A stretch of DNA of 64,000 bases from Nonomuraea longispora (GTDB lineage: Bacteria; Actinomycetota; Actinomycetes; Streptosporangiales; Streptosporangiaceae), in the NCBI RefSeq assembly GCF_004348345.1, contig NZ_SMJZ01000001.1, positions 1 to 64,000 on the forward strand. The letters run 5' to 3'. The translations under genes and the position numbers were made by a program. The notes below the pieces were generated by a model. That model was given only the letters and a program-made list of their open reading frames with translations, did not search any database and was not told where the DNA came from. Below are positions 1 to 64,000 of the stretch, piece after piece. Positions within the stretch are counted from its first letter, which is position 1. Every line of letters starts with the position of its first letter.

Positions 1-166
1 GAGCCAGCAGCGGCGTCCGCCTGCGCACCAGCACGCCCGCGCAGGTCAAGGCCAGCGGCCCGACCATCCACCACTCGGGCAGGCCACGCTGGAAGTGCGC
101 CCCGCCCGCGATCAGCACCAGCCCGATCGCGAACGCGAGCCCGGCACCCAACGCCACCCGTTTCAT
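1..166 (-). CDS. Small membrane protein, cut by the left window edge
   Basis: Only the first 55 codons are inside the window. Translation starts at the ATG at 166 and reads MKRVALGAGLAFAIG, then a hydrophobic stretch, a short polar loop with EWW, and a second hydrophobic stretch ending in an Arg-rich cytoplasmic turn. This looks like a two- or multi-helix inner-membrane protein. It is divergent from the membrane-protein gene at 300-845, with a perfect dyad between them, so the two may share control. No family was recognised. Confidence 0.55.
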   Translation of the reverse strand, partial: MKRVALGAGLAFAIGLVLIAGGAHFQRGLPEWWMVGPLALTCAGVLVRRRTPLLA

Positions 167-217
167 GTCCTCATCCCACCACCCTTCCGGCCCGGCCACC
201 TCCTGCTGCGCGACGCT

Positions 218-245
218 TGTGGATACACCCTTCGATGTATCCACA
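218..245. promoter_or_regulatory. Perfect inverted repeat between two divergent genes, probable operator
   Basis: TGTGGATACA and TGTATCCACA are perfect 10-base arms separated by 8 bases. The dyad lies 52 bases upstream of the leftward start at 166 and 55 bases upstream of the rightward GTG at 300. Symmetry and placement fit a repressor operator acting on both promoters. The regulator is not identifiable here. Confidence 0.55.
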
Positions 246-299
246 AGCTCGTTTCCGCTGACGATGCGCCATCCGGCCCCCTGCCCAACACTGGAACAC

Positions 300-845
300 G
301 TGATTGTCGCCCTCATCGTCGGCTGCGAGATCGGCTTCTGGCTCCTGCTGGGACTCGGACTGGCCTGCCGCTACCTCTGGCACCGCCGTACCGTCGGCGC
401 CGCCCTCCTGCTCGCCGTCCCCCTGCTGGACGTGATCCTCCTGGCGGCGGCCGTCATCGACATGCGCGGGGGCGCCACGGGCGACGTCCGGCACGGGCTG
501 GCGGCGGCGTACCTGGCCTACTCGATCGTCTTCGGCCACCGCACCATCCGCTGGGCCGACGCCCGCTTCCACCACCGCTTCGCCGGCGGCCCAACACCCC
601 CCAGACCACCGGCGGGCGGCATGGCCAGAGCCCGCTACGAGTGGACGCTGTGGCTGCGCATCGTTTTGGCGTACGGGATCGCCTGCGTGGTGCTGCTCGG
701 ACTCGTGTGGCTCGTCGACGACCCGGCGCGTACGGAGCCGCTGGTCGCTTTCATGGACGACCTGTTGAAAATACCGCTGATCGCCATACTCTGGCCGGTC
801 AGCTACACGCTGTGGCCACGTAAGGTGGAGTCGGCAAGCTCATGA
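300..845 (+). CDS. Four-helix integral membrane protein of unknown function
   Basis: About 181 residues. The GTG at 300 is preferred because the first membrane helix (IVALIVGCEIGFWLLL) begins there; an in-frame ATG at 264 would add 12 non-hydrophobic residues. About five hydrophobic segments follow, including RYLWHRR after helix 1 and a conserved-looking HRTIRWADARFHHRF cytoplasmic loop, ending LWPVSYTLWP. The layout resembles an unnamed family of actinobacterial membrane proteins. No catalytic motif is visible. There is no clear Shine-Dalgarno, so leaderless translation from a promoter near the 218-245 dyad is possible. Confidence 0.6.
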   Translation: MIVALIVGCEIGFWLLLGLGLACRYLWHRRTVGAALLLAVPLLDVILLAAAVIDMRGGATGDVRHGLAAAYLAYSIVFGHRTIRWADARFHHRFAGGPTPPRPPAGGMARARYEWTLWLRIVLAYGIACVVLLGLVWLVDDPARTEPLVAFMDDLLKIPLIAILWPVSYTLWPRKVESASS

Positions 846-901
846 TTGCGGCATGTGGTTCGAGGCACCCCCGACAACCCGCTATGCTGGTCTAGCAACG
901 A

Positions 902-974
902 GCGGCCGTAGCTCAATGGATAGAGCATCTGACTACGGATCAGAAGGTTACGGGTTCGACTCCTGTCGGCCGCG
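902..974 (+). tRNA. tRNA-Arg (anticodon ACG)
   Basis: All cloverleaf parts are visible. The acceptor stem GCGGCCG/CGGCCGC pairs over 7 bp, the D arm is GCTC..GAGC, the anticodon stem TCTGA/TCAGA encloses loop CTACGGA with anticodon ACG, and the T arm is ACGGG TTCGACT CCTGT. Discriminator G is at 974; CCA is not encoded. A decayed integrase lies directly downstream, so the 3' end of this tRNA is a plausible attachment site. Confidence 0.97.
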
Positions 975-1021
975 CACAGTTTGACCAGGGCGTCCTTTGA
1001 TCGCAAGGGGCGCCGTGGCGT

Positions 1022-1282
1022 TCATGTAGCAACGGAGTCCACGTTGTCAGCCGTGCCACGGCGGATCTCGTCGAGGAAGTGCGTGTAGACGTCCGCAGTC
1101 GTGCTCTGCCGCGAATGCCTGAAAACACCTTGAATCGCCTTCAGGTCGGCGCCCTGGGCGAACATCAGCGACGCAGTCGCGTGCCAGCGCGCGGTGTGGA
1201 TCGCGGCCGGCGCGGCGGCGACCGGCGGCGGCATCGTCGGGTCGATCGTTCGGCAGGTGGTGGGCGGATAGCCAGCTGCCAT
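1022..1282 (-). pseudogene. C-terminal fragment of a tyrosine integrase
   Basis: The last ~60 residues match the end of phage-type tyrosine recombinases: HTARW (HxxR box), then LMFAQGADLKAIQGVFRHSR (second catalytic His region) and STTADVYTHF with the Tyr nucleophile. The N-terminal core-binding domain and the first catalytic Arg region are missing; the residues before HTARW look like noise. The usual length is 350-400 residues. The fragment ends 47 bases from a tRNA-Arg gene and points towards it, the normal arrangement for an element integrated at a tRNA 3' end. It cannot be active. Confidence 0.8.
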
Positions 1283-1289
1283 TTCGGTT

Positions 1290-1850
1290 GCGTCTTGATC
1301 GATGCGTCCATTTGGTCAAGCCACTTCGGCACCGGCAAGACCGGGAGCCTCTACCAGTGGGCCGATAGCTCCTCAAAAGCGTGGGCGCAGGGCGTCGGCA
1401 ATCCGAGCTGGATCAGCATCGAGAACGAGCGCAAGAGCGGCGAGAAGCTGACCGATGCCCAGTTTGACCGCTGCGGCGGAGGTGCTCGCTCGGGCGCACT
1501 GTGGAGCACGGCGTGCCGCTCCAGGCGACCAGCGGCCCGGACAGGTTCGGCTGGGCCATCACGGCATGGGCGGCGCGGCGTGGGGCGGGCACACGGCATG
1601 TCCTGGCTCGCCCATCGTGGCGTAGAAGGCGGAGATCGTACGGCGGGCTCAGGCGCTCGCCGGAGAAGAGGATGACGTGGCACCCGAGGACGTCTGGCAC
1701 AAGGCCCGGATCAAGCGGAAGAAGGGCACCAAGGGGGAGCGCGAGGTGTCGCCCGCGACCTTCCTCCAGGAGCTGGACACCGCGCTGGACGAGATTCACG
1801 GCAAGCTCGACGAACTGCTCGGCGAGGTGCGGACACTGCGTAAGTCGTGA
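1290..1850 (+). pseudogene. Broken N-acetylmuramoyl-L-alanine amidase (phage lysin-like)
   Basis: Three frames together spell an Amidase_2/PGRP protein. Frame one has HFGTGKTGSLYQWADSSSKA and then SWISIENE (the family's VGIENEG region). After a shift near 1475 comes EHGVPLQA; after another near 1545 comes HHGMGGAAWGGHTACPG, the Zn-ligand region. An amber codon at 1623-1625 interrupts this last frame, which then runs as a lysine-rich coiled-coil-like tail (LQELDTALDEIHGKLDELLG) to the TGA at 1848. At least two frameshifts and one stop make it non-functional. It resembles an endolysin, which fits the neighbouring integrase remnant. Confidence 0.75.
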
Positions 1851-1925
1851 TCGACCTGTTGGCCCGGCTCTACCTGAAGCGTGCACGCGGCCAGACGGGC
1901 ACGTGCGTCCCTGAGGAGGGGCAGC

Positions 1926-2146
1926 CCGTCTACTTCTGCGACCCGGCCAGCCCATGGCAGCGCGGTTCCAACGAGAACACGAACGGCCTGCTGCGTCAGT
2001 ACTTCCCCAAGAGCACAGATTTGTCGGTCCACACCCGCGACGACCTCGACGCCGTCGCCGCCGAGCTGAACGCCCGACCTCGCAAGACGCTCGCGTGGGA
2101 CACCCCGGCGGAACGCCTCGCAAGGCTCCTGGCGACCTGCGCCTAA
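1926..2146 (+). mobile_element. C-terminal fragment of an IS30-family transposase
   Basis: The reading frame contains [31 protein letters not shown] and [12 protein letters not shown], the hallmark end of IS30 transposases ([21 protein letters not shown], NxRPRK). The open frame extends back to 1847, but residues before FCDP are unrelated, so the gene is truncated at its 5' side. The DDE-domain Asp residues are gone and only the last Glu region (NEN) remains. It abuts the decayed amidase, consistent with IS-driven erosion of the element. Confidence 0.85.
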
Positions 2147-2191
2147 ACCCAGAAGCGGTGAGGCCGGAGCGCCTGGCCCTGCAACCCTTGA

Positions 2192-2671
2192 TCACGGCGT
2201 CGTTTGCGCGAGTTCCTCAAGCTGCTGGACCACCTTGTCGATCGGCGCAGAAGCGTCAATCTCGAGAGTGGAGGTGGCCCTGAGCAACGGCTCCACGTTG
2301 GCCAGGTCGCGCAGGATGGCTTCACGTTCCTCAGGGCGCTTGCCGAAGGGGTTGTTGGTGCGTGTCGCGATGCGGGCAAGCATGATGTCAACGGGAGCGC
2401 TGAGCAGGACGACGTGGTCGAACTGCGGGTAGAACCGACCCTGATTGGATTTGCAGCCAGCCACGAAGAGGGCGCCCTCACGGTGGTTGGCGAGCAGGTC
2501 GCTGATGGCCGGCTCCCGCCACACCCAATCAGTGGATCCGTCCGGCAGAGTCACCCAGTGGCTCCACTGGTCGATGTCAGTATCGACGGCGCGATGACCC
2601 CGGGCCGCCAGCATCTCTAACGCCGTGGACTTGCCGGTGCCCGACATCCCCGTGACCAAGATCTTCGCCAT
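2192..2671 (-). CDS. P-loop nucleoside/shikimate-kinase-like ATPase
   Basis: 159 residues. Walker A GMSGTGKST lies at residues 8-16, followed by a helix and RGHRAVDTDIDQW (kinase-type DxD after strand 2). The middle contains FVAGCKSNQGRFYPQFDHVV and LLSAPVDIMLARIATRTNNP, an adenylate-kinase-style LID/Arg region. The length and layout match the AAA_18/shikimate-kinase-like small kinases of actinobacteria that phosphorylate an unknown small molecule. It stands alone between IS debris and the RiPP operon. The substrate cannot be told from sequence. Confidence 0.7.
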   Translation of the reverse strand: MAKILVTGMSGTGKSTALEMLAARGHRAVDTDIDQWSHWVTLPDGSTDWVWREPAISDLLANHREGALFVAGCKSNQGRFYPQFDHVVLLSAPVDIMLARIATRTNNPFGKRPEEREAILRDLANVEPLLRATSTLEIDASAPIDKVVQQLEELAQTTP

Positions 2672-2890
2672 CAGCCGAGACTACCCAGCCACCCCGATCT
2701 CGGTCAGCTTCATGCCACCCACGTTGGTGATCTGCTGACCTCCGCCCCCGAGAGCTTCCGCAATCCCCAGTTGTGGCGACTGCGGAAACCCACTCGGCTC
2801 GCTAGGCTGGCCGCCGCCAGTAAGTGATCATCGTGTTGCGACGACCCCTCGAATGCGCCGTGTGGGCGGGGGCCATTCGTCATGCCCGGG

Positions 2891-4027
2891 TCAGGTCGGC
2901 AGGTCCCACTGAAGGTTGTCGCGGCCGCTCGCGTCCAGTGACACCCACTGCCGCTCGGGTGTCACGGTCAGCATGAAGGCCGATTGGTGGGGTTTCCCTG
3001 TGTCGAGCCACGCCGTGAGGGCCTGCTCCGCGTCATCCCACAGGCGGACCGGCCCGTGCTGGTGGACAAGCCAGCGGCCGGTGTCGGCGGGCCTGACGTC
3101 GGCGTGGGAGCCGCTGCCGGGGTCGTCCAGTGTCAGCACGTTCCCGGCCCAAGCATGTTGCGCTTGCGGGACGGCGAGCTGGGCCACGAAAAGAGCCTCG
3201 TCGTCATTCAGCAGGGACGGATCCACACGCGTGTAGCTGACGTCCCCGACGCCGAGCTCGACGGTGTCCAGGGGTGGAGCGGCGTGCGGCCTGGCCGGCA
3301 TGAAGTACACGTTGTGGGTCAGGAACCGCCCGGCCGCGGTGCCGTCCTCCGCCACCTGGAGGTGCGCGAACGCAGCCCCGCCGGTCCAGCCGAGCATCGG
3401 CGTGGTGATCGTCCCTCCCGGGCGGACCTGCTCAACCCATGCGCGCGGGATCGTCCGGACGGCGCAGGTGGCGATCAGTCGGTCGTAGGGGGCGTTGCGG
3501 GGGTGACCGTTCAGCCCGTCGCCCTCGATGAGCGTGGGCAGGTAGCCGGCGATCGTGAGCGCCGTCTTCGCCCGGTCGGCGACCACTGCGTCGCACTCGA
3601 GGGAGGTGATGGCGCTGGCGCCGAGCCGGTGGCACATGAGCGCCGTGGAGTAGCCGGTGCCGGTGCCGACCTCCAGCACCTTGTCACCCTCGGAGATCTC
3701 GGAAGCCTCCAGCATCCGCACGACGAGGCTGGGCAGGGTAGACGACGACGTCGGCCGTTTTATGGGCACGGGCCCGGGCGCGGCGTCCTCAGCCATGACG
3801 CCGGCGACCTGGGTCACCCACGTTGTGTCGGCGTAGACGAGGGTCAGCCACTCCGTCCGGGTCATCTCCGACCGGCAGATGGGCGTCCACCCCTCGGCGT
3901 CGTCACGGTAGAGGGCGTCGCCGACGAACAGTTCGCGCGGCACCGCCTCGACCGTTCTCCTCCAGCCAGCGGATCCGCCGATGGTGGCAGCGAGGTCAGC
4001 GCGCAGTTTCGCGGCCAGGTCGTTCAT
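2891..4027 (-). CDS. tgmC: RiPP-maturing O-methyltransferase, isoaspartate-methyltransferase homologue (TgmC type)
   Basis: 378 residues. Start ATG 4027 overlaps the stop of the ATP-grasp gene (ATGA), so translation is coupled. An N-terminal helical part is followed by TSSSTLPS (93-100), the family's substrate-side loop, and the SAM motif LEVGTGTGYS (118-127). Protein-L-isoaspartate methyltransferases are about 210 residues; the extra ~170 C-terminal residues are typical of RiPP-associated versions (the methyltransferase of the ATP-grasp peptide maturase system). In characterised relatives, the fuscimiditide and amycolimiditide clusters, this enzyme methylates an Asp of the cyclised peptide, which closes to an aspartimide. 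That role is inferred here from family and context. Confidence 0.85.
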   Translation of the reverse strand: MNDLAAKLRADLAATIGGSAGWRRTVEAVPRELFVGDALYRDDAEGWTPICRSEMTRTEWLTLVYADTTWVTQVAGVMAEDAAPGPVPIKRPTSSSTLPSLVVRMLEASEISEGDKVLEVGTGTGYSTALMCHRLGASAITSLECDAVVADRAKTALTIAGYLPTLIEGDGLNGHPRNAPYDRLIATCAVRTIPRAWVEQVRPGGTITTPMLGWTGGAAFAHLQVAEDGTAAGRFLTHNVYFMPARPHAAPPLDTVELGVGDVSYTRVDPSLLNDDEALFVAQLAVPQAQHAWAGNVLTLDDPGSGSHADVRPADTGRWLVHQHGPVRLWDDAEQALTAWLDTGKPHQSAFMLTVTPERQWVSLDASGRDNLQWDLPT

Positions 4028-5001
4028 CCGGCCCATCCTTCCAGGAGAGCGTCTGCGAAAGCGGAAGCGATCGTGTCGGAGTCGGGCAGCCATCCCCACT
4101 GCCCGTTCGGGTTGCACTCGACGAACGTCCATCGGCGACCGGTCGGGGATTCCTGGAGGGCGAAGTCGAAACAGCCGAAGACCAGCCCGAACGTGTCGAG
4201 GTAGCGGCGGGCCGCAATTTGGATGTCCAGTGGTACCTGGACGGTAGTGTGGTTGAGTTTCGCCCAGTCGGAGGAGCGCCAGTCGAGCGCGCCGTCCGGT
4301 GTGGTGATCTCGTGTGCGAATACCCGGTTGGCGACCACGGTCACGCGGGCGTCGCTCGTCTTGGGGATCTCAGCCTGGAACAGGTGGGCGGTGATGGCCA
4401 GCGATTCGTCCACGTCGGCCGGGTCGATGCGCTGCGTCCAGATCGCCGCCACCTCGCCGCCCGGCACCGAGGGGACACCGCGCAGCGACTTGTAGACGAT
4501 GGGGCCATGCTCGGCAGCGAACGCGCGGACCGCGTCGGGTTCGTTGGTGATCAGCGTGGCGGACACGTCGAACCCGGCGTCGACGGCGGCCTGGAGCTGG
4601 GCCGGCTTCACCTCTGCCCGCTCGTTCGCGGTGGGGTGGTTGACGTACCGGCGGGCGGGCAGGGACGCTAGCAGCCCTTTCAGGCCGTGCCTGGCCTCGG
4701 CCATGGCGAACTCCCGCGCCTGCGGCTCCAAGCCGTTGAAGCGCCACAGCGACGGGCGGCGGTGGTAGATCGAGCGCACATCGTCGAGGGCGATGTGCCG
4801 GCTCAGCGTGCGCAGCTGGCCCGCCCAGCGGCCCGGCTGGCCGGCCCCGATCTGGGCGGTGAGCACCAGATCGGGGCCGATGTCAGCGGGATCCACCCGG
4901 GCAACCCTCGCGCCCCGCTCGTTCAGCTGGGTGATGACCAGGTTGGCAGTGACGTCTTCCTCGCATGTGATCACCAGGACGGTGCCCGGGGAGGCTCTCA
5001 C
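4024..5001 (-). CDS. tgmB: ATP-grasp RiPP ligase (graspetide maturase, TgmB/SAV_5884 type)
   Basis: 325 residues from GTG 5001, 4 bases after the precursor stop, with GAAGGA upstream. The N-terminal pre-ATP-grasp part has VLVITCEEDVTANLV and the segment SIYHRRPSLWRFN that these maturases share. The central lobe has PIVYKSLRG (ATP-binding Lys), and the C-terminus has FVECNPNGQW (about 293-302), the Mg/ATP-binding Glu-x-Asn of the grasp fold. Enzymes of this family form ester or amide links between Thr/Ser/Lys and Asp/Glu side chains of the precursor. Adjacency to a matching precursor and methyltransferase makes the assignment strong. Confidence 0.9.
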   Translation of the reverse strand: MRASPGTVLVITCEEDVTANLVITQLNERGARVARVDPADIGPDLVLTAQIGAGQPGRWAGQLRTLSRHIALDDVRSIYHRRPSLWRFNGLEPQAREFAMAEARHGLKGLLASLPARRYVNHPTANERAEVKPAQLQAAVDAGFDVSATLITNEPDAVRAFAAEHGPIVYKSLRGVPSVPGGEVAAIWTQRIDPADVDESLAITAHLFQAEIPKTSDARVTVVANRVFAHEITTPDGALDWRSSDWAKLNHTTVQVPLDIQIAARRYLDTFGLVFGCFDFALQESPTGRRWTFVECNPNGQWGWLPDSDTIASAFADALLEGWAG

Positions 5002-5005
5002 AGCT

Positions 5006-5272
5006 CTAGTCCTTCTCGATGTCGTTGGGTGAGTCGTCGGCCACTTGCGGCGCGTTCTTCCCGCCGTCGTGCGGGCGGGACATCGACACGGTCGCAAAGG
5101 ACCTGCTGGTCCCGCCGGCCGTGATGTCGACCGGGTGCCCGTGCTCGTCGAGGAACACGGTCACCTGAGTGACGGGGTCAAGCCAAGTCTCAACCCACGG
5201 CAGAGGCTCCTCCGGCAGGTGCGGTGTCGCGCGGGTCAAGCCCCATGGCTTTGAGGGTGACAGGGTCGTCAT
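5006..5272 (-). CDS. tgmA: ATP-grasp-modified RiPP precursor peptide (TgmA type)
   Basis: 88 residues. ATG 5272 is chosen because GGAGG lies 8 bases upstream; an upstream in-frame ATG at 5317, overlapping the preceding gene as ATGA, would add 15 residues. The leader has KPWGLTRATPHL and LDPVTQVTVFLDEHGHPVD, close to the family's conserved leader pattern (LDPxTQxxxxxDxxGxP). The core has a hydroxyl-rich arm, TSRSFATVSMS (55-65), a loop RPHDGGKNAPQ containing Asp69-Gly70, and an acidic arm DDSPNDIEKD (79-88). That is the layout expected for a hairpin with Ser/Thr-to-Asp/Glu ester staples and an aspartimide at the loop Asp-Gly. Confidence 0.88.
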   Translation of the reverse strand: MTTLSPSKPWGLTRATPHLPEEPLPWVETWLDPVTQVTVFLDEHGHPVDITAGGTSRSFATVSMSRPHDGGKNAPQVADDSPNDIEKD

Positions 5273-5313
5273 CTTGATACCTCCGTTGTGGGTGGATGGG
5301 TGGGTGGTGCTGG

Positions 5314-5556
5314 TCATGTGGCCAGCGAGGACCCCGACGTCCGTCGACTACAGACGTGTGCCTCCGCTAGGGCGCGCCACGCCTGGGCAGCCCGGCCATA
5401 GATCCCTCGGCTGGTCTCCTCATAGGCGCTGTTCTTGGTCCAGCGCAGGACGAAGTATTCGCCGCCCTCTGAGGCCAGCTCGTATTCGCCGCAGCAGGAT
5501 GTTTCGTGGATGCGGAGGCGTGAGCCTCGCGGGGTGTGCGATTCCCAGGTGTGCAT
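5314..5556 (-). CDS. Small hypothetical protein upstream of the RiPP precursor
   Basis: 80 residues from ATG 5556 (MHTWESHTPRGSRLRIHET), with a CC pair, then GEYELASEGGEYFVLRW and YGRAAQAWRALAEAH. Its stop overlaps the alternative upstream start of the precursor (ATGA at 5317-5314), so it is in the same transcription unit. The alternating pattern suggests a short beta-rich domain with a C-terminal helix. No family was recognised. It could be a pathway accessory or a remnant of the XRE-associated small genes common in actinomycetes. Confidence 0.6.
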   Translation of the reverse strand: MHTWESHTPRGSRLRIHETSCCGEYELASEGGEYFVLRWTKNSAYEETSRGIYGRAAQAWRALAEAHVCSRRTSGSSLAT

Positions 5557-5632
5557 GGTGGTCACTTCCGGTGGCGCGGCGGCGGGACCGGTCGAATGGA
5601 TACACCACCGCCGCGCCGGCTCTCTGGTGGAA

Positions 5633-5675
5633 CCCCCGGCCCGCCGCGCCGCACCTGACAGCGGCGGGCCGGGGG
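5633..5675. terminator. 15-bp perfect GC-rich hairpin within the RiPP transcript leader
   Basis: CCCCCGGCCCGCCGC and GCGGCGGGCCGGGGG pair perfectly around a 13-base loop. It lies between the frameshifted gene (5676-5998) and the small gene at 5314-5556, read leftwards. There is no T-run, so it may be a pause/attenuation stem or a terminator that isolates the RiPP genes from upstream transcription. Confidence 0.5.
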
Positions 5676-5998
5676 CTAATAGGACCGGGCGTACAGTGTG
5701 CAGCAGTGCGGTCTGCCAGCCCAGGGTGGCGGCGAGCGCGATCGCGTCCTCCCGCCGGATCGTCCGCGAGACTCCGGCCGCCACCAACTCCGGCGTGACC
5801 GGCTGGCGCAGTTCGGCGATCCACCAGAGCACCCCCGATGGGTCGCCCTGGTGGCCGATGTCCCACGTCGGGTAGGTGTTGCGCAGCACGGACAGTTGGT
5901 GTCCCCGCTAGTCGAGGCAGGAGCGCCGCCTGCGCCACGACACGGCGGGCGTTCTGGTCGGCGGCTTCAACGAGGGCGTGTGGCTCGGCGTACGTCAT
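5676..5998 (-). pseudogene. Frameshifted small gene between the XRE regulator and the RiPP operon
   Basis: ATG 5998 starts MTYAEPHALVEAADQNARRV and continues to LPRLAG. Protein-like sequence then resumes in another frame (LRNTYPTWDIGHQGD, WWIAELRQPVTPELVAAG, RREDAIALAATLGWQTALL). A shift of one base near 5890-5910 would join the halves into a ~105-residue protein. In a third frame a TAG at 5678-5676 falls exactly before the hairpin, suggesting a second lesion near the end. The second frame reads on through the hairpin into the next gene. A sequencing error could also explain the shift. Confidence 0.5.
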
Positions 5999-6079
5999 CG
6001 GGTGTCTCCGAGTGCTGTCGCTGGTCGAGGTGACGCGGTTACGGTGAAGCATGTTCCGGGTGACGCTCGTCACACGAGG

Positions 6080-6107
6080 GGTTGCCTGGACGGGGCAACA
6101 GGCAACC
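6080..6107. promoter_or_regulatory. Inverted repeat GGTTGCCTG-N10-CAGGCAACC ahead of the XRE gene
   Basis: Perfect 9-base arms sit 13 bases upstream of the ATG at 6121, with a third GGCAACC half-site at 6114-6120 and a GGCAAC at 6094-6099. Four clustered half-sites next to a regulator and facing the RiPP operon suggest an operator for the XRE protein itself, probably autoregulatory. Confidence 0.55.
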
Positions 6108-6120
6108 GTGAGAGGCAACC

Positions 6121-7356
6121 ATGGCCTTTGGGGAGCAGCTGCGACACTGGCGCGAGCGGCGCAAGGTGTCGCTGTCGGTACTCGCGCAGGCCACCCACTA
6201 CTCCAAGGGCTACCTGAGCCGAGTTGAGCGGCGGCAACGCAGTCCGGAACGGCTGCTCGCCGAGCTCGCCGATGACGTCCTCGGAGCCGACGGAAGGCTC
6301 ATCGAATCGTGGGTGAGCGAATTCGGGCCGCAGCCTATGCTGGGGGCAAGCGCAGGGGGTGAGGCAACGAAACGGCGCACGTTCCTCAAGAGCGCGAGCA
6401 CGGCGCTGGTCACGGGCGGCCTGGCCGAGCTGGACCGAAACACCGATGCGGTCGCGCGATTGCGTGATGCGCTCATCCCGAACGCTCCCGCCGAGTCGGC
6501 CGGGATGGCGTTGCCGAAGTTCTCTCGTGCCGTGACCCGGGCGCGCCGAGACTTCACCGCGGCCCGGTACGCGGGCCTGGCCGACGATCTCGCCGAGCTG
6601 ATCCCCATTGCCCGCGCCGCCACCGAACCGGCCGGGCAGACGCTGGCCGCCCAGGTGTACCACCTTGCCGCCCGGACCCTCATCAAGCTGTCCGCCCCGC
6701 CATACGCTTGGGTGGCCGCCCATCAGGGCGAGCAGGCAGCCACCGCCAGCGCCGACCTGAGGGCGATCGCCGAGGCCCGCCGGAATATGGTCAGCCTGTT
6801 CCACCGCGCCGCCGACTACGGCAAGGCCCGCGACCTCACCGCCCGCGCCGCCGACATGTTGCGGACGCAGCTGGCAGGCGCGGCGCCTCAGGCGTGGGGC
6901 GCGTACGGGGCGCTCATGTCCACCGGCGCCATCGCGGCCGCGCGGATGGAGGACCGGCACAGCGCGCTCGCCATGCTGGAGGAGGCGACGGACGCGGCGG
7001 CCAAGGCCCCCGCGCTGGTGCTTTCGGCCGGCCACGTGGTCACGTATCGGATCGGAGTGTCCATCGTGCTCGGGGACGCCGGGATGGCGATCGAACACGC
7101 CCGTAGCATCTCGCCCGACGACATCCCGACGGTGGAGCGGCGGGCCTCGTACTACACGGGCGTGGCTGAGGCGTACACGCTGTGGGGAAAGACCGATCGG
7201 GCGGTTCGCGCGCTGCTCGTCGCGGAGAAGATCGCGCCCGCCGAGGTGCGGCGGTCGGGCCCGCGCCGGGTCATCGAGGACCTGTTGCATCAGGACCTGC
7301 ACAGCAACCTGTCAGGGCTGAGGGCGCTCGCGCGGCGTGCCTCCGTCGCTCTGTAG
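6121..7356 (+). CDS. XRE-family regulator with C-terminal TPR-like domain, divergent from the RiPP operon
   Basis: 411 residues, ATG 6121 with GAGAGG upstream. Residues 1-60 are an HTH_31-type helix-turn-helix (LSVLAQATHYSKGYLSRVE). A hydrophobic KRRTFLKSASTALVTGGLA segment around 81-99 resembles a twin-arginine-like motif but is internal. The rest is Ala-rich helical repeats (AARTLIKLSAPPYAWVAAHQ, AADYGKARDLTARAADML) typical of TPR domains in actinobacterial XRE proteins. Such regulators commonly neighbour tgm-type RiPP clusters. The dense inverted repeats before its start are the likely binding sites. Confidence 0.8.
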   Translation: MAFGEQLRHWRERRKVSLSVLAQATHYSKGYLSRVERRQRSPERLLAELADDVLGADGRLIESWVSEFGPQPMLGASAGGEATKRRTFLKSASTALVTGGLAELDRNTDAVARLRDALIPNAPAESAGMALPKFSRAVTRARRDFTAARYAGLADDLAELIPIARAATEPAGQTLAAQVYHLAARTLIKLSAPPYAWVAAHQGEQAATASADLRAIAEARRNMVSLFHRAADYGKARDLTARAADMLRTQLAGAAPQAWGAYGALMSTGAIAAARMEDRHSALAMLEEATDAAAKAPALVLSAGHVVTYRIGVSIVLGDAGMAIEHARSISPDDIPTVERRASYYTGVAEAYTLWGKTDRAVRALLVAEKIAPAEVRRSGPRRVIEDLLHQDLHSNLSGLRALARRASVAL

Positions 7357-7451
7357 CCCTCGCGTGTACGGCTGCGCGTGGGCTGCGCACGCCGCGCGTT
7401 TTGATCTTGGCCTGAGGGGGCCACGGCCGCCATGAGGCGGGGGCCACGGGA

Positions 7452-7590
7452 TCAAGGAAGCTCGGGCCGGTCCCTCACCTCGTACCGCTGCCGCTCGTCG
7501 TCGTACGGGCCGATCACGCCCGCCTCGGACAGCCGCTTCATCTGCTTCTGGAACCACGACCGCGAGACGCCGGGCGGACGCCAGCCCGAG
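7452..7590 (-). pseudogene. Remnant of a small winged-helix-like protein
   Basis: This frame reads SGWRPPGVSRSWFQKQMKRL, then SEAGVIGPYDDERQRYEVRD and a TGA at 7454. It looks like a recognition helix plus wing (GVSRSWFQKQMKRLSEAGVI). There is no start codon or ribosome site; the frame opens after a stop near 7597. It is probably the 3' end of a lost regulator, perhaps from a mobile element. The rest of the 7357-7607 gap shows nothing else. Confidence 0.35.
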
Positions 7591-7607
7591 GCTCCTGGAC
7601 TACACCG

Positions 7608-8045
7608 TCACCTGTACCACTCGTCACCGTCCGAGCCGGCCCGACGCTCCAGATAATCCTTCAGCGACCCAGCAACCCTCTTACGATCATCAGTCTCATG
7701 ATCCCACACGAACACATCGTCACGCGCTACCGGGACCCGGACATACGCGAACTGGTCTCCGCCGCCGTTGTCCCCCACGAACATGAGCTGGTCGAAAGAC
7801 ATGTATAGCCGCGCGAAGTCGGCACTGCGCCGAAACGCCTCGTTCTCCTCGATGATCTGCTGCACGGACCACACCAGCCCAGATCCATACTCATCCTGGA
7901 CCCCGTTGGTTCCTCGCAGAAAATCTCGCAATTCGACTGGCACTTCTTGACCCAAGCGCCGCTGAATCTGATCGATTTCTTCATCGGAAGCAGGCGTAGC
8001 GAACTGCGCACCGTCGTACAGCCGACCGATCAGATCATTCCACAC
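7608..8045 (-). CDS. SMI1/KNR4 (SUKH) family protein, orphan immunity-like
   Basis: 145 residues from GTG 8045, with GGTGAGG about 8 bases upstream. It shows the SUKH signature: ASDEEIDQIQRRLGQEVPVE near the N-terminus, LRDFLRGTNGVQDEYG, MFVGDNGGGDQFAY (the conserved GDNGGGD), DDVFVWDHETDDRKRVAGSL and a helical C-terminus. SUKH proteins are often immunity proteins for polymorphic toxins. No toxin gene or toxin C-terminus is visible nearby, so this may be an orphan immunity gene or have a housekeeping role. Confidence 0.85.
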   Translation of the reverse strand: MWNDLIGRLYDGAQFATPASDEEIDQIQRRLGQEVPVELRDFLRGTNGVQDEYGSGLVWSVQQIIEENEAFRRSADFARLYMSFDQLMFVGDNGGGDQFAYVRVPVARDDVFVWDHETDDRKRVAGSLKDYLERRAGSDGDEWYR

Positions 8046-8269
8046 GACAGAACCTCACCGTCTGCGGCAAATAGAGATCATGATAGACGGACCGCACGGT
8101 GGCCATTGCCGGCCCGAGCTCATGACGGTTCCCGCACGGATACGACCACCACCCAGGGTTTGCCCGTGGCATGACAATCCAGGAACGCGACTCCACCGAA
8201 CCCGGGCGATTCATGCCGACCACGGCCATGGATGATCACGGACGCTTGTGGATGGAGCGTTCACCGGCG

Positions 8270-8896
8270 TCACCTGGCCGAGGAAGTGTCTCCGTGGTTT
8301 CGGAGGCCGGCCTCGATGCCGTCGAGAAGGAGGGTGAGCCCGTCCTCGAAGGCGGCGGATCCATCCGGCGGGCCGCCGTCGCGGATGGCGGCCAGCAGCG
8401 TGGGGGTCTCCCGGGCTTGGTCAAGGCCACCTGGTGGGGGCTCGTCCCGCTGGTGACGCGCCTGTTCCTCCAGGACGAAGCCGGTGATGTAGGAGCCGAG
8501 TGTGGTGATGGCGCGCATCGCCTGTACGGGGCTGAAGCCCTGGAGCACCAGCGCGTGGAGCTCTCGATCGAACGTGGCGGCGATGTCGTGACCCGGGCTG
8601 GTTCCGGCTATGAGGCGGGCGCCGTCGCGATGGGACAGCAGGATGTCGCGGCGCTCCCGGGCCCGGCGAGCGAGCCAGTCGCGCCACTTCTCCCCCTCGC
8701 GCGGCGGCCCGAGATCCTGGCGCGCCTGAATGTGGCGGGCCAACTCGTCGAGGAGTTCCTGCTTGTTGCGGAAGTGCCAGTAGAGGGCAGGGGACTTGAC
8801 CTGTAGACGGGCGGCCAGCCGGCGCGTCGTGAGCTCGTCGAGCCCGACCTCCTCCAGCAGCTCCAGCGCTGCCCTGATGATCGTCGTTCGATTCAC
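8270..8896 (-). CDS. TetR-family repressor of the TetR_C (tetracycline repressor-like) class
   Basis: 208 residues. The N-terminal HTH (AALELLEEVGLDELTTRRLA, then ARLQVKSPALYWHFRNKQEL) is followed by a C-terminal ligand domain with WRDWLARRARERRDILLSH and ARLIAG, as in tetracycline repressors. It is divergent from the DUF998 gene at 8988, with two tetO-like palindromes between. The inferred role is repression of itself and of the membrane protein, relieved by a small hydrophobic ligand. Confidence 0.88.
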   Translation of the reverse strand: MNRTTIIRAALELLEEVGLDELTTRRLAARLQVKSPALYWHFRNKQELLDELARHIQARQDLGPPREGEKWRDWLARRARERRDILLSHRDGARLIAGTSPGHDIAATFDRELHALVLQGFSPVQAMRAITTLGSYITGFVLEEQARHQRDEPPPGGLDQARETPTLLAAIRDGGPPDGSAAFEDGLTLLLDGIEAGLRNHGDTSSAR

Positions 8897-8927
8897 GTCG
8901 TGTCTCGGTCTCCTGCCACATTTGACT

Positions 8928-8978
8928 CCTTATCAACGATAAGGCATCGTGGCGTCGCCAAGGATTTATCACTGATAA
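8928..8978. promoter_or_regulatory. Two tetO-like palindromes between tetR-like and DUF998 genes
   Basis: CCTTATCaacGATAAGG (8928-8944) has 7-base arms and TTATCACTGATAA (8966-8978) has 6-base arms around one base. Both share the TATC..GATA core of tet operators and are 22 bases apart. The second overlaps the region just before the Shine-Dalgarno of the rightward gene; the first lies 32 bases from the leftward start. This is a classic double operator for a divergent pair. Confidence 0.75.
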
Positions 8979-8987
8979 GGAGAAGGT

Positions 8988-9656
8988 GTGCCGCACACGC
9001 GTTCCACCCGGTTTCTGCTGGCCTGCGGCCTGGTCGTCTCGGTACTGTTCGTGGGGGTGATCCTCGTTGACGGTGCGATCCGACCTGGGTATGAGCCCTT
9101 GCACCGCTTCGGCAGCGAGCTCTCCCTGGGCGAGCGAGGATGGGTGCAGATCGCCAATTTCGTCGTCAACGGGCTACTCGTCCTCGGGTTCGCCCTCGGT
9201 CTACGGCGCGTGATGCGCGACGGGCGCGGATCGACGGCCGCCCCCGTACTCGCGGCCGTCTTCGGGATGTGCCTGATCGTGGGCGGCGTCTTCGTCACCG
9301 ACCCCAAGCCCGGCTATCCCGTGGGCAGCGCCGGAACGGCCGAGCCGACGGTGCACGGCCTGATCCATGACGGCAATCCCATTCCGTTCTACCTGTCACT
9401 GATCGCGCTCATGTGTGTGATGGCCTGGCGCTTCGCGGCCGAGCCTGGGGGGCGGCCCTGGATGTGGTTCTGCGTCGCCAGCGTGATCGCGGTGCCGGTG
9501 ACCTTCGTGATTGCCGCGGGTCTGTACGACGCCGAGAGCCAGACCGGGACGTACCACGGGCTCTGGCAGCGCATCAACCTGGCCATCAGCCTGGGCTGGT
9601 TCGGGGTGATCGCGGCGGTGTCCCTGCACGGGCGTGTCAATAGTGGTGTGGGTTGA
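8988..9656 (+). CDS. DUF998 integral membrane protein
   Basis: 222 residues from GTG 8988, with AAGGAG at 8977-8982. About six membrane helices, with RPGYEPLHRFGSELSLGERGW in the first loop and GTAEPTVHGLIHD in the middle, match the DUF998 pattern (conserved SxLxxG and a His in the central loop). The function of DUF998 proteins is unknown. Its control by a TetR/tetO-type switch suggests a membrane response to a small hydrophobic compound. Confidence 0.8.
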   Translation: MPHTRSTRFLLACGLVVSVLFVGVILVDGAIRPGYEPLHRFGSELSLGERGWVQIANFVVNGLLVLGFALGLRRVMRDGRGSTAAPVLAAVFGMCLIVGGVFVTDPKPGYPVGSAGTAEPTVHGLIHDGNPIPFYLSLIALMCVMAWRFAAEPGGRPWMWFCVASVIAVPVTFVIAAGLYDAESQTGTYHGLWQRINLAISLGWFGVIAAVSLHGRVNSGVG

Positions 9657-9686
9657 TTGCCGAGCGCTCCGGCTCGTCTCCGCCCG

Positions 9687-9821
9687 TTATGCGGCCTCCG
9701 TGTCATGCGCTGACTCGGCCGGAATGGCGGCGACCTCGACGGTCACGCCCTACTGCCGCATGAGCGTATCCGCGAGGTTCACGATGCGATAGACGGTGGC
9801 CCTCAACACGGTGGGCGACAT
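9687..9821 (-). pseudogene. Small gene with an internal amber codon
   Basis: ATG 9821 has a good ribosome site (TGGAG about 9 bases upstream). The frame reads MSPTVLRATVYRIVNLADTL MRQ, hits TAG at 9752-9750, then continues GVTVEVAAIPAESAHDTEAA to a TAA at 9687. Without the amber it would be a 44-residue amphipathic-plus-strand peptide. No family was recognised. It is the only coding-like signal in the 9657-9973 gap. The remaining part, 9890-9965, is unusually AT-rich for this genome. Confidence 0.4.
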
Positions 9822-9973
9822 GGCTTTTCTCCAGGGAGCCGAGACGGTTGACCGCCTCCGAGATTCGCTTGCACCACCTACGGCTGAAAGGGCCGTCATT
9901 TGGTTCGCCGGTATTTAAGGGATCTCCAGGCTCAAATTAATCAATATGTACGATATCGACCAGCGTAGCGGGC

Positions 9974-10516
9974 TCACCGAAGTGCGAAGAGTCGCAGTAA
10001 TGCCGCTTGCTCCGGGCTGATGGGAAGCAGCGAGCTTCTTGCCCCCGGATAAATCTCAGCCGCCTCCCACTGCGCGGCCCGGACGCTGGAGGCGACTCCG
10101 ATCTCTACTCCGCGCGCACGGAGCTCCCCCAGCAACTGCTCAGCGTCGAACACGTACACCGACTCGATACACCGGGGACGAGTGCCGCCTCGGGACGAAG
10201 CCGCCGGTGAGGCGGGCCCCGCCAGGACGAGGTAGTAGTCCGGATTCGTCCGGACGCCGAGGTCCAGCAGGCCCTCGCGCCTGAGGTACCACTTCACGTT
10301 GACGCTCCGGCCACGCAGCGGGCCACACGTGAACCGACCGTCGACCGCGGTGGCCGTGGCGGATGACTCCAACTCGATGCGGAAAATGCGCGCCGCGATC
10401 CATTCGCCCAGGTGCCCCGCGGTCATGGGACGATCAATGATCGCTGCGATCTGCTGGTCGATGCCGTTCCGCTCCCTCAACAACGCGGCGATCTGTTCCA
10501 CGTCGACGTCGCTCAT
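9974..10516 (-). CDS. DUF6998-like protein of unknown function
   Basis: About 180 residues from ATG 10516 (MSDVDVEQIAALLRERNGID); an upstream start at 10552 would add 12 residues. Features are AAIIDRPMTAGHLGEWIAAR, then TCGPLRGRSVNVKWYLRREG, NPDYYLVLAGP, and a C-terminal GVEIGVASSVRAAQWEAAEI. The mix of KWY, a D-x-Y strand and a late helix recalls restriction-endonuclease-like folds, but no complete nuclease motif was confirmed. It matches the pattern of an actinobacterial DUF recalled as DUF6998; the name is from memory. Confidence 0.6.
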   Translation of the reverse strand: MSDVDVEQIAALLRERNGIDQQIAAIIDRPMTAGHLGEWIAARIFRIELESSATATAVDGRFTCGPLRGRSVNVKWYLRREGLLDLGVRTNPDYYLVLAGPASPAASSRGGTRPRCIESVYVFDAEQLLGELRARGVEIGVASSVRAAQWEAAEIYPGARSSLLPISPEQAALLRLFALR

Positions 10517-10584
10517 GCCGCCCCAGCCTTCCACCGCCGGGTGTCCGCCCACCAGAAAACCGGAGAGCCGGCGTCCCGCTCACG

Positions 10585-10704
10585 TCAGGGCCGGAGGATG
10601 GCTTCCATGTCTTGGAGGGCGGCCAGGACGTCGGCGAGTTGGTCGCGCTCGGCTCGGGAGAGGTGATCGCGCCCGTCCGTGTCGCACGGCAGGATGGGCG
10701 TCAT
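10585..10704 (-). CDS. Putative 39-residue protein
   Basis: ATG 10704 starts MTPILPCDTDGRDHLSRAER, followed by a clean amphipathic helix DQLADVLAALQDMEAILRP. Its start codon overlaps the ATG of the divergent GNAT remnant at 10703. Composition and helix periodicity are protein-like, but there is no strong ribosome site. It may be a real small protein or the tail of an eroded gene. Confidence 0.35.
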   Translation of the reverse strand: MTPILPCDTDGRDHLSRAERDQLADVLAALQDMEAILRP

Positions 10705-11023
10705 GTTGGAGATCAACTTACTGACCGAGTCCGACCGCGACCGCTGGGAGTGGCTGGCTCGGGACAAGGACACGTACTTCGAGCTCGAACGCAGCGACGA
10801 CGACTACGAACGGACCTGGAGACGGCTGCTCGACGACGAGCAGGTACGCGGGATCGGCGCCCGGCAGGACGGCAGAATGGTCGGCATCGCGCACTACCTC
10901 TACTGGAACACGTTGGAAGACGCCCCGGCTCGCGGGCTGTACGACAAGGTGGGCCGGCTCCACCAGGGGCTCATCCTGTACACCTACCGGCGTGACGCAA
11001 ACCTGGCCTCCACCCAGCGCTGA
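10703..11023 (+). pseudogene. GNAT acetyltransferase with a large internal deletion
   Basis: The frame begins LTESDRDRWEWLARDKDTYF and contains ERTWRRLLDDEQVRGIGA and GRMVGIAHYLYW, the first half of a GNAT fold (beta1 to beta4). It then jumps directly to NTLEDAPARGLYDKVGRL and GLILYTY, the last helix and strand. About 55-60 residues are missing, including the acetyl-CoA-binding R/Q-x-x-G-x-G/A loop. The total is 106 residues where the family has ~150. The reading frame is preserved across the deletion, but the product cannot bind acetyl-CoA in the normal way. Confidence 0.75.
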
Positions 11024-11083
11024 GGAGGGGGCGGGCCCGACGACGGCCGGCCGGTGGGGGTGCGGTCGGCGGGCGCACTGGTT

Positions 11084-11662
11084 CTAGGACGCGGCCTCGT
11101 CCCGGTGGTATCCGGGGCTCTGCGGCAGACGAGCACGCTGGTGGATTCTCTCCACCAGTTCGGCGGCCCGGGCCTTGATGAACGCGACCCCCTCCGTGCC
11201 CCAGTCGTGGGGCTTGGTGTCCACGACGCAGATGGTGCCCAGGGTCTCCGTCCCGTCGATCAGTGGGGCGCCCAGGTAGGCGCGGATCCCGATCTCGTCC
11301 ACGACCGGATTGTTGGCGAACAAGTGGTAGTCCATCACTTCGTCCAACGCCATCGCGTGTTTCCTCGTCACCACGTACATGCAGTAACCGTGGTCGCAGG
11401 CCATGGTCCGGAACGGATCCGTTTCGGGGTCGACGTTCCGGTCGCGCGAGGAAGGATACAGACCGGCGAAATACTGCCGTTCGGGGCCGATGATGTTGAC
11501 CATGGAGAAGGGTGCGTCAAGCTCCTGGGCCAGGGCTCGCGCGAACTCGTCGAACTCAGGGTCAGGCTCCTCCCGGATGCCCAGTTCCTCCAGCCGGGCA
11601 GCGCGGCGGTGCGCGTCCTCGTCTACGGGAGTCACTAGGCGAAAGGTGGAGGGAAGACTCAT
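11084..11662 (-). CDS. GAF-domain sensor protein
   Basis: 192 residues from ATG 11662, with AGGAG 6 bases upstream. Almost the whole protein is one GAF domain: FARALAQELDAPFSMVNIIG, then RQYFAGLYPS, MACDHGYCMYVVTRKHAMAL, YLGAPLIDGTETLGTICVVD and a C-terminal helix. The C(x)nC in CDHGYC is common in stand-alone actinobacterial GAF proteins. It lies upstream of and divergent from the conservon and may feed signals to it, but that is inference. Confidence 0.85.
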   Translation of the reverse strand: MSLPSTFRLVTPVDEDAHRRAARLEELGIREEPDPEFDEFARALAQELDAPFSMVNIIGPERQYFAGLYPSSRDRNVDPETDPFRTMACDHGYCMYVVTRKHAMALDEVMDYHLFANNPVVDEIGIRAYLGAPLIDGTETLGTICVVDTKPHDWGTEGVAFIKARAAELVERIHQRARLPQSPGYHRDEAAS

Positions 11663-11983
11663 CACAGGCTCCTGTCTGCTTATCTGGCCGTTCCTGTCTG
11701 GGATGGCGGCCATCCGCTCGGAGGATAGCAAGGTGGTCAGAAGCGGGCGGCAGCCAGCAAATCGGTCGCGTCAAGCTCCGCGACCTCGGTGACGGCCCGA
11801 AGGGCAGTGCGAGCGAGGCCGTGCCCGGGTAGTTGGAGCGCCGTATTACACCGGAGCCCCGGTGGACAAGACAGTGACGGCGGTACGTCACGTCACCTCA
11901 AATCCCGAATGAACCGATAGTGTGCTCCTGACTCGTTATGGTGACCGTTGTCCCCCGATCACCCCGTGTACCAAGGACGCTTG

Positions 11984-13660
11984 ATGTCTGCGCCTTCCTT
12001 GCCTTCCACCGCCCCCGAACGCCAAGATGCCGGAGGCCGTGGCAGGCCACGCGGCCGCGGTAAACGTCGTCCGCTCAACGTTCGTGCCTTCCACCTGTGG
12101 GCGTCCGTTCTGCCAGCGGCTTTGATGGCCGGACTTGGGCTGGCCGCGGTGACGGTGTTGATCCTGACCAGTCCTTCGTCACCGCAGGCTTGGCCGACAC
12201 TGGCGGTCATGGCGGGGGGAATGGTGGCCATCATGTGTGTCGCCGTGGTCGTAGCGGATAAGGGGGCGCAGCGGGAGCACCAGATTTCTGACCGTTCGGC
12301 CGCCCGTTTCCGAGAAGTGGAGACACGACTCGCGAGCCTGGGGTTCCTGGTTTCTCGCGGACGGCAGGAGCTGCAACGCCTGGCAGAGCGGATCGCCGCC
12401 GGCGAGGTTCCCGCACGACGCGGCGTCGACTTCCAGCCCTTGGCGGCCGGCGGCTCCATCAAGCAGCTTGAGGCCGAAATCCAGGAGGCCCAGAACGAGG
12501 CCTGGAACGCGGTCATCAACGCGGCCGGCCGGAAGTCGAACAACCGTCCCGCGCACCAGCCCGTCGAGGTCTTCGTCAACCTCGCCCTGCGCATGCAGTC
12601 ACTGTCTCATCGGGCGATGCGGGGACTCGACGAGCTGGAGAACCAGGTCGAGGATCCGGAGCTGCTCAAGGGCCTGTTCAAGGTCGACCACCTCAGTACT
12701 CGCCTGCGCCGGCAGGCCGAGAGCCTCGCCGTGATCGGCGGGGCCGTGCCGAGGCGCCAGTGGAGCAGGCCGGTGGCCACGTACGAGATCCTGCGCTCGG
12801 CCATCGCCGAGGTCGAGTACTTCAGCCGCGTCAAAGTGGTGCCGCCGGTCGAGGGAGCCCTGGACGGCGCCGCGGCCGCGGACGTCATCCATCTGCTCGC
12901 CGAACTCGTCGAGAACGCCACCAAGTTCTCTCCGCCGCACACGCAGGTGCTTCTTCACGCGGAGACCGTGACCGCCGGTTTGGCCGTCGAGATCGAGGAC
13001 CGCGGCCTCGGCATGTCGCGGGACACCCAGCGCCGGCTGAACGACATTCTCGCCGCTCCGGAACGAACGGACGTCGACGAACTGGTGCGGGACGGCCGTA
13101 TCGGACTGCTCGTGGTGTCCGCCCTCTCACGCCGGCACAAGATCGTGGTCAGGCTGCAGACCAACATCTACGGCGGCACCCAGACCATCGTGGTGATCCC
13201 CAACGAGTTGATCAATACAGAGTCCCAGGAGCCCGTGTCACGGCAGCCGGCCTCGCCCGAGCCGTCCGACCGTTCGACCGCCGTGCCGGCCAGTACGCCA
13301 GGCTCGCTCTTCTCCCCGAAGTCGTCCTCCGCTCCCCAGCAGGACGCCGCGTTGCCTGCCCCCGGCGCCCGCCCTGACGTCCCGCCGGAGCCCCGGCGGA
13401 AGCAGAGCGCCGGCCCGCCCGCCCGGCAAATGGAGAAGCGGCCCGACGCCGGCCCTCCGCGAGGCGCCGGCCAACGCCCGGAACTGCCGAAACGTCGCCC
13501 TCAGACGAACATGGCGCCCGGGCTCCGCAACGCTCCCGCGCTCCTGGACGACGATACGGATCTCAACCTCGATCACGGGCTGATGGCGTCATTCATGAAG
13601 GGGATGCGCAGTGGGCAGGACGAAGACACGAGAGACGAGACTGGAAACTCCAGTCTGTAG
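11984..13660 (+). CDS. cvnA: Conservon sensor histidine-kinase-like protein CvnA
   Basis: 558 residues from ATG 11984, with AAGGA upstream. A short cytoplasmic head is followed by two membrane helices (SVLPAALMAGLGLAAVTVLI and LAVMAGGMVAIMCVAVVVAD) with almost no external loop, and a helical linker. The HATPase domain has LLAELVENATKFSPP (N box, ~303), VEIEDRGLGMS (G1) and GRIGLLVVSALSRRH (G2). A proline-rich disordered tail of ~150 residues follows, ending MASFMKGMRSGQ. Conservons couple such a kinase-like ATPase to a roadblock protein, a DUF742 protein and a small GTPase. The true phospho-acceptor His is not obvious, as is usual for CvnA. No gene lies in 11663-11983; it carries the promoter. 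Confidence 0.92.
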   Translation: MSAPSLPSTAPERQDAGGRGRPRGRGKRRPLNVRAFHLWASVLPAALMAGLGLAAVTVLILTSPSSPQAWPTLAVMAGGMVAIMCVAVVVADKGAQREHQISDRSAARFREVETRLASLGFLVSRGRQELQRLAERIAAGEVPARRGVDFQPLAAGGSIKQLEAEIQEAQNEAWNAVINAAGRKSNNRPAHQPVEVFVNLALRMQSLSHRAMRGLDELENQVEDPELLKGLFKVDHLSTRLRRQAESLAVIGGAVPRRQWSRPVATYEILRSAIAEVEYFSRVKVVPPVEGALDGAAAADVIHLLAELVENATKFSPPHTQVLLHAETVTAGLAVEIEDRGLGMSRDTQRRLNDILAAPERTDVDELVRDGRIGLLVVSALSRRHKIVVRLQTNIYGGTQTIVVIPNELINTESQEPVSRQPASPEPSDRSTAVPASTPGSLFSPKSSSAPQQDAALPAPGARPDVPPEPRRKQSAGPPARQMEKRPDAGPPRGAGQRPELPKRRPQTNMAPGLRNAPALLDDDTDLNLDHGLMASFMKGMRSGQDEDTRDETGNSSL

Positions 13661-13689
13661 ATCACCCCACGGTTAGAAGGAGAATCCTG

Positions 13690-14121
13690 TTGAGCCCCGT
13701 CTCTTCGAACACGAACCAAGATCTTGCCTGGCTGCTCAAGGGCTTAGCTCAAGAGGTCCCTGCCATTCGTGGCAGTGTGCTGTTGTCCTCCGACGGGCTG
13801 GTGAAAGCCACCCACGGTCTCGACCGCGACAGTTCGGAATACCTCGCGGCCCTCGCGTCCGGCCTTTTCTCCATGGCACGGAGCGCCAGCGACAAATTCG
13901 ACGGCGCGAGTGAAGTCCGGCAGGTGGTGACCGAACTCAAGTCGAGCCGGCTGTTCATCGCGTGGGCCGGCCACAATTCGGTCATCGCGGTGCTGGCCGG
14001 AGAAGACGCGGATCCGGGCGTCGTGGGTTTCGAGATGGCCCGGCTGATCAAGGCCGTCCGTCCCTTCCTGCACACCGCGCCCCGCCCACCGGCGACAGGT
14101 TCCGGCGACAGGACCCGATGA
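13690..14121 (+). CDS. cvnB: Roadblock/LC7 domain protein CvnB
   Basis: 143 residues from TTG 13690, with AAGGAG 7 bases upstream. It is a single Roadblock/LC7 fold: LAWLLKGLAQEVPAIRGSVL, LLSSDGLVKATHGLD, AALASGLFSMARSAS, then SRLFIAWAGHNSVIAVLAGE and FEMARLIKAVRPFL. Roadblock proteins act as partners or GAPs of small Ras-like GTPases; here the partner is CvnD. It lies 29 bases after cvnA. Confidence 0.93.
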   Translation: MSPVSSNTNQDLAWLLKGLAQEVPAIRGSVLLSSDGLVKATHGLDRDSSEYLAALASGLFSMARSASDKFDGASEVRQVVTELKSSRLFIAWAGHNSVIAVLAGEDADPGVVGFEMARLIKAVRPFLHTAPRPPATGSGDRTR

Positions 14122-14489
14122 ACATGGCCGGTGACGACGAAGTATGGCTTGACGACGAAGCAGGCCCCCTGATCCGCCCTTACACGGTCAACTCGGGGCG
14201 CACCCGCCCGACCGTGGAGATGGATCTGCTCTCGTTGGTGGTCACCACGGGCAAGCCCAGCCCGGACGTCGATCCGGAACACGTCAAGGTCATCGGCCTG
14301 TGCCAGACGCCGCTCTCGGTCGTCGAGGTGGCGGCGCACCTCCGGCTTCCCGTGATGGTCACCAAGGTTCTCCTCTCGGACCTGGTGGACTGCGGAGCCA
14401 TTGTCATCTGGGCATCGTCCACTTCGTCCAGCCACGTCACCGACCGCGTTCTCCTGGAGAAGTTGCTCGATGGTCTACAACGAATCTGA
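14118..14489 (+). CDS. cvnC: DUF742 protein CvnC
   Basis: 123 residues. ATG 14118 overlaps the cvnB stop (ATGA). It has the DUF742 signature GPLIRPYTVNSGRTRPTVEM near the N-terminus, then a winged-helix-like block (LCQTPLSVVEVAAHLRLPV, VTKVLLSDLVDCGAI). DUF742 proteins are predicted winged-helix partners in conservons. It overlaps cvnD by 20 bases. Confidence 0.93.
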   Translation: MNMAGDDEVWLDDEAGPLIRPYTVNSGRTRPTVEMDLLSLVVTTGKPSPDVDPEHVKVIGLCQTPLSVVEVAAHLRLPVMVTKVLLSDLVDCGAIVIWASSTSSSHVTDRVLLEKLLDGLQRI

Positions 14490-15051
14490 GATGCTGGCCA
14501 TCCAGGTGAAAATTCTGATCGCCGGTGGATTCGGCGTCGGAAAGACGACCTTCGTGGGCTCGACGAGCGAGATCGAGCCGCTGAACACCGAAGAGTTGAT
14601 CACTGCGGCCAGCATGGGCATCGACAACCTCAGCAGGACGGTGGACAAGTCCACGACCACAGTCGCCTTCGACTTCGGCCGGCTCACCATCCCGCAGCAC
14701 AACATCGTGCTCTATCTGTTCGGAACCCCCGGGCAGGAGCGTTTCTGGTTCATGTGGGATGAGCTGTCCGCGGGTGCGCTCGGGGCCATTGTCCTGGCGG
14801 ACACCCGGCGGCTTCAGGAGAGTTTCGCCGCCATCGATTTCTTCGAGAATCGCGGCATCCGGTTCCTGGTCGCGGTCAACGTGTTCGACGACGCGTTCCC
14901 CTACGAACCGGACGAGGTGCGAGCCGCACTCGAACTCGACTCGCAGGTGCCGATCGTCTTGTGCGACGCCCGCGACCGCCGGTCCGCGATGTCGGTGCTC
15001 CGGACGTTGATCCAGTATCTCCTCGCCGCCGCGTCCGCTTATTCCGCCTGA
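14470..15051 (+). CDS. cvnD: Conservon small GTPase-like protein CvnD
   Basis: 193 residues from ATG 14470, with GGAGAAG about 10 bases upstream inside cvnC. The P-loop is AGGFGVGKTTF (17-27), switch II FGTPGQERFWFMW (~83) and the ADTRR..FLVAVNVFDDA region corresponds to the NKxD strand in the divergent MglA/conservon form. The last gene of the cvnABCD set is complete. In Streptomyces such sets act as membrane heterotrimer-like signalling units affecting development. Confidence 0.93.
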   Translation: MVYNESEMLAIQVKILIAGGFGVGKTTFVGSTSEIEPLNTEELITAASMGIDNLSRTVDKSTTTVAFDFGRLTIPQHNIVLYLFGTPGQERFWFMWDELSAGALGAIVLADTRRLQESFAAIDFFENRGIRFLVAVNVFDDAFPYEPDEVRAALELDSQVPIVLCDARDRRSAMSVLRTLIQYLLAAASAYSA

Positions 15052-15149
15052 TACGCGACGGCCGGCGATCGGTTCCGGCACGCGCGGTGGCGTCCTTCGC
15101 CGAAACCGACCACCTGTTCGTCACGGCCGTTCGACGACCGGGATGTGGA

Positions 15150-16166
15150 TCATGATTGTGGCAAGGGCAGGGAGAGGTACGGGAAGTCCGCGCGAAGCGT
15201 CCCAGTGGCCGATCCGGGGTCGAGGCCCATGTCGATCGGCGTGTTGAGCACCAACCTGAACATGACTTCCGGCGTGCAGTCCGTCAGGTTGCGGCCGTTA
15301 CGCCTGTCGACGGTGAACTCCGCCGCGGTGCCGATCTCGTACCGCAAAATATCGGGAAAAAGCAGGTCGCGAACATGGCGACCATGGCCGGCGGGGTCCG
15401 GGTGCGTGCCCATGGCGCCGACCACGTCCGCGGTCAGCTTCTCCACCAGGGCCCCGTAGATGGCGTGGTCCTGCACCGGCTGGGTGGTGTTGTATTCGCT
15501 GGAGCGTTCGGTGTCGTCCGGGTTGAAGATGGTGTTGACCAGCGGCTGCGCGCAACGGTTGATCTGACGCCAGCCGCCGGCGTCGGTCGGCAGCACGCTC
15601 GTCCCCCAGAAGCCGATGGAGCTCGTCCCGAGCGCGCCGTCGGGGACCTCGATCACAATGGCGCTGACGTTGGTGCCGCTGAAGACGTTCGCCGCGTTGT
15701 GGCGGTCCCAGCCGCCCAGGTCGGGTGGCGTGCCCGTGGCGACGGCCTTCACGACGGCCGTGACGACCGAGCCTTCGATGAAGAAGGGGTCCCCGGCCAG
15801 CCCGGCCCAGACGCGTACGCCGTCCTTGCCGGTGATCTCCTCCTCGGTCCGCCCCGAGGCCACGCTCACCCCGGCCGCGTAACGGTCGCGCGCGTCCAGG
15901 CCGTCGAGCCGGCGCAGGTCGATCGTCTGCCTGCCGTCGGCTTCGCGGGCGCCGAAGGTGGCCCGGAAGGTGATGTCGTGGACCGCGTCGCCGTCCACAT
16001 CGATGTTGAACTCGTACAGTGCCTCAGGGTGAAAGCCGTCCGTCCCGGACAGCGGGTTCACATTGATGACGAAGACGGTGCCCGAGGTTCCTCGGAAAAG
16101 GTAGACATCGCTGATGTCAAGACGCTTGTCCTGACGGGCGAGTGGCGAGTCGAGATGGTGCGACAT
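15150..16166 (-). CDS. DUF4331 domain protein
   Basis: 338 residues from ATG 16166, with AAGGAG 5 bases upstream. It has the DUF4331 layout: MSHHLDSPLARQDKRLDISD at the N-terminus, VYLFRGTSGTVFVINVNPLSG, LYEFNIDVDGDAVHDITFRA, a central DPFFIEG, then INRCAQPLVNTIF and HARDLLFPDIL-like VRDLLFPDILRYEIG. No signal peptide is present, although many relatives are secreted. The role is unknown. It sits 26 bases downstream of the ATPase-type regulator and is probably co-transcribed with it. Confidence 0.88.
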   Translation of the reverse strand: MSHHLDSPLARQDKRLDISDVYLFRGTSGTVFVINVNPLSGTDGFHPEALYEFNIDVDGDAVHDITFRATFGAREADGRQTIDLRRLDGLDARDRYAAGVSVASGRTEEEITGKDGVRVWAGLAGDPFFIEGSVVTAVVKAVATGTPPDLGGWDRHNAANVFSGTNVSAIVIEVPDGALGTSSIGFWGTSVLPTDAGGWRQINRCAQPLVNTIFNPDDTERSSEYNTTQPVQDHAIYGALVEKLTADVVGAMGTHPDPAGHGRHVRDLLFPDILRYEIGTAAEFTVDRRNGRNLTDCTPEVMFRLVLNTPIDMGLDPGSATGTLRADFPYLSLPLPQS

Positions 16167-16192
16167 GAAGCTCCTTGAAAAGGGCCGATCAT

Positions 16193-16642
16193 TTACCATG
16201 GGTGCGAGATCCGCTGGGTCCACCAGACGACCTTGCCGAATCCCGATACGGCCGCCCTGGAGCCCCAGTCCATTGCCAGGGCGTCCACAATGGCCAGCCC
16301 GCGATGGTGCTCGTCGTCGTGCGCGGCCGGGATCAACCGGGGCGGCCGGGGGTCGGGATCGGAGATCTCGAAGCGCAGCGTGTCCCGCGACAAGCTGACG
16401 CGAAGGCGGACGAGACACCCTCTGCGCAGCTCAGGGCGCACATGCGTGGCGGCGTTGGTGACCACTTCCGAGGTGATGAGCTTCGCTTCGTCAATCGTCT
16501 CGGCGAACACTCCCCAGAGCGAGAGAGTGTTTTCCACCATGCGACGTACGGCGCTCGGCTTGAAGTCGTCCAGATGCCACTCGCAGGACGCCGTCCGCGC
16601 CTTTGTCCGCTGCATCATCCGCCACCACTGAATTCGGGACAC
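16193..16642 (-). CDS. RsbW-like ATP-binding anti-sigma regulatory kinase
   Basis: 149 residues from GTG 16642. HATPase_c_2 domain: AKLITSEVVTNAATHVRPEL (N box), LRFEISDPDPRPP (G1, D-x-x-P form) and HHRGLAIVDALAMDWGSR (G2). Stand-alone proteins of this type bind sigma factors or phosphorylate STAS proteins. Candidate partners in this window are the STAS proteins at 29278, 40997 and 62625, none adjacent. It overlaps nothing and leads a two-gene unit with DUF4331. Confidence 0.9.
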   Translation of the reverse strand: MSRIQWWRMMQRTKARTASCEWHLDDFKPSAVRRMVENTLSLWGVFAETIDEAKLITSEVVTNAATHVRPELRRGCLVRLRVSLSRDTLRFEISDPDPRPPRLIPAAHDDEHHRGLAIVDALAMDWGSRAAVSGFGKVVWWTQRISHPW

Positions 16643-16765
16643 GCGATTGCTTGTTATGGCGTGTCCGATGTTAGGGCGAGCGGCGGGGGTGCTCCGGTTT
16701 CTTTCTGCACAGTGATGCGGTCAGCCGGTTTCATGCTGCTGAGTCAACGTCGGCCAATGGCTCTG

Positions 16766-18592
16766 TCAGGACGGCCCGACCGAATCGAGGATGCGGAGGG
16801 CGAGCACGGCGTCGTGCCGCGCGGAAGGCCCATTGAGCAAGGACCGGGAGAGAATTCCTTCCACGCGGACCAGCCGCTTGCGCACGGCCGGCACGGTCAG
16901 TCCCAGCATCGACGCGGTCGCGTCCAGCCGGGCATTGCTCCTCAGCCAGGTCCGCAACGTCTCGAAAAGGCACGGGTCACTTTCCTTCAGAGGGGTGAGG
17001 TACGACTCCGCCCAGTGGAACACCGCGGGAGTGCCGAGGAGCGCGTCCAGCGTCACATCGCCGGATTCGTCGTTGCCGGGCCGCGACGGCTGAGCGAGGA
17101 GGCGTAGCGCGAGCTGCGTTTCCGCCTGGACGGCGAGATCGTTCAGGTCACAGCCCAGAAGCCGCTCGATATGGCGCAACCGGGCGGACAGCGTGTTGCG
17201 GTGGATCTTCAGCTGGCGCGTCGCCGCGTTGAAGAAGGCGAGCCACGACGTGAGAGTCTCCTTGAGCTCCTCGGCGTCGGGATCTTGCGGGCGTTCGGGC
17301 CGGTGACCCAGCAGGCGGCTCAGCGACCTGGCCGCCCACCGGTGGCCACGCGCTCCCAGCAGCGACGCTATGTCCTCGCGCGAACTGTACGTCGCGCACC
17401 GTGCGTCGATCCCCCTGGCCACCGCGAGCGCGTGAAAGGCCTGCTGGTATCCGGCCGCGATGTCGCGCAGCCGCACGAGCCTCCCGGCTCCGGCGTAGCA
17501 CCCGGGGTTGCTCGCGACCAGGGAGCGCAACGCCTGGTCCAGCGGGTTGTCCTGCGAGTCGCCCGGGGCCAGGATGATGAGGTGGCCGACATAGACGGGA
17601 CAGGCCACGATCCACGCCCGTCCCCCGGTGGCCTCGGCGCACGTCCTCGCGTAGTCGGCTCTGCGGTTCGCCGGGGACTCCACGATGTAGACGCGGGTGG
17701 GATCGGGAAGCCGCCCTGGCAGAGCTCCGGCGACCCGTTTCGCCGACTGGACCTGGCCGAGCATGAGCAGGTGCAGGACCGCCTCGCGGCTGTGCGACTC
17801 GGCCTGCTCGACCTGGCGCGAGTGCCGGCCGAGCTCTTCCATCCGCCACCGCAGCCACAGCAGGCCCGCAGCGTCGGACACCAGGCTCCGGACGTCCGAG
17901 GAGAAGGGTTCGTCCCTGGCGACGATGAGAACCGGGTTCGGCTCCTGGCTGCCGATGGACATGATGTGGGCGACCTGCGTACCCAGGCTGATCGCGGCGG
18001 ACCGGGTCTGCTTGGTGATGACGCGGCGGATGTCCTTCTCCGCCCGGGAGAAGATCTCCTCCGAGGACCTCGGGTGGGCGTACAACGGAGAACCGGAAGG
18101 GTCGACCAGCATCGCGTGCCCGGAGATCTGCCGGGCGAGCCATCGCAGGAGACGGCTCAGTCCGTCCGGCCGCAGCGCGATGCGCTGCATCGCCTTCAAC
18201 TGGTCGGTACGCTCGTGCAGCTCGCGCCGCTGTTCCCGACGGATGACCGGGTGGATTCCGGCGCAGAAGTGGGGAGCGTCGTCCAACGCGATGAGCAGCG
18301 GGACGCCGTGCTCCCTGGCGGCCGGAAGCGACGCGGACAGCACGTCGTCCTCGACGGCTCCCGCGAGGACCACTCCGGCGGCGCTTTCCACGGCCGGCCA
18401 GTCGATGCCCGCCCCGGCCGGCAGGACGAGCAGCACGTCGTTCAGCGCGTGAACCCGCGCCCCCGCGCCGGCCGCCCACATCCCCTCGGCGACCGCCGCC
18501 ACCGGCCTGCCGCCATGCCGGACCGCGTCCTCAGGGTCAACGAACCGCAGGCCCAGGCCGGGCCGGCTCACCAGACCACTGAGAGTCGGCAT
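16766..18592 (-). CDS. PucR-family transcriptional regulator
   Basis: 608 residues from ATG 18592, with GAGAGGAG about 5 bases upstream. The N-terminal PucR ligand domain has LSGLVSRPGLGLRFVDPED, and PAVESAAGVVLAG around 70-90. A long GGDEF-like middle follows (GRAWIVACPVYVGHLIILAP). The C-terminus holds helix-turn-helix segments HRNTLSARLRHIERLLG and TASMLGLTVPAVRKRLVRVE. The second HTH-like copy at the very end is unusual, since PucR proteins normally finish with one. It is divergent from the small frame at 18715, and its target is unknown. Confidence 0.85.
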   Translation of the reverse strand: MPTLSGLVSRPGLGLRFVDPEDAVRHGGRPVAAVAEGMWAAGAGARVHALNDVLLVLPAGAGIDWPAVESAAGVVLAGAVEDDVLSASLPAAREHGVPLLIALDDAPHFCAGIHPVIRREQRRELHERTDQLKAMQRIALRPDGLSRLLRWLARQISGHAMLVDPSGSPLYAHPRSSEEIFSRAEKDIRRVITKQTRSAAISLGTQVAHIMSIGSQEPNPVLIVARDEPFSSDVRSLVSDAAGLLWLRWRMEELGRHSRQVEQAESHSREAVLHLLMLGQVQSAKRVAGALPGRLPDPTRVYIVESPANRRADYARTCAEATGGRAWIVACPVYVGHLIILAPGDSQDNPLDQALRSLVASNPGCYAGAGRLVRLRDIAAGYQQAFHALAVARGIDARCATYSSREDIASLLGARGHRWAARSLSRLLGHRPERPQDPDAEELKETLTSWLAFFNAATRQLKIHRNTLSARLRHIERLLGCDLNDLAVQAETQLALRLLAQPSRPGNDESGDVTLDALLGTPAVFHWAESYLTPLKESDPCLFETLRTWLRSNARLDATASMLGLTVPAVRKRLVRVEGILSRSLLNGPSARHDAVLALRILDSVGPS

Positions 18593-18674
18593 GCATGCTC
18601 CTCTCCGGCGCCGGCGGAGGACCGGCTCGTGCGATCGCCTCCCGCGCCGGGGCAAACCACACCCTTGTGCTTGA

Positions 18675-19258
18675 TCACACAAAAGTAGCGCGATCAGGGT
18701 GAAGGGATACAGCGATGTGCCAGGAGCGCAACCTCGCGCGCCGGGCCTTTCTCGGGCCGGACACGCTGTACGGAGTCTCCGACGCCACGGAGTTCCGGCA
18801 CAACGCGGTCATGGAGCTGCGGGCCACGCTCGGGGAGCGGCACGACGTGCAGGGTCGCGCCGGCGAGCCGGAGGAGGGGATCGCGGTGTGCCGCTCGCGT
18901 GCCGGGTAGAGGCGCTCGCGCAGGTCGATGACCTCGGGGAAGTCGACGTCGTACCAGTGCACGCCGGGGCCGGGGCCGACGCGGTGGGCGCGGGTGTCCA
19001 TGCCGCATCCCAGGTGCAGCACGATCGCCGCGGGGTGTTCGGCGAGGAAGTCGCGGGTCCAGTCGTCCAGGTGCCTGGCACGCATGGCGACGGTCACGGC
19101 GTCGCCGCGTTTCATGCCGACCTTGGTGAAGCGGTGTCGATGGCGCGTACCGCTTCGAGTGCCACCGTGTCTCCCAGGATGGGGGTGGGCGACTCGGCGT
19201 CGACGGCCCGGCCGTACAGAGTGGCGAGCATGGTGGCCTTCTCACCACTCAGCTGCAC
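18675..19258 (-). pseudogene. Decayed leucine-carboxyl-methyltransferase-family (PPM) methyltransferase
   Basis: GTG 19258 begins VQLSGEKATMLATLYGRAVD and runs to VRAIDTA. After a one-base shift near 19128 the product continues FTKVGMKRGDAVTVAMRARH, DDWTRDFLAEHP, IVLHLGCGMDTRAHRV (SAM motif I) and VHWYDVDFPEVIDLRERLYP. Homology stops near 18900. The rest of the ~270-residue family domain, including the LVVAEGL motif, is absent and only unrelated frame remains down to 18675. It is therefore both frameshifted and 3'-truncated. Confidence 0.75.
18715..18909 (+). CDS. Putative short protein with good ribosome site, possibly truncated
   Basis: ATG 18715 follows GAAGGGA with 7-base spacing. The first ~45 residues (MCQERNLARRAFLGPDTLYG, VSDATEFRHNAVMELRATLG, ERHDVQ) look protein-like. 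The remainder overlaps, antisense, the end of the decayed methyltransferase and is not convincing. It may be the 5' piece of a gene cut by the rearrangement that truncated the methyltransferase. No family was recognised. Confidence 0.3.
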   Translation: MCQERNLARRAFLGPDTLYGVSDATEFRHNAVMELRATLGERHDVQGRAGEPEEGIAVCRSRAG

Positions 19259-19302
19259 TTTTGCATGTACGTCACGCTACGCCCGTCAGTCGTCACCGGG
19301 GA

Positions 19303-19338
19303 CCATACGGGGACATATCGGCTCATGTCCCCGTATGG
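19303..19338 (-). terminator. 14-bp perfect hairpin after the agmatinase gene
   Basis: CCATACGGGGACAT and ATGTCCCCGTATGG pair perfectly around an 8-base loop, 10 bases past the agmatinase stop (19348). It probably ends the six-gene leftward operon. There is no T tract. An operator for the region to its left is an alternative. Confidence 0.6.
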
Positions 19339-19347
19339 CCCGATGTG

Positions 19348-20331
19348 TCAGGACAGGCGGCCCTTACGTCGCAGGTAGCCGGGGTTCTCGACCGCGCGGG
19401 CCATGGTCTCGATGGCCAGCTGGGCGCCCAGTTGCGAGGTGACGTTGGAGGCCACGTCCAGCATCGGATTGATCTCCACGACGTCGAAGCCGACGAGCTC
19501 GTGCTCGCGGACGATCGCGAAGATCGTCTGGCGGAGCTCCTCGTACGACATGCCGTCGGCCTCGGCGGAGGCGCACCCCGGCACGAGCGGCATGTCGAGC
19601 ACGTCGATGTCCACGCTGACGTACACCTTCCTGCCCTTGGGCAGGGTCGTGAGCACGTGCTCGACGCCGGCCTTCCTGAAGCCCTTCATGGTGAACACGT
19701 CGTTGCCGTTGGCGCGGCTCTCGGCGAGGTCGTCCTGGGCTGCGCGCATGCCGCGGCTGCCGATCTGCACGATCTTCTCGACGTTCGGCAGCTTCCCGAT
19801 CTTCAGCATGGGACTGCCGTTGCCGTACTGGGCTCCGTGGATGAAGGGGCGGTAGTCGAGATGCGCGTCGAAGTGCACGACGCAGATCGGCTCCTCGTAG
19901 GCGCGTACGACGCCGTAGGTGACCGAGTGCTCGCCGCCGAGGACGATGGGGACGGCCCCGGCCTCCAGGATCTGCGCGGTGCTGTGGGTGATGTTCTTGA
20001 AGGTCTGTTCGGGGTTGGAGTAAATGATGTCGACGTCGCCGCAGTCCACGATGCGCTCGTTGGCGGTTTCGTACTCCAGGTAGCGCCTGTCCTCCTCGAT
20101 GTCGAAATATCCGGACCTGGCCTGCATGCGGCCGTAGCCCGCGTACCGTACCGACTGCTCCCGGATCGCCCGCGGCGCCATCCGCGCGCCCGGGTACCAG
20201 GGCGCGCCCTCGTCGTTGGGCACCCCCAGGATGGCCAGGTCGGCATCGAGCCGCGAGAGGTCGCTCACGATGGGCGACCGCTGGAAGGTCGGGATGCCAA
20301 CGAACGGAAGGTTGAGCCGTAGATCCGACAT
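19348..20331 (-). CDS. speB: Agmatinase-family ureohydrolase
   Basis: 327 residues. The manganese-binding motifs of the arginase/agmatinase fold are present: GGEHS (132-136), HFDAHLDYR (153-161) and SVDIDVLD (239-246). The usual DP after the last motif is DM (DMPLVPG), a small deviation. These enzymes hydrolyse agmatine, guanidinobutyrate or similar guanidino compounds to urea plus an amine; the exact substrate is not readable. It is the last gene of an operon with a complete polar amino acid importer, so the transporter probably brings in the substrate. AAGGA lies upstream of ATG 20331. Confidence 0.85.
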   Translation of the reverse strand: MSDLRLNLPFVGIPTFQRSPIVSDLSRLDADLAILGVPNDEGAPWYPGARMAPRAIREQSVRYAGYGRMQARSGYFDIEEDRRYLEYETANERIVDCGDVDIIYSNPEQTFKNITHSTAQILEAGAVPIVLGGEHSVTYGVVRAYEEPICVVHFDAHLDYRPFIHGAQYGNGSPMLKIGKLPNVEKIVQIGSRGMRAAQDDLAESRANGNDVFTMKGFRKAGVEHVLTTLPKGRKVYVSVDIDVLDMPLVPGCASAEADGMSYEELRQTIFAIVREHELVGFDVVEINPMLDVASNVTSQLGAQLAIETMARAVENPGYLRRKGRLS

Positions 20332-20363
20332 GATGCGTGATATTCCTTCTTGTTGGTGGTGCG

Positions 20364-21011
20364 TCAGGCGTCCAGTCGCAGCTCAAGACGGCGAGCGAAG
20401 CGGCTGAGGCCGTAGTTGAGGACGAAGTAGCAGACGGCGGCGAAGCCGAGCACCGCGAACGGCTCGGTGAGCAGCCGGGAGTTGGTGACCTCGACCCGGT
20501 GGAAGAACTCGAAGACGCCGATGATCGACACCAGCGATGTGTCCTTGATCAGCTTGATGAACTCCGACACCAGCGCCGGAGCCATGCGGCGCAGCGCCTG
20601 GGGCAGCACCACGTCGCGCATCGTGATCGCCTGGGACAGGCCGCAGGCGCGGGCGGCCTCCCATTGCCCGCGCGGCACGGACGCGATGCCCGCGTGCACG
20701 ATCTCCGCCAGATAGGCGCTGGTGAACACGCCCAGCGCGACCACGCCCGCCCAGAACGGGGTGAGGTCGAAGCCGAGATCGGACAGGACGAAATAGCAGT
20801 AGAGGATGAAGACGATCAGCGGCGCGCTGCGGATGAGCTGGATGTAGCCGATCGCCGGCCACCGGACGAGCCGTGAGCGGGCCGAGCGCATCGCGCCCAC
20901 CAGCACGCCGAGCACGGCGCTCAGCACGATGGCCAGCACCGCGAGCTTCGCCGTCTCCCAGAGGCCGGCCAGCATGAACGGAAGGTTGTCGGTGATCGCG
21001 CCCATGGTCAC
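20364..21011 (-). CDS. Amino acid ABC transporter permease (HisM/GlnP type)
   Basis: 215 residues. GTG 21011 overlaps the stop of the preceding permease (GTGA). It has HisMQ-type features: YIQLIRSAPLIVFILYCYFV near the N-terminus and the EAA loop SVPRGQWEAARACGLSQAIT, MRDVVLPQALRRMAP. About five membrane helices. It pairs with the permease at 21008-21763 to form the heterodimeric channel. The agmatinase follows after 32 bases. Confidence 0.92.
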   Translation of the reverse strand: MTMGAITDNLPFMLAGLWETAKLAVLAIVLSAVLGVLVGAMRSARSRLVRWPAIGYIQLIRSAPLIVFILYCYFVLSDLGFDLTPFWAGVVALGVFTSAYLAEIVHAGIASVPRGQWEAARACGLSQAITMRDVVLPQALRRMAPALVSEFIKLIKDTSLVSIIGVFEFFHRVEVTNSRLLTEPFAVLGFAAVCYFVLNYGLSRFARRLELRLDA

Positions 21012-21763
21012 GACTCCAACGCCGGTGTCGGGGCCGCGGTCCTGACGCCCGGCCGGACTCTGGTCAGCATGCCGCGGACGACGAGAGCCAGCAGCGCGGA
21101 CTCGGCCAGGCAGATCACGACGAAGATGACGAGTGCGGCGGTGTACGCCTCGAACGCGGCGAAGGTGGCCGATTCGATCTGCTGGGCCTGGAAGACGACG
21201 TCGGTGACGCCGATGGCCATGACCACGGAGGTGTTCTTGGTGGCGCTGATGTACTGGTTGCCGATCGCGGGGAACGCCAGCGCGAACGCCTGCGGCAGCA
21301 CCACCGCGCGCATCGCCGCCCAGTAGCCGAGGCCGCCGGCCCTGGCCGCCTCCAGTTGCCCTCTGGGCACCGACTGGATCCCGCTGCGCAGCGCCTCCGC
21401 GACGTACGCCGAGGTGTAGATGGTCAGGCCGAGCAGCCCGGCGAGGAACTGGTTGGAGTACACCGGATTCAGCGGCGCGGCGGCGGCCCTGACGAGGTCC
21501 AGGCTGAACATGCCGAAGCTCCAGAAGACCAGTTGCACGAGCAGCGGCACGTTACGGAAGAACTCGACGTAGGCGGACAGCAACCAGCGCAGCGGCGCGA
21601 GCGCGGGCGCGGTGGACACCCGGCCGAGCGCCACCAGCGTGCCCACCACCGTGGAGCCGATGATGGCGAGCACGGCGAGTTGCAGGCTCACCCAGGCGCC
21701 GTGCAGCAGGAAGCTCCTGCCGGGATCGTCGAGCACCACGCTCCAGCTGAGGTCGTTGAACAT
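21008..21763 (-). CDS. Amino acid ABC transporter permease (HisQ/GlnP type)
   Basis: 251 residues from ATG 21763, 3 bases after the binding-protein stop. VEFFRNVPLLVQLVFWSFG and the EAA loop SVPRGQLEAARAGGLGYWAA are diagnostic of the polar amino acid family. About five helices, with a longer periplasmic segment before the EAA loop (NPVYSNQFLAG). It is the partner of the permease at 20364. Confidence 0.92.
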   Translation of the reverse strand: MFNDLSWSVVLDDPGRSFLLHGAWVSLQLAVLAIIGSTVVGTLVALGRVSTAPALAPLRWLLSAYVEFFRNVPLLVQLVFWSFGMFSLDLVRAAAAPLNPVYSNQFLAGLLGLTIYTSAYVAEALRSGIQSVPRGQLEAARAGGLGYWAAMRAVVLPQAFALAFPAIGNQYISATKNTSVVMAIGVTDVVFQAQQIESATFAAFEAYTAALVIFVVICLAESALLALVVRGMLTRVRPGVRTAAPTPALES

Positions 21764-21766
21764 GGC

Positions 21767-22624
21767 TCACGACCCCGAGGGAAGGACGCGGATCTTGTAC
21801 GGCTCGGGCAGCACCTTGCCCCACCACTTGGTGTAGATGCGGTCGTAGGCGCCGTCCTCGGCCATGCCCATCAGCGCGGCGTTGACCTCGTCGCGCAGAG
21901 CGGCGTCACCCTGGCGGAACCCCATGGCGAGCGGTCCCTGAGCGATCCCCGGGCTGACGATCTTGACCTTCTCGCCCGCCTTGTCGGCGGCCGACTTCAG
22001 GCCGGTGAGAATGCCGACCGTGGTGCTGACGGCGTCGGCGTCGCCGCGCAGCAGCGACTGCAGGGCCGTGGGCCAGGACTGGAAGCTGAGGATCTTCGCG
22101 CCCGGCGCCTTGTCCCGCAGCACACTCTCCTCCGTGGAGCCCTGGACCAGCGCCACGGTTCTGCCGTCGAGCTGGCCTACACCGGTGATCTCGGAGTCGC
22201 CGCGCACCATCAGGCGCTGGTCGTCCTCGAAGTACGGCTCGGAGAAGTCGATCGCCTTGTCGCGCGCCCGAGTCGCGATCATGGTCGCGGTGATCACGTC
22301 GATCTTTCCGCTGTCCAGGTTGGCCACCCGGTTCTTCGGGTTGACCTCGACGAACCTCGGCCTTACCTTCAGCCGCTCGGCGACCTCCGTGGCGAGATCG
22401 ATCTCGAAGCCCTCCGGCTCGGTCGCGCCCTGCCCGATCGATCCGAACGGCGGGGTGTCGAACTTGACCCCGAACACGATCTCCCCGCGTTTCCTGATCT
22501 TTTCGAGCGAGTTCACCCCGGTGCCGCCCTTGGTCCCCGCCACCGGGGACAGTCCCGCCCTGGGGCGGTCGCCGCAGGCGGTGAGCAGCAGCAGCGCGAG
22601 CGCCAGGCACACGACCCGTTTCAT
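21767..22624 (-). CDS. Lipoprotein solute-binding protein of the polar amino acid family
   Basis: 285 residues from ATG 22624; a GTG 12 bases upstream is an alternative. The signal peptide MKRVVCLALALLLLTACG has lipobox LTAC. The mature protein is an SBP_bac_3 fold: RGEIVFGVKFDTPPFGSIG, EGFEIDLATEVAERL, KIDVITATMIATRARD, IDFSEPYFEDDQRLMV and a C-terminal YTKWWGK. The residues around ITATM and ATRARD normally grip the amino acid alpha-groups. It feeds the two permeases and the ATPase of this operon. Confidence 0.93.
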   Translation of the reverse strand: MKRVVCLALALLLLTACGDRPRAGLSPVAGTKGGTGVNSLEKIRKRGEIVFGVKFDTPPFGSIGQGATEPEGFEIDLATEVAERLKVRPRFVEVNPKNRVANLDSGKIDVITATMIATRARDKAIDFSEPYFEDDQRLMVRGDSEITGVGQLDGRTVALVQGSTEESVLRDKAPGAKILSFQSWPTALQSLLRGDADAVSTTVGILTGLKSAADKAGEKVKIVSPGIAQGPLAMGFRQGDAALRDEVNAALMGMAEDGAYDRIYTKWWGKVLPEPYKIRVLPSGS

Positions 22625-22643
22625 CCGTACAGACACCTCTTCG

Positions 22644-23378
22644 TCAGATATGTGTGACCCGGCGCAGGAACTCCTGGGCCCTCTCGGTCGACGGGCTGGC
22701 GAAGAAGTCATCGGGCGCGGCGCTCTCCACGACGCGCCCGGCGTCCATGAACACGACCCGGTCGGCCACCTTGCGCGCGAAACCCATCTCGTGCGTGACC
22801 ACGACCATGGTCATCCCGCTGCCGGCCAGGTCGACCATGACCTCCAGGACCTCCTGGATCATTTCCGGGTCCAGGGCGCTGGTCGGCTCGTCGAACAGCA
22901 TGATCGCGGGGTCCATGGCCAGGGCGCGGGCGATCGCCACCCGCTGCTGCTGCCCGCCGGAGAGCTGCGTGGGCAGGCTGTCGGCCTTCTCCGGTATGCC
23001 GACCCGTTCCAGCAGTGCCATCGCCCGGCGGCGGGCCGCGTCCTTGGGAAGCTTCTTCACCCTGACGGGGGCGAGCATGATGTTCTGTGCCACCGTCATG
23101 TGCGGGTACAGGTTGAAGTGCTGGAAGACGAACCCCACTCCGCTGCGCAGCTCGTTCAGGTTCGTGGCCCTGTCGTGTGGATCGCGGCCGTTGACCACGA
23201 TCGTGCCGCCGGAGACGTCCTCCAGGGCGTTGATGCAGCGCAGCAGCGTGCTCTTGCCCGAACCCGACGGGCCGAGCAGGACCACCACCTCTCCTTCGGT
23301 GACCGACAGGTCGATGCCGTTCAGCACCGCGAGGTCGCCGTACGACTTCCGTACGCCGGTGAACTCAATGATCGGCAT
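22644..23378 (-). CDS. glnQ: Amino acid ABC transporter ATPase (GlnQ type)
   Basis: 244 residues. Walker A is [11 protein letters not shown] (36-46), the Q-loop lies in [14 protein letters not shown], the signature is [15 protein letters not shown], Walker B is [13 protein letters not shown] and the switch His lies in VVVTHEM. The FNLFPH-like motif is specific to the polar amino acid family. The start overlaps the FCD regulator stop by 14 bases, tying regulator and transporter together. The gene symbol is by family only. Confidence 0.93.
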
Positions 23379-24189
23379 CCGGCTCCAGCCCTCCGTGCGT
23401 GTCGTGTCCGGTAGGTCCGGGCATGCCCCAGGTCAGCAGCCGCTCGACGATGGGGGCGGTCTCTTCGGTGAGGAAGCGGCCGGCCTCGTCCAGCAGCCGA
23501 TCCATGTGGGCGCGCATCGCCTCCTCCGCCGCGTCCGGCCGACCCACGCCGATCGCGTCGGCGATCCGCTGGTGCTCGACGACCGTGACCTCGCCGGAGC
23601 GGTGCGAGTCGAGCACGACGTCCAGGGCCGCCTCCAGACGGTCCAGCGCCGGATCGAGAACGACGTCGAGCATGGCCTTGACGATGGGATTGCGGGTGCA
23701 CCTGGCCACCCGGCGATGGAAGGTCAGCGCGATGTCGCGCGGCACCTCGTGCACGTCGGCGTAGTGCCTGCCGTGCCGCTCGACCAGCAGGGTGAGCGCC
23801 TGCGCCGAGGACCTGTGGTCCTGACAGAGCGCCGCCTCCCTGGCCGCCTCCGGCTCCACCGTCCGCCGTGCGCGCAGCAGGTCGATCAGTCCTTCCGACG
23901 TACGCACCTGCGTGCCTTCCAGGAACCGGGTGGCGGTGGTCCGCCCGCGCAACACGACGGCGACGTGCTGGCGGCCGGCCGAGGTGAGCATCCTGCCCTT
24001 GGTTCCCGCGGCCACGGTGAGCCCGCGCCGGTCCAGCAGCCGCAGCCGCCGGGCGACGGTGGCCTCGCTGATGTCCAGGCCGGTGCCCTGCTTGAGCACC
24101 TGCAGCACCTGCCGCGCGCCCAACGGCTCCGGCGCTCCTGCGAGCACCTCGAGGATGGCGTCAGCCGAGCGTTCCTCCACCTTCACCAC
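23365..24189 (-). CDS. FCD-type (GntR-like) regulator of the transporter/agmatinase operon
   Basis: 274 residues. The N-terminus is a winged helix ([40 protein letters not shown]), more like an IclR/LrpA wing than classical GntR. The C-terminus is an FCD helical bundle: [13 protein letters not shown], then [20 protein letters not shown] with the metal-type Asp/His, and [32 protein letters not shown] (E..H, ...AMRxHM). It is the first gene of the leftward operon. Probable operators lie in 24190-24290. Confidence 0.82.
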
Positions 24190-24270
24190 ACCACTCCCAC
24201 CGGCGCACTGCTAACCTGTCCGTTAAGACCGTTTTGCGACTATTTGCCGTGTTGGGACATCAGTCAAATC

Positions 24271-24286
24271 TGACGGACGTCCGTCA
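24271..24286. promoter_or_regulatory. 16-base perfect palindrome upstream of the FCD regulator operon
   Basis: TGACGGACGTCCGTCA is fully symmetric. It lies 82 bases upstream of the operon's first start codon and directly after the end of the nucleotidyltransferase remnant. A weaker TAAC-N6-GTTA dyad at 24212-24225 is closer to the start. Either could bind the FCD regulator. Confidence 0.5.
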
Positions 24287-24290
24287 TGGG

Positions 24291-24680
24291 TTACAGGAAT
24301 GGCACTTTTCGGTAAAGGTTGGGTTGCGTCCTGGGCCCCGAACGACCGCCGCGAACGGCCCGTCGCCTACAGCGGTCGCACCAGATCGAGATCCTCGCGT
24401 CCAGCACCTCGCCGTGCCCGGCCCGCCGCGCCGCCGCCTCGACCTGCGCGAAGAGGCGCCGCAGGGAGTTGGCATAGGCGTCGAGCCATTCGCCGCAGTC
24501 GCGGAACGCCTCGCCGGCGCCGAGCCGCGCCTTGGCCGCCAGGATGCGGGCGATGTCCGCCGTCGAGCCGGTCGAGCACGACCGTGGCGCGGGCGAGGGC
24601 GTAGCACTCGTGAGTACGAGCCCGACAACGGCGGGATCGGCGGCGGCGAGTTCGACGAACGCCTGGTAGCTCATGGACAT
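24291..24680 (-). pseudogene. Internally deleted nucleotidyltransferase-domain protein
   Basis: The start reads MSMSYQAFVELAAADPAVVG LVLT, the usual beginning of a nucleotidyltransferase where GS...D-x-D should follow. Instead it jumps to a frame-shifted YALARATVVLDRLDG and then, back in frame, to IARILAAKARLGAGEAFRDC, GEWLDAYANSLRRL, the distal helical part. The catalytic GS and DxD motifs are lost and the C-terminus (RISIWCDRCRRR) is unrelated. It is non-functional. The deletion plus frameshift resembles the lesions in the GNAT and AraC remnants of this window. Confidence 0.65.
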
Positions 24681-25040
24681 CCTGGCCTCGACGATACGGG
24701 TGCGGGAGTGCGAGGACCGCTACCGGAACCGTACGCGAGTAATCCGGATCCTCACCCTGAGTGAAGGCTCCGGAAATCATTTATCGCAGCCCGCGTAACC
24801 GTTTGGGCGGAAAGCATTCGCATGGTGATCGTGCGTGATGGTTTCGGCCGTCACGAATCGCCGGCCGAGTGAAAGTTTCACCGGTTCACAAACCATCCTG
24901 ACCTGGTGACATGCCATTGTCCGCGAACCGCGTGACGACATCGGAAAAATCCCACTGATACGAAAGCGTCCGGCCGACGAATACCGGGCGCGCGGTTCAG
25001 GGAGACATGACCAACGGCGACGTCACGGGGAGAATTCATC

Positions 25041-26228
25041 ATGGGCGGCAACCTCTTCGGCATGCTCAAAAGCCGGGTCGACGACAACGCGAGGAGAGTG
25101 GTGGACGCCTGTGTCGGCGAGATCGCCGGTTTCCAGGCGATCGAGTCCCGGGCGCGGGCGTCGATGATGGAGTTCGCGGTCGTCGTACGGCAGCGCACGG
25201 CCGAGCTGGCCGCCTCCGGCGAGCCGCTGCTGGAGACTGACCTGGCCTTCATCGAGTCGGTCGGCGAGCAGCGCGGCACGCAGGGCGTGGCGCCGGGCTG
25301 CCAGCGCGGCGCGCTGGCGTTGCACGCGGCGTTCACCATGCGGGAGATCTCCGAGGCGGCCGGGCCCGGCGACCTGACCGAGACGATGCGCATGCTCGAC
25401 TGGCTGGCCCGGCAGGGCGCCCAGGCGCAGGCGGCGTACACCCGGGGCTACTTCAGAGGGTACGAGCGGTTCCTGCCGACGGCCTCGCGCGTCCACCTGC
25501 TGGCCACCATGGTGCTGCACGACGACCCCATGGCCGGCGAGCTGGCCGTCAGCCTGGGGGTTCCGGTGACCGAGCACTACCTGGTCACGGTGGTCCGGGT
25601 GGCGACGGAGCCGCCGAAGACCTGCAGGGAGGAGGTCGTGTGCACCCTGCTGCAGCGGCACCGCATGCCGTTCGGGTGGCAGGAACCGGACGAGTTCGTG
25701 GCGCTCGTGCCGAATCACGGGACACGGCCGGAGCAGCGGGCGGCGGCGGAGAGGTCGGGGCTGGAGCTGGCGCAGGCGGTCGCGGAGATCGTGGGGCGGC
25801 CGTGCTCGGTGGGCGCCGCCCATGGACGCCGCCGTGCGCTCGTCCAGGCGGCCGCGCTGGCGCGGAAGGTCAGCAGGGTGGCGCCGATCGAGCGCGTGCC
25901 GCGCAGGTCGTACGGGGTGTCCGACGTGTTCGCGGAGCTGGGCGCGGTGGAGACGCCGCAGGTGGACCAGTGGTTACGGGAGACGGCGAAGCGGCTCGGC
26001 GACGGCCCGGAGCTGGTGTCCACGCTGGACGCCTACTACCGCAACGACATGAACCGCCTGCGTACGGCCGAATCCCTGCACATCCATCCGCGCACCCTCG
26101 ACTACCGGCTGCGGCGGGTGCGGGAGCTGGTGGGCATCGAGCCGGGCTCGACGCACGGCGTACGGGTGCTGAGCACGACCGTCACCCGGATGCTGGCGGG
26201 CGCGTGGACCGAGCACGGCCTGGTCTGA
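25041..26228 (+). CDS. PucR C-terminal-HTH regulator (CdaR-like)
   Basis: 395 residues from ATG 25041, with GGGGAGAA 6 bases upstream. The N-terminal half is helical (RVDDNARRVVDACVGEIAGF, GALALHAAFTMREISEA), as in RsbR-like/PucR N-domains. The centre has a degenerate GGDEF-like region (FVALVPNHGT, RPCSVGAAHGRR). The C-terminal HTH is YYRNDMNRLRTAESLHIHPR, TLDYRLRRVRELVG. It is the only gene of its unit. The 24793-25040 upstream region has no gene and carries its promoter. The target is unknown. Confidence 0.82.
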   Translation: MGGNLFGMLKSRVDDNARRVVDACVGEIAGFQAIESRARASMMEFAVVVRQRTAELAASGEPLLETDLAFIESVGEQRGTQGVAPGCQRGALALHAAFTMREISEAAGPGDLTETMRMLDWLARQGAQAQAAYTRGYFRGYERFLPTASRVHLLATMVLHDDPMAGELAVSLGVPVTEHYLVTVVRVATEPPKTCREEVVCTLLQRHRMPFGWQEPDEFVALVPNHGTRPEQRAAAERSGLELAQAVAEIVGRPCSVGAAHGRRRALVQAAALARKVSRVAPIERVPRRSYGVSDVFAELGAVETPQVDQWLRETAKRLGDGPELVSTLDAYYRNDMNRLRTAESLHIHPRTLDYRLRRVRELVGIEPGSTHGVRVLSTTVTRMLAGAWTEHGLV

Positions 26229-26238
26229 TCCCCGGCCC

Positions 26239-26333
26239 TTGACATCAGTGACAAGCGTCCGCCGGTCGCCACGGCGGAGATTCGCGTGATGTGACGATGC
26301 CGGGCGCCGCCCGGATCGGCGAAGGTGTCACTG
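26239..26333 (+). promoter_or_regulatory. Possible promoter with distant inverted repeat before the secreted-protein gene
   Basis: A consensus-like TTGACA lies at 26239-26244, but no good -10 follows at 17 bases. CAGTGACA (26246-26253) and TGTCACTG (26326-26333) are perfect inverted 8-mers 72 bases apart, each followed by the same kind of AAG. They could be paired operator sites flanking the promoter of the gene at 26380. Confidence 0.3.
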
Positions 26334-26379
26334 ACAAGGCACGGCCGGCCGCCAGGAAACCCAGCGAGAGGTCCGACAC

Positions 26380-26766
26380 ATGGTCGTACATGCGAGAAGA
26401 ACGCTCATCGGCGTGCTGGCCGCGATCGCGGCGCTGCTGTTCTCCGTCGCACTGCACACGGGTTCGGCCACCGCGGCGCCCGAACGCGGGTTCACCGACG
26501 AGTCGACCGCGGTGCTCCCGGAGGACAAGGACGGCAGGGCTTCGCTGGACGCCACGTACTCGTGCTCCCGCAGTGTGCCGATCCCGGCGTACTACGTCGA
26601 CATCGACTGCTCGGTGTACAGCGGCGCGATCAGGGTCGTGGTGACCTGCAGCGACGGCTACTGGTTCGCCAGCCCGATCATCTTCGCGGGCTACCGGTTC
26701 ACCGGGCGGGGCACATGCGGGCCGCCGTGGACCGTACGTACCACGGACGTCGAGACGGTGTTCTGA
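26380..26766 (+). CDS. Secreted small cysteine-containing protein
   Basis: 128 residues from ATG 26380, with GAGAGG upstream. A Sec signal peptide (RRTLIGVLAAIAALLFSVAL) has a likely cleavage after ATA or AAP near 33. The mature part carries four cysteines (YSCSR, IDCSV, VTCSDG, GTCGPP), suggesting two disulfides, and aromatic beta-like segments (GYWFASPIIFAGYRF). No family was recognised. It may be an exported antimicrobial-like or surface protein. Confidence 0.7.
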   Translation: MVVHARRTLIGVLAAIAALLFSVALHTGSATAAPERGFTDESTAVLPEDKDGRASLDATYSCSRSVPIPAYYVDIDCSVYSGAIRVVVTCSDGYWFASPIIFAGYRFTGRGTCGPPWTVRTTDVETVF

Positions 26767-26845
26767 CCGGAACCTCCGTCCCCCGGCCGCCCGGGACCAC
26801 CGGGTGGCCGGGGATCACCCCTCCGGATAGAAGCCGCAGTCGACG

Positions 26846-27180
26846 TTCGAGCTCGGCTGCGCGGCCCAGGTGTTCGGGATCGACCGGCCGGGGCTTCCTC
26901 TCCGCTACACCTTCAACGTGTGCACGGAACGGCCGGGCCGTGCATGCACCTGGTACGCGGCGACCAGGGCGCCGCGTACGCGGCTGCTGGCCCAGCGGAT
27001 CGCCACGGCCAGGGACCTGCTGGAGTCGTCGGACCTGCCGTTGGACGCGGTCGCCCGCCGCGTCGGTCTCTCTTCGGCCACCAATCTCCGCAGGCGTTTC
27101 CTCAAGGCCCTCGGCACAACGCCGGGCACCCACCGGCGGGCGTTCCGCGCCGGGCCACGGTGTGGACCAGACGCTGCGCG
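26846..27180 (+). pseudogene. GlxA-type AraC regulator with an internal deletion
   Basis: The frame begins FELGCAAQVFGIDRPGLPLR YTFNVCTERPG, the first part of the DJ-1/PfpI-like domain of GlxA-type AraC regulators. It then leaps straight to TRLLAQRIATARDLLESSDL, PLDAVARRVGLSSATNLRRR and FLKALGTTPGTHRRAF, the AraC DNA-binding domain. About 180 residues are missing. There is no start codon (the first residues are lost) and no stop before the frame runs into the convergent WYL gene. It is clearly non-functional. Confidence 0.75.
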
Positions 27181-28152
27181 TCAGCCGGAAGCGCCCGCGG
27201 CGAGCAGCCTCCCGGCCAGCTCGCGGCAGCGTACGCCGAGCTCGGGAGGGTCGAGCACCTCGAAGTCGTGCCCCAGCAGGAGCACGTGCACGAGCACGAG
27301 GTCGAGGTTCGCGCCGCCGCTGAGCACCTCACACCGCTCGGCGCCGTGCGGCCGCACCACGGCCGCCGACGCCGACACCTGCGCGCGCACCGTGCCGGCC
27401 GGGGCGTGCACGAGGAAGCGCGCCTGGCGCGGGTAGACGCGGCTGGCCACGCTCTCCTGCACGTACGCCGCCGCGTCGGGCGCCGCGCGCGGGCGGAAGC
27501 GCCAGGTCCGTGCCGTCACGCCGGTCATCCGGTCGACGCGGAAGCTGCGCCAGCCGTCGCGGTCGAGGTCGTAGGCGAGGAGATACCAGCGCAGGTCGGA
27601 GGCGACCAGACGGTACGGCTCGACCCGCCGCCGTCGCAGCTCGTCGCCCGACGGGTAGTCGAAGCCGGCCTCGACCTCGTCGCGGCAGGCCCTGGCCAGC
27701 GTCATGAGCACCTCGGGGTCGACCGGCGTGCGTCCCCTGCCGAACGACTCGACCGAGCCGGAGAGCGCGCGTATCTCGTGCCGCAGCCGGGTGGGCAGCA
27801 CCTGGTCGAGCTTGGTCATCGCCCGGAGCGCGGCGTCGCCGGCTCCGGCGAGCGCTCCGCCCGCGCCGGCGAGCAGCGAAACCGCGGTGGCGATGGCCTC
27901 ATCGTCGTCGAACAGGAGCGGCGGCAGGTCCTGCCCGCGACCGAGCGTGTAGCCGCCGCCGACGCCCTGGGTGGCGTGCACCGGGTAACCGAGCGTACGC
28001 AGCCGCTCGACGTCGCGGCGTACGGTGCGGGGCGTGACCCCGAGGCGGTCGGCGAGCTCGGGGCCGGTCCACACCTGGCGCTGCTGCAGCAGCCCGAGCA
28101 AGGTGAGCACCCGCTCGGTCGTGCCCCGCTCGTCGGGGCTCACCACGTCCAT
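27181..28152 (-). CDS. WYL-domain transcriptional regulator (YafY/PafC-like)
   Basis: 323 residues. The N-terminal winged HTH (WTGPELADRLGVTPRTVRRD, VERLRTLGYPVHATQGVGGG) is followed by the helical linker and a WYL domain (VEPYRLVASDLRWYLLAYDL with WYLLAYD, then WRSFRVDRMTGV). A C-terminal WCX extension ends with VLLLGHDFEVLDPPEL. It is divergent from the DinB/VOC pair with a strong dyad between, so it probably controls them and itself. WYL domains sense nucleic acid or nucleotide ligands. Confidence 0.9.
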   Translation of the reverse strand: MDVVSPDERGTTERVLTLLGLLQQRQVWTGPELADRLGVTPRTVRRDVERLRTLGYPVHATQGVGGGYTLGRGQDLPPLLFDDDEAIATAVSLLAGAGGALAGAGDAALRAMTKLDQVLPTRLRHEIRALSGSVESFGRGRTPVDPEVLMTLARACRDEVEAGFDYPSGDELRRRRVEPYRLVASDLRWYLLAYDLDRDGWRSFRVDRMTGVTARTWRFRPRAAPDAAAYVQESVASRVYPRQARFLVHAPAGTVRAQVSASAAVVRPHGAERCEVLSGGANLDLVLVHVLLLGHDFEVLDPPELGVRCRELAGRLLAAGASG

Positions 28153-28171
28153 GGTGTCCCACCCTGCCAGA

Positions 28172-28194
28172 TAGCGGACCGATTCTGTCCGCTA
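28172..28194. promoter_or_regulatory. WYL-regulator operator TAGCGGAC-N7-GTCCGCTA
   Basis: Perfect 8-base arms with a 7-base spacer lie midway between the divergent WYL regulator (start 28152) and the DinB gene (start 28214). AGCGGAC..GTCCGCT dyads are a familiar pattern beside such regulators in actinomycetes (recalled, not searched). Confidence 0.75.
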
Positions 28195-28213
28195 GAGGGG
28201 CGACAGTGACTCC

Positions 28214-28798
28214 ATGGACACACCAACACACGACTGGAACCGCTCACTGCGCGAGCAGGCGGAGTGGCACTGGAACCACCACCTCCGGCCGAGGCTCGAC
28301 GGCCTCACCGACGAGGAATATCTCTGGTCACCGGTGCCGGACGCCTGGAGCGTGCGGCCGCGCGGCACCTCGACGGCGCCCGTACAGGCCGGCGCCGGGG
28401 ACCACGCGATCGACTACGCCTTCCCCGAGCCGTCCCCCGCGCCCTTCACCACGATCGCCTGGCGGCTCGGCCACGTCATCGTCGGCGTGCTCGCCATGCG
28501 CAACGCGGCGCACTTCGACGCGCCACCGGCGTCGTACGAGACCTGGGAGTACGCGGGCGACGCGGCCACCGCGCTCGACCAGTTGGAGAACCAGTTCGAC
28601 GTCTGGCTGGCCGGGGTGCGCGCCCTCGGCGAGGCCGGGCTCCTGGTCCCGGTCGGCGAGAAGGAGCCCTACCCCGACGCGCCCATGGCGGATCTGGTCC
28701 TGCACATCCACCGTGAGCTGATCCATCACATGTCCGAGGTCTGCCTGCTGCGCGACCTCTACCTGCACACGAAAGCCGCGAACGGAGCAGCCCGATGA
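28214..28798 (+). CDS. DinB-superfamily protein
   Basis: 194 residues. It is a DinB four-helix fold with the likely metal ligands: HWNHHLRPRLDGLTDEEYLW, TTIAWRLGHVIVGVL (first His) and LHIHRELIHHMSEVCLLRDL (the C-terminal HxxxxxHHxxE cluster). DinB proteins are thiol-dependent metal enzymes or detoxification/repair-linked proteins. It overlaps the following VOC gene by 4 bases (ATGA), so the two are co-translated under the WYL regulator. Confidence 0.85.
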   Translation: MDTPTHDWNRSLREQAEWHWNHHLRPRLDGLTDEEYLWSPVPDAWSVRPRGTSTAPVQAGAGDHAIDYAFPEPSPAPFTTIAWRLGHVIVGVLAMRNAAHFDAPPASYETWEYAGDAATALDQLENQFDVWLAGVRALGEAGLLVPVGEKEPYPDAPMADLVLHIHRELIHHMSEVCLLRDLYLHTKAANGAAR

Positions 28799-29256
28799 GC
28801 CGTGAGATCCAGGTCACCTTCGACGCCCACGACCCGAAAGCCCTGTCGACCTTCTGGCGGGACGCGCTTGGTTGGGTCCACCCCGGACCGCCCGGGGTTG
28901 ACCTGCCCGAGGGCGCCGATCCGCAGGCCGCGTGGGAGGACTTCCTGGAGCGCGCCGGCGTGCCCGAGGACCAGCGCAACACGGCGTCGGCCCTCGAGGA
29001 CCCGGACGGGCGGGGCCCACGCGTGTTCTTCCAGCAGGTGCCGGAGGACAAGGTGGCCAAGAACCGGGTGCACCTGGACATCCGCGCGGCTCCGGGGTTG
29101 GAGGGAGCCGCGCGGATGGCCGCGCTGGAAGCCGAGTGCGACCAGCTCGTCGCGCTCGGAGCCAAGCGGGTACGCCGCCACGAACCTGACGATCTGATGA
29201 GCGCCGGGTTCATCGTGATGACCGACCCGGAAGGCAACGAGTTCTGCCTGGACTGA
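28795..29256 (+). CDS. VOC-superfamily (glyoxalase-like) protein
   Basis: 153 residues. It starts REIQVTFDAHDPKALSTFWR, the first metal-strand region with His replaced by Asp/His as in VOC subfamily 6. KNRVHLDIRA supplies the central HLD strand, and VMTDPEGNEFCLD is the closing strand with Glu. The layout is the single-fold, paired-motif glyoxalase_6 type. It is co-translated with DinB. Activity is unknown; detoxification or resistance is typical. Confidence 0.85.
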   Translation: MSREIQVTFDAHDPKALSTFWRDALGWVHPGPPGVDLPEGADPQAAWEDFLERAGVPEDQRNTASALEDPDGRGPRVFFQQVPEDKVAKNRVHLDIRAAPGLEGAARMAALEAECDQLVALGAKRVRRHEPDDLMSAGFIVMTDPEGNEFCLD

Positions 29257-29277
29257 CGCGCCCGGACGGGAACGGCG

Positions 29278-29742
29278 TCAGTCGAAGAGGGCCACCCCGA
29301 GCAGATCCACCAGGCGGTTCAGCTGCGGCCGCGCGTTGCGGACGACGGCCGAACCGCCTGCGGTGAAGGACTGCAGGGCTCGGACCGCCGACACGTCGGC
29401 GAAGGTGACGCCGCTGACGTCGATGATCAGATGATCGTCGATGTAGCGGGCCTCGGTCAGTGTGCGCAGGAGCTCTCCGCTGTTGCTGGAGTCGATCTCA
29501 CCTATGAGGTTGATCACGGAAGGCCCGGCATTGATCGTGCAGGTGACCTGCAAAATGTGGTCCACGTACAACAGGTGCTCCGGCGTGGGCGGAGGCGCTG
29601 ACAACACCATGTCACCCTCATCGGCGCACGAGGTGTCGATTGCGGTGGTGTGTCCGTCTCGGCGCACGTGCCGAGCTGGGTTAATCGGGCGGCGCGATCC
29701 GTAAGCTGGGCGCGGCTTGACGGTGTGTCTCGCGTGCGACAT
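29278..29742 (-). CDS. STAS-domain protein with altered phosphorylation site
   Basis: About 154 residues from ATG 29742 (GGGGGGAAG upstream), with a disordered ~55-residue N-terminus. The STAS domain has NLIGEIDSSNSGELLRTL, IIDVSGVTFADVSAVRALQS and a final helix. The usual D-S-[ST]-G phosphorylation motif reads A-D-V-S-A, so the normal phospho-Ser is replaced by Val. It may act as a phosphorylation-insensitive anti-anti-sigma factor. It is divergent from the winged-helix gene at 29912. Confidence 0.8.
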   Translation of the reverse strand: MSHARHTVKPRPAYGSRRPINPARHVRRDGHTTAIDTSCADEGDMVLSAPPPTPEHLLYVDHILQVTCTINAGPSVINLIGEIDSSNSGELLRTLTEARYIDDHLIIDVSGVTFADVSAVRALQSFTAGGSAVVRNARPQLNRLVDLLGVALFD

Positions 29743-29911
29743 CGCTTCCCCCCTGATCATGACGGGCTTGCGGGCCTGGGCGGCTCGACACCTCTACGGT
29801 AAACTAGTAAGAACAATACCGGAATACCTTTTCCTCAATCAAACTTCGCACAACGACGTGCGGGTCGGCGTATGCTGCTGGTCATCTCAGATCGGGAGGA
29901 GTCTCGCAGGC

Positions 29912-30274
29912 ATGGACAACGATGGTGCACGTCGTGCAGGGTGGACATTCTTGACCAACCACGCCCGGGTGCTCCTGGCCATCGCCGTGGACCCTCGGAT
30001 GCGCGTACGTGACATCGCCGCGTCGATCGGCATCACCGAGCGCGCCGCCCAGAGCATCGTGTCCGACCTGGAAGAGGCCGGCTACATCAAGCGCAACCGG
30101 GTGGGACGCCGCAACCACTACCGCATCGAGCCCGGCGTGCCCTTCCGTCACCACACCGAGGCCGACATGCCCGTGCAGATTCTGATCGACATCTTCACCC
30201 ACCGCGAGACACCCGAAGGCGGTGCGGGCTCCCCCCTCCCCTCGATGACCGAGGACCGCGGCCGGTCAGGTTAG
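29912..30274 (+). CDS. Small winged-helix (MarR/ArsR-like) regulator
   Basis: 120 residues from ATG 29912, with GGGAGGAG about 10 bases upstream. FLTNHARVLLAIAVDPRMRV, RDIAASIGITERAAQSIVSD and LEEAGYIKRNRVGRRNHYRI form a complete winged helix; a short acidic/proline tail follows. This HTH_24-like form is common in actinobacteria as a single-domain repressor. The 29743-29911 upstream gap contains a strikingly AT-rich stretch (about 29800-29860), presumably the divergent promoter. Confidence 0.8.
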   Translation: MDNDGARRAGWTFLTNHARVLLAIAVDPRMRVRDIAASIGITERAAQSIVSDLEEAGYIKRNRVGRRNHYRIEPGVPFRHHTEADMPVQILIDIFTHRETPEGGAGSPLPSMTEDRGRSG

Positions 30275-30315
30275 CCGCTGGACACGACCGACGCCGATCT
30301 GTCACTATCTAACCC

Positions 30316-30354
30316 ATGATCGTGAGAAAGGACGACGCCACCCGCATCCGGTGA
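30316..30354 (+). CDS. 12-residue leader ORF overlapping the DUF6745 gene
   Basis: ATG 30316 reads MIVRKDDATRIR and stops with a TGA that overlaps the GTG start of the next gene (GTGA at 30351-30354). KDDATRIR resembles the true N-terminus of the downstream family (REAAAIRETW in this protein). It could be a translational-coupling leader, or the result of a duplication/frameshift at the gene's start. Confidence 0.4.
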   Translation: MIVRKDDATRIR

Positions 30355-31421
30355 GCGTCCACGTGCAGCGGGAAGCTGCCGCAATCCGCGAAACATGGCT
30401 GGGCAAGGCGCTGTCGACGCGCCCCGCCGGCCGTCCGGCCGCCGAGGCCGCCATCTCGGGCCTCTACCGCCTGATCGGCCTGCCCCCACCCCGTTTCCAC
30501 TGGGTCTCCTCGCCCGCGAAGGGCCTGGCCACCGTGCCACCGGGGACCCGCGCCTGGGAGAGCATCGACCGCCTCACCGAGTGGCCCGTGCCCAGGCGGC
30601 TGTCCACGCTGGCGGCCACGCTGCGCCATGAGCTCGACGCACGGCTCAGGCCACGCGGGCGGCCGTTCGACCAGATCGTCCGCCGTACGACGTACTTCCC
30701 GCTCCAGCGCTCCGTCACCAGCACCCTCGTCCCGCCGCTGAACGCGGCGCACGAGTCGCCGGTGCACCGGCGCACCTGGTACGACACGCTCTCCGTCGCC
30801 TGGATCGCCGAGTACGATGCCCTGCGCCGGGCCGCCGGCGCGGTCTTCACCGGCGAGCAGCGCCGGCTCCTCGCCCTGTGGACGGCCGCGACCACGTCGT
30901 GCGGCTGGTGGTGGCCGAGGGAGGACACGTGCGTGGTCTCCGAGCGGCCCGTCGCCCTGCACACCGAGGTGTGGGGCGAGAACGGGGAGGTCCGTCCGCA
31001 CCGGGAGGACGGCCCCGCCGTGCGGTACGCCGACGGCTGGGACCTGCACGCCTGGCACGGCATGCCGGTGCCCGCCTGGGTGATCACGGATCCGAGCGTG
31101 CGGCGCATCGCCGACGAGCCGAACGTGGAGGTCAGGCGGTGCGCGATCGAGCACATGGGCTGGCCCGCGTACGTCGACCAGGCCGGGCTGCGGCTCGTCG
31201 CGACCGCACCGGACCCCGGCAATCCCGGCTGCGAGCTGCGGCTGTACGACATGCGAGCGGGAACGAGGGTGCTCCTCGCCGTCAACGGATCACAGGAGCG
31301 CGACGGCCACCGGCGCCGCTACGGGCTGACCGTGCCGGCCTTCGACGACCCGATCGCCGCCGCCGGCTGGACCTACGGGCTGTCCGCCGAGCACTACTCC
31401 CTTCTCCAGCGCAGAACCTGA
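30351..31421 (+). CDS. DUF6745-type protein of unknown function
   Basis: 356 residues. GTG 30351 has no close Shine-Dalgarno of its own and probably relies on coupling to the leader ORF. Visible blocks are AIRETWLGKALSTRPAGRPA, AISGLYRLIGLPPPRFHWV, a central WWWPREDTCVVSERPVALHT, GPAVRYADGWDLHAWHGMPV with HGMPVPAWV, and a C-terminal segment CELRLYDMR. These match a family recalled as DUF6745, abundant in actinomycetes and predicted to be leucine-rich/beta-like. No catalytic motif was identified. The gene at 31432 follows in the same operon. Confidence 0.72.
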   Translation: MSVHVQREAAAIRETWLGKALSTRPAGRPAAEAAISGLYRLIGLPPPRFHWVSSPAKGLATVPPGTRAWESIDRLTEWPVPRRLSTLAATLRHELDARLRPRGRPFDQIVRRTTYFPLQRSVTSTLVPPLNAAHESPVHRRTWYDTLSVAWIAEYDALRRAAGAVFTGEQRRLLALWTAATTSCGWWWPREDTCVVSERPVALHTEVWGENGEVRPHREDGPAVRYADGWDLHAWHGMPVPAWVITDPSVRRIADEPNVEVRRCAIEHMGWPAYVDQAGLRLVATAPDPGNPGCELRLYDMRAGTRVLLAVNGSQERDGHRRRYGLTVPAFDDPIAAAGWTYGLSAEHYSLLQRRT

Positions 31422-31431
31422 GGTGATCACC

Positions 31432-31869
31432 ATGACTGTGACTCTGGCCACTCTGACCCGGCGTACCGGCCTCACCGTGCTCGACCACCTCGAGCAGTCG
31501 GTCCGCATCCCCGTCGTCGACGGCCTCCAGGCCCAGGGCGACCTCATCGTCATCCCGCTCACGATGCTCGCCGGCTCCGTCCGGGCCGCGCTCCACACCG
31601 CGTGGCGGCCCGTGCCGCCGGCGGGCGTCGAACTGCTGCGCGGCGAGGCCGGCGGCAACCCGCACACACTCGTCGCCGACCCCGGCACGTGCCTGTGGAC
31701 GACGCAGGTGGCCGATCCGGATCATCTGGCGATCGGCATGTTCGAGGCGCGGGCCGCCGTCTACCTGCTGCATCCCGAACACGGAGGTACGGGCTGCGCG
31801 CCGGGCACGTACGTGGTGCGGCGCCAGCGCGAGCGCGAAGGCCCCAGGATGCGCCTGGTCGCCGACTGA
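31432..31869 (+). CDS. Hypothetical protein downstream of the DUF6745 gene
   Basis: 145 residues from ATG 31432, with TGAGGTG 7 bases upstream; a GTG 9 bases earlier is possible. It has VLDHLEQSVRIPVVDGLQAQ, GDLIVIPLTMLAG, ADPGTCLWTTQVADPDHLAI and AAVYLLHPEHGGTGCAPGTY VVRRQRE. The acid-poor beta pattern with a final strand plus RRQRE tail recurs next to DUF6745 genes, so the two likely work together. The function is unknown. Confidence 0.65.
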   Translation: MTVTLATLTRRTGLTVLDHLEQSVRIPVVDGLQAQGDLIVIPLTMLAGSVRAALHTAWRPVPPAGVELLRGEAGGNPHTLVADPGTCLWTTQVADPDHLAIGMFEARAAVYLLHPEHGGTGCAPGTYVVRRQREREGPRMRLVAD

Positions 31870-31872
31870 CCG

Positions 31873-32859
31873 TCAGGCGCGCAGGCCGTGGGCCTGGGCC
31901 AGCAGCTCGGCCGAGCGCATCCAGGCCTTCCTGTCGGGAGCGGAGAACGCGACGATCAGCTCGTCGGCCCGGGCGTGCTCGGCGAAGCGGGCGACGTAGG
32001 CCTCGACCTCGTCCGGGTCGCCGACGGCGGAGTATTTCGCCATCTGCACGAGCTGCTGCCCGGCCGGCGACTCCAGGATCATGTCGGCCTCCTCCTGCGT
32101 GAACGTGCGCCCCCGCCCGAGGAACCTGGTCACCCTGAGCCGCTTGGACTCCAGGAACTGCTCCTCGGCCTCCTCCTTCGTCTTGGCGGCGATCACGTTG
32201 AGCGCCGCGATGACGTACGGCCGGTCGAGCTGCGCGGACGGCTTGAAGTCGCGCCGGTAGACGGCCACGGCCTCCTCCAGCGCGGTGGGTGCGAAGTGCG
32301 AGGCGAACGCGTACGGCAGCCCGAGCGCCGCCGCGAGCTGCGCCCCGAACAGGGAGGAGCCGAGGATGTAGAGCGGCACGTCGGTGCCCTTGCCCGGGGT
32401 GGCGTCGACGCCGGGAATGCGCGACTCGCCCGTCAGATAGCCCTGCAGTTCGAGCACGTCCTGCGGGAACGAGTCTGCGGAGGCGGGGCTGCGGCGCAGG
32501 GCCCGCATGGTCTGCTGGTCGCTGCCCGGAGCCCGGCCGAGGCCGAGGTCGATGCGGCCGGGGTGGAGGGTCTCCAAGGTGCCGAACTGCTCGGCGATGG
32601 TCAGCGGCGCGTGGTTGGGGAGCATGACGCCGCCCGCGCCGAGGCGGATGGTGCTGGTGTGCGCGGCGACGTGAGCGATCAGCACGCTGGTCGCCGAGGA
32701 GGCGATGCTCGGCATGTTGTGGTGCTCGGCGTACCAGACGCGTGTGTAACCGAGCTCCTCCGCACGCTGGGCGAGGGCGACGCTGGCGGTGAAGCTGTCG
32801 CGCGCCGTCTCGCCCTCACCGATGTGGGCCAGATCAAGGATGGACAGCGGCAGAGCCAT
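31873..32859 (-). CDS. LLM-class flavin-dependent oxidoreductase
   Basis: 328 residues from ATG 32859, with AAAGG about 9 bases upstream. It has the luciferase-like TIM barrel: [40 protein letters not shown] (the conserved WYAEHHN), [40 protein letters not shown] and [16 protein letters not shown]. This places it in the MsnO8-like group, which uses FMNH2 rather than F420. The substrate is unknown. It is convergent with the hypothetical gene at 31432, 3 bases apart. Confidence 0.92.
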
Positions 32860-32949
32860 GAGTACGCGCCTTTCGAGGAGTGCGGATGGCTCTGTGCAAC
32901 ATCGTATGAAGCGCGGATATTTCGCCGGGCCCCACGGGCCCGGCGATGA

Positions 32950-34972
<2,023 letters not shown>

Positions 34973-35041
34973 ACCAGAACTCTAGTCACCGCAGCCTCCA
35001 CCTGCGGCTGCGCGCCGCCACCCCCTCCTTGCCGCACGGCT

Positions 35042-35059
35042 AGTAAACAGGCGTATACT
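35042..35059. promoter_or_regulatory. Imperfect 18-base palindrome between tetR and MFS genes
   Basis: AGTAAACAGGCGTATACT is symmetric at 6 of 9 pairs, with AGTA/TACT ends. It lies in the 35041-35060 interval, 40 bases before the pump's start and overlapping its likely -10 (TATACT). This size and position are usual for a TetR operator. Confidence 0.5.
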
Positions 35060-35098
35060 CCGTTGGGTCAGGACTGTATTCAGGGGGGATGTGGTGTC

Positions 35099-36907
35099 TT
35101 GGTAGCCCAGGCACATACGGCGGCCCCCACGAAACGGCAGTACACTCACCGCGAAATCCTCGAGGTCATGTCGGGGCTGATGCTCGCGATGCTCACGTCG
35201 ATGATCTCGACTTCCGTGGTGGGCACCGCGCTGCCGACGATCGTGGGGGAACTCGGCGGTCAGGACCAGTATTCGTGGGTCGCGAGCGCGACCATGCTGA
35301 CGATGACGGTCTCCACGCCGTTGTGGGGCAAGCTGTCCGACCTGTTCGGCCGCAAGCTGCTCTTCCAGACCGCTCTGGGGTTGTTCGTCGCCGCGTCGGT
35401 CGTCGCCGGGATGTCCCAGGACATGGGGCAGCTCATCGCGGCGCGGGCCGCGCAGGGGCTCGGTGTCGGCGGCCTGTCGGCGCTGTCGCAGGTGATCCTC
35501 GGGGACATCGTCTCGCCCCGCGAACGCGGCCGCTACTCCGGCTACATGGGGGCGGTCTTCGGGATCTCCACGGTCGCGGGCCCGCTGCTCGGCGGGTTCA
35601 TCGTGGACGCCGACTGGCTGGGCTGGCGCTGGTGCTTCTACGTGGTCGTGCCGTTCGCCGTGGTGTCCTTCCTGGTGATCCAGAAGGTGCTCAAGCTGCC
35701 GGTCGCCAAGCGGGACACCTCGATCGACATCTGGGGCGCGACGACCATCACGGCCAGCGCGAGCGCGCTCATGCTGCTCCTGACGCTCGGGGGCAACGAG
35801 TTCGAGTGGAACTCGGTGTGGACCTACTTCCTCGCCGCGATCGCCCTGCTCATGCTGGCGCTCGCCGTGTTGTCCGAGCGGACCGCGCGCGACCCGATCC
35901 TGCCGCCGCGGTTGTTCCGCAACCGTACGTTCGTGCTCACCAGCCTCGCCTCGCTGTTCGTCGGCATGGCGATGTTCGGCGCGATGATCTACCTGCCGCA
36001 GTATCTGCAGATCGTGAAGGGCCTCAGCCCGACCGACTCGGGTCTGATGACGCTGCCCATGGTGGCGGCTCTGTTCGTGTCCGGCGTGGTCTCCGGGAAG
36101 ATCGTCACCACGACCGGCAGATGGAAATTCTTCCCCGTCGCGGGCCTGCTGGTCGTGGCCGCCGGTCTGCTCCTGCTGTCCAGGCTCCACGTCGACTCCA
36201 GCCAGTGGCTCATCGGGTTCGACGTGGCGGTCCTGGGCACCGGGCTCGGCATGTCCATGCAGATGCTGATCCTGGCCGCCCAGAACGGCTCCGAGCCGCG
36301 GGACATGGCCTCCACCACGGCGGGCGTCTCGTTCTTCCGCTCGCTGGGCGGCGCCGTCGGCGTGGCCGCGTTCGGCGCGATCCTGACCAACCGGCTCAGG
36401 GACGAGATGGCCGAGATGTTGCGGGCCGCGAACATCGCGCTGCCCGGCGGCTCCGACGTCAAGCTCGGCAGCCCCGACGCCATCCAGCAGTTGCCCGGAC
36501 CGATCAAGCACATCGTGCTGGAGTCGTTCACGCGCGGTCTGGAAACCGTGTTCATGGTGGGCGTGCCCATCGCCCTGCTCGGGTTCGTGGCCACGATCTT
36601 CCTCAAGGAGCTGCCCCTGCGCGGGTCGGCCATGGTGGCGCCGCCCGAGCCCAAGCCGCTCGGCAAGGACGACCTGGTGCTGGCCGGGCTGCTGCTTGAG
36701 CTCGTGGCCCAGCGCGTCGAGCGGGCGAACGGCGAGCGCTCCGCGCTGCTCACCGCCGTCGCCAGGATGGCGCCGCCGGACGGCCGCAGCGAACACGAAC
36801 GGGCCAGGTCGGTCGCCCAGGACGTGCTGCGGCCCACCTCGCGCGCGCTGATCGCGCAGGCCGCGCCACCGCAGAAAGACCTTGTAACGGGAGGACCCTC
36901 GCAATGA
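35099..36907 (+). CDS. DHA2-family MFS drug exporter (14-TMS)
   Basis: 602 residues from TTG 35099, with a GGGGGG stretch about 10 bases upstream; other starts are poor. Motifs are MISTSVVGTALPTIVGELGG (motif D1), PLWGKLSDLFGRKLLFQTAL (motif A), RAAQGLGVGGLSALSQVILG (motif B) and AVFGISTVAGPLLGGFIVD (motif C of exporters). About 14 helices are followed by a cytoplasmic tail of ~100 residues (RVERANGERSALLTAVARM), longer than usual. It probably exports drugs or a metabolite under the divergent TetR. Its stop overlaps the next gene's ATG. Confidence 0.93.
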   Translation: MVAQAHTAAPTKRQYTHREILEVMSGLMLAMLTSMISTSVVGTALPTIVGELGGQDQYSWVASATMLTMTVSTPLWGKLSDLFGRKLLFQTALGLFVAASVVAGMSQDMGQLIAARAAQGLGVGGLSALSQVILGDIVSPRERGRYSGYMGAVFGISTVAGPLLGGFIVDADWLGWRWCFYVVVPFAVVSFLVIQKVLKLPVAKRDTSIDIWGATTITASASALMLLLTLGGNEFEWNSVWTYFLAAIALLMLALAVLSERTARDPILPPRLFRNRTFVLTSLASLFVGMAMFGAMIYLPQYLQIVKGLSPTDSGLMTLPMVAALFVSGVVSGKIVTTTGRWKFFPVAGLLVVAAGLLLLSRLHVDSSQWLIGFDVAVLGTGLGMSMQMLILAAQNGSEPRDMASTTAGVSFFRSLGGAVGVAAFGAILTNRLRDEMAEMLRAANIALPGGSDVKLGSPDAIQQLPGPIKHIVLESFTRGLETVFMVGVPIALLGFVATIFLKELPLRGSAMVAPPEPKPLGKDDLVLAGLLLELVAQRVERANGERSALLTAVARMAPPDGRSEHERARSVAQDVLRPTSRALIAQAAPPQKDLVTGGPSQ

Positions 36908-37314
36908 TTCGCAAGTTTGTCGGCGCCGTCACGGCCTCACTGGCCGCTCTGGCCGGGTTGTGGCTGATGGTCGCGCCTTTCGCCCTCGGCACGCAGGCGG
37001 AGACCGGCGACTGGACGGACACCACCCGATCCGAGTTCTTCACCGGGCTCGGCGTGGCCGTCGTGGGGGCCGCGGGGACGATCGCGTTCGCACTGGCCAT
37101 CCACGCGGACCTGGTGGCGCGCGGCCTGGTCGAGGTGAAGCGGCGCGAACCCGAGCCGTCGCCGGAACCGGTGCCGGCCGCCGCGCCGCAGACGTCGTCC
37201 GCGGAGCTGGCCACCCTGCTCGCCCCGCTCGTCGAGGCGCTGCGCGAGGACCTCAACAACAACCCGCGCCCGAACGGCAAGGGTTCCCCGGTGGGAGTGG
37301 AGGAGAACCGTTGA
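36904..37314 (+). CDS. Two-helix SPW-like membrane protein co-transcribed with the pump
   Basis: 136 residues. ATG 36904 overlaps the pump stop (ATGA). Two helices (AVTASLAALAGLWLMVAPFA and GLGVAVVGAAGTIAFALAI) flank a loop TGDWTDTTRSEFFTG; a cytoplasmic tail has a proline-rich hinge and a helix (LATLLAPLVEALREDLNN). The LAGLWLMVAPFALG motif is repeated in the next gene (LGGLWLVAAPFVVGY), so the two are paralogous SPW-type membrane proteins. The role is unknown, possibly as pump partners. Confidence 0.75.
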   Translation: MIRKFVGAVTASLAALAGLWLMVAPFALGTQAETGDWTDTTRSEFFTGLGVAVVGAAGTIAFALAIHADLVARGLVEVKRREPEPSPEPVPAAAPQTSSAELATLLAPLVEALREDLNNNPRPNGKGSPVGVEENR

Positions 37315-37547
37315 AGGCCAAGCTGGGCGTATCCGCCCTCGTCCTGTTGTTCCTCGGCGGCCTGTGGCTCGTCGCGGCCCCGTTCGTGGTCGGCTACCAG
37401 CCCCGCGGCGCGGCCTACGTGGACGCGACCGTCAACGACCTGTGGATCGGCGGCTCGATCGCCATGCTCTCGTTCGCGTCCCTCGTGATCTACGCTGCGG
37501 ACGCGCTGCGCGAGCTGTCCCGCCGCGGCAAGCACGCCGACACCTGA
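37311..37547 (+). CDS. Second small SPW-like membrane protein
   Basis: 78 residues. TTG 37311 overlaps the previous stop (TTGA) and has GGAGGAG 5 bases upstream, which fixes the start. Two helices (SALVLLFLGGLWLVAAPFVV and WIGGSIAMLSFASLVIYAAD) surround a loop RGAAYVDATVNDLW, with a short basic tail. It has the same topology as its upstream neighbour minus the tail. Confidence 0.78.
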   Translation: MKAKLGVSALVLLFLGGLWLVAAPFVVGYQPRGAAYVDATVNDLWIGGSIAMLSFASLVIYAADALRELSRRGKHADT

Positions 37548-37560
37548 CGAGGAACACGCC

Positions 37561-38037
37561 GTGTTCGGCAGTGGCACGGACCCGCACTGGGAACCGTCGG
37601 AGGGCCGGCTCCCCGCAGGGCGGTTCGAGATCGGCAAGGACGGCGCCGGCCTGCTCGTCGTCGGATACGACGGGTCGGACCCGAGCCGCAACGCGCTCGC
37701 GTACGCGGCCGGGCTCGCCCGCAGGGACGACGCCGCGCTGGTCGTCGTCTTCGTGGAGTCGCTCTACACCCCGCCGCTGTGGTTCTTCGCCGGCTCGCCC
37801 GTCATCCCCGACGCGGCGGCCGACCTCACCGAGGACCTCAGGGATGAGCTGAAGGGCGCGGGCATCCGCTGGCGGTTCGTCAGCGTACGCGGTGACGCGG
37901 CGCGGGAGCTGGAGACGCTGGCCGGCGCCTACAAGGCCGACGCCATCGTGGTGGGCCGCTCGCGCTCCAGCCTGGGCGGCTCGGTGGCGGCCAAGCTGGC
38001 CAAACGTGCTCGCCGTACGGTGCTGGTCGTCCCCTGA
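37561..38037 (+). CDS. Universal stress protein (UspA family)
   Basis: 158 residues from GTG 37561, with AGGA upstream. LLVVGYDGSDPSRNALAYAA is the first strand-loop, and the C-terminal ATP-binding block KADAIVVGRSRSSLGGSVAA deviates slightly from the usual G-x2-G-x9-G(S/T) (GRSRSSLGGSVAAKL). RTVLVVP ends the fold. It sits 13 bases after the membrane protein in the same operon. Such proteins bind ATP and respond to stress. Confidence 0.87.
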   Translation: MFGSGTDPHWEPSEGRLPAGRFEIGKDGAGLLVVGYDGSDPSRNALAYAAGLARRDDAALVVVFVESLYTPPLWFFAGSPVIPDAAADLTEDLRDELKGAGIRWRFVSVRGDAARELETLAGAYKADAIVVGRSRSSLGGSVAAKLAKRARRTVLVVP

Positions 38038-38066
38038 CCTGCTCCGACGTCGCATATGGTGGCCAG

Positions 38067-38804
38067 ATGAAACGTACTGCCGCCATGGCGTTCGTGGTGC
38101 TCGCGTCCGTTTCGTGTGGGGCTCAGGAGCAGAGCGCGTCGGCCACGACCTCCGTTCCCGTCCCTCCCGCGTCCGACCCGGCACACGAGACGCCGAGGCC
38201 TGTGGCCGTCACGCCCAAACCCGAGCCGACGGGCCCGCCGCCCTTCAACTCCAAGGTCTCCCGGGTCACCCGCGACCGCCTGCCGCACTCGTGGCAGCCC
38301 GGCTGCCCGGTCTCCTACCGGGACCTGCGGCTGGTCACGCTGTCGTACTGGGGGTTCGACGGCAAGCCGCACACCGGGGAAGTGGTGGTGCGCAAGACGG
38401 TCACCGACGACATCGTGACGGTCTTCGAGAAGTTGTACGACTGGCGCTGGCCGATCCGGCAGATGAAGCTGGTCGACGCGTACAAAGCGGACGACTACGA
38501 CTCGATCGACGCCGACAACACCTCGGCCTTCAACTGCCGCCGGGCCACCGGATCGAGCAATTGGTCGAACCACGCCTACGGGGAAGCAATAGACATCAAT
38601 CCCCGCGAGAACCCGTACGTCACCGCAAGCGGCGACACAGCACACCAGAATGCGAAGAAGTTCACTAAGCGCCCAACTAAGGGTAAAGGTGTGATAAATC
38701 CGGGCGACAAGGTCGTCAAGGCGTTCTCCCGGGTCGGCTGGGAGTGGGGCGGCTACTGGTCGGGCACCAAGGACTACCAGCATTTCTCCAAGGGCGGCGG
38801 GTAG
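38067..38804 (+). CDS. M15-family D-alanyl-D-alanine carboxypeptidase-like lipoprotein
   Basis: 245 residues. A lipoprotein-type signal (MKRTAAMAFVVLASVSC) is followed by a Pro/Thr-rich spacer to ~70. The zinc peptidase domain has RQMKLVDAYKADDYDSIDAD, SNWSNHAYGEAIDINP (first His and Asp ligands) and, at the very end, KDYQHFSKGGG with the third ligand His. It probably trims peptidoglycan peptides outside the membrane. The last 37 bases are repeated almost exactly at 40076-40112, as if the 3' end were rebuilt by an integrating element, leaving the gene functional. Its own start context is modest. Confidence 0.88.
   Translation: MKRTAAMAFVVLASVSCGAQEQSASATTSVPVPPASDPAHETPRPVAVTPKPEPTGPPPFNSKVSRVTRDRLPHSWQPGCPVSYRDLRLVTLSYWGFDGKPHTGEVVVRKTVTDDIVTVFEKLYDWRWPIRQMKLVDAYKADDYDSIDADNTSAFNCRRATGSSNWSNHAYGEAIDINPRENPYVTASGDTAHQNAKKFTKRPTKGKGVINPGDKVVKAFSRVGWEWGGYWSGTKDYQHFSKGGG
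38764..38800 (+). repeat. Direct repeat, left copy (candidate attL)
   Basis: 37 bases at the 3' end of the M15 gene match 40076-40112 at 35 positions; the differences are at offsets 16 and 35. The repeat includes the codon for the third zinc-ligand His, so integration here keeps the enzyme intact. Confidence 0.8.
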
Positions 38805-38817
38805 GCAGTCCTTGGTG

Positions 38818-39111
38818 ATGGACGTAGCCCGCAAGATGGCGGCCCAGGCCGCGGCGGCGGCACGCAAGCAGGCCGGCGGCCTGATTCCTGGCCATGGCCC
38901 AGCCTCGCCGTACGACCCGTACGCGCCTGGCACGACCGGCGCCGGCATACCGAACGGGGCCGCGCCGCTCGGTTGGGCGTCTGCGGACGCCCCATCCAGC
39001 AGTGGCGTGACCGTCAATGTCGACATGTCCGGGTCGACGGTCCGGGAGGAGGCCGACATCTCGAAGATCGGCGCCGACATCGGGTTCAGGCTGATGTCCC
39101 ACCACGTGTGA
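38818..39111 (+). pseudogene. Fragment resembling the C-terminus of a phage tail tape-measure protein
   Basis: ATG 38818 (or TTG 38812) gives ~97 residues: Ala/Lys helix ARKMAAQAAAAARKQAGG, a Pro/Gly linker, then GVTVNVDMSGSTVREEADIS and KIGADIGFRLMSHHV. A Gly-rich segment followed by V-V-N-V-x-M-x-G-S-x-V and an IA-F-x-L helix is how many tape-measure proteins end. There is no ribosome site. It begins right after the left repeat, as expected if the rest of the gene was deleted. Confidence 0.45.
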
Positions 39112-39155
39112 GGAATGGCGAGCGGCCGGCCCCCGGGTTTCGGGAGGCCGGCCGC

Positions 39156-39473
39156 TCACGTGCTGCCGGGCGTGGCACAGCTGCACGGCACCATCACCAG
39201 CGTGCCCGCCTGCTCGTCGACGTGGGACACCTTCCGCGCCCCCAGGCAGAGGCGGCACGGGAACGCGCTGGAGATGTACGGGTCTGTCCACACCTTGTGG
39301 TTCGCCGCGGTCGGGGGTGGGGGCGGCGGCTGGTCGTCGTTGCCGCGTTCGGCGGGCTCGTTGTGTTCCCCCACCCAGCCCAGGCCGCCACAGAACTGAC
39401 ACGCCACGAACAGCGTGCCGTACCGCTGCCCGCCGCGGCCCTCGCATTCCGGGCATGTGATGCGGTCGCTCAC
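39156..39473 (-). CDS. Cysteine-rich zinc-ribbon-like protein (element cargo)
   Basis: 105 residues from GTG 39473, overlapping the upstream stop as GTGA. It has DnaJ-type knuckles CPECEGRG and CQFCGGLG, a proline run (QPPPPPPTAAN), then CRLCLGARK and CSC. Paired CxxCxG knuckles point to structural zinc. These small proteins are common in actinophages and integrative elements; the function is unknown. It is translationally coupled to the 47-residue gene before it. Confidence 0.65.
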   Translation of the reverse strand: MSDRITCPECEGRGGQRYGTLFVACQFCGGLGWVGEHNEPAERGNDDQPPPPPPTAANHKVWTDPYISSAFPCRLCLGARKVSHVDEQAGTLVMVPCSCATPGST

Positions 39474-39613
39474 CTGCGTCCTGTCCCGTTGCAGGCCGTG
39501 CACTTCACCCACACGGACTGCTTCTTGGAGTCGCCGTTGCGGTCCACCCATTCCCCGCCGGCGCCGTTGCATGTGCCGCAGATCGGCGGCGGGTCGTCCT
39601 TCTTCTTCGCCAT
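39470..39613 (-). CDS. 47-residue two-knuckle zinc-finger-like peptide
   Basis: ATG 39613 reads MAKKKDDPPPICGTCNGAGG, then EWVDRNGDSKKQSVWVKCTA CNGTGRR. The two CxxCxGxG motifs match a DnaJ-like zinc site. The frame is open upstream to GTG 40000 with a plausible stretch GDRATVELRYGLLEQYGAAP FVEVLYG, so the gene may instead be a longer 176-residue protein. The 39613 start has no clear ribosome site. I favour the short form by analogy to stand-alone finger peptides, with low certainty. Confidence 0.5.
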   Translation of the reverse strand: MAKKKDDPPPICGTCNGAGGEWVDRNGDSKKQSVWVKCTACNGTGRR

Positions 39614-40075
39614 GCCCGGACGGTAACCGGGTGAACGCGATTCGTCCCCCGTTCTCTGGGGATGGGCAGAAGGTTGTGGCCCCTGTGGCACCCCGCCCGC
39701 GTGGGGGCTGGGGGTGCCAGCGCGGCCTGCTACTGGTCGACGCCACGTGACACCTGTCGGGCTGGGGCTGGGGGACGCGGTAGGAGTTTCCGCCGCCGCC
39801 GCGGCGGACGCGTCCGCAGGCGATGACGGCACGAGCGGCGCCCAGTTCGGGCCGTACAGGACCTCCACGAAGGGGGCGGCGCCGTACTGCTCGAGCAGGC
39901 CGTAGCGGAGCTCCACGGTCGCGCGGTCGCCTTCGTCGGTGACGTCGGCGATGGTCCGCGAGGGCCGGCCCCTGGACCGTCGCGCCTCGACGCGCCTCAC
40001 ACGACCAACGCCAACAAACAGCGCTTACGCAGGTAGCCTCGGGAATGACGGCGACCGGCGCAGGTCAGTTAAGTC

Positions 40076-40112
40076 GCACCAAGGACTACCGGCATTTCTC
40101 CAAGGGCGGAGG
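40076..40112 (+). repeat. Direct repeat, right copy (candidate attR)
   Basis: 35 of 37 bases match 38764-38800. In frame it encodes RTKDYRHFSKGGG then TGA at 40114-40116, but there is no M15 gene upstream of it. It lies 14 bases before the start of the Nudix gene. Confidence 0.8.
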
Positions 40113-40126
40113 CTGAGCATCACGCC

Positions 40127-40972
40127 ATGACGGTCAGAGACGGCGACGGCTGGACCGAATGCGGCCTGGGGCACCGCCACTGGGGCATCCACGGCGCGTC
40201 AGGGCTTCTCGTCGTACACCATGACGACCTCGGCGTCCCGCACGTGCTCATGCAGAAACGCGCCGTGTGGAGCCACCACGGCGGCACGTGGGGCCTGCCG
40301 GGCGGAGCCCGCGACAGCCACGAGGACGCCGTCGCCAGCGCGCTGCGCGAGGCCCACGAGGAGGCCGCGCTCGCCGGCGACGCGCTGCGCGTACAGGGCG
40401 TCTACCTCGACGACCACGGCGGGTGGGCGTTCGAGACGGTGATCGCCGAGTCGGCCGAACTCCTGGCCGCCGCACCCGCCAACGCCGAGAGCGACGAACT
40501 GCGCTGGCTGCCGCTGCCCGAGGTCACCGGCAGGAACCTGCACCCCGGCTTCGCCGCGACGTGGGGCGAGGTGCAGGCGGCGATCACACCCGAGACCATC
40601 GTCCTCGACGTGGCCAACATCGTCGGCGCGCGGGCCGAGCACGGCTGGTGGCGCGACCGGCTCGGCGCGGCCACCCGCCTGCTCCAGGACGTCTCCCGGC
40701 GCCAGCTCGAACACCCGGTGCTCGCCCAGTGGTTCCCCAGGGTGGTGGCGGTCGTCGAGGGAGCGGCGAGGAACGCGCCGGACGTGCCCGGCATCCAGGT
40801 GGTGGCGGCGACCGGCAGCGGCGACGACGCGATCGTCGACGTCGTACGCAGGGCCAGGCCGTGGGAGCGTGTGGTCGTCGTCACCGCGGACCGGGGGCTG
40901 AAGGAGCGCGTCGGCGCGCTGGGAGCCGAGACCATGGGCCCGAAGTGGCTCCTGGCACAACTCGGCGCCTGA
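40127..40972 (+). CDS. Nudix hydrolase fused to a NYN/PIN-like domain
   Basis: 281 residues. The Nudix box GGARDSHEDAVASALREAHE, EAA (59-81) fits GX5EX7REUXEEXGU. The C-terminal ~130 residues have TIVLDVANIVGARAEHGWWR (acidic first strand), VVAVVEGAARNAP, IQVVAATGSGDDAIVDVVRR and VVVVTADRGLKERVGALGAE. This is the order of acidic residues in NYN/YacP-type PIN nucleases. The fusion suggests a protein that both cleaves a nucleotide derivative and binds or cuts RNA. The start is 14 bases after the right repeat. Confidence 0.82.
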   Translation: MTVRDGDGWTECGLGHRHWGIHGASGLLVVHHDDLGVPHVLMQKRAVWSHHGGTWGLPGGARDSHEDAVASALREAHEEAALAGDALRVQGVYLDDHGGWAFETVIAESAELLAAAPANAESDELRWLPLPEVTGRNLHPGFAATWGEVQAAITPETIVLDVANIVGARAEHGWWRDRLGAATRLLQDVSRRQLEHPVLAQWFPRVVAVVEGAARNAPDVPGIQVVAATGSGDDAIVDVVRRARPWERVVVVTADRGLKERVGALGAETMGPKWLLAQLGA

Positions 40973-40996
40973 TTTCCGCCGAGGGACTGGCGCGTG

Positions 40997-41350
40997 TCAG
41001 TGGTCGGCGGGCACGACGCTGTCGAAGGCGAACTTCAGTCGCGTCACTTCGAGCACCCGCTGCAGCACCCCGTGCACCCCGACGAGCCCTAACGACCCGG
41101 CGTGCTCGGCCACCCTGCGCCGGTGCTCCACCAGCACCCACAGCCCGCTGGAGTCGCAGAACTCGAGTCTGGACGCGTCGATGACGACCTGAACGAAGCC
41201 CTCGGCGTAGAGCTTGACCAGCCACTCCTTGAGCAGCGGCGCCGTGAGCTTGTCGAGGTCGCCGTCGAGCCGCACCAGCACGCGCCCGTGCGCGCGCTGC
41301 ACCTCGACGTCGAGATCCGCCACCTCCTGAACGTACACCGCTGCCACCAC
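40997..41350 (-). CDS. STAS-domain anti-sigma factor antagonist
   Basis: 117 residues. RVLVRLDGDLDKLTAPLLKE and VVIDASRLEFCDSSGLWVLV carry the canonical phospho-Ser motif DSSG; VLEVTRLKFAF ends the fold. Expected to be phosphorylated by an RsbW-type kinase and, when unmodified, to release a sigma factor. The gene starts 25 bases from tRNA-Ser on the other strand. Partners are not adjacent. Confidence 0.9.
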   Translation of the reverse strand: MVAAVYVQEVADLDVEVQRAHGRVLVRLDGDLDKLTAPLLKEWLVKLYAEGFVQVVIDASRLEFCDSSGLWVLVEHRRRVAEHAGSLGLVGVHGVLQRVLEVTRLKFAFDSVVPADH

Positions 41351-41374
41351 AGCCGCTATCGTGGTTTCCGCACG

Positions 41375-41461
41375 GGAGGGTTCGCATAGTGGACGAGTGC
41401 AGCCGCCTTGAAAGCGGCCAGGTCAGCGATGGCCTCGTGGGTTCGAATCCCACACCCTCCG
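41375..41461 (+). tRNA. tRNA-Ser (anticodon TGA)
   Basis: Acceptor GGAGGGT (41375-41381) pairs with ACCCTCC (41454-41460). The anticodon arm CCGC CTTGAAA GCGG has anticodon TGA. A long variable arm (CAGGTCAGCGATGGCCT region) and T arm GTGGG TTCGAAT CCCAC are present. Discriminator G is at 41461 and an encoded CCA at 41462-41464. Confidence 0.97.
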
Positions 41462-41524
41462 CCACGCTTCAGGGCGCTTGAAGCGCCGTGAGGGTCGACC
41501 GGCCGGCGGGGGCGGGCCGTGTTC

Positions 41525-41866
41525 TTACAGGTCCCCGCGCTGCCACCGCTCGTTCTCGGCCTCCGGCGCGTGCTCATCGAGCGGCGGCACCGAAACGCCG
41601 GTGGCCCACCGCACCAGCAGGCGCACGAACTCCTCGTCCTCATCGTCGGCCCGGCCATGGACGTGGAACCAGGTGATCAGCGCGGCCGCGCCCGGCGCCC
41701 GCGCGTCGCACGCCGGGCACAGCACCACCCCTGAGCGGCCCTCCACCCGCCCGCCTTCCCTGTTGGTCCACCCGTACGGGACCCGCGCCCACAGCAGCGC
41801 CTCACCGCGGCAGCGGGGGCACACAGGCGGCTCCGCAGACGTCACCACGTCCACCCGCCGGTTCAC
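41525..41866 (-). CDS. Zinc-ribbon protein, DUF6300-like
   Basis: 113 residues. CPRCRGEALLWARVPYGW and GVVLCPACDARAPGAAALIT form a CxxC...CxxC zinc ribbon; FVRLLVRWATGVSVPPL forms a C-terminal helix and tail. This layout matches actinobacterial proteins recalled as DUF6300. The start overlaps the dnaE stop by 4 bases, so it is translated from the dnaE transcript. Function unknown. Confidence 0.75.
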   Translation of the reverse strand: MNRRVDVVTSAEPPVCPRCRGEALLWARVPYGWTNREGGRVEGRSGVVLCPACDARAPGAAALITWFHVHGRADDEDEEFVRLLVRWATGVSVPPLDEHAPEAENERWQRGDL

Positions 41867-44800
41867 AGCGTGATTGCTTCCGGCCCCAGCAGCGCCTTCA
41901 CATCGGCGGCGAAGCTGGGCTCCGCGTTGACGGGGAAGTCCGGCACCGCCAGCACCGTGGTCCTCCCGGCCGGGCGCTTCAGGTTGATGTGCAGCGGGAC
42001 CTTGCCCTCGTGCAGCTTCAGCACGTGCCGGAGTTCTTCCAGCAACTGGGGGGTGACGCGGTCCTCCCTGAGCAGAATGGTGATCGGGGCGCCCTCACTG
42101 TTGACGCCGGACACGTCGATCGGGCTGAGATCCGTCGCGAAGATGCTGATGGCGCCGTCCCGGTTGTTGATCTGGCCACGTACGGCCACCACGATGTCCT
42201 CACGCAGCGAGTCGGCGTACAGCACGTAGCTCTTGGGGAAGAACAGGCACTCGACGGCGGCGTCCATGTCCTCGACCGTGGCGATCGCCCAGAGGTTGCC
42301 GGCCTTGTTGACTCTCTTGTCCATCTTGGTGACGAGGCCGCACACGGCGACGTCGCCGCGGTCGTCGCGGCCGGACTCGAGCAGGTCCGCGATCGTGGTG
42401 TCGCGGTTTCTGGCCAGGATCCGTTCGGTGCCGGCCAGGGGATGGTCGGAGACGTACAGGCCGAGCATCTCCCGCTCGAAGTCGAGCTTCGTCTTCTTGT
42501 CCCACTCCGTGTCGGGGACCGTGACGGTGAACGCCTCGTCGGCGCCCGCGTCGGCCAGGCCGCCGAACAGTGAGTCCTGGCCGTGCGCCTCCTGTTTCTT
42601 GATGCCGCTGACCTGGTCGACGGCCTGCTCGTGGACCATGAGGAGGCCCTTGCGCGGGTGGTCGAGCGAGTCGAACGCCCCCGCCTTGATCAACGACTCG
42701 ATGACCCGCTTGTTGCAGGCGGTCAGCGGGATCTTGCCGAGGAAGTCGTTGAAGTCCTGGTAGAGGCCCTTCTCCTTACGGGCCTTCACGATCGCGTCGA
42801 CGACGTTCTCACCGACGTTGCGGACCGCGCCCATGCCGAACCGCACCTGGGTGTCGCCGACCGCGACGAAGTCGAGCTGGCTGTCGTTGACGTCCGGGGG
42901 CAGGACCTGGATGCCCATTTTGCGGCACTCGGCGAGGTAGACGGCCGCCTTGTCCTTGTCGTCCCCCACGGAGGTCAGCAGGGCGGCCATGTACTCGGCG
43001 GGGTAGTTGGCCTTCAGGTACGCGGTCCAGTAGGCGACCAGGCCGTATCCGGCGGTGTGGGACTTGTTGAAGGCGTAGCCGGAGAACGGCAGCATGACGT
43101 CCCACAGGGCCTGGATGGCGTCGTCGCCGTAGCCGTTGCCGCGCATGCCCTTCTGGAAGTTGGCGAACTCGGCGTCCAGGATCTCTTTCTTCTTCTTGCC
43201 CATGGCTCGGCGCAGCAGGTCGGCGCCGCCCAGGGTGTAGCCGGCCAGCTCGCGCGCGACGGCCATGATCTGCTCCTGGTAGACGAGCAGGTGGAACGTC
43301 GGGCCGAGGATCGGGTCCAGGGCCTGCTTCAGCTCCGGGTGGATGGGCTCGATGTCCTGCCGGGCGTTCTTCCTGTGCGCGTAGTTGGTGTGCGCGTTGG
43401 CCGCCATCGGGCCAGGGCGGTAGAGCGCGAGCACGGCGGCGATGTCCTCGAACCGGGTCGGCTCCATCAGTTTCAGGAGCTGGCGCATCGGGCCGCCGTC
43501 GAGCTGGAACACGCCCAGGGTGTCACCGCGCGCCATGAGCTGGTAGGTCTTCGCGTCGTCGAGCGGGATGGTCAAGGTGTCGAGCGTGATGCCACGGTTC
43601 TGCTCGATGATCTTGATCGCGTGGTCGATGATGCCCAGGTTGCGCAGACCCAGGAAGTCCATCTTGACCAGACCCATGTCCTCGCACGAGGGATAGTCGA
43701 ACCCGGTGATGATCACGCCGTCCTTGTCCCGCCGGTGCAAGGGGATCAGGTCCATCAGCGGCGCCGAGGACAGGATGACCGCGGCCGCGTGCACACCGGT
43801 GCCGCGGATCAGGCCCTCGATGCCGCGGCCGGTGTCGATCACCTTCTTCACGTCCGGGTCGCTCTCGTACAGCGCCCGGATCTCCCCGCCCTCGTTGTAG
43901 CGCGGGTGATCCTCGTTGAACATGTCCGACAGAGGGACGCCCTTGCCCATGACGTCCGGCGGCATCGCCTTGGTGATCTTGTCGCCGACGGCGAACGGAT
44001 AGCCGAGAATGCGGGACGCGTCCTTGACGGCGGCCTTGGCCTTGATCGTGCCGAACGTGTTGACCTGCGCGGTCATCGCGCTGCCGTACTTGTCGGTGAC
44101 GTAGTTGACCATCCGGTCCCGGTGACGGTCGTCGAAGTCGAGGTCGACGTCCGGCGGGTTGATCCGCTCCGGATTCAGGAACCGCTCGAACAACAGGCCG
44201 TGCTCCAGCGGATCGAGCTCCGTGATCCGGGTGGCGTAGGCGACTATCGATCCGGTGGCGCTGCCACGACCGGGACCCACCGGGATGCCGTTGTCCCGGG
44301 CGAAGCGGCAGATGTCAGCCACCACGAGGAAGTAGGACGAGAAGCCCATCGGCCCGATGACCTTCATCTCGGTTTCGTACCGCTCCGTCACCTCGGCGGG
44401 CACCGGGGTGCCGTACCGCATCTCCAGGCCGCGCTCCACCTCCTGACGTAGCCACGACTCCTGTGTCTCGCCCTCGGGCACGTCAGGATAGTCAGGCATG
44501 CGATCCACATGGGCGAACACGTCGCTGTAGTCGTCGACCATCTCGGCGACGAGCAGCGTGTTGTCGCACGCCTCCGGAAGTTCGGGGAACAGCGCGTACA
44601 TGTCGTCGGCCGGCTTGAGGTAGTAGCCGGAGCCGTTGAACCGGAACCGGTTGGGGTCGTCCTTGTTCTTGCCGACCCCGACGCACAGGAGGCTGTCGTG
44701 GGCGTCGGCCTGGTCCTCGGTGACGTAGTGGGAGTCGTTGGTGGCCAGCAGCGGGATGTCGAGCTGCCTGGCCAGCCGCAGCAGGTCGGCCCGCACCTCC

Positions 44801-45414
44801 CGCTCGATGTCGATGCCGTGGTCCATCAACTCCAGGAAGTAGTTCTCCTTACCGAAGATCTCCTGATATTCGCCGGCGACCCTGACGGCCTCGTCGTACT
44901 GGCCGAGCCGCAAACGCGTCTGTACGGCGCCGGACGGGCAGCCGGTGGTGGCGATGATCCCGGACGCGTGCTGCGAGACCAGATCCTGGTCCATGCGGGG
45001 CTTGCCGTAGTAACCCTCGACCGACGCGAGCGACGACAGCCGGAACAGATTGCGCAGCCCGTCCGCGTCCTTCGCCCACATGGTCATGTGGGTGAACCGG
45101 CCGCCGCCGGAGACGTCCTTGCCGCCCTCGCTGTCCGCGACACCGGTCTCGGCACGAGAACCCCAGAAGACCGGTTTCTTGAAGAACCGGGACTCGGGCG
45201 CCACGTAGGCTTCGATCCCGATGATCGGCTTGACGGGGCTGTCCTTCGCCACCTTCTGGAACTCGTACGCACCGAACATGTTGCCGTGATCCGACATGGC
45301 GATGGCCGGCATATCAAGCCGTGCCGCCTCCTTGAACAGCGGTTTGATCTTGGCCGCTCCGTCCAGCATGCTGTACTCAGTGTGTACGTGCAGATGCACG
45401 AACGACTTGCCCAC
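41863..45414 (-). CDS. dnaE: DNA polymerase III alpha subunit
   Basis: 1183 residues, full length. The PHP domain begins FVHLHVHTEYSMLDGAAKIK with the metal-binding HxHxxYS intact. The palm has INPPDVDLDFDDRHRDRMV (catalytic Asp pair, about 418-427). GTGVHAAAVILSS and YQEQIMAVARELAGYTLGGA, DLLRRAMGKKK are the classical fingers-region motifs, and an OB domain lies near the C-terminus. It is the replicative polymerase of chromosomal replication in actinobacteria (DnaE1-type). It starts with GTG 45414. The small zinc-ribbon gene follows with a 4-base overlap. Confidence 0.97.
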   Translation of the reverse strand: MGKSFVHLHVHTEYSMLDGAAKIKPLFKEAARLDMPAIAMSDHGNMFGAYEFQKVAKDSPVKPIIGIEAYVAPESRFFKKPVFWGSRAETGVADSEGGKDVSGGGRFTHMTMWAKDADGLRNLFRLSSLASVEGYYGKPRMDQDLVSQHASGIIATTGCPSGAVQTRLRLGQYDEAVRVAGEYQEIFGKENYFLELMDHGIDIEREVRADLLRLARQLDIPLLATNDSHYVTEDQADAHDSLLCVGVGKNKDDPNRFRFNGSGYYLKPADDMYALFPELPEACDNTLLVAEMVDDYSDVFAHVDRMPDYPDVPEGETQESWLRQEVERGLEMRYGTPVPAEVTERYETEMKVIGPMGFSSYFLVVADICRFARDNGIPVGPGRGSATGSIVAYATRITELDPLEHGLLFERFLNPERINPPDVDLDFDDRHRDRMVNYVTDKYGSAMTAQVNTFGTIKAKAAVKDASRILGYPFAVGDKITKAMPPDVMGKGVPLSDMFNEDHPRYNEGGEIRALYESDPDVKKVIDTGRGIEGLIRGTGVHAAAVILSSAPLMDLIPLHRRDKDGVIITGFDYPSCEDMGLVKMDFLGLRNLGIIDHAIKIIEQNRGITLDTLTIPLDDAKTYQLMARGDTLGVFQLDGGPMRQLLKLMEPTRFEDIAAVLALYRPGPMAANAHTNYAHRKNARQDIEPIHPELKQALDPILGPTFHLLVYQEQIMAVARELAGYTLGGADLLRRAMGKKKKEILDAEFANFQKGMRGNGYGDDAIQALWDVMLPFSGYAFNKSHTAGYGLVAYWTAYLKANYPAEYMAALLTSVGDDKDKAAVYLAECRKMGIQVLPPDVNDSQLDFVAVGDTQVRFGMGAVRNVGENVVDAIVKARKEKGLYQDFNDFLGKIPLTACNKRVIESLIKAGAFDSLDHPRKGLLMVHEQAVDQVSGIKKQEAHGQDSLFGGLADAGADEAFTVTVPDTEWDKKTKLDFEREMLGLYVSDHPLAGTERILARNRDTTIADLLESGRDDRGDVAVCGLVTKMDKRVNKAGNLWAIATVEDMDAAVECLFFPKSYVLYADSLREDIVVAVRGQINNRDGAISIFATDLSPIDVSGVNSEGAPITILLREDRVTPQLLEELRHVLKLHEGKVPLHINLKRPAGRTTVLAVPDFPVNAEPSFAADVKALLGPEAITL

Positions 45415-45563
45415 CCGTCCACCGACCTCACTTCAGCCCGACCTGTCGCCTGAGCCTATTCCGTCCCGCGGGACCGATGGGCGTCGCGCTTCCAAGGGGT
45501 GGACATTCGCGGAGGGCGTTCCCAGCGCCGTCTCACGGCCCCGCTATGCGGGCCCCCGCGGCC

Positions 45564-47813
45564 TCACTCGGGGAGACCCGCGAAGCCGTCGCCCACGCAG
45601 GCGGCGAGTTGCAGGTAGGAGTCCCTGGTGGTCTCCTGGAGCCGGTCCAGGTCCATCTCCGCGCCCTCCTCCAGGTGCGGGTCGTACGGCACCCGGATCA
45701 CCGCGCGGCACCTGGCGGCGAAATGGGCCTCCAGCTTCTTGATGTCGACCGCCGACTTCGAGCGTGGCCTGACGCTGCACAGCACCACGGTCGCGTTCTT
45801 CACCAGGTCGCCGTACTGATGCGCCTCCAGCCAGTCGAGCGTCGCCGACGCCGCCCTGGCGCCGTCCACGGACGGCGAGCTGACCAGCACGATCTGGTCG
45901 GCCAGCCCGAGCACGCCGCCCATGGCGGAGTGGAGCAGGCCGGTGCCGCAGTCGGTGATGCAGATGGAGTAGAAGTTCTCCAGCACCTGGGAGACGGCCT
46001 GGTAGTCGCCGCCACTGAACGCCTCGGAGACCGACGGATCGCGGTCGGAGGCGAGCACCTCAAGCCGGGAGCCCGCCTGCGAGGTGAACGCCCTGATGTC
46101 GACGTAGCGCCTGACCTGGTCGCGCTCGTTGAGCAGGTCTCGCACGGTCGCCGACGTCTCCAGGACGAGCTTGTCGGAGAGCGTGCCCCTGTCGGGGTTG
46201 GCGTCCACGGCGATGACCCGGTCGCCGCGGATCTGGGCGAGGGTGGCGCCGAGGCCGACCGTGGTCGTCGTCTTGCCCACGCCGCCCTTGAGGCTCAGCA
46301 CGGCCACACGGTGGTGCCCGGCGGTCACCGGGGTGCGGGCCCTGGTGACGAGCTCGCGGCGGCGGCGCACCTCAGGAGGTTCGCCTGGCTTGATCCAGCC
46401 TCCCGACGCCTTGTACACCACCCGGCGCCACCCCTTGGAAGGAGCGTTACGCCGTCCGCGTAGCAGGGACTCCGGGTCGAGGCTATCGGCGGTCGGCTTG
46501 CCGGTCACCGGGGGCCTCGGCGGGGCGCTGAAGACGTGCGCCGGAGCGGGACGGCGGCGCGGCGGCGGCGGGATGTCCCGCTCTGCGGGCCGCCACTCGG
46601 GCTGGTCGCCCCACGGCGACCCCTCCTGCTCGGCGGCCCGCCGTCCGGCGTCGTGCCGCGGCCCTTCCTGCGCCGCCCGGCCGTGCTGGCCTCTGCCACC
46701 CAGCGGATCGCCGTGCGGAGGTGTGTCGCGCTGGGACCCGTCGTGCGGAAGCCCGCCGCCCAGCGGATCGTCGTGGGCCGAGCGGTTCTGGCGCTGAGAG
46801 CGCTCCAGCCGCATGGGGCGGTCCTGGCGCTGGGAACGGTCCTCCTGGACCGGCTCGGTCCACTGGAAGCGCTCCTCGGGCTGCGGACGCTCCTCCGGCT
46901 CTGCGCGCTGCTCGGAGGCGGCCCAGTGCGGCCCGGAGTCGGTCCAGCGCGGGCTCTCGTTCCTCGGCAGGGTCTCGTCGGAACCGGCCCAGCCCAGGGA
47001 CTCGTTCCGTGGCTGGCTCTCGTCGGATCCGGCCCACTTCGGCGGCTCGTTCCTGGGGAGCGTACTGCTCTCCCAGCCGGGCTTGTCCTCCCAGGAGGGC
47101 TTCTCCTCCGTACGCGGGCCCTGCTCGGCGGGCTCCTCCTCCGCGCGCGACCCCTCCTCGGCCGCGGCCGGCGAACGGACCGCCGGCGGGTCCTCACCGG
47201 ACGGGTCTTCGGCCGGCCCTTCCTTCAGCCCGGCAGAGGACCCGGCGGACGGCGACGGCGTTGCGGACTGCTCCGGAGGCTGGGAGGCGGACAACTCCGC
47301 TGGTGACTCCGCTGGTGACTCCGCTGGTGGCGGCCACTCGGGTGGCGTGGGCCACGGATCGTCCGCGGGCTCCGCCGCCCTGTCCTCCGCGGCCGGCTCC
47401 GGAGGAGTGAACGACAGGGTGAAGGTCTCGGTGTCGTCGGGGCGCGGCAGCGGCTTCAGCGGGGTGGTGAAGGGGTCGTCGGCGGGCCGCGCCGCCGGCT
47501 CGTCCGTCGTGCCCGGCGAGCCCGTTCCGGTCTCGCCGAGCCACTCCGCCGCCTCGCTCTCCCCTTCAGGCACATCCTCGGCCGCGGCGGTGCCGTACAC
47601 GGAGTCGGCGGCCGCGCGGAACAACGGCGGCGTCGGCGTCTCGTGCTGCTGGGGCACCAGCTTCCACGGGTCCTGGGGGTACGGCGAGGCGACCGGCTCG
47701 TCGGCGGAGGCAGTCGAGGCGCTGACAGGGACGGGGGACTCCTCCGTCTCCTTGATCGCGTCGAGCCATGCCAGCTGTTCCTCGAGAGATTCTTCTCGAT
47801 CGTGTCTTGCCAC
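45564..47813 (-). CDS. Large ParA/MinD-like ATPase with disordered repeat-rich N-terminus
   Basis: 749 residues. The C-terminal ~250 form a deviant Walker ATPase: VAVLSLKGGVGKTTTTVGLG (about 504-523), VIAVDANPDRGTLSDKL, YSICITDCGTGLLHSAMGGV and QIVLVSSPSVDGARAASATL. The N-terminal ~470 residues are Pro/Glu/Ser-rich with imperfect tandem repeats (PRNEPPKWAGSDESQ, PRNESLGWAGSDETL, PRNESPRWTDSG) and charged QERPQPEER-like runs, then PPPPRRRPAPAHVF. Similar ATPases occur near type VII secretion in actinobacteria; no ESX gene is adjacent here. Probably membrane- or nucleoid-associated. It lies between dnaE and a divergent oxidoreductase. Confidence 0.85.
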   Translation of the reverse strand: MARHDREESLEEQLAWLDAIKETEESPVPVSASTASADEPVASPYPQDPWKLVPQQHETPTPPLFRAAADSVYGTAAAEDVPEGESEAAEWLGETGTGSPGTTDEPAARPADDPFTTPLKPLPRPDDTETFTLSFTPPEPAAEDRAAEPADDPWPTPPEWPPPAESPAESPAELSASQPPEQSATPSPSAGSSAGLKEGPAEDPSGEDPPAVRSPAAAEEGSRAEEEPAEQGPRTEEKPSWEDKPGWESSTLPRNEPPKWAGSDESQPRNESLGWAGSDETLPRNESPRWTDSGPHWAASEQRAEPEERPQPEERFQWTEPVQEDRSQRQDRPMRLERSQRQNRSAHDDPLGGGLPHDGSQRDTPPHGDPLGGRGQHGRAAQEGPRHDAGRRAAEQEGSPWGDQPEWRPAERDIPPPPRRRPAPAHVFSAPPRPPVTGKPTADSLDPESLLRGRRNAPSKGWRRVVYKASGGWIKPGEPPEVRRRRELVTRARTPVTAGHHRVAVLSLKGGVGKTTTTVGLGATLAQIRGDRVIAVDANPDRGTLSDKLVLETSATVRDLLNERDQVRRYVDIRAFTSQAGSRLEVLASDRDPSVSEAFSGGDYQAVSQVLENFYSICITDCGTGLLHSAMGGVLGLADQIVLVSSPSVDGARAASATLDWLEAHQYGDLVKNATVVLCSVRPRSKSAVDIKKLEAHFAARCRAVIRVPYDPHLEEGAEMDLDRLQETTRDSYLQLAACVGDGFAGLPE

Positions 47814-47927
47814 CGTGTTCCCCCTCGGGTGGGTCTAAAGGGGCAGCAAATACCTTGCAGATTAACGCCACCCGCCAGTACGCAGCCCGCCAACCCACAA
47901 CTTCTTTGCCCGGCTACCGTGGTTCGC

Positions 47928-48884
47928 ATGCGAGCCATTGAGATCACCGAGCCGGGCGGCCCCGAGGTGCTGGAGTGGCACGAGGTGCCCGATCCCGAAG
48001 TCGGGCGCGGAGACGTGCTCATCGACGTGACCGCCTCCGCGGTCAATCGGGCCGATGTCCTGCAGCGTCAGGGCTTCTACGACCCGCCTCCCGGCACGTC
48101 GCCCTACCCGGGGCTGGAGGCCTCGGGCGTGGTGGCCGAAGTGGGCGCCGACGTCGAGCAGTTCAAGCCCGGCGACGCCGTGTGCGCGCTGCTCGGCGGC
48201 GGTGGTTACGCCGAACGCGTAGCCGTGCCGTGGCAGCAGGTCATGCCGGTGCCCGACCGGGTGTCGCCGCGCGAGGCGGCCGGCCTTCCCGAGGTGGCCT
48301 GCACGGTCTGGTCCAACGTGTTCATGATCGGGCGGCTGCGCAAGGGCGAGACGCTCCTGGTGCACGGCGGCGCGAGCGGGATCGGCACGTTCGCGGTGCA
48401 GCTTGCCAAGGCGCTCGGCTCCCACGTGGTCGCGACCGTCGGCTCGGCGGAGAAGGCCGAGCGGGTCAAGGAGCTCGGCGCCGACGAGGTGATCAACTAC
48501 CGCGAGGAGAGCTTCGCCGACAAGGTACGCGCCGACGTCATCCTCGACATCATGGGCGCGAAATACCTGGCGGGCAACGTCAAGGCGCTGCGCACCGGCG
48601 GGCGGCTGGTGATCATCGGGCTGCAGGGCGGTCGCAAGGCGGAGCTCGACCTGGGCGCCATGCTCGCCAAGCGCGCCTCGGTGCACGCGACGGGGCTGCG
48701 CTCGCGTCCCGTCGAGGAGAAGGGCGTGATCGTACGCAGCGTCGTCGACAACGTCTGGCCGCTGGTCGGCGCCGGTGCGGTGCGTCCCGTGGTCCACGCG
48801 GAGGTGCCCATGGCCGACGCCGCGCAGGCGCATCGATTGTTGGATTCGGGGGAACACGTCGGCAAGATCCTGCTAGTACGGTGA
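47928..48884 (+). CDS. NAD(P)H-quinone oxidoreductase, PIG3 family
   Basis: 318 residues. The N-terminal GroES-like part has RAIEITEPGGPEVLEWHEVP, AVNRADVLQRQGFYDPPPG and PGLEASGVVAEVG. The Rossmann part has ETLLVHGGASGIGTFAVQLA, GSHVVATVGSAEKAERVKEL and DVILDIMGAKYLAGNV. Zinc ligands are absent, as in the quinone-reductase branch of the MDR family. ATG 47928 has no Shine-Dalgarno and lies 8 bases after a TACCGT -10-like hexamer, so leaderless translation is likely. bpa follows after 5 bases. Confidence 0.9.
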   Translation: MRAIEITEPGGPEVLEWHEVPDPEVGRGDVLIDVTASAVNRADVLQRQGFYDPPPGTSPYPGLEASGVVAEVGADVEQFKPGDAVCALLGGGGYAERVAVPWQQVMPVPDRVSPREAAGLPEVACTVWSNVFMIGRLRKGETLLVHGGASGIGTFAVQLAKALGSHVVATVGSAEKAERVKELGADEVINYREESFADKVRADVILDIMGAKYLAGNVKALRTGGRLVIIGLQGGRKAELDLGAMLAKRASVHATGLRSRPVEEKGVIVRSVVDNVWPLVGAGAVRPVVHAEVPMADAAQAHRLLDSGEHVGKILLVR

Positions 48885-48889
48885 GAGTT

Positions 48890-49411
48890 ATGAACGCTGA
48901 GGACAACAACACCCCTCACATCGTGGTGGTGGGCCCCGACTTCCAAGGTCAGGGCGATAGCGGCGGTGAGGAAGACCGGTCGGTCACCAACCTGGTCGAG
49001 CAGCCCGCGAAGGTGATGCGGATCGGCAGCATGATCAGGCAGCTGCTCGAAGAGGTCCGTGCGGCTCCTCTCGACGAGGCCAGCCGCAAGCGGCTGAAGG
49101 AGATCCACGAGTCCTCCATCAAGGAGCTCGAGGACGGCTTGGCGCCGGAGCTGGTCGACGAGCTGGAGCGCCTGTCGCTCCCGTTCACCGACGAGACGGG
49201 CACGCCGCCGAGCGAGGCCGAGTTGCGCATCGCGCACGCCCAGCTGGTCGGCTGGCTCGAAGGGTTGTTCCACGGCATCCAGACCACGCTGTTCGCGCAG
49301 CAGATGGCCGCCCGTGCCCAGCTTGAGCAGATGCGCAGGGCGCTGCCCGGGGTGCCGCACGGGGACGAGCCGCAGCAGCGGCCGCCCGGTGGTTCCGGCC
49401 CTTATCTGTAG
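48890..49411 (+). CDS. bpa: Bacterial proteasome activator
   Basis: 173 residues. DUF2587-type helices: SVTNLVEQPAKVMRIGSMIR, QLLEEVRAAPLDEASRKRLK, SIKELEDGLAPELVDELERL and GWLEGLFHGIQTTLFAQQM. The C-terminus ends SGPYL, close to the GQYL tail of the mycobacterial protein that docks into the 20S core (hydrophobic-Tyr-X). Bpa forms a 12-subunit ring that feeds unfolded proteins to the proteasome without ATP. It shares a transcript with the quinone reductase. Its 3' end overlaps the convergent HAD gene by 10 bases. Confidence 0.93.
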   Translation: MNAEDNNTPHIVVVGPDFQGQGDSGGEEDRSVTNLVEQPAKVMRIGSMIRQLLEEVRAAPLDEASRKRLKEIHESSIKELEDGLAPELVDELERLSLPFTDETGTPPSEAELRIAHAQLVGWLEGLFHGIQTTLFAQQMAARAQLEQMRRALPGVPHGDEPQQRPPGGSGPYL

Positions 49412-50199
49412 AGCTTCTCGATCACCTGCGCGACGCCGTCGTCGTCGTTGGTTCCGGTCACATGGTCGACCGCTGCCAGCACGTCCGGATGCGCGTTCGC
49501 GACGGCGTACGACGTGCCTGCCCAGCTCAGCATGGGCAGGTCGTTTGGCATGTCACCGAACGCCACGGCCTGTGCGGGTTTGATCTCGTGACGTCCGGCG
49601 AGGGCCGCAAGGGCGCTGGCCTTCGTGACGCCCTGGGCGCTCATCTCGATCAGCCCTCTCCGGCTGGAGTGGGTGGCGGTCACGAGATGCCCCACCAGTT
49701 CGTGCACGGTCGCCTGGAGCTCGTCCGCGCCCATGCCGGGGTGCAGGGCCAGCAGTTTGGCGCACGGACGTGCGGTGAGAGAGTCGGCGTGTACGGCCCC
49801 CTTGGCCTTGTCAAGGGCGCCGAGGAGGAAATCCGACTCGTGCGCAAAACCGGCTTCGTACTCGACCGAAAATGCGAGATCGGACACGTTCGCTCTTAGC
49901 TGAGCCACGACTTCCTCGAGTACGTCGACGGTGATCAGGTGAGATTCCACTATCCGTTCGGTATGGAGATCGTAGATCAGAGCTCCGTTCGCACAGATGG
50001 CGATCCCGTGGTGACGCACAGCACCCGCCACCCCGCCCATCCACCGCGGCGGCCGCCCCGTCACGAACACCAGCGTCGCCCCGGATTCCTCGACTTTGGC
50101 GAAGGCCGCGGCCGTGCGGGGAGACACGGTTCCGTCGGTGCGCAACGCGGTTCCGTCGAGGTCGGTGGCCACTAGACGCGGTGCGGGAAGACTCTGCAT
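49402..50199 (-). CDS. HAD-superfamily Cof-type phosphatase
   Basis: 265 residues. Motif I is VATDLDGTALRTDGTVS, motif II VFVTGRPPRW, motif III Lys in the GVTKASALAALAG region and motif IV VAFGDMPNDLPML. The cap is of the C2B type between motifs II and III. Such enzymes dephosphorylate sugar phosphates or flavin-related phosphates; the substrate is not readable. The start is ATG 50199. Confidence 0.92.
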   Translation of the reverse strand: MQSLPAPRLVATDLDGTALRTDGTVSPRTAAAFAKVEESGATLVFVTGRPPRWMGGVAGAVRHHGIAICANGALIYDLHTERIVESHLITVDVLEEVVAQLRANVSDLAFSVEYEAGFAHESDFLLGALDKAKGAVHADSLTARPCAKLLALHPGMGADELQATVHELVGHLVTATHSSRRGLIEMSAQGVTKASALAALAGRHEIKPAQAVAFGDMPNDLPMLSWAGTSYAVANAHPDVLAAVDHVTGTNDDDGVAQVIEKLYR

Positions 50200-50370
50200 A
50201 ACACGTTCCAGTTTGCCTGGTGATGCCGCCTGACAGAAATCTTCCTAGGGACGGGAACACCAACGCGCCAGAATGGTGTTAGATGTGATGGCGTTGTATT
50301 AGCTGATCCCGTAGTGAAAACCAGCATGACTTTGTCTGAGCCACCCCGGGTGCTTGCTGTACGACACACC

Positions 50371-50393
50371 GGGATCCACGAGGTGTGGGTCCC
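50371..50393 (+). promoter_or_regulatory. Hairpin in the cold-shock gene leader
   Basis: GGGATCCAC and GTGGGTCCC form a 9-bp stem with one G-U pair and a 5-base loop, ending 29 bases before the ATG. Structured leaders are typical for cold-shock genes and control stability or access to the ribosome site (GAGGGAGA). Confidence 0.4.
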
Positions 50394-50422
50394 ATAGATT
50401 CACATCCTGAGGGAGAGCTTTT

Positions 50423-50626
50423 ATGGCTCAGGGAACCGTCAAGTGGTTCAACGCCGAGAAGGGCTTCGGCTTCATCGCCCCGGACGGCGGTGCGCCGGAC
50501 GTGTTCGTGCACTTCTCCGAGATCGTCGGCAACGGCTACCGCAGCCTTGAAGACGGCCAGCGGGTCGAGTTCGAGATCACGCAGGGCCAGAAGGGGCCGC
50601 AGGCCTCGCAGGTCCGAGCCATCTGA
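50423..50626 (+). CDS. cspA: Cold-shock protein
   Basis: 67 residues. [17 protein letters not shown] contains RNP1 (KGFGFI) and DVFVHFSEI contains RNP2 (VFVHF). The full CSD fold ends [20 protein letters not shown]. The ribosome site GAGGGAGA lies 6 bases upstream. It binds single-stranded RNA/DNA as a chaperone. A terminator follows, so it is monocistronic. Confidence 0.96.
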
Positions 50627-50642
50627 CCTGTAGCAGCGAGAC

Positions 50643-50676
50643 AGACCGGGGTCCGCATTCCAGCGGGCTCCGGTCT
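50643..50676 (+). terminator. Terminator of the cold-shock gene
   Basis: AGACCGGGGTCCGC and GCGGGCTCCGGTCT form a 14-bp stem with two G-U pairs around a 6-base loop, 17 bases past the stop. Only a short TCTTC follows, normal for high-GC terminators. Confidence 0.75.
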
Positions 50677-50759
50677 TCGCATGTGTCGGCTTGGTCACGG
50701 CTGTGACTCGACTCACCCCTCCGTTGAACCGCCGCACTCCCTGATACATCGACCTCTAT

Positions 50760-52115
50760 ATGAGGTATGCGTGGTCATGTCACCCCGTGACCGTGGCCGG
50801 GGTCTTCGTGCTGCTCGTCAACGACCATCTGCTCAAGCAGGCCTGGCCAGGGTTCGTCACGGGCAAACTCAGCGACGTCGCCGGACTCGTGGTGGCGCCC
50901 GCCCTGCTGGCGCTGCTCTTCTGGCGCCGGGCCGACCTGGCGGCCACCGTGCTCACCGGAGTGCTGTTCGCGCTCGTGAAAGCGACGGAGACGGGCGCTG
51001 AGGCCGCCTCCCAGGTCTGGACCCTCGTGGCGGGCCCGTCGCGCGTCCTCGCCGATCCCACGGACCTGCTGGCCCTCCCGGCGCTCGCGCTGGCCTGGTG
51101 GGTACGCGTCCGCAGCCTCCACGCCCCCTCCCCGAAGTGGCGTGTCATCGCTGCGATGCCGCTGACCGTGCTGGCGGTGGCCGCGACGTCGGCCGTCCAG
51201 CTGCCCGCGGCCGAGTCCGTCGAGGTGGACGGCGACCGGATCGTCGTCCACGTCGCGGACGGCCTGGACCAGATCTCCCGCGACGGCGGGGCCACCTGGT
51301 CGGCGACCGGCGGCCACGAGCCGGCGGCCGAGCCGAGGAGCCTGCAGAGCGCCGCGTGCGTGCCCATGCAGGCCACCCGGTGCTACCGGGTGGTTCCCGG
51401 GAGGATCGCCGTCGAGCAGTCCGACGACGGCGGCCGGACGTGGCAGCCGTCGTGGGAGATGTCCGACGACGACCGCGAACGGCTGCGCAGGACCTACTCC
51501 GGCAGCCACGAACGCCTCTCGATGGCCCTGGCCGCGCAGGCCCGGCCAGGCGGGCACGTCGTGGTCGTCGCCAACGGCCTGGACGGCATCGTCGTCCGCG
51601 ACGTCCAGGGGACGTGGCGGCGGGTGGGCTGGCCCGGCCCGGCCGCGGAGCAGGCCGCCACCGTGGACGTGAGCCTGGAGCGCAATGTGGCGCTCTTCCT
51701 GGCCGCCTGCCTGTTGTTCGGCGGCGTCGGGGCGGGGCTGCGCGAGTTCCACCGGGTGTACACCGGCTTCGCCGTCCTCGCCTGCCTGGGCCCCTTCACC
51801 ATGGTGGCCGAGACCTCCCTTGTGGAACAGGACGGGTCCGGCCTGGTCGTGCTCGGCTGGGTCATGGGCACGCTCGGCACCCTGGTCTGCGGCGTGCTGG
51901 CCTTCGCCGGCCGGGCGCGTCCCGTGACGGCGGTGGTGGGCGTCGTCGGCGCGCCCCTCGTCCACGCGGCCGTCTACCTGCCCTTCCGCGGCTGGGCCCG
52001 CGGCGCGCCCGGCACGTACGAGGTCGCCGTCGCGATCGCCGCCGTGCTCACCGCTGTCGTCCTGGTGGCGGTAGCCGCCCTCATCAGGCGGGACGCGAGC
52101 CGGCCAGGCCCGTGA
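50760..52115 (+). CDS. Membrane protein with an external BNR/Asp-box-like domain
   Basis: 451 residues. Three or four N-terminal helices include VTVAGVFVLLVNDHLLKQAW and KLSDVAGLVVAPALLALLFW. An extracytoplasmic domain (about 150-300) carries two Asp-boxes, SRDGGATWSATG and SDDGGRTWQPSW, as in sialidase-type propellers, and two cysteines. Four or five more helices follow (LFLAACLLFGGVGAGLREFH, GSGLVVLGWVMGTLGTLVCG). One or two Asp-boxes are too few for a complete propeller. The actinobacterial HP-VTV-NDHxLKxxWPGxVTGKLSD start is distinctive but unnamed. Confidence 0.7.
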   Translation: MRYAWSCHPVTVAGVFVLLVNDHLLKQAWPGFVTGKLSDVAGLVVAPALLALLFWRRADLAATVLTGVLFALVKATETGAEAASQVWTLVAGPSRVLADPTDLLALPALALAWWVRVRSLHAPSPKWRVIAAMPLTVLAVAATSAVQLPAAESVEVDGDRIVVHVADGLDQISRDGGATWSATGGHEPAAEPRSLQSAACVPMQATRCYRVVPGRIAVEQSDDGGRTWQPSWEMSDDDRERLRRTYSGSHERLSMALAAQARPGGHVVVVANGLDGIVVRDVQGTWRRVGWPGPAAEQAATVDVSLERNVALFLAACLLFGGVGAGLREFHRVYTGFAVLACLGPFTMVAETSLVEQDGSGLVVLGWVMGTLGTLVCGVLAFAGRARPVTAVVGVVGAPLVHAAVYLPFRGWARGAPGTYEVAVAIAAVLTAVVLVAVAALIRRDASRPGP

Positions 52116-52202
52116 CCCGGCGGGCCTGCTCCCGTAGGCGACTCCACCCATCTGCTACTCTGTGGCACAGATTGATTACTTTGCGTCACAATGGGGGATA
52201 GG

Positions 52203-53366
52203 GTGAAAGTCGCCTGCGTCGGCGGTGGACCCGCCAACCTGTACTTCTCGATCCTGATGAAACGTGTGGATCCGTCCCACGACATCACCATCTACGAACG
52301 GAACCCGGCCGGCTCGACGTACGGCTGGGGCGTGACCTACTGGGACGAACTGTTCAACGATCTTCACCGGGCCGACGCCGACTCGGCGCGGGCCATCAGC
52401 GAGAGTTCGGTCCGCTGGGACTCCTGGGTCACCGACATCCGCGACCGCGCCACGGTGACGGTCGAGCAGGGGGAGGCCGGCTACGGCATCAGCCGCCGCC
52501 GGCTGCTCGGCATCCTCGCGGAACGGGCCGAATCGCTCGGCGTACGCATCGAGTGGGAGCACGAGATCGACGGCGAGCACGACTTCGGCGACGCCGACCT
52601 CGTCGTGGCGGGCGACGGCGTCAACAGCGTGCTGCGCGAACACCACGCCGAGCACTTCGGCCCCGAGTTCGTGACCGGCCAGAACATCTACATCTGGCTC
52701 GGCACCACCAAGATCTTCGACGCGTTCGTCTTCGCTTTCGTGGAGACCGAGCACGGCTGGATCTGGTGTTACGGCTACAAGTACAGCCAGGAGCACAGCA
52801 CCTGCGTCATCGAGTGCACCCCGGAGACCTGGCGGGGGCTCGGGCTCGACCAGGGCAAGGAGGCCGACAGCCTGGCCATCCTGGAGAAGCTCTTCGCCGA
52901 CATCCTCGACGGGCACCCGCTGATCGGGCGGGCGCAGGCCGACGGCACCGCGCACTGGCTGCACTTCCGTACGCTGACCAACCGCACGTGGCACCACGGC
53001 AACATCGTCCTGGTGGGCGACGCCGCGCACACCACGCACTATTCGATCGGCGCGGGCACCGCGCTGGCCCTGGCGGACGCCTCCGTGCTGGCCAAGGCGC
53101 TGTTCGAGGAGAAAGACCTCGACAAGGCCCTGACCGCCTATGAGCACGAGTCGAAGTCGAAGCTCCGCTCGCCGCAACGCGCCGCCCGCAACAGCGCCCG
53201 ATGGTTCGAGAACCTGCCGCGCTACATCGACCGCTCACCCATGCAGGTGATCACGCTGCTCGGGCAGCGGCACTCGGTGATGCAGCCGTACGTCCCGCCG
53301 GGGCTCTACTACCAGTTCGACCGGATCGCCGGGCGGGTCGGGGGGCTCTTCGGGTTCGGGCGCTGA
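52203..53366 (+). CDS. FAD-dependent aromatic monooxygenase (anthraniloyl/salicylyl-CoA hydroxylase-like)
   Basis: 387 residues from GTG 52203, with GGGGGA about 5 bases upstream; ATG 52191 lacks a site. FAD-binding GGGPANLYFSILMKR, ITIYERNPAGSTYGWGVTYW, the DG motif DADLVVAGDGVNSVLRE and the GD motif NIVLVGDAAHTTHYSIGAGT are all present. The GWGVxxWD motif after strand 2 is characteristic of the CoA-thioester/aromatic monooxygenases. The substrate is unknown. It stands alone upstream of the convergent serS gene. Confidence 0.88.
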   Translation: MKVACVGGGPANLYFSILMKRVDPSHDITIYERNPAGSTYGWGVTYWDELFNDLHRADADSARAISESSVRWDSWVTDIRDRATVTVEQGEAGYGISRRRLLGILAERAESLGVRIEWEHEIDGEHDFGDADLVVAGDGVNSVLREHHAEHFGPEFVTGQNIYIWLGTTKIFDAFVFAFVETEHGWIWCYGYKYSQEHSTCVIECTPETWRGLGLDQGKEADSLAILEKLFADILDGHPLIGRAQADGTAHWLHFRTLTNRTWHHGNIVLVGDAAHTTHYSIGAGTALALADASVLAKALFEEKDLDKALTAYEHESKSKLRSPQRAARNSARWFENLPRYIDRSPMQVITLLGQRHSVMQPYVPPGLYYQFDRIAGRVGGLFGFGR

Positions 53367-53375
53367 GGCGGCGGG

Positions 53376-54638
53376 CTATTTGGCCGGCTCCAGCACGTCG
53401 AGGCCGACGTAGGGGCGCAGCGCCTGCGGGACCACCACGGAGCCGTCGGCCTGCTGGTGGTTCTCCAGGATCGCGACGATCCAGCGGGTCGTGGCCAGCG
53501 TGCCGTTGAGCGTGGCCAGGTGTTCGGGCTTGCCGTCCTTGTCGCGATAGCGCACGGCGAGCCTGCGCGCCTGGAACTCGGTGCAGTTGGAGGTCGAGGT
53601 CAGCTCGCGGTAGCGGCCCTGGGTCGGGATCCACGCCTCGCAGTCGAACTTGCGGGCCGCCGACATGCCGAGGTCGCCCGCCGCCGTGTCGATGACGCGG
53701 TAGGGGACCTCGATCTTGGCGAGCATCTCCTTCTCCCAGCCGAGCAGGCGCCGGTGCTCCTCGGAGGCATCCTCCGGGCGCACATAGGAGAACATCTCCA
53801 CCTTGTCGAACTGGTGGACCCGGATGATGCCCCTGGTGTCCTTGCCGTAGGAACCCGCCTCGCGGCGGAAGCACGACGACCAGCCCGCATAGCGCAGCGG
53901 CAGGTCGTCGGCCGCGAGAATCTCGTGCGCGTGATAGCCGGCCAGCGACACCTCGGAGGTGCCCACCAGATAGAGGTCGTCCTCGGGCAGGCGGTAGATC
54001 TCCTTGTCGTGGGCCACGTGGAAACCGGTGCCCTGCATGGTCTCCGGCTTGACCAGCACAGGAGTGATCATCGGCGTGAACCCGGCCTCGATCGCCTGCT
54101 GCATGGCCATGTTGAGCAGGCCGAGCTGCAGCCGCGCGCCGACGCCCCTCAGGAAGAAGAACCGCGAGCCGGACACCTTGGCGCCCCGCTCCATGTCGAT
54201 GGCCCCGAGCGCCTCGCCCAGCTCCAGATGGTCCTTCGGCGTGAAGTCGAACGTGCGCGGCTCGCCGTGGGTCTCCAGCACGACGTAGTCGTCCTCGCCG
54301 CCCTCCGGAGCGCCCTGCTCGACGAGGTTGGGCACCGTCTGGAGCACCTCGTCGAGCTCGGCCGCCAGCTTCTCCGCCTCGGCGTCGGCGGCCCTGACCT
54401 GGCTCGCGAGGTTCTTGGCCCGCTGGAGCAGCGCGGCCTTCTCCTCGCCCTGCGCCTTGGACACCGACTTGCCCATACTCTTCTGCTCGGCGCGCATGGA
54501 CTCGAACGCGGTCAGCGCGGACCGCCGGCGTTCGTCCAGGTCGAGCAGCGTGTCGACGACGGAGTCGTCCTCACCGCGGGCACGCTGCGACGCCCGTAGC
54601 CGGTCGGGATCCTCACGAAGGGTACGCAGGTCAATCAC
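53376..54638 (-). CDS. serS: Seryl-tRNA synthetase
   Basis: 420 residues from GTG 54638 (normal length). The N-terminal coiled-coil arm ([40 protein letters not shown]) precedes a class II core: motif 2 [20 protein letters not shown], the Ser-specific [10 protein letters not shown] and [35 protein letters not shown] around motif 3. It charges tRNA-Ser, one of which lies at 41375. The prephenate dehydratase gene follows upstream on the same strand. Confidence 0.97.
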
Positions 54639-54723
54639 AAGGAAAGGCTACCGGCGCCGGACAGCGGCCCGCCCCTCCATTTCCCCGAGTCGCCACACGA
54701 CCCGCGTACCGGGTGGTCGGTGA

Positions 54724-55644
54724 TCAGACCTGGCCGGCGCGGACCCGCGCCAGCCACTCGGCCGCCTCGCCGAACGCGTCGTCGGACGTGCCGCGCCTGA
54801 TCCGCGTCGTCACCCCGTCGGCCCGCGGATAGCTGCCCAGGAACCGCACCTCGCCGCAGACCCGGTGCAGCCCCGCGATCGCCTCGCCCACGCGGGCGTC
54901 GGTGATGTGCCCCTCGAAGTCGAAGTGGAAGAAGTAGCGGCCGATGCCGTCGCCGGTCGGCCGCGACTCGATGCGCGTCAGGTTGACCCCGCGCACCGAG
55001 AACTCCGTCAGCATCTCCAGCAGCGCGCCCGGGTGGTCGTCGGCGAGGAAGACGACCAGCGTGGTGCGGTCGGAACCGGTCGGTTCGGGCAGCGGCTGAG
55101 GAGGGCCCACCCGGACGAACCTGGTCACCGTGTCGGACCTGTCGCCGATGTCGGCGGCCAACTCGACCAGCCCGTAGTGCTCGCCCGCGATCCGGGCGGC
55201 GATGGCCGCGTCGTACGGAGACCCGGGTAGCGACACCTCCTGGGCCGCGGCCGCCGTCGAAGGGGCGGCCACCACGACGGCGTCGGGCAGCTCGCGGGAG
55301 ATGAAGGCGCGGCACTGGGTGATGGCGGCGGGATGCGTGTAGACCCGCTTGACGTGGACGATCTCGGTGTCGGGCCGGGCCAGCAGCGAGAACTGCACGG
55401 GCAGCAGCAACTCGGCCGTGATGAGCAGCGGCTCGCCCCAGGCGAACTCGTCGAGCGTCGTGGTGATGGCGCCCTCGATCGAGTTCTCCAGCGGCACGAC
55501 GGCGCCGTCGGCATCGCCCGCGCGGGCGGCGTTGAGCGCGGCGCTCACGTTGGCGCAGGGCAGGCGCTCGGCGGTGGGGTCGAGCAGCCGCAGGGCCTCT
55601 TCGGTGAAGGTGCCTTCGGGGCCGAGATAGGCGAGTCTGGGCAT
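54724..55644 (-). CDS. pheA: Prephenate dehydratase
   Basis: 306 residues. The catalytic domain has LAYLGPEGTFTEEALRLL, VVPLENSIEGAITTTLDEF and the SDTVTRFVRVG end with the catalytic Thr (TRF). The ACT domain has TTLVVFLADDHPGALLEMLT and the Phe-binding motif ESRPTGDGIGRYFFHFDFEG. It converts prephenate to phenylpyruvate with feedback inhibition by Phe. The stand-alone type, without chorismate mutase, is usual in actinobacteria. It lies 85 bases upstream of serS and may be co-transcribed with it. Confidence 0.96.
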   Translation of the reverse strand: MPRLAYLGPEGTFTEEALRLLDPTAERLPCANVSAALNAARAGDADGAVVPLENSIEGAITTTLDEFAWGEPLLITAELLLPVQFSLLARPDTEIVHVKRVYTHPAAITQCRAFISRELPDAVVVAAPSTAAAAQEVSLPGSPYDAAIAARIAGEHYGLVELAADIGDRSDTVTRFVRVGPPQPLPEPTGSDRTTLVVFLADDHPGALLEMLTEFSVRGVNLTRIESRPTGDGIGRYFFHFDFEGHITDARVGEAIAGLHRVCGEVRFLGSYPRADGVTTRIRRGTSDDAFGEAAEWLARVRAGQV

Positions 55645-55714
55645 GGGTCCAGAGTATCCGCAGGTGGACAGCGCATGGTGACCATTCCGGCGAGCGCGTG
55701 AGCCGCGGGCCGCT

Positions 55715-56134
55715 CTACGCGGGCCGGGAAACCCGTGGCGTGACCGACGGACCCAGCCCCAGCCTGGCCGCCCTGACAGCCTCCTCCTCTTCCGGCGACA
55801 GCTGCTGCTCGCCCTTCCCGCCGACCACGGACCGCACGTACGTACGCGTCTCGCTGCGCCCGTTGATCGAGGTCAGCACGATGCCGTCGCCCAGCGCATT
55901 GATCATCGCCACCGAGAACGACAACCGCCCGGTCATCTCCGCGAGGGCGTCGTACCGGCAGACGGCCACGTCCCTGATCGCCCTGAGATCGCACACGCTC
56001 TCGTGCGTGCGCCGGGCGAGCATCCGCCGGCAGTCCTCCACCGTGGCCTGCGCCCGGCGCAGGGCCAGACAGCCGATGAGCACGCCGCTGGCCCCTGCCA
56101 GAACGCCCGCGAAGACCCATGCTGTAATGAGCAC
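55715..56134 (-). CDS. DUF4446 membrane-anchored protein
   Basis: 139 residues from GTG 56134. One N-terminal helix (TAWVFAGVLAGASGVLIGCL) is followed by a cytoplasmic DUF4446 domain: AIRDVAVCRYDALAEMTGRL, SFSVAMINALGDGIVLTSIN and GRSETRTYVRSVVGGKGEQQ LSPEEEEAV. The RYDA..DMGG-like and SxALLD-like segments match the family. Function unknown. It lies 22 bases from the glycosyltransferase stop. Confidence 0.88.
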   Translation of the reverse strand: MLITAWVFAGVLAGASGVLIGCLALRRAQATVEDCRRMLARRTHESVCDLRAIRDVAVCRYDALAEMTGRLSFSVAMINALGDGIVLTSINGRSETRTYVRSVVGGKGEQQLSPEEEEAVRAARLGLGPSVTPRVSRPA

Positions 56135-56156
56135 GACACCGAGGGTATTCGCTGGG

Positions 56157-57350
56157 TCAGGCGAGCATCCGGCGTTTCGGCACCCAGGACGCCAGCAACC
56201 ACACCAGGGCCAGCGCTCCCAGCCCGAACCCGTTCTGGACGATCTTCCCGAGCACCAGGCTGACCCCTGGGATGTCGGCCGCCTTCAGCGAGACACCCCA
56301 CCACGGGACGGGCACCACGTAGTACAGCCACACCCCGGCCGCCACCCGCAGCCTGACCGGGTCACGGCCGTCGCCGACGATCGCACCGAGCACCACGACC
56401 ACGTACGCGAGGTGGTGGATCCAGGCGACCGGCGAGAGCAGCACGGCCATCAGCCCGACGAGCGCGACCGCCGTGACGGTGTCTCCCGCCTGGTAGGCGT
56501 CCTTCGCGCCGCGGAACCCGTACCAGCCGACCGCGATCACGATCGCCAGCCAGATCGCCGACGTCAGCAGGTCGGGCATGTACAGCCGGATCAGCATGCC
56601 GCGGATCGACTGGTTGGTGGTGGCCGCGTTCGCGCCGAGGCGTTCGGGATCGAGCAGCGCCGAGAACCAGAAGTCGGCCGCGTCCTGCGGGATCACCGCG
56701 AACGGCAGCAACGTGAGCACCGCCGCCGCGAACGACGCCATGAAAAACGTCCGCCACTGCCTGGTGACCAGCAGGTAGATGAGGAAGACGCCGGGCGTCA
56801 GCTTCACCGCCGTCGCGAGCCCGATCAGGAACCCGCGCGGCCACCACGGCCTCCTGGCCACGCAGTCCGCCAGGCACAGGGCGACCAGCAGGATGTCGAC
56901 CTGCCCGAACCGCACCTGATCCCTGATGGGCATCACGTACGCGCAGGCCACCATGAACAGGCCGAACACCCACGGCAGGTATTTCCGCCACGTGCCCAGG
57001 GCGTCCCTGAACGCGTAGCCGACGGTCACGGCCAGCGCCACGAAGATCCCGGCCGTCCACACCCACTGCGCCACGCCCCAGGGCATCCCGGCCAGCCCGG
57101 CCGCCAGCATCGCCGCGACCGGCGGATAGGTGAACGGCAGCAACTGCGGCGCGGGCGTGAAGTAGTCGTACACCGGCCGGCCATCGAGGAGCATCTGCCC
57201 CCCGGTGCGGTAGACGTCCAGGTCGACCAGGCGCTGGTCGTCAGGATTGGTGAGCCACGTGTGCACCAGCGGGGTCACGGCCGCCGCGACCACGAGCACC
57301 ACGACCGCCCAGGCCCACCACTGCCGCCTGCTCGCCGGGCCGTCGGTCAT
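56157..57350 (-). CDS. GT87-type polyprenol-phosphate mannosyltransferase-like membrane protein
   Basis: 397 residues from ATG 57350, with GGGGGAGAAGG upstream; a longer form from 57482 would add 44 disordered residues. About ten membrane helices. The first external loop has VDLDVYRTGGQMLLDGRPVY with the acidic pair (DLD-VY-TGG) of GT-C enzymes. Also FTYPPVAAMLAAGLAGMP, RFGQVDILLVALCLAD (conserved GQxDILL) and TAVKLTPGVFLIYLLVTRQW (KLTP). It adds mannose, or a related sugar, from a polyprenyl carrier to envelope lipoglycans outside the membrane. Confidence 0.85.
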   Translation of the reverse strand: MTDGPASRRQWWAWAVVVLVVAAAVTPLVHTWLTNPDDQRLVDLDVYRTGGQMLLDGRPVYDYFTPAPQLLPFTYPPVAAMLAAGLAGMPWGVAQWVWTAGIFVALAVTVGYAFRDALGTWRKYLPWVFGLFMVACAYVMPIRDQVRFGQVDILLVALCLADCVARRPWWPRGFLIGLATAVKLTPGVFLIYLLVTRQWRTFFMASFAAAVLTLLPFAVIPQDAADFWFSALLDPERLGANAATTNQSIRGMLIRLYMPDLLTSAIWLAIVIAVGWYGFRGAKDAYQAGDTVTAVALVGLMAVLLSPVAWIHHLAYVVVVLGAIVGDGRDPVRLRVAAGVWLYYVVPVPWWGVSLKAADIPGVSLVLGKIVQNGFGLGALALVWLLASWVPKRRMLA

Positions 57351-57735
57351 CGCACCTTCTCCCCCGGCCTGTCGCCCGCGCCGCGGGGCGCCCTCAGCGC
57401 TTCCCCCGCGCGCAGGCGTGGTCACCGGCTCGGGTGACGGGCCGGTCGCGGACGCTTCGGGTTCGGGACTCGATGTGGTCAAGGGTCAACGGAGGGTCGC
57501 TCGCCGCACGACCGGAACCTGCCCTGCCTTCTTGGGCAGGCACGTACGTACGGACCTCATGACCGAGCAGCGTACCGTGCCCGGCACGCCCCACCCGCCG
57601 CCGGTTCGCCCAGGGTGGGTACGTCCGTTCGCCGTCCTGGCGGCGTACGGGCCGACGCACGACCCTAGGGGGTCTGCGCCCAGCATCTACGATCGAACGC
57701 ACATCCTTGCCCGACGAACGCTGGAGTTCCCGCAC

Positions 57736-60291
57736 ATGCCCAACGACGCCGACGCCAGGCCGGACCCGTACGACGGCCGGCACGAGTCACGCGGCCGGCG
57801 ACGTGTGCGACCAGGACGTCCGTTCCACCGCGTGATGACGTTGCTGCTGGGCACCACCCTGGCCGCGTCCATCACCCCCGCGACGGCGCACGCGCAGACC
57901 ACGCAGACGACGCACACGAGGACGGCACAGGCGGTCCAGGCGACGCGCGCGGAGACCACCCACACCGCGAGCACGGAAGCGACGCGGACGGCACACACGG
58001 GAAGGGCGGGGGCGTGGGAGGTCAAGGGACGGGTGGCCGTGGTCGGCGTGCCCGGCCTCGAGTGGAGCGACGTCGACCGGTCACGGACGCCCCACCTGTG
58101 GGATCTCGTCAGCCGAGGCTCCTCCGCCTCGCTCTCCACGCGTACGGTCCCGCCCCCTGACCGGGGCATCACCTGCCCCACGGCGGGCTGGCTGACCGTC
58201 TCCGCCGGCCAGCGAGCCGGTACGCCGGGCAAGGGCTGCTCTCCGGCACCCGGGCCCCGGCCATCAGGTCGAGGCGCCACGATTCCCGGATGGGACACGT
58301 TGAGCGCGTACCAGGGCGAGACCGGCTTCGACGCCCGGCTGGGCACGCTGGGCCGGCTCGTACGGGAGGGCGGCGGGCAGGTGGCGGCGATCGGCCCGGG
58401 AGCCGCGCTTGCCGCAGCGGACACTTCCGGAAATATCCCGACCTACGCCCCTGACCTGGGCTCCGTCACCGACCTGACCCCCTACGATCTCGTCGTCTTC
58501 GAAGCCGCCGACCTGGCGACCGCCTGGGCCTCCCGCCCCCTGGACGAGTACGGCGTTCCCACCCCGCTGCCCGCCGACGACAGGAGAACGGCGGTGGCGC
58601 GGGCCGACCGGCAGATCGGCGCCCTGATCGGCAAGCTGCCCGCCGGGACCTCCGTCCTGGTAGCGGGCATCTCCGACGTGACGCCCAACGCCCACCTCCA
58701 CGTGGCCATCGCCACCGGCCCGTCAGCGCCGGGTGGCCCGCCGTTCCCGCACGGCCGCCTCACCGCGACCTCCACCCGCCAGGACTCCCTGGTCACGATC
58801 ACCGACCTCACCGCCACCGTCGTACAGCTCCTCGGCCTGCCCGCGACCCGCGAGATCGTCGGCCGCCCGTGGCGATCAGGGGACGCCACCCCACTCGACC
58901 CGGCCGGCGCGGTGATGGACCTGGCCGACGCCGACCTCGCCAGCCAGGTGCTCCGCGACGTACGCGGCCCCTTCTTCACCGTCCTGGTGACGGTGCAACT
59001 CCTCTTCTACGCCCTCGCCGCCCTCGCTCTCCGCCGCCGCTCCAGGAACGGCGCGAACCGCACCACCCGCCCCGAACCAGACCAGAACCACCCGCCACAA
59101 GCCGCCGCTGCCCCGCCGGACACCCCCGCACCCGGGTCACAGCGGGACGTCCCCACCAGGCCGGACGCGGCCTCGGACGTGCCGCCGTCGGCGGACGCCC
59201 GGACCGTGGGCCTGGCGAGCGCGTCCACGTTGCTCGTCGCCGTGCAGGCCGTCGCGGTCGTGAGCGGGGCCATTCCCGTGTCGACCTTCCTGGCTCAGCT
59301 GGTGCCGTGGTGGACGCTGCCGGTCCCGATGGTGTCGGTGATCGTGACGATCGTCGCCATCGCCGCCCTGATCACCGCCGCGGCCTTCGCGGGGCCGTGG
59401 CGTTCGCACGTGCTCGGACCGCTCACCGTGGTCGCCGCCGTCACCTCGCTGGCGCTCCTCCTCGACGTCATGACCGGCTCCACGCTCCAGGTCAATGCCG
59501 TGACCGGTTATGAGCCCGTCACCGGCGGACGGTTCTACGGCTTCAGCAACATCGCCTTCGCCGTCTACGCCACCGGCACCGTGCTCGGCCTGGCAGGGGT
59601 GGCCCAGTGGCTCCTCGGCAAGGGGGTGGCCAGGGTCGTGGTCGTCGTGACGTGCGCGGTCTATGGAGGGCTGGCGGTCTTCGCGGACGGATGGCCGTCA
59701 TGGGGCGCCGACTTCGGTGGTGTGCCGGCCTTCGTGGTGGGTCTGGCCGTCTTCCTCATCCTCCTTTCGGGCAGGCGCGTATCGGCGTTGAGACTGGCGC
59801 TCGTGGGCCTGGCGGGGGCGCTGCTCGTGGGGACGCTGGCCGTGTTCGACTGGCTGCGGCCCGAGGTTCAGCGTACGCACCTGGGCGGTTTCGTCCAGCA
59901 GATCATCGACGGCCAGGCGTGGACGGTCGTCTGGCGTAAGTTCACCGCCATGGTCGGCGTCACGGTCGGCAACTGGTCACTGACCCTCCTCACCGTGGTC
60001 GCGCTGGCCTTCCTCCTCCTGGTGCTCGCCCGGCCGTCGCGCTGGGGCGCCTCCGCGCTCGGCCAGGTGTACGCCCTCGCCCCGGTGCTCAGGGCGGGCC
60101 TGTTCGGCACGCTCACGTGCGCGTTCGTCGCCTTCCTCATGAACGACTCGGGCATCGCCATCCCCTCTATGGCGTTGACGGTCGCGGTGCCGCTGACGCT
60201 GGCGGCGTGTGTGCGCGCCCTGCAGCTCGCCACGCCCACACCAGCAGCGCCACGGTCAGGGCCAGCAGCGCCCACGCGAGCTGAGGCCTGA
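57736..60291 (+). CDS. Large membrane protein with N-terminal alkaline-phosphatase-like domain
   Basis: 851 residues from ATG 57736; an ATG at 57835, just before the signal-like MTLLLGTTLAASITPATAHA, is an alternative. A Thr/Ala/Gln low-complexity spacer is followed by VKGRVAVVGVPGLEWSDVDR, TPHLWDLVSRGSSASLSTRT, CPTAGWLTVSAGQRA and SVLVAGISDVTPNAHLHVAI, the strand order of alkaline-phosphatase-superfamily domains with VxGxxG-type metal strands. From about 410 there are some nine helices (FFTVLVTVQLLFYALAALAL, FSNIAFAVYATGTVLGLAGV, WGADFGGVPAFVVGLAVFL). An envelope phospho-transfer role is possible. The last 125 bases overlap the convergent gene at 60167. Confidence 0.72.
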   Translation: MPNDADARPDPYDGRHESRGRRRVRPGRPFHRVMTLLLGTTLAASITPATAHAQTTQTTHTRTAQAVQATRAETTHTASTEATRTAHTGRAGAWEVKGRVAVVGVPGLEWSDVDRSRTPHLWDLVSRGSSASLSTRTVPPPDRGITCPTAGWLTVSAGQRAGTPGKGCSPAPGPRPSGRGATIPGWDTLSAYQGETGFDARLGTLGRLVREGGGQVAAIGPGAALAAADTSGNIPTYAPDLGSVTDLTPYDLVVFEAADLATAWASRPLDEYGVPTPLPADDRRTAVARADRQIGALIGKLPAGTSVLVAGISDVTPNAHLHVAIATGPSAPGGPPFPHGRLTATSTRQDSLVTITDLTATVVQLLGLPATREIVGRPWRSGDATPLDPAGAVMDLADADLASQVLRDVRGPFFTVLVTVQLLFYALAALALRRRSRNGANRTTRPEPDQNHPPQAAAAPPDTPAPGSQRDVPTRPDAASDVPPSADARTVGLASASTLLVAVQAVAVVSGAIPVSTFLAQLVPWWTLPVPMVSVIVTIVAIAALITAAAFAGPWRSHVLGPLTVVAAVTSLALLLDVMTGSTLQVNAVTGYEPVTGGRFYGFSNIAFAVYATGTVLGLAGVAQWLLGKGVARVVVVVTCAVYGGLAVFADGWPSWGADFGGVPAFVVGLAVFLILLSGRRVSALRLALVGLAGALLVGTLAVFDWLRPEVQRTHLGGFVQQIIDGQAWTVVWRKFTAMVGVTVGNWSLTLLTVVALAFLLLVLARPSRWGASALGQVYALAPVLRAGLFGTLTCAFVAFLMNDSGIAIPSMALTVAVPLTLAACVRALQLATPTPAAPRSGPAAPTRAEA

Positions 60292-61687
60292 GCACCGTCC
60301 TGAGCCACTCGAGGTCCTGTGGCTGGCCCTCCACCCTGGCGGGCAGGTAGGCCAGCGACAGGATCAGCAGGTGTGCGACCACGAAGCCGTCCAGTGCCGA
60401 CGCCCCCACGAGCGCCAGCAGCCCCAGCGCCAGCCCGTCGTACCACGGCAGCACGTAGGGGGTCGCGAACACGTACGCCACCACCAGCACCATCGCCACG
60501 ACGGGAGCCCCCTGGACCGTCCCAGAACCGGGCTCGGTGGCCCGGGAGGGAAGGGGCGACGCGCCTGGGGTGAGGCGGAACAGGAACCAGGCGATGAGCG
60601 CGAGCACCAGGAGGGAGCCGACCTGGATCTCTCCCCGGTAGGCGCTGCCGGTGCCCACGACGGACTGCAGCCAGCCCTGCGCGAGCTTCCAGAACGAGGC
60701 GTGCGAGATCGCCTTGCTGGTGCGGGTCACCGGCTCGATCGCCGCCGTTCCGACGATCGCGTAACCGGCGACGACCACGGCGAGGGCGCACCCGGCCATG
60801 ACCGCCAGACGGGCAGGTCGCCGTCGCAACTCCCAGGCCGGCCCAAGAGCGACGAGACCGGCGTTGACCTTGATCGCCACGCCGAGTCCGAGCAGGATGC
60901 CCGACCCCGCAGGACGCTCCCTCGCCAGCAGGGCCGCGACCATGCACGCGATGGCGAGGGTGTCGACGTGCATGCCCGCCACCAACTGGTAGAGCAGCAG
61001 CGGGTTGGCCGTCCACAACAACGCGGCACGCAGGCGCCTGGCCGGGTCGTGCCGGGTGAACCGGTCGATGAGCAGGCCCGTCACGATGAACGCCGCGGCG
61101 TTGAACAGGGCCAGCACGAATATCGTCAGCCGGAGCGAGTCTCCGCCCACCCAGCTCGCCACCGCCTGCAGCGCCGTCGCCACCGGGCCGTAAACGCTCG
61201 GCTCCTCCCGCCACGGTTCCTCGACGGCACCGGCGATGGGGTCGCCGGGCAGATCCGCCGCGCCGTGGGCGTAGGGGTCGAGGCCCAGCGTGACCATGCG
61301 CCCGTAGACGGCGTAGTTGAGATGGTCGCCGGAACCGGACGGGGGCAGGAACGCCAGCAGCCCCGCCGCCATGCAGCCCATGAGGACCACCGATCGCACG
61401 AGGTCAGGACGGGCGGCCGGGAGCCTGCAGGCGAGGGGCAGGGCGAGCAGGAGACCGAGGCCGCCGAGGACGAGGGCGGCGGCGGCCAGGACGATCGTGA
61501 GATGCGGATCCGGCCGGACGTCGAGGGAGTAGGGCGGCTGCCAGGCAGGGCCGGTCAACGCGGGGACCATCGGCGAGGGGCCGAGCAGTCCGATGGTGAG
61601 CGTCAGCAGGATCGAGGCGCCGATCGCCGCCGCGGCCGCCCACCCGAGCCGGCCTCGTGCCTTGTCGTGCCGCGATTGCGAAGTCAC
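60167..61687 (-). CDS. Polyprenol-phosphate-mannose-dependent alpha-mannosyltransferase (MptA/B-like)
   Basis: 506 residues from GTG 61687. About twelve helices, with the large external loop SGSGDHLNYAVYGRMVTLGL DPYAHGAADLPGDP (GD-H-xYA..R..GxDPY), EPSVYGPVATALQAVA (YGP) and IKVNAGLVALGPAWEL (K-x-x-P-like). These are the GT-C signature elements of actinobacterial mannosyltransferases making lipomannan-type glycans. With the GT87 and GT2 genes it forms an envelope-glycan neighbourhood. Its 3' end is antisense to the last 125 bases of the phosphatase-like gene. Confidence 0.85.
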   Translation of the reverse strand: MTSQSRHDKARGRLGWAAAAAIGASILLTLTIGLLGPSPMVPALTGPAWQPPYSLDVRPDPHLTIVLAAAALVLGGLGLLLALPLACRLPAARPDLVRSVVLMGCMAAGLLAFLPPSGSGDHLNYAVYGRMVTLGLDPYAHGAADLPGDPIAGAVEEPWREEPSVYGPVATALQAVASWVGGDSLRLTIFVLALFNAAAFIVTGLLIDRFTRHDPARRLRAALLWTANPLLLYQLVAGMHVDTLAIACMVAALLARERPAGSGILLGLGVAIKVNAGLVALGPAWELRRRPARLAVMAGCALAVVVAGYAIVGTAAIEPVTRTSKAISHASFWKLAQGWLQSVVGTGSAYRGEIQVGSLLVLALIAWFLFRLTPGASPLPSRATEPGSGTVQGAPVVAMVLVVAYVFATPYVLPWYDGLALGLLALVGASALDGFVVAHLLILSLAYLPARVEGQPQDLEWLRTVLRPQLAWALLALTVALLVWAWRAAGRAHTPPASAAPRPSTP

Positions 61688-61865
61688 CGGAAGATTCCAG
61701 CACACTCGCAAGGTGGCTCCGGACGGACGCCGGTGGGCTGTGGACAACCGCGTCCGGGGCCGCTCCCTTGTGGACGATTGTGGACGACGCCGGGGGTGTT
61801 CTCGCGTCCGAGACCGGACACCTCGGCGGCAAACGAACCGGCACGCTTTCACGTACGGGAGATGG

Positions 61866-62594
61866 TCAGCGTTTGGGGCGGAGTTTGTCCAGATTTTGCC
61901 TGACAAGTGGCTCCCGCGTGGCCAATGCGCGCGCCACATCGCGAAGCTGGACCGCCCGATGGAGTTGTGCCCGCCAGTCGGTGCCCGTGGCGCGGTGTGC
62001 CATGTCGACCTCGACCTCGGTGACCCGGAACCCCTTGCGCAGCAGATCGATCGTCAGCGCCGTCTCCACGCCGAACCCGTGCGCCAGCGGCCTGGCCGCC
62101 TCGAACGCGGCTCTGGTGAGGCAGCGCTGGCCGTTGAGCGGCTGGGCGGGCTCGAAGCCGGTGGCGCGGCGGATGCCCTCTTTGGACAGGCGGACGACTA
62201 AGCCGTGGCCGCCGAGCCGCACCCGGGTGGCGAACACGGCGATCGTCATGTCCACCTCGCCGGCGCGTACGGGCTCGATGAGCGGCGCGGCGGCCTGGGC
62301 TGTGTCGCCCAGGTCGGCGTCGAGGAAGAGGAGATGGCGGGGAGCGGCGTCCTCGTCGAGGAGGCGTACGGACTCCGCGCCCGTCTCCATGGCGGCGGCC
62401 TTGCCCTTGTTGCGGCTGTGACGCACCACCCGGGCTCCCGCCGCGCGGGCGACCCTGCCGGTCCGGTCGGACGAGCCGTCGTCGACGACCACGACGAGGT
62501 CGACGCCGGGCAGCGCCATGGCCGCCCTGACGGTGGCCGCGATGCGGTCCGCCTCGTTGGCGGCCGGGATGACGGCCGCCGTGTCACCGCCCAT
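61866..62594 (-). CDS. GT2 glycosyltransferase (GpgS/dolichyl-phosphate-mannose-synthase-like)
   Basis: 242 residues from ATG 62594, with GGAGGTG 7 bases upstream. Soluble GT-A fold: AAVIPAANEADRIAATVRAA, DLVVVVDDGSSDRTGRVARA (DDGSxDxT), RHLLFLDADLGDTA (DxD metal site) and NGQRCLTRAAFEAARPLAHG. It transfers a sugar from a nucleotide donor, probably to a phospho-acceptor such as glycerate or a polyprenyl phosphate. No membrane helix is visible. The STAS gene lies 30 bases upstream in the same direction. Confidence 0.88.
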   Translation of the reverse strand: MGGDTAAVIPAANEADRIAATVRAAMALPGVDLVVVVDDGSSDRTGRVARAAGARVVRHSRNKGKAAAMETGAESVRLLDEDAAPRHLLFLDADLGDTAQAAAPLIEPVRAGEVDMTIAVFATRVRLGGHGLVVRLSKEGIRRATGFEPAQPLNGQRCLTRAAFEAARPLAHGFGVETALTIDLLRKGFRVTEVEVDMAHRATGTDWRAQLHRAVQLRDVARALATREPLVRQNLDKLRPKR

Positions 62595-62624
62595 GGGACG
62601 TCACCTCCGGACCCGCGGCATCCG

Positions 62625-62972
62625 TCATGATCCCTCTGCTATGAGGAACTCCTGCGGCACCTCGTCGTACACGGTGAACACCGAGTCGAGGCCCGTGACC
62701 TGCAGGATCTTGCGTACGGCGGGGCGCGGCGCGGCCACGTCGAGCGCCCCGCCCTGCTCTTTCATGCGCTTGAGTGCCGAGAGCAGCACGTTCATCCCCG
62801 TGGAGTCGCAGAAATCCACGGCGGACATGTCGATGACCACCCGGCTTGGCCCCTCCTGCAGCAGCCGAGTGAACTCGGATTGCAGGTGGGGCGCCGTGTA
62901 CAGGTCGATTTCTCCGGTGATGGCGACGAGCGCGCACCCGGCCTGTGATCGAGTCGAGACCTTGAGCTCCAC
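62625..62972 (-). CDS. STAS-domain anti-sigma factor antagonist
   Basis: 115 residues, ATG 62972. ALVAITGEIDLYTAPHLQSE and VVIDMSAVDFCDSTGMNVLL carry the intact DSTG phosphorylation site; QVTGLDSVFTVYD closes the fold. A classical SpoIIAA-like protein. It could partner the RsbW-like ATPase at 16193. It is the first gene of a unit with the GT2 gene. Confidence 0.92.
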   Translation of the reverse strand: MELKVSTRSQAGCALVAITGEIDLYTAPHLQSEFTRLLQEGPSRVVIDMSAVDFCDSTGMNVLLSALKRMKEQGGALDVAAPRPAVRKILQVTGLDSVFTVYDEVPQEFLIAEGS

Positions 62973-63043
62973 ATGGGCAGGCTAGCGGCGCGGAGGCTTC
63001 CGGTCACGTTGTCACGCCGATAGGGCAACCACAGGTTTTTGTC

Positions 63044-63070
63044 CTCCGTTTGGGCTTCATGGAAACGGAG
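63044..63070. promoter_or_regulatory. Inverted repeat CTCCGTTT-N11-AAACGGAG between divergent genes
   Basis: Perfect 8-base arms 72 bases upstream of the STAS start (62972) and 91 bases upstream of the start at 63162. Possible operator or promoter element; no regulator is assigned. Confidence 0.45.
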
Positions 63071-63161
63071 AGTACGCGAAGCTTGACAGCGTGACATCGG
63101 AACTGGCAACCGCGTCATGGCGAAGGAGGGGCTGGGGCACGTCTGTCGGGCCCCCGGATCG

Positions 63162-63566
63162 ATGAACGCAGACAAATCTGAAGATCCTCAGCGTCAGGGG
63201 CTCCGCGAACGGCTGGAGACCATCCTCATCCGCACAGAGAAGGCCACCTCATGGGATGACGAAGCAGGGCGCCTCCGCGGCCTGGTGAACCACGAAGGCT
63301 ATGTCCCCATCCGCACCCGGCTCGCGGTCGAGGACCTCGACTTCCTCGCCGACGCGCGGGCCGACCTGCTCAGGTTCTCGGAGCTCGGGCTCCGGCTGCT
63401 GGACCTCCACCAGCCGAGGGACGCGGGAGGCATCACGAGTGACACGGCGCATCCCATCCTGCGGTGCAGAAGTTGCATGTGGCGCTGGCCCTGCCCGACA
63501 TTTCGGGCGATGTCGGAGTCGTTCGGGCTCCCACGCTCCGACGTCGACCTCCCGGAGAGCGCCTGA
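63162..63566 (+). CDS. Hypothetical protein with C-terminal Cys/Trp motif
   Basis: 134 residues from ATG 63162; an in-frame start at 63117 is possible. Helical N-terminus (QGLRERLETILIRTEKATSW, LRFSELGLRLLDLHQP). The C-terminus HPILRCRSCMWRWPCPTFRA MSESFG has CxxC...C with tryptophans. This ending recurs in short actinobacterial proteins of unknown function. No Shine-Dalgarno is evident. Confidence 0.65.
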   Translation: MNADKSEDPQRQGLRERLETILIRTEKATSWDDEAGRLRGLVNHEGYVPIRTRLAVEDLDFLADARADLLRFSELGLRLLDLHQPRDAGGITSDTAHPILRCRSCMWRWPCPTFRAMSESFGLPRSDVDLPESA

Positions 63567-63644
63567 ATGTCCGGACGCGGCCTGACCGTGCGAACGGGGA
63601 CCGCCCGGGCGTCCGGCCAGGAAGCGCCCGCGCACCCCGAGAGG

Positions 63645-64000
63645 TCACCCGGCGACGAGGGGCAGCCGGATCTCGAACCGGCACCCCGGCCCGTCGTTGA
63701 CCACCTCGATCCTTCCGTCGTGCGCCTCCACGATCCCCTGCGCGATGGCCAGCCCGAGCCCCGCCCCTCCGTCGGCCGTGGGGGTGCGCGCGGCCTCACC
63801 CCGGAACGCCACCTCGAACAACCGGGGCAGATCCTCCTCGGGGATGCCTCCGCAGCAGTCGGTCACCGACAGGCAGGCCATGCCCGTGTCGTCCACGCGT
63901 GCCCTCAGCACCACGGTCCGGTCGGACGGCGTGTGCCGGATGGCGTTGACCACCAGGTTGCCGAGGGCCCGTCCCAGAGCCCCGGCGTCGGCCTCCACGG
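63645..64000 (-). CDS. Sensor histidine kinase, C-terminal ATPase domain (cut by right edge)
   Basis: The last ~118 residues are a HATPase domain: LGRALGNLVVNAIRHTPSDR (N box), LSVTDCCGGIPEEDLPRLFE (G1 and F box) and GGAGLGLAIAQGIVEAHDGR (G2), ending FEIRLPLVAG. This is a typical membrane two-component kinase C-terminus; the His-containing and sensor parts lie beyond 64000. A Cys-Cys in DCCGG replaces the usual N/T at that site. Confidence 0.93.
   Translation of the reverse strand, partial: VEADAGALGRALGNLVVNAIRHTPSDRTVVLRARVDDTGMACLSVTDCCGGIPEEDLPRLFEVAFRGEAARTPTADGGAGLGLAIAQGIVEAHDGRIEVVNDGPGCRFEIRLPLVAG

Follow-up and report, generated by a model that had tools for sequence, protein, structure and literature searches.

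The left end of the window, by which we mean the whole 64,000-nucleotide stretch of Nonomuraea longispora DNA analyzed here, carries three tightly packed genes for a precursor peptide, an ATP-grasp ligase and a methyltransferase on its minus strand, which raises the question of what they make together and how their product relates to those already characterized. Very probably, the three genes make a small ring-shaped peptide with ester cross-links and one altered aspartate. An earlier note on this DNA had read the genes in this order at 2891..5272, with 4-bp spacing and an ATGA overlap, and the open reading frames were found exactly there (Table 1): 4 nt (5002-5005) separate the TAG of the precursor gene (5006-5008) from the GTG of the ligase gene (4999-5001), and the stop codon of the ligase gene (TGA) and the start codon of the methyltransferase gene (ATG) share ATGA at 4024-4027.

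Table 1. Features of the locus, with window positions, strand and basis of assignment.
Feature	Position	Strand	Basis
Methyltransferase gene (PIMT-like O-methyltransferase, 378 aa)	2891..4027	-	TIGR04188 401.1 bits (cut-off 380)
WXXXGXP motif of the methyltransferase (WLDTGKP, residues 340-346, within its C-terminal extension)	2990..3010	-	sequence motif
SAM-binding motif (EVGTGTG, methyltransferase residues 119-125)	3653..3673	-	sequence motif
ATP-grasp ligase gene (graspetide synthetase, 325 aa, GTG start)	4024..5001	-	TIGR04187 361.6 bits (cut-off 350)
Precursor peptide gene (88 aa + stop)	5006..5272	-	TIGR04186 49.1 bits (cut-off 25), PF14408 38.1 bits (cut-off 25)
Core region (residues 54-88)	5009..5113	-	alignment of relatives; mature peptide may start elsewhere
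Predicted aspartimide site (Asp69 of the loop, preceding Gly70)	5066..5068	-	D-G conserved among relatives
Leader motif PWGL (residues 9-12)	5237..5248	-	read from sequence
GGAGG, likely ribosome-binding site of the precursor	5280..5284	-	read from sequence
XRE-type regulator gene, divergent	6121..7356	+	PF13560 46.6 bits

The operon is not a chance arrangement, because all three genes exceed the curated NCBIfam cut-offs of their own families. From family membership and homology, the class and the enzyme roles are assigned with strong confidence, and we are nearly as confident that the operon represents a group 13 graspetide (graspimiditide) biosynthetic cluster. The precursor belongs to the GRASP_targ / Actino_peptide type and has a leader motif (PWGL), the ATP-grasp maturase is of the SAV_5884 subfamily (TIGR04187), the methyltransferase is a RiPP-type PIMT homologue with an extra C-terminal domain and a WXXXGXP motif, and in the alignment Ser/Thr donors are followed by an Asp-holding loop and then by Asp acceptors. 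The family models, the methyltransferase fold, the conserved residues and the precursor alignment agree on the aspartimide-graspetide class proposed in the earlier note, and the comparison of the precursor with the GRASP_targ family, which had been suggested there as a check, gave scores above both cut-offs. Two other classes were considered and rejected. In imiditides, or type I pamtides, the PIMT homologue defines the class and the precursor is linear and otherwise unmodified; here, an ATP-grasp ligase gene sits between the other two and the precursor is of the GRASP_targ family. Against the models for the MvdC/MvdD ligases of microviridins, the window's ligase scored 142.7 bits (TIGR04185) and 129.8 bits (TIGR04184), far under the cut-offs of 425 and 475.

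We then focused on the two enzymes. D279 and the ECNP.GQW motif are invariant in ten aligned ligases, as are G121, G123 and G125 of the methyltransferase in 20 aligned sequences. The catalytic domain of the methyltransferase is that of a PIMT (Pfam), and its AlphaFold model (pLDDT 91.8) has 1dl5 as its best PDB match, including the C-terminal part of the enzyme, which together with the TIGR04188 match bears out the C-terminally extended isoaspartate methyltransferase of the earlier note. The WXXXGXP motif has been reported for this methyltransferase type (PMC13001092). It is not universal, as 59 of 118 related methyltransferases were not matched by the search pattern, and the ten misses listed were all from Streptomyces.

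The PIMT catalytic domain would also suit an ordinary protein-repair enzyme standing by chance beside a graspetide pair. We find this scarcely credible, given the TIGR04188 score above its cut-off, the C-terminal extension with WXXXGXP, the ATGA coupling to the ligase gene, and the absence of the loop Asp-Gly from two clusters that have no methyltransferase gene, described below. Quite improbable too, if less so, is that the operon is intact in sequence and yields no mature product, its ligase or methyltransferase being silent or inactive. The patchy presence of the precursor, matched in nine of the 54 genomes of the genus, its own included (own-protein search), would fit such a reading, as would decayed-looking copies elsewhere (partial ligase matches without an adjoining methyltransferase in G046 and G274) and the apparent mobile-element remnants that adjoin the operon. 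However, the reading frames are full-length, the conserved residues are intact, and pN/pS is well under 1, at 0.35-0.61 for the precursor, ligase and methyltransferase genes against four Nonomuraea relatives, with fewer nonsynonymous than synonymous changes in all three.

For the precursor, the 88-residue start (ATG at 5270-5272) was favored over a 103-residue frame because of the GGAGG at 5280-5284. PWGL is the probable counterpart of RPFG, which acts as a recognition motif in the fuscimiditide leader (PMC13003496). The last 35 residues, GTSRSFATVSMSRPHDGGKNAPQVADDSPNDIEKD, align gap-free to the common Streptomyces core GTSRTTGTASVSGGGDG...DDSTTDYESD, with donor positions T55, S58, T61, S63 and S65 and acceptor positions D79, D80, D84 and D88. 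The loop sequence RPHDG recurs in five other distinct cores (L025, L026, L027, L038 and L046), all of them from Nonomuraea, and the stretch between S65 and D79 measures 13 residues in 55 of 70 DD-type relatives. A search of solved structures with the precursor of the window returned no graspetide, only weak matches from E 0.24, and one with the core of a Streptomyces relative returned no match.

By homology to ThfB/AmdB and to ThfM/AmdM/SsfM (PMC12291112, PMC13003496, PMC13001092, PMC10787088), the leader would recruit the ligase, probably through PWGL, and the ligase would phosphorylate Asp side chains of the core. Attack of Ser/Thr hydroxyls on the phosphorylated Asp would then produce nested omega-esters, and with them a stem-loop. 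After cross-linking, the SAM-dependent methyltransferase would methylate the loop residue Asp69, a site predicted from relatives, and the methyl ester would cyclize of its own accord, giving an aspartimide that may in turn hydrolyse to isoAsp/Asp. No recognizable gene for leader removal or export was found within the operon. According to PMC12291112, the native protease has been determined for none of the graspimiditides.

To which acceptor each donor is joined was approached through the relatives. Tentatively, and somewhat short of calling it probable, we propose four esters, S65-D79, S63-D80, T61-D84 and T55-D88, around a 13-residue loop. From 118 distinct cores, 70 entered the count: 43 fall outside the DD type, and five DD-type cores without a donor strand by the pattern were dropped (the second frame of L081, L100/L156, L106, L160 and L164). 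The 70 do not include the window's own core, and L109 is mis-registered in the alignment. Position 55 is Ser or Thr in all 57 relatives with D88 and in two of the 13 without it, a co-occurrence suggestive of nested pairing. It is only suggestive because the tree needs just four changes of D88; the best tree places two independent pairs on starred branches, which leaves the sign test without power. The position sums of the proposed pairs are nearly constant (143-145), as for a hairpin, and the sums for the ester pairs of fuscimiditide, 3-22 and 7-18, behave likewise (PMC12291112). Moreover, a nested ladder would agree, by analogy, with the inside-out order of cross-linking reported for amycolimiditide (PMC13003496). 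Eight cores have donors only at 61, 63 and 65; six of them have three tail Asp and two have four. In L105 of N. cavernae, only T63, S65, D79 and D80 are kept of the nine donor and acceptor positions. The constancy of S63/S65 and D79/D80 among the DD-type cores is circular, as the search pattern demands these residues.

Other observations run counter to the scheme. L176 keeps D84 without Ser or Thr at 61, which breaks the T61-D84 pairing, and L027, L038 and L046 keep Ser or Thr at 58 and have four donors and just three Asp, contrary to simple counting of donors and acceptors. A different register (S63-D79, T61-D80, S58-D84, T55-D88) is possible and equally even geometrically, and the predicted 13-residue loop exceeds the 10-12 residues cited for graspimiditides (PMC12291112). 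It is also possible that S58 forms a fifth ester, to the C-terminus or to E86. With the operon and class unchanged, all five donors would then be used, and the C-terminal carboxylate or E86 would serve as the fifth acceptor, as has been postulated for SsfA (PMC10787088). Besides the five donors in the core, the three cores with four donors and three Asp would fit this, as would the Ser or Thr at position 58 in 50 of the 57 relatives with D88. For SsfA itself, five esters are described, and its last 12 residues offer just four Asp, without any Glu (PMC10787088). However, the other seven of the 57, which have all four Asp, carry A, E, I, P, Q or R at position 58, and the position looks dispensable; we regard the five-ester product as unlikely, if with some chance of being right. 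The calculated monoisotopic mass of the unmodified full-length precursor is 9565.67 Da; it would fall to 9493.63 Da with four esters, to 9475.62 Da with four esters and the aspartimide, a value shared by five esters alone, and to 9457.61 Da with five esters and the aspartimide.

The four-ester ladder remains our preferred scheme, and we next considered how the loop Asp and the methyltransferase occur together. Among 100 distinct cores with a precursor score of at least 50, 94 are accompanied by a methyltransferase in the locus, and D-G was present anywhere in the last 32 residues, rather than at an aligned position, in 92 of these; the two exceptions have D-A (L028) and D-S (L107). A review reports that residues other than Gly, including Arg and Ser, can follow the methylated Asp (PMC13001092). 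The six cores without a methyltransferase in the locus comprise two without D-G (L042/L105 and L106) and four with it (L108, L109, L116 and L153), which were set aside only after they had been seen: the ligase matches of L109 and L116 are partial (profile positions 1-111 and 1-252 of 312), and for L108 and L153 a contig end is close by. Both clusters with a full-length ligase, ample flank and no methyltransferase gene nearby are without the loop Asp-Gly, and both come from a single genome, that of N. cavernae; the loop of L105/L042 holds no Asp, and that of L106 has it two places later, before Lys. Ten rows with a precursor score below 50, all with ligase and methyltransferase in the locus, were left out, and in six of them (L090, L142, L155, L160, L164 and L180) the last 32 residues contain no D-G. 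By eye, L090 and L180 look like wrong frames; the other four are divergent precursors with a methyltransferase, and run counter to the D-G rule.

Two TIGR04188 enzymes are encoded at other places in N. cavernae and may act in trans on the clusters without a methyltransferase of their own. In this genome (G008), L105 and L106 are precursor-ligase pairs without an adjoining methyltransferase, and L107 is a precursor-methyltransferase pair with no ligase in the 12 kb fetched; the cores of L106 and L107 are related, and the three loci are perhaps a split system working in trans. On a reading more speculative than the ester connectivity itself, the product of the window would be a four- or five-rung ladder with a loop longer than those of the characterized graspimiditides, within a Nonomuraea RPHDG subgroup. 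This lineage would trim the ladder from its outer end, mirroring inside-out cross-linking, and drop the methyltransferase together with the loop Asp, with L105 of N. cavernae as the end point, at two rungs and no aspartimide.

Regarding distribution, TIGR04186 matched a precursor in 73 of the 297 genomes of the family, the window's own included, and the latter encodes one such precursor. L010 (G023) and L025 (N. jabiensis) have the same precursor as each other. In the best 80 of 389 ligase matches in other genomes, a precursor was present in 71 loci and a methyltransferase in 79, as sought with the window's own proteins. The genome of the window also encodes at least five other PCMT-type proteins (L001-L005), with open frames 392-513 codons long, and other RiPP systems may account for some of them. 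Furthermore, about 3700-7045 of L208 (C454:31500-41000) is possibly a different RiPP cluster: a second ATP-grasp ligase there (TIGR04187 253.9 bits, below the cut-off) is preceded by a small ORF that has a leader-like SPFGL motif and Cys at its end, and is followed by ORFs labelled by eye as Clp-like protease, MauE-like and thioredoxin-like.

Around the operon, two of ten flanking ORFs have relatives in the fetched loci, with three matches each. The ORF at 5314-5889, upstream of the precursor gene, has no Pfam match. Similar ORFs stand next to another PCMT gene of the same genome (L004), where the likeness is to the C-terminal half of the window's ORF, and immediately ahead of the precursor gene in N. 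maritima (L027). The XRE-type regulator has no DUF5753 match in Pfam. XRE/DUF397 pairs have been reported near some group 13 graspetides (PMC13097080), and by analogy this gene could possibly regulate the cluster. Farther to the left lie a tRNA-Arg(ACG) gene (902-975), an apparent integrase C-terminal fragment (1022-1282, minus strand, read from the translation) and an apparent transposase tail (1847-2146, plus strand, read from the translation, no Pfam match), which may mark a former site of integration next to the operon; no 13-base repeat of the end region of the tRNA-Arg gene (880-1060) was found elsewhere within the window.

As to novelty, the earlier note held that the precursor has a core sequence of its own, and neither this core nor its segments were found in the papers searched; for graspetide together with Nonomuraea, only a review matched there. 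Its expectation of a new member holds in that the operon adds one to a peptide family that has already been described well, but such members are common: 962 to 1,432 clusters have been predicted for group 13, with four characterized products (PMC13001092), and this cluster may well already be listed in genome-mining tables. By itself the cluster is ordinary. This core, its loop being a different one, forms a natural series with close relatives, of which some are one or two rungs away and one has neither the loop Asp nor the methyltransferase; across it the contributions of the aspartimide and of each ester could be compared. Among the matches listed, the nearest relative is the N. jabiensis cluster (L025), with precursor, ligase and methyltransferase 68%, 74% and 75% identical, the same SRPHDG loop, and a core that differs at 11 of 35 positions; we know of no reported product for it.

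Fuscimiditide and amycolimiditide, already named in the earlier note, are the right relatives for comparison, along with SsfA(BM) and the fourth characterized graspimiditide, albusimiditide of Streptomyces albidoflavus J1074 (PMC13001092); the role of the Asp change is described as largely unknown (PMC10787088). The fuscimiditide cluster of Thermobifida fusca (ThfA/ThfB/ThfM) has precursor, ATP-grasp enzyme and PIMT homologue in common with the window, and its stem-loop with Thr-Asp esters and a loop Asp is like our prediction, with an acceptor strand, DVEKD, that resembles DIEKD here (PMC12291112). It has two esters and a 10-residue loop, whereas our prediction for the window has four acceptor Asp and a longer loop, and the fuscimiditide leader, in the portion of ThfA available, has RPFG in place of PWGL. 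Likened by description only, amycolimiditide from Amycolatopsis cihanbeyliensis has four nested esters and a loop aspartimide, as predicted here, in a 29-residue product whose loop is of 10 residues rather than 13 (PMC12291112, PMC13003496). SsfA(BM) from Streptomyces sp. F-3, also compared by description only, resembles the core of the window in having a C-terminal fragment of 35 residues (63-97), a D-G methylation site and four Asp among its final 12 residues (PMC10787088); as described there, it differs in having no Glu in those 12 residues, and the distance from its modified Asp to the C-terminus is 16 residues, compared with 19 for the predicted site in the window.
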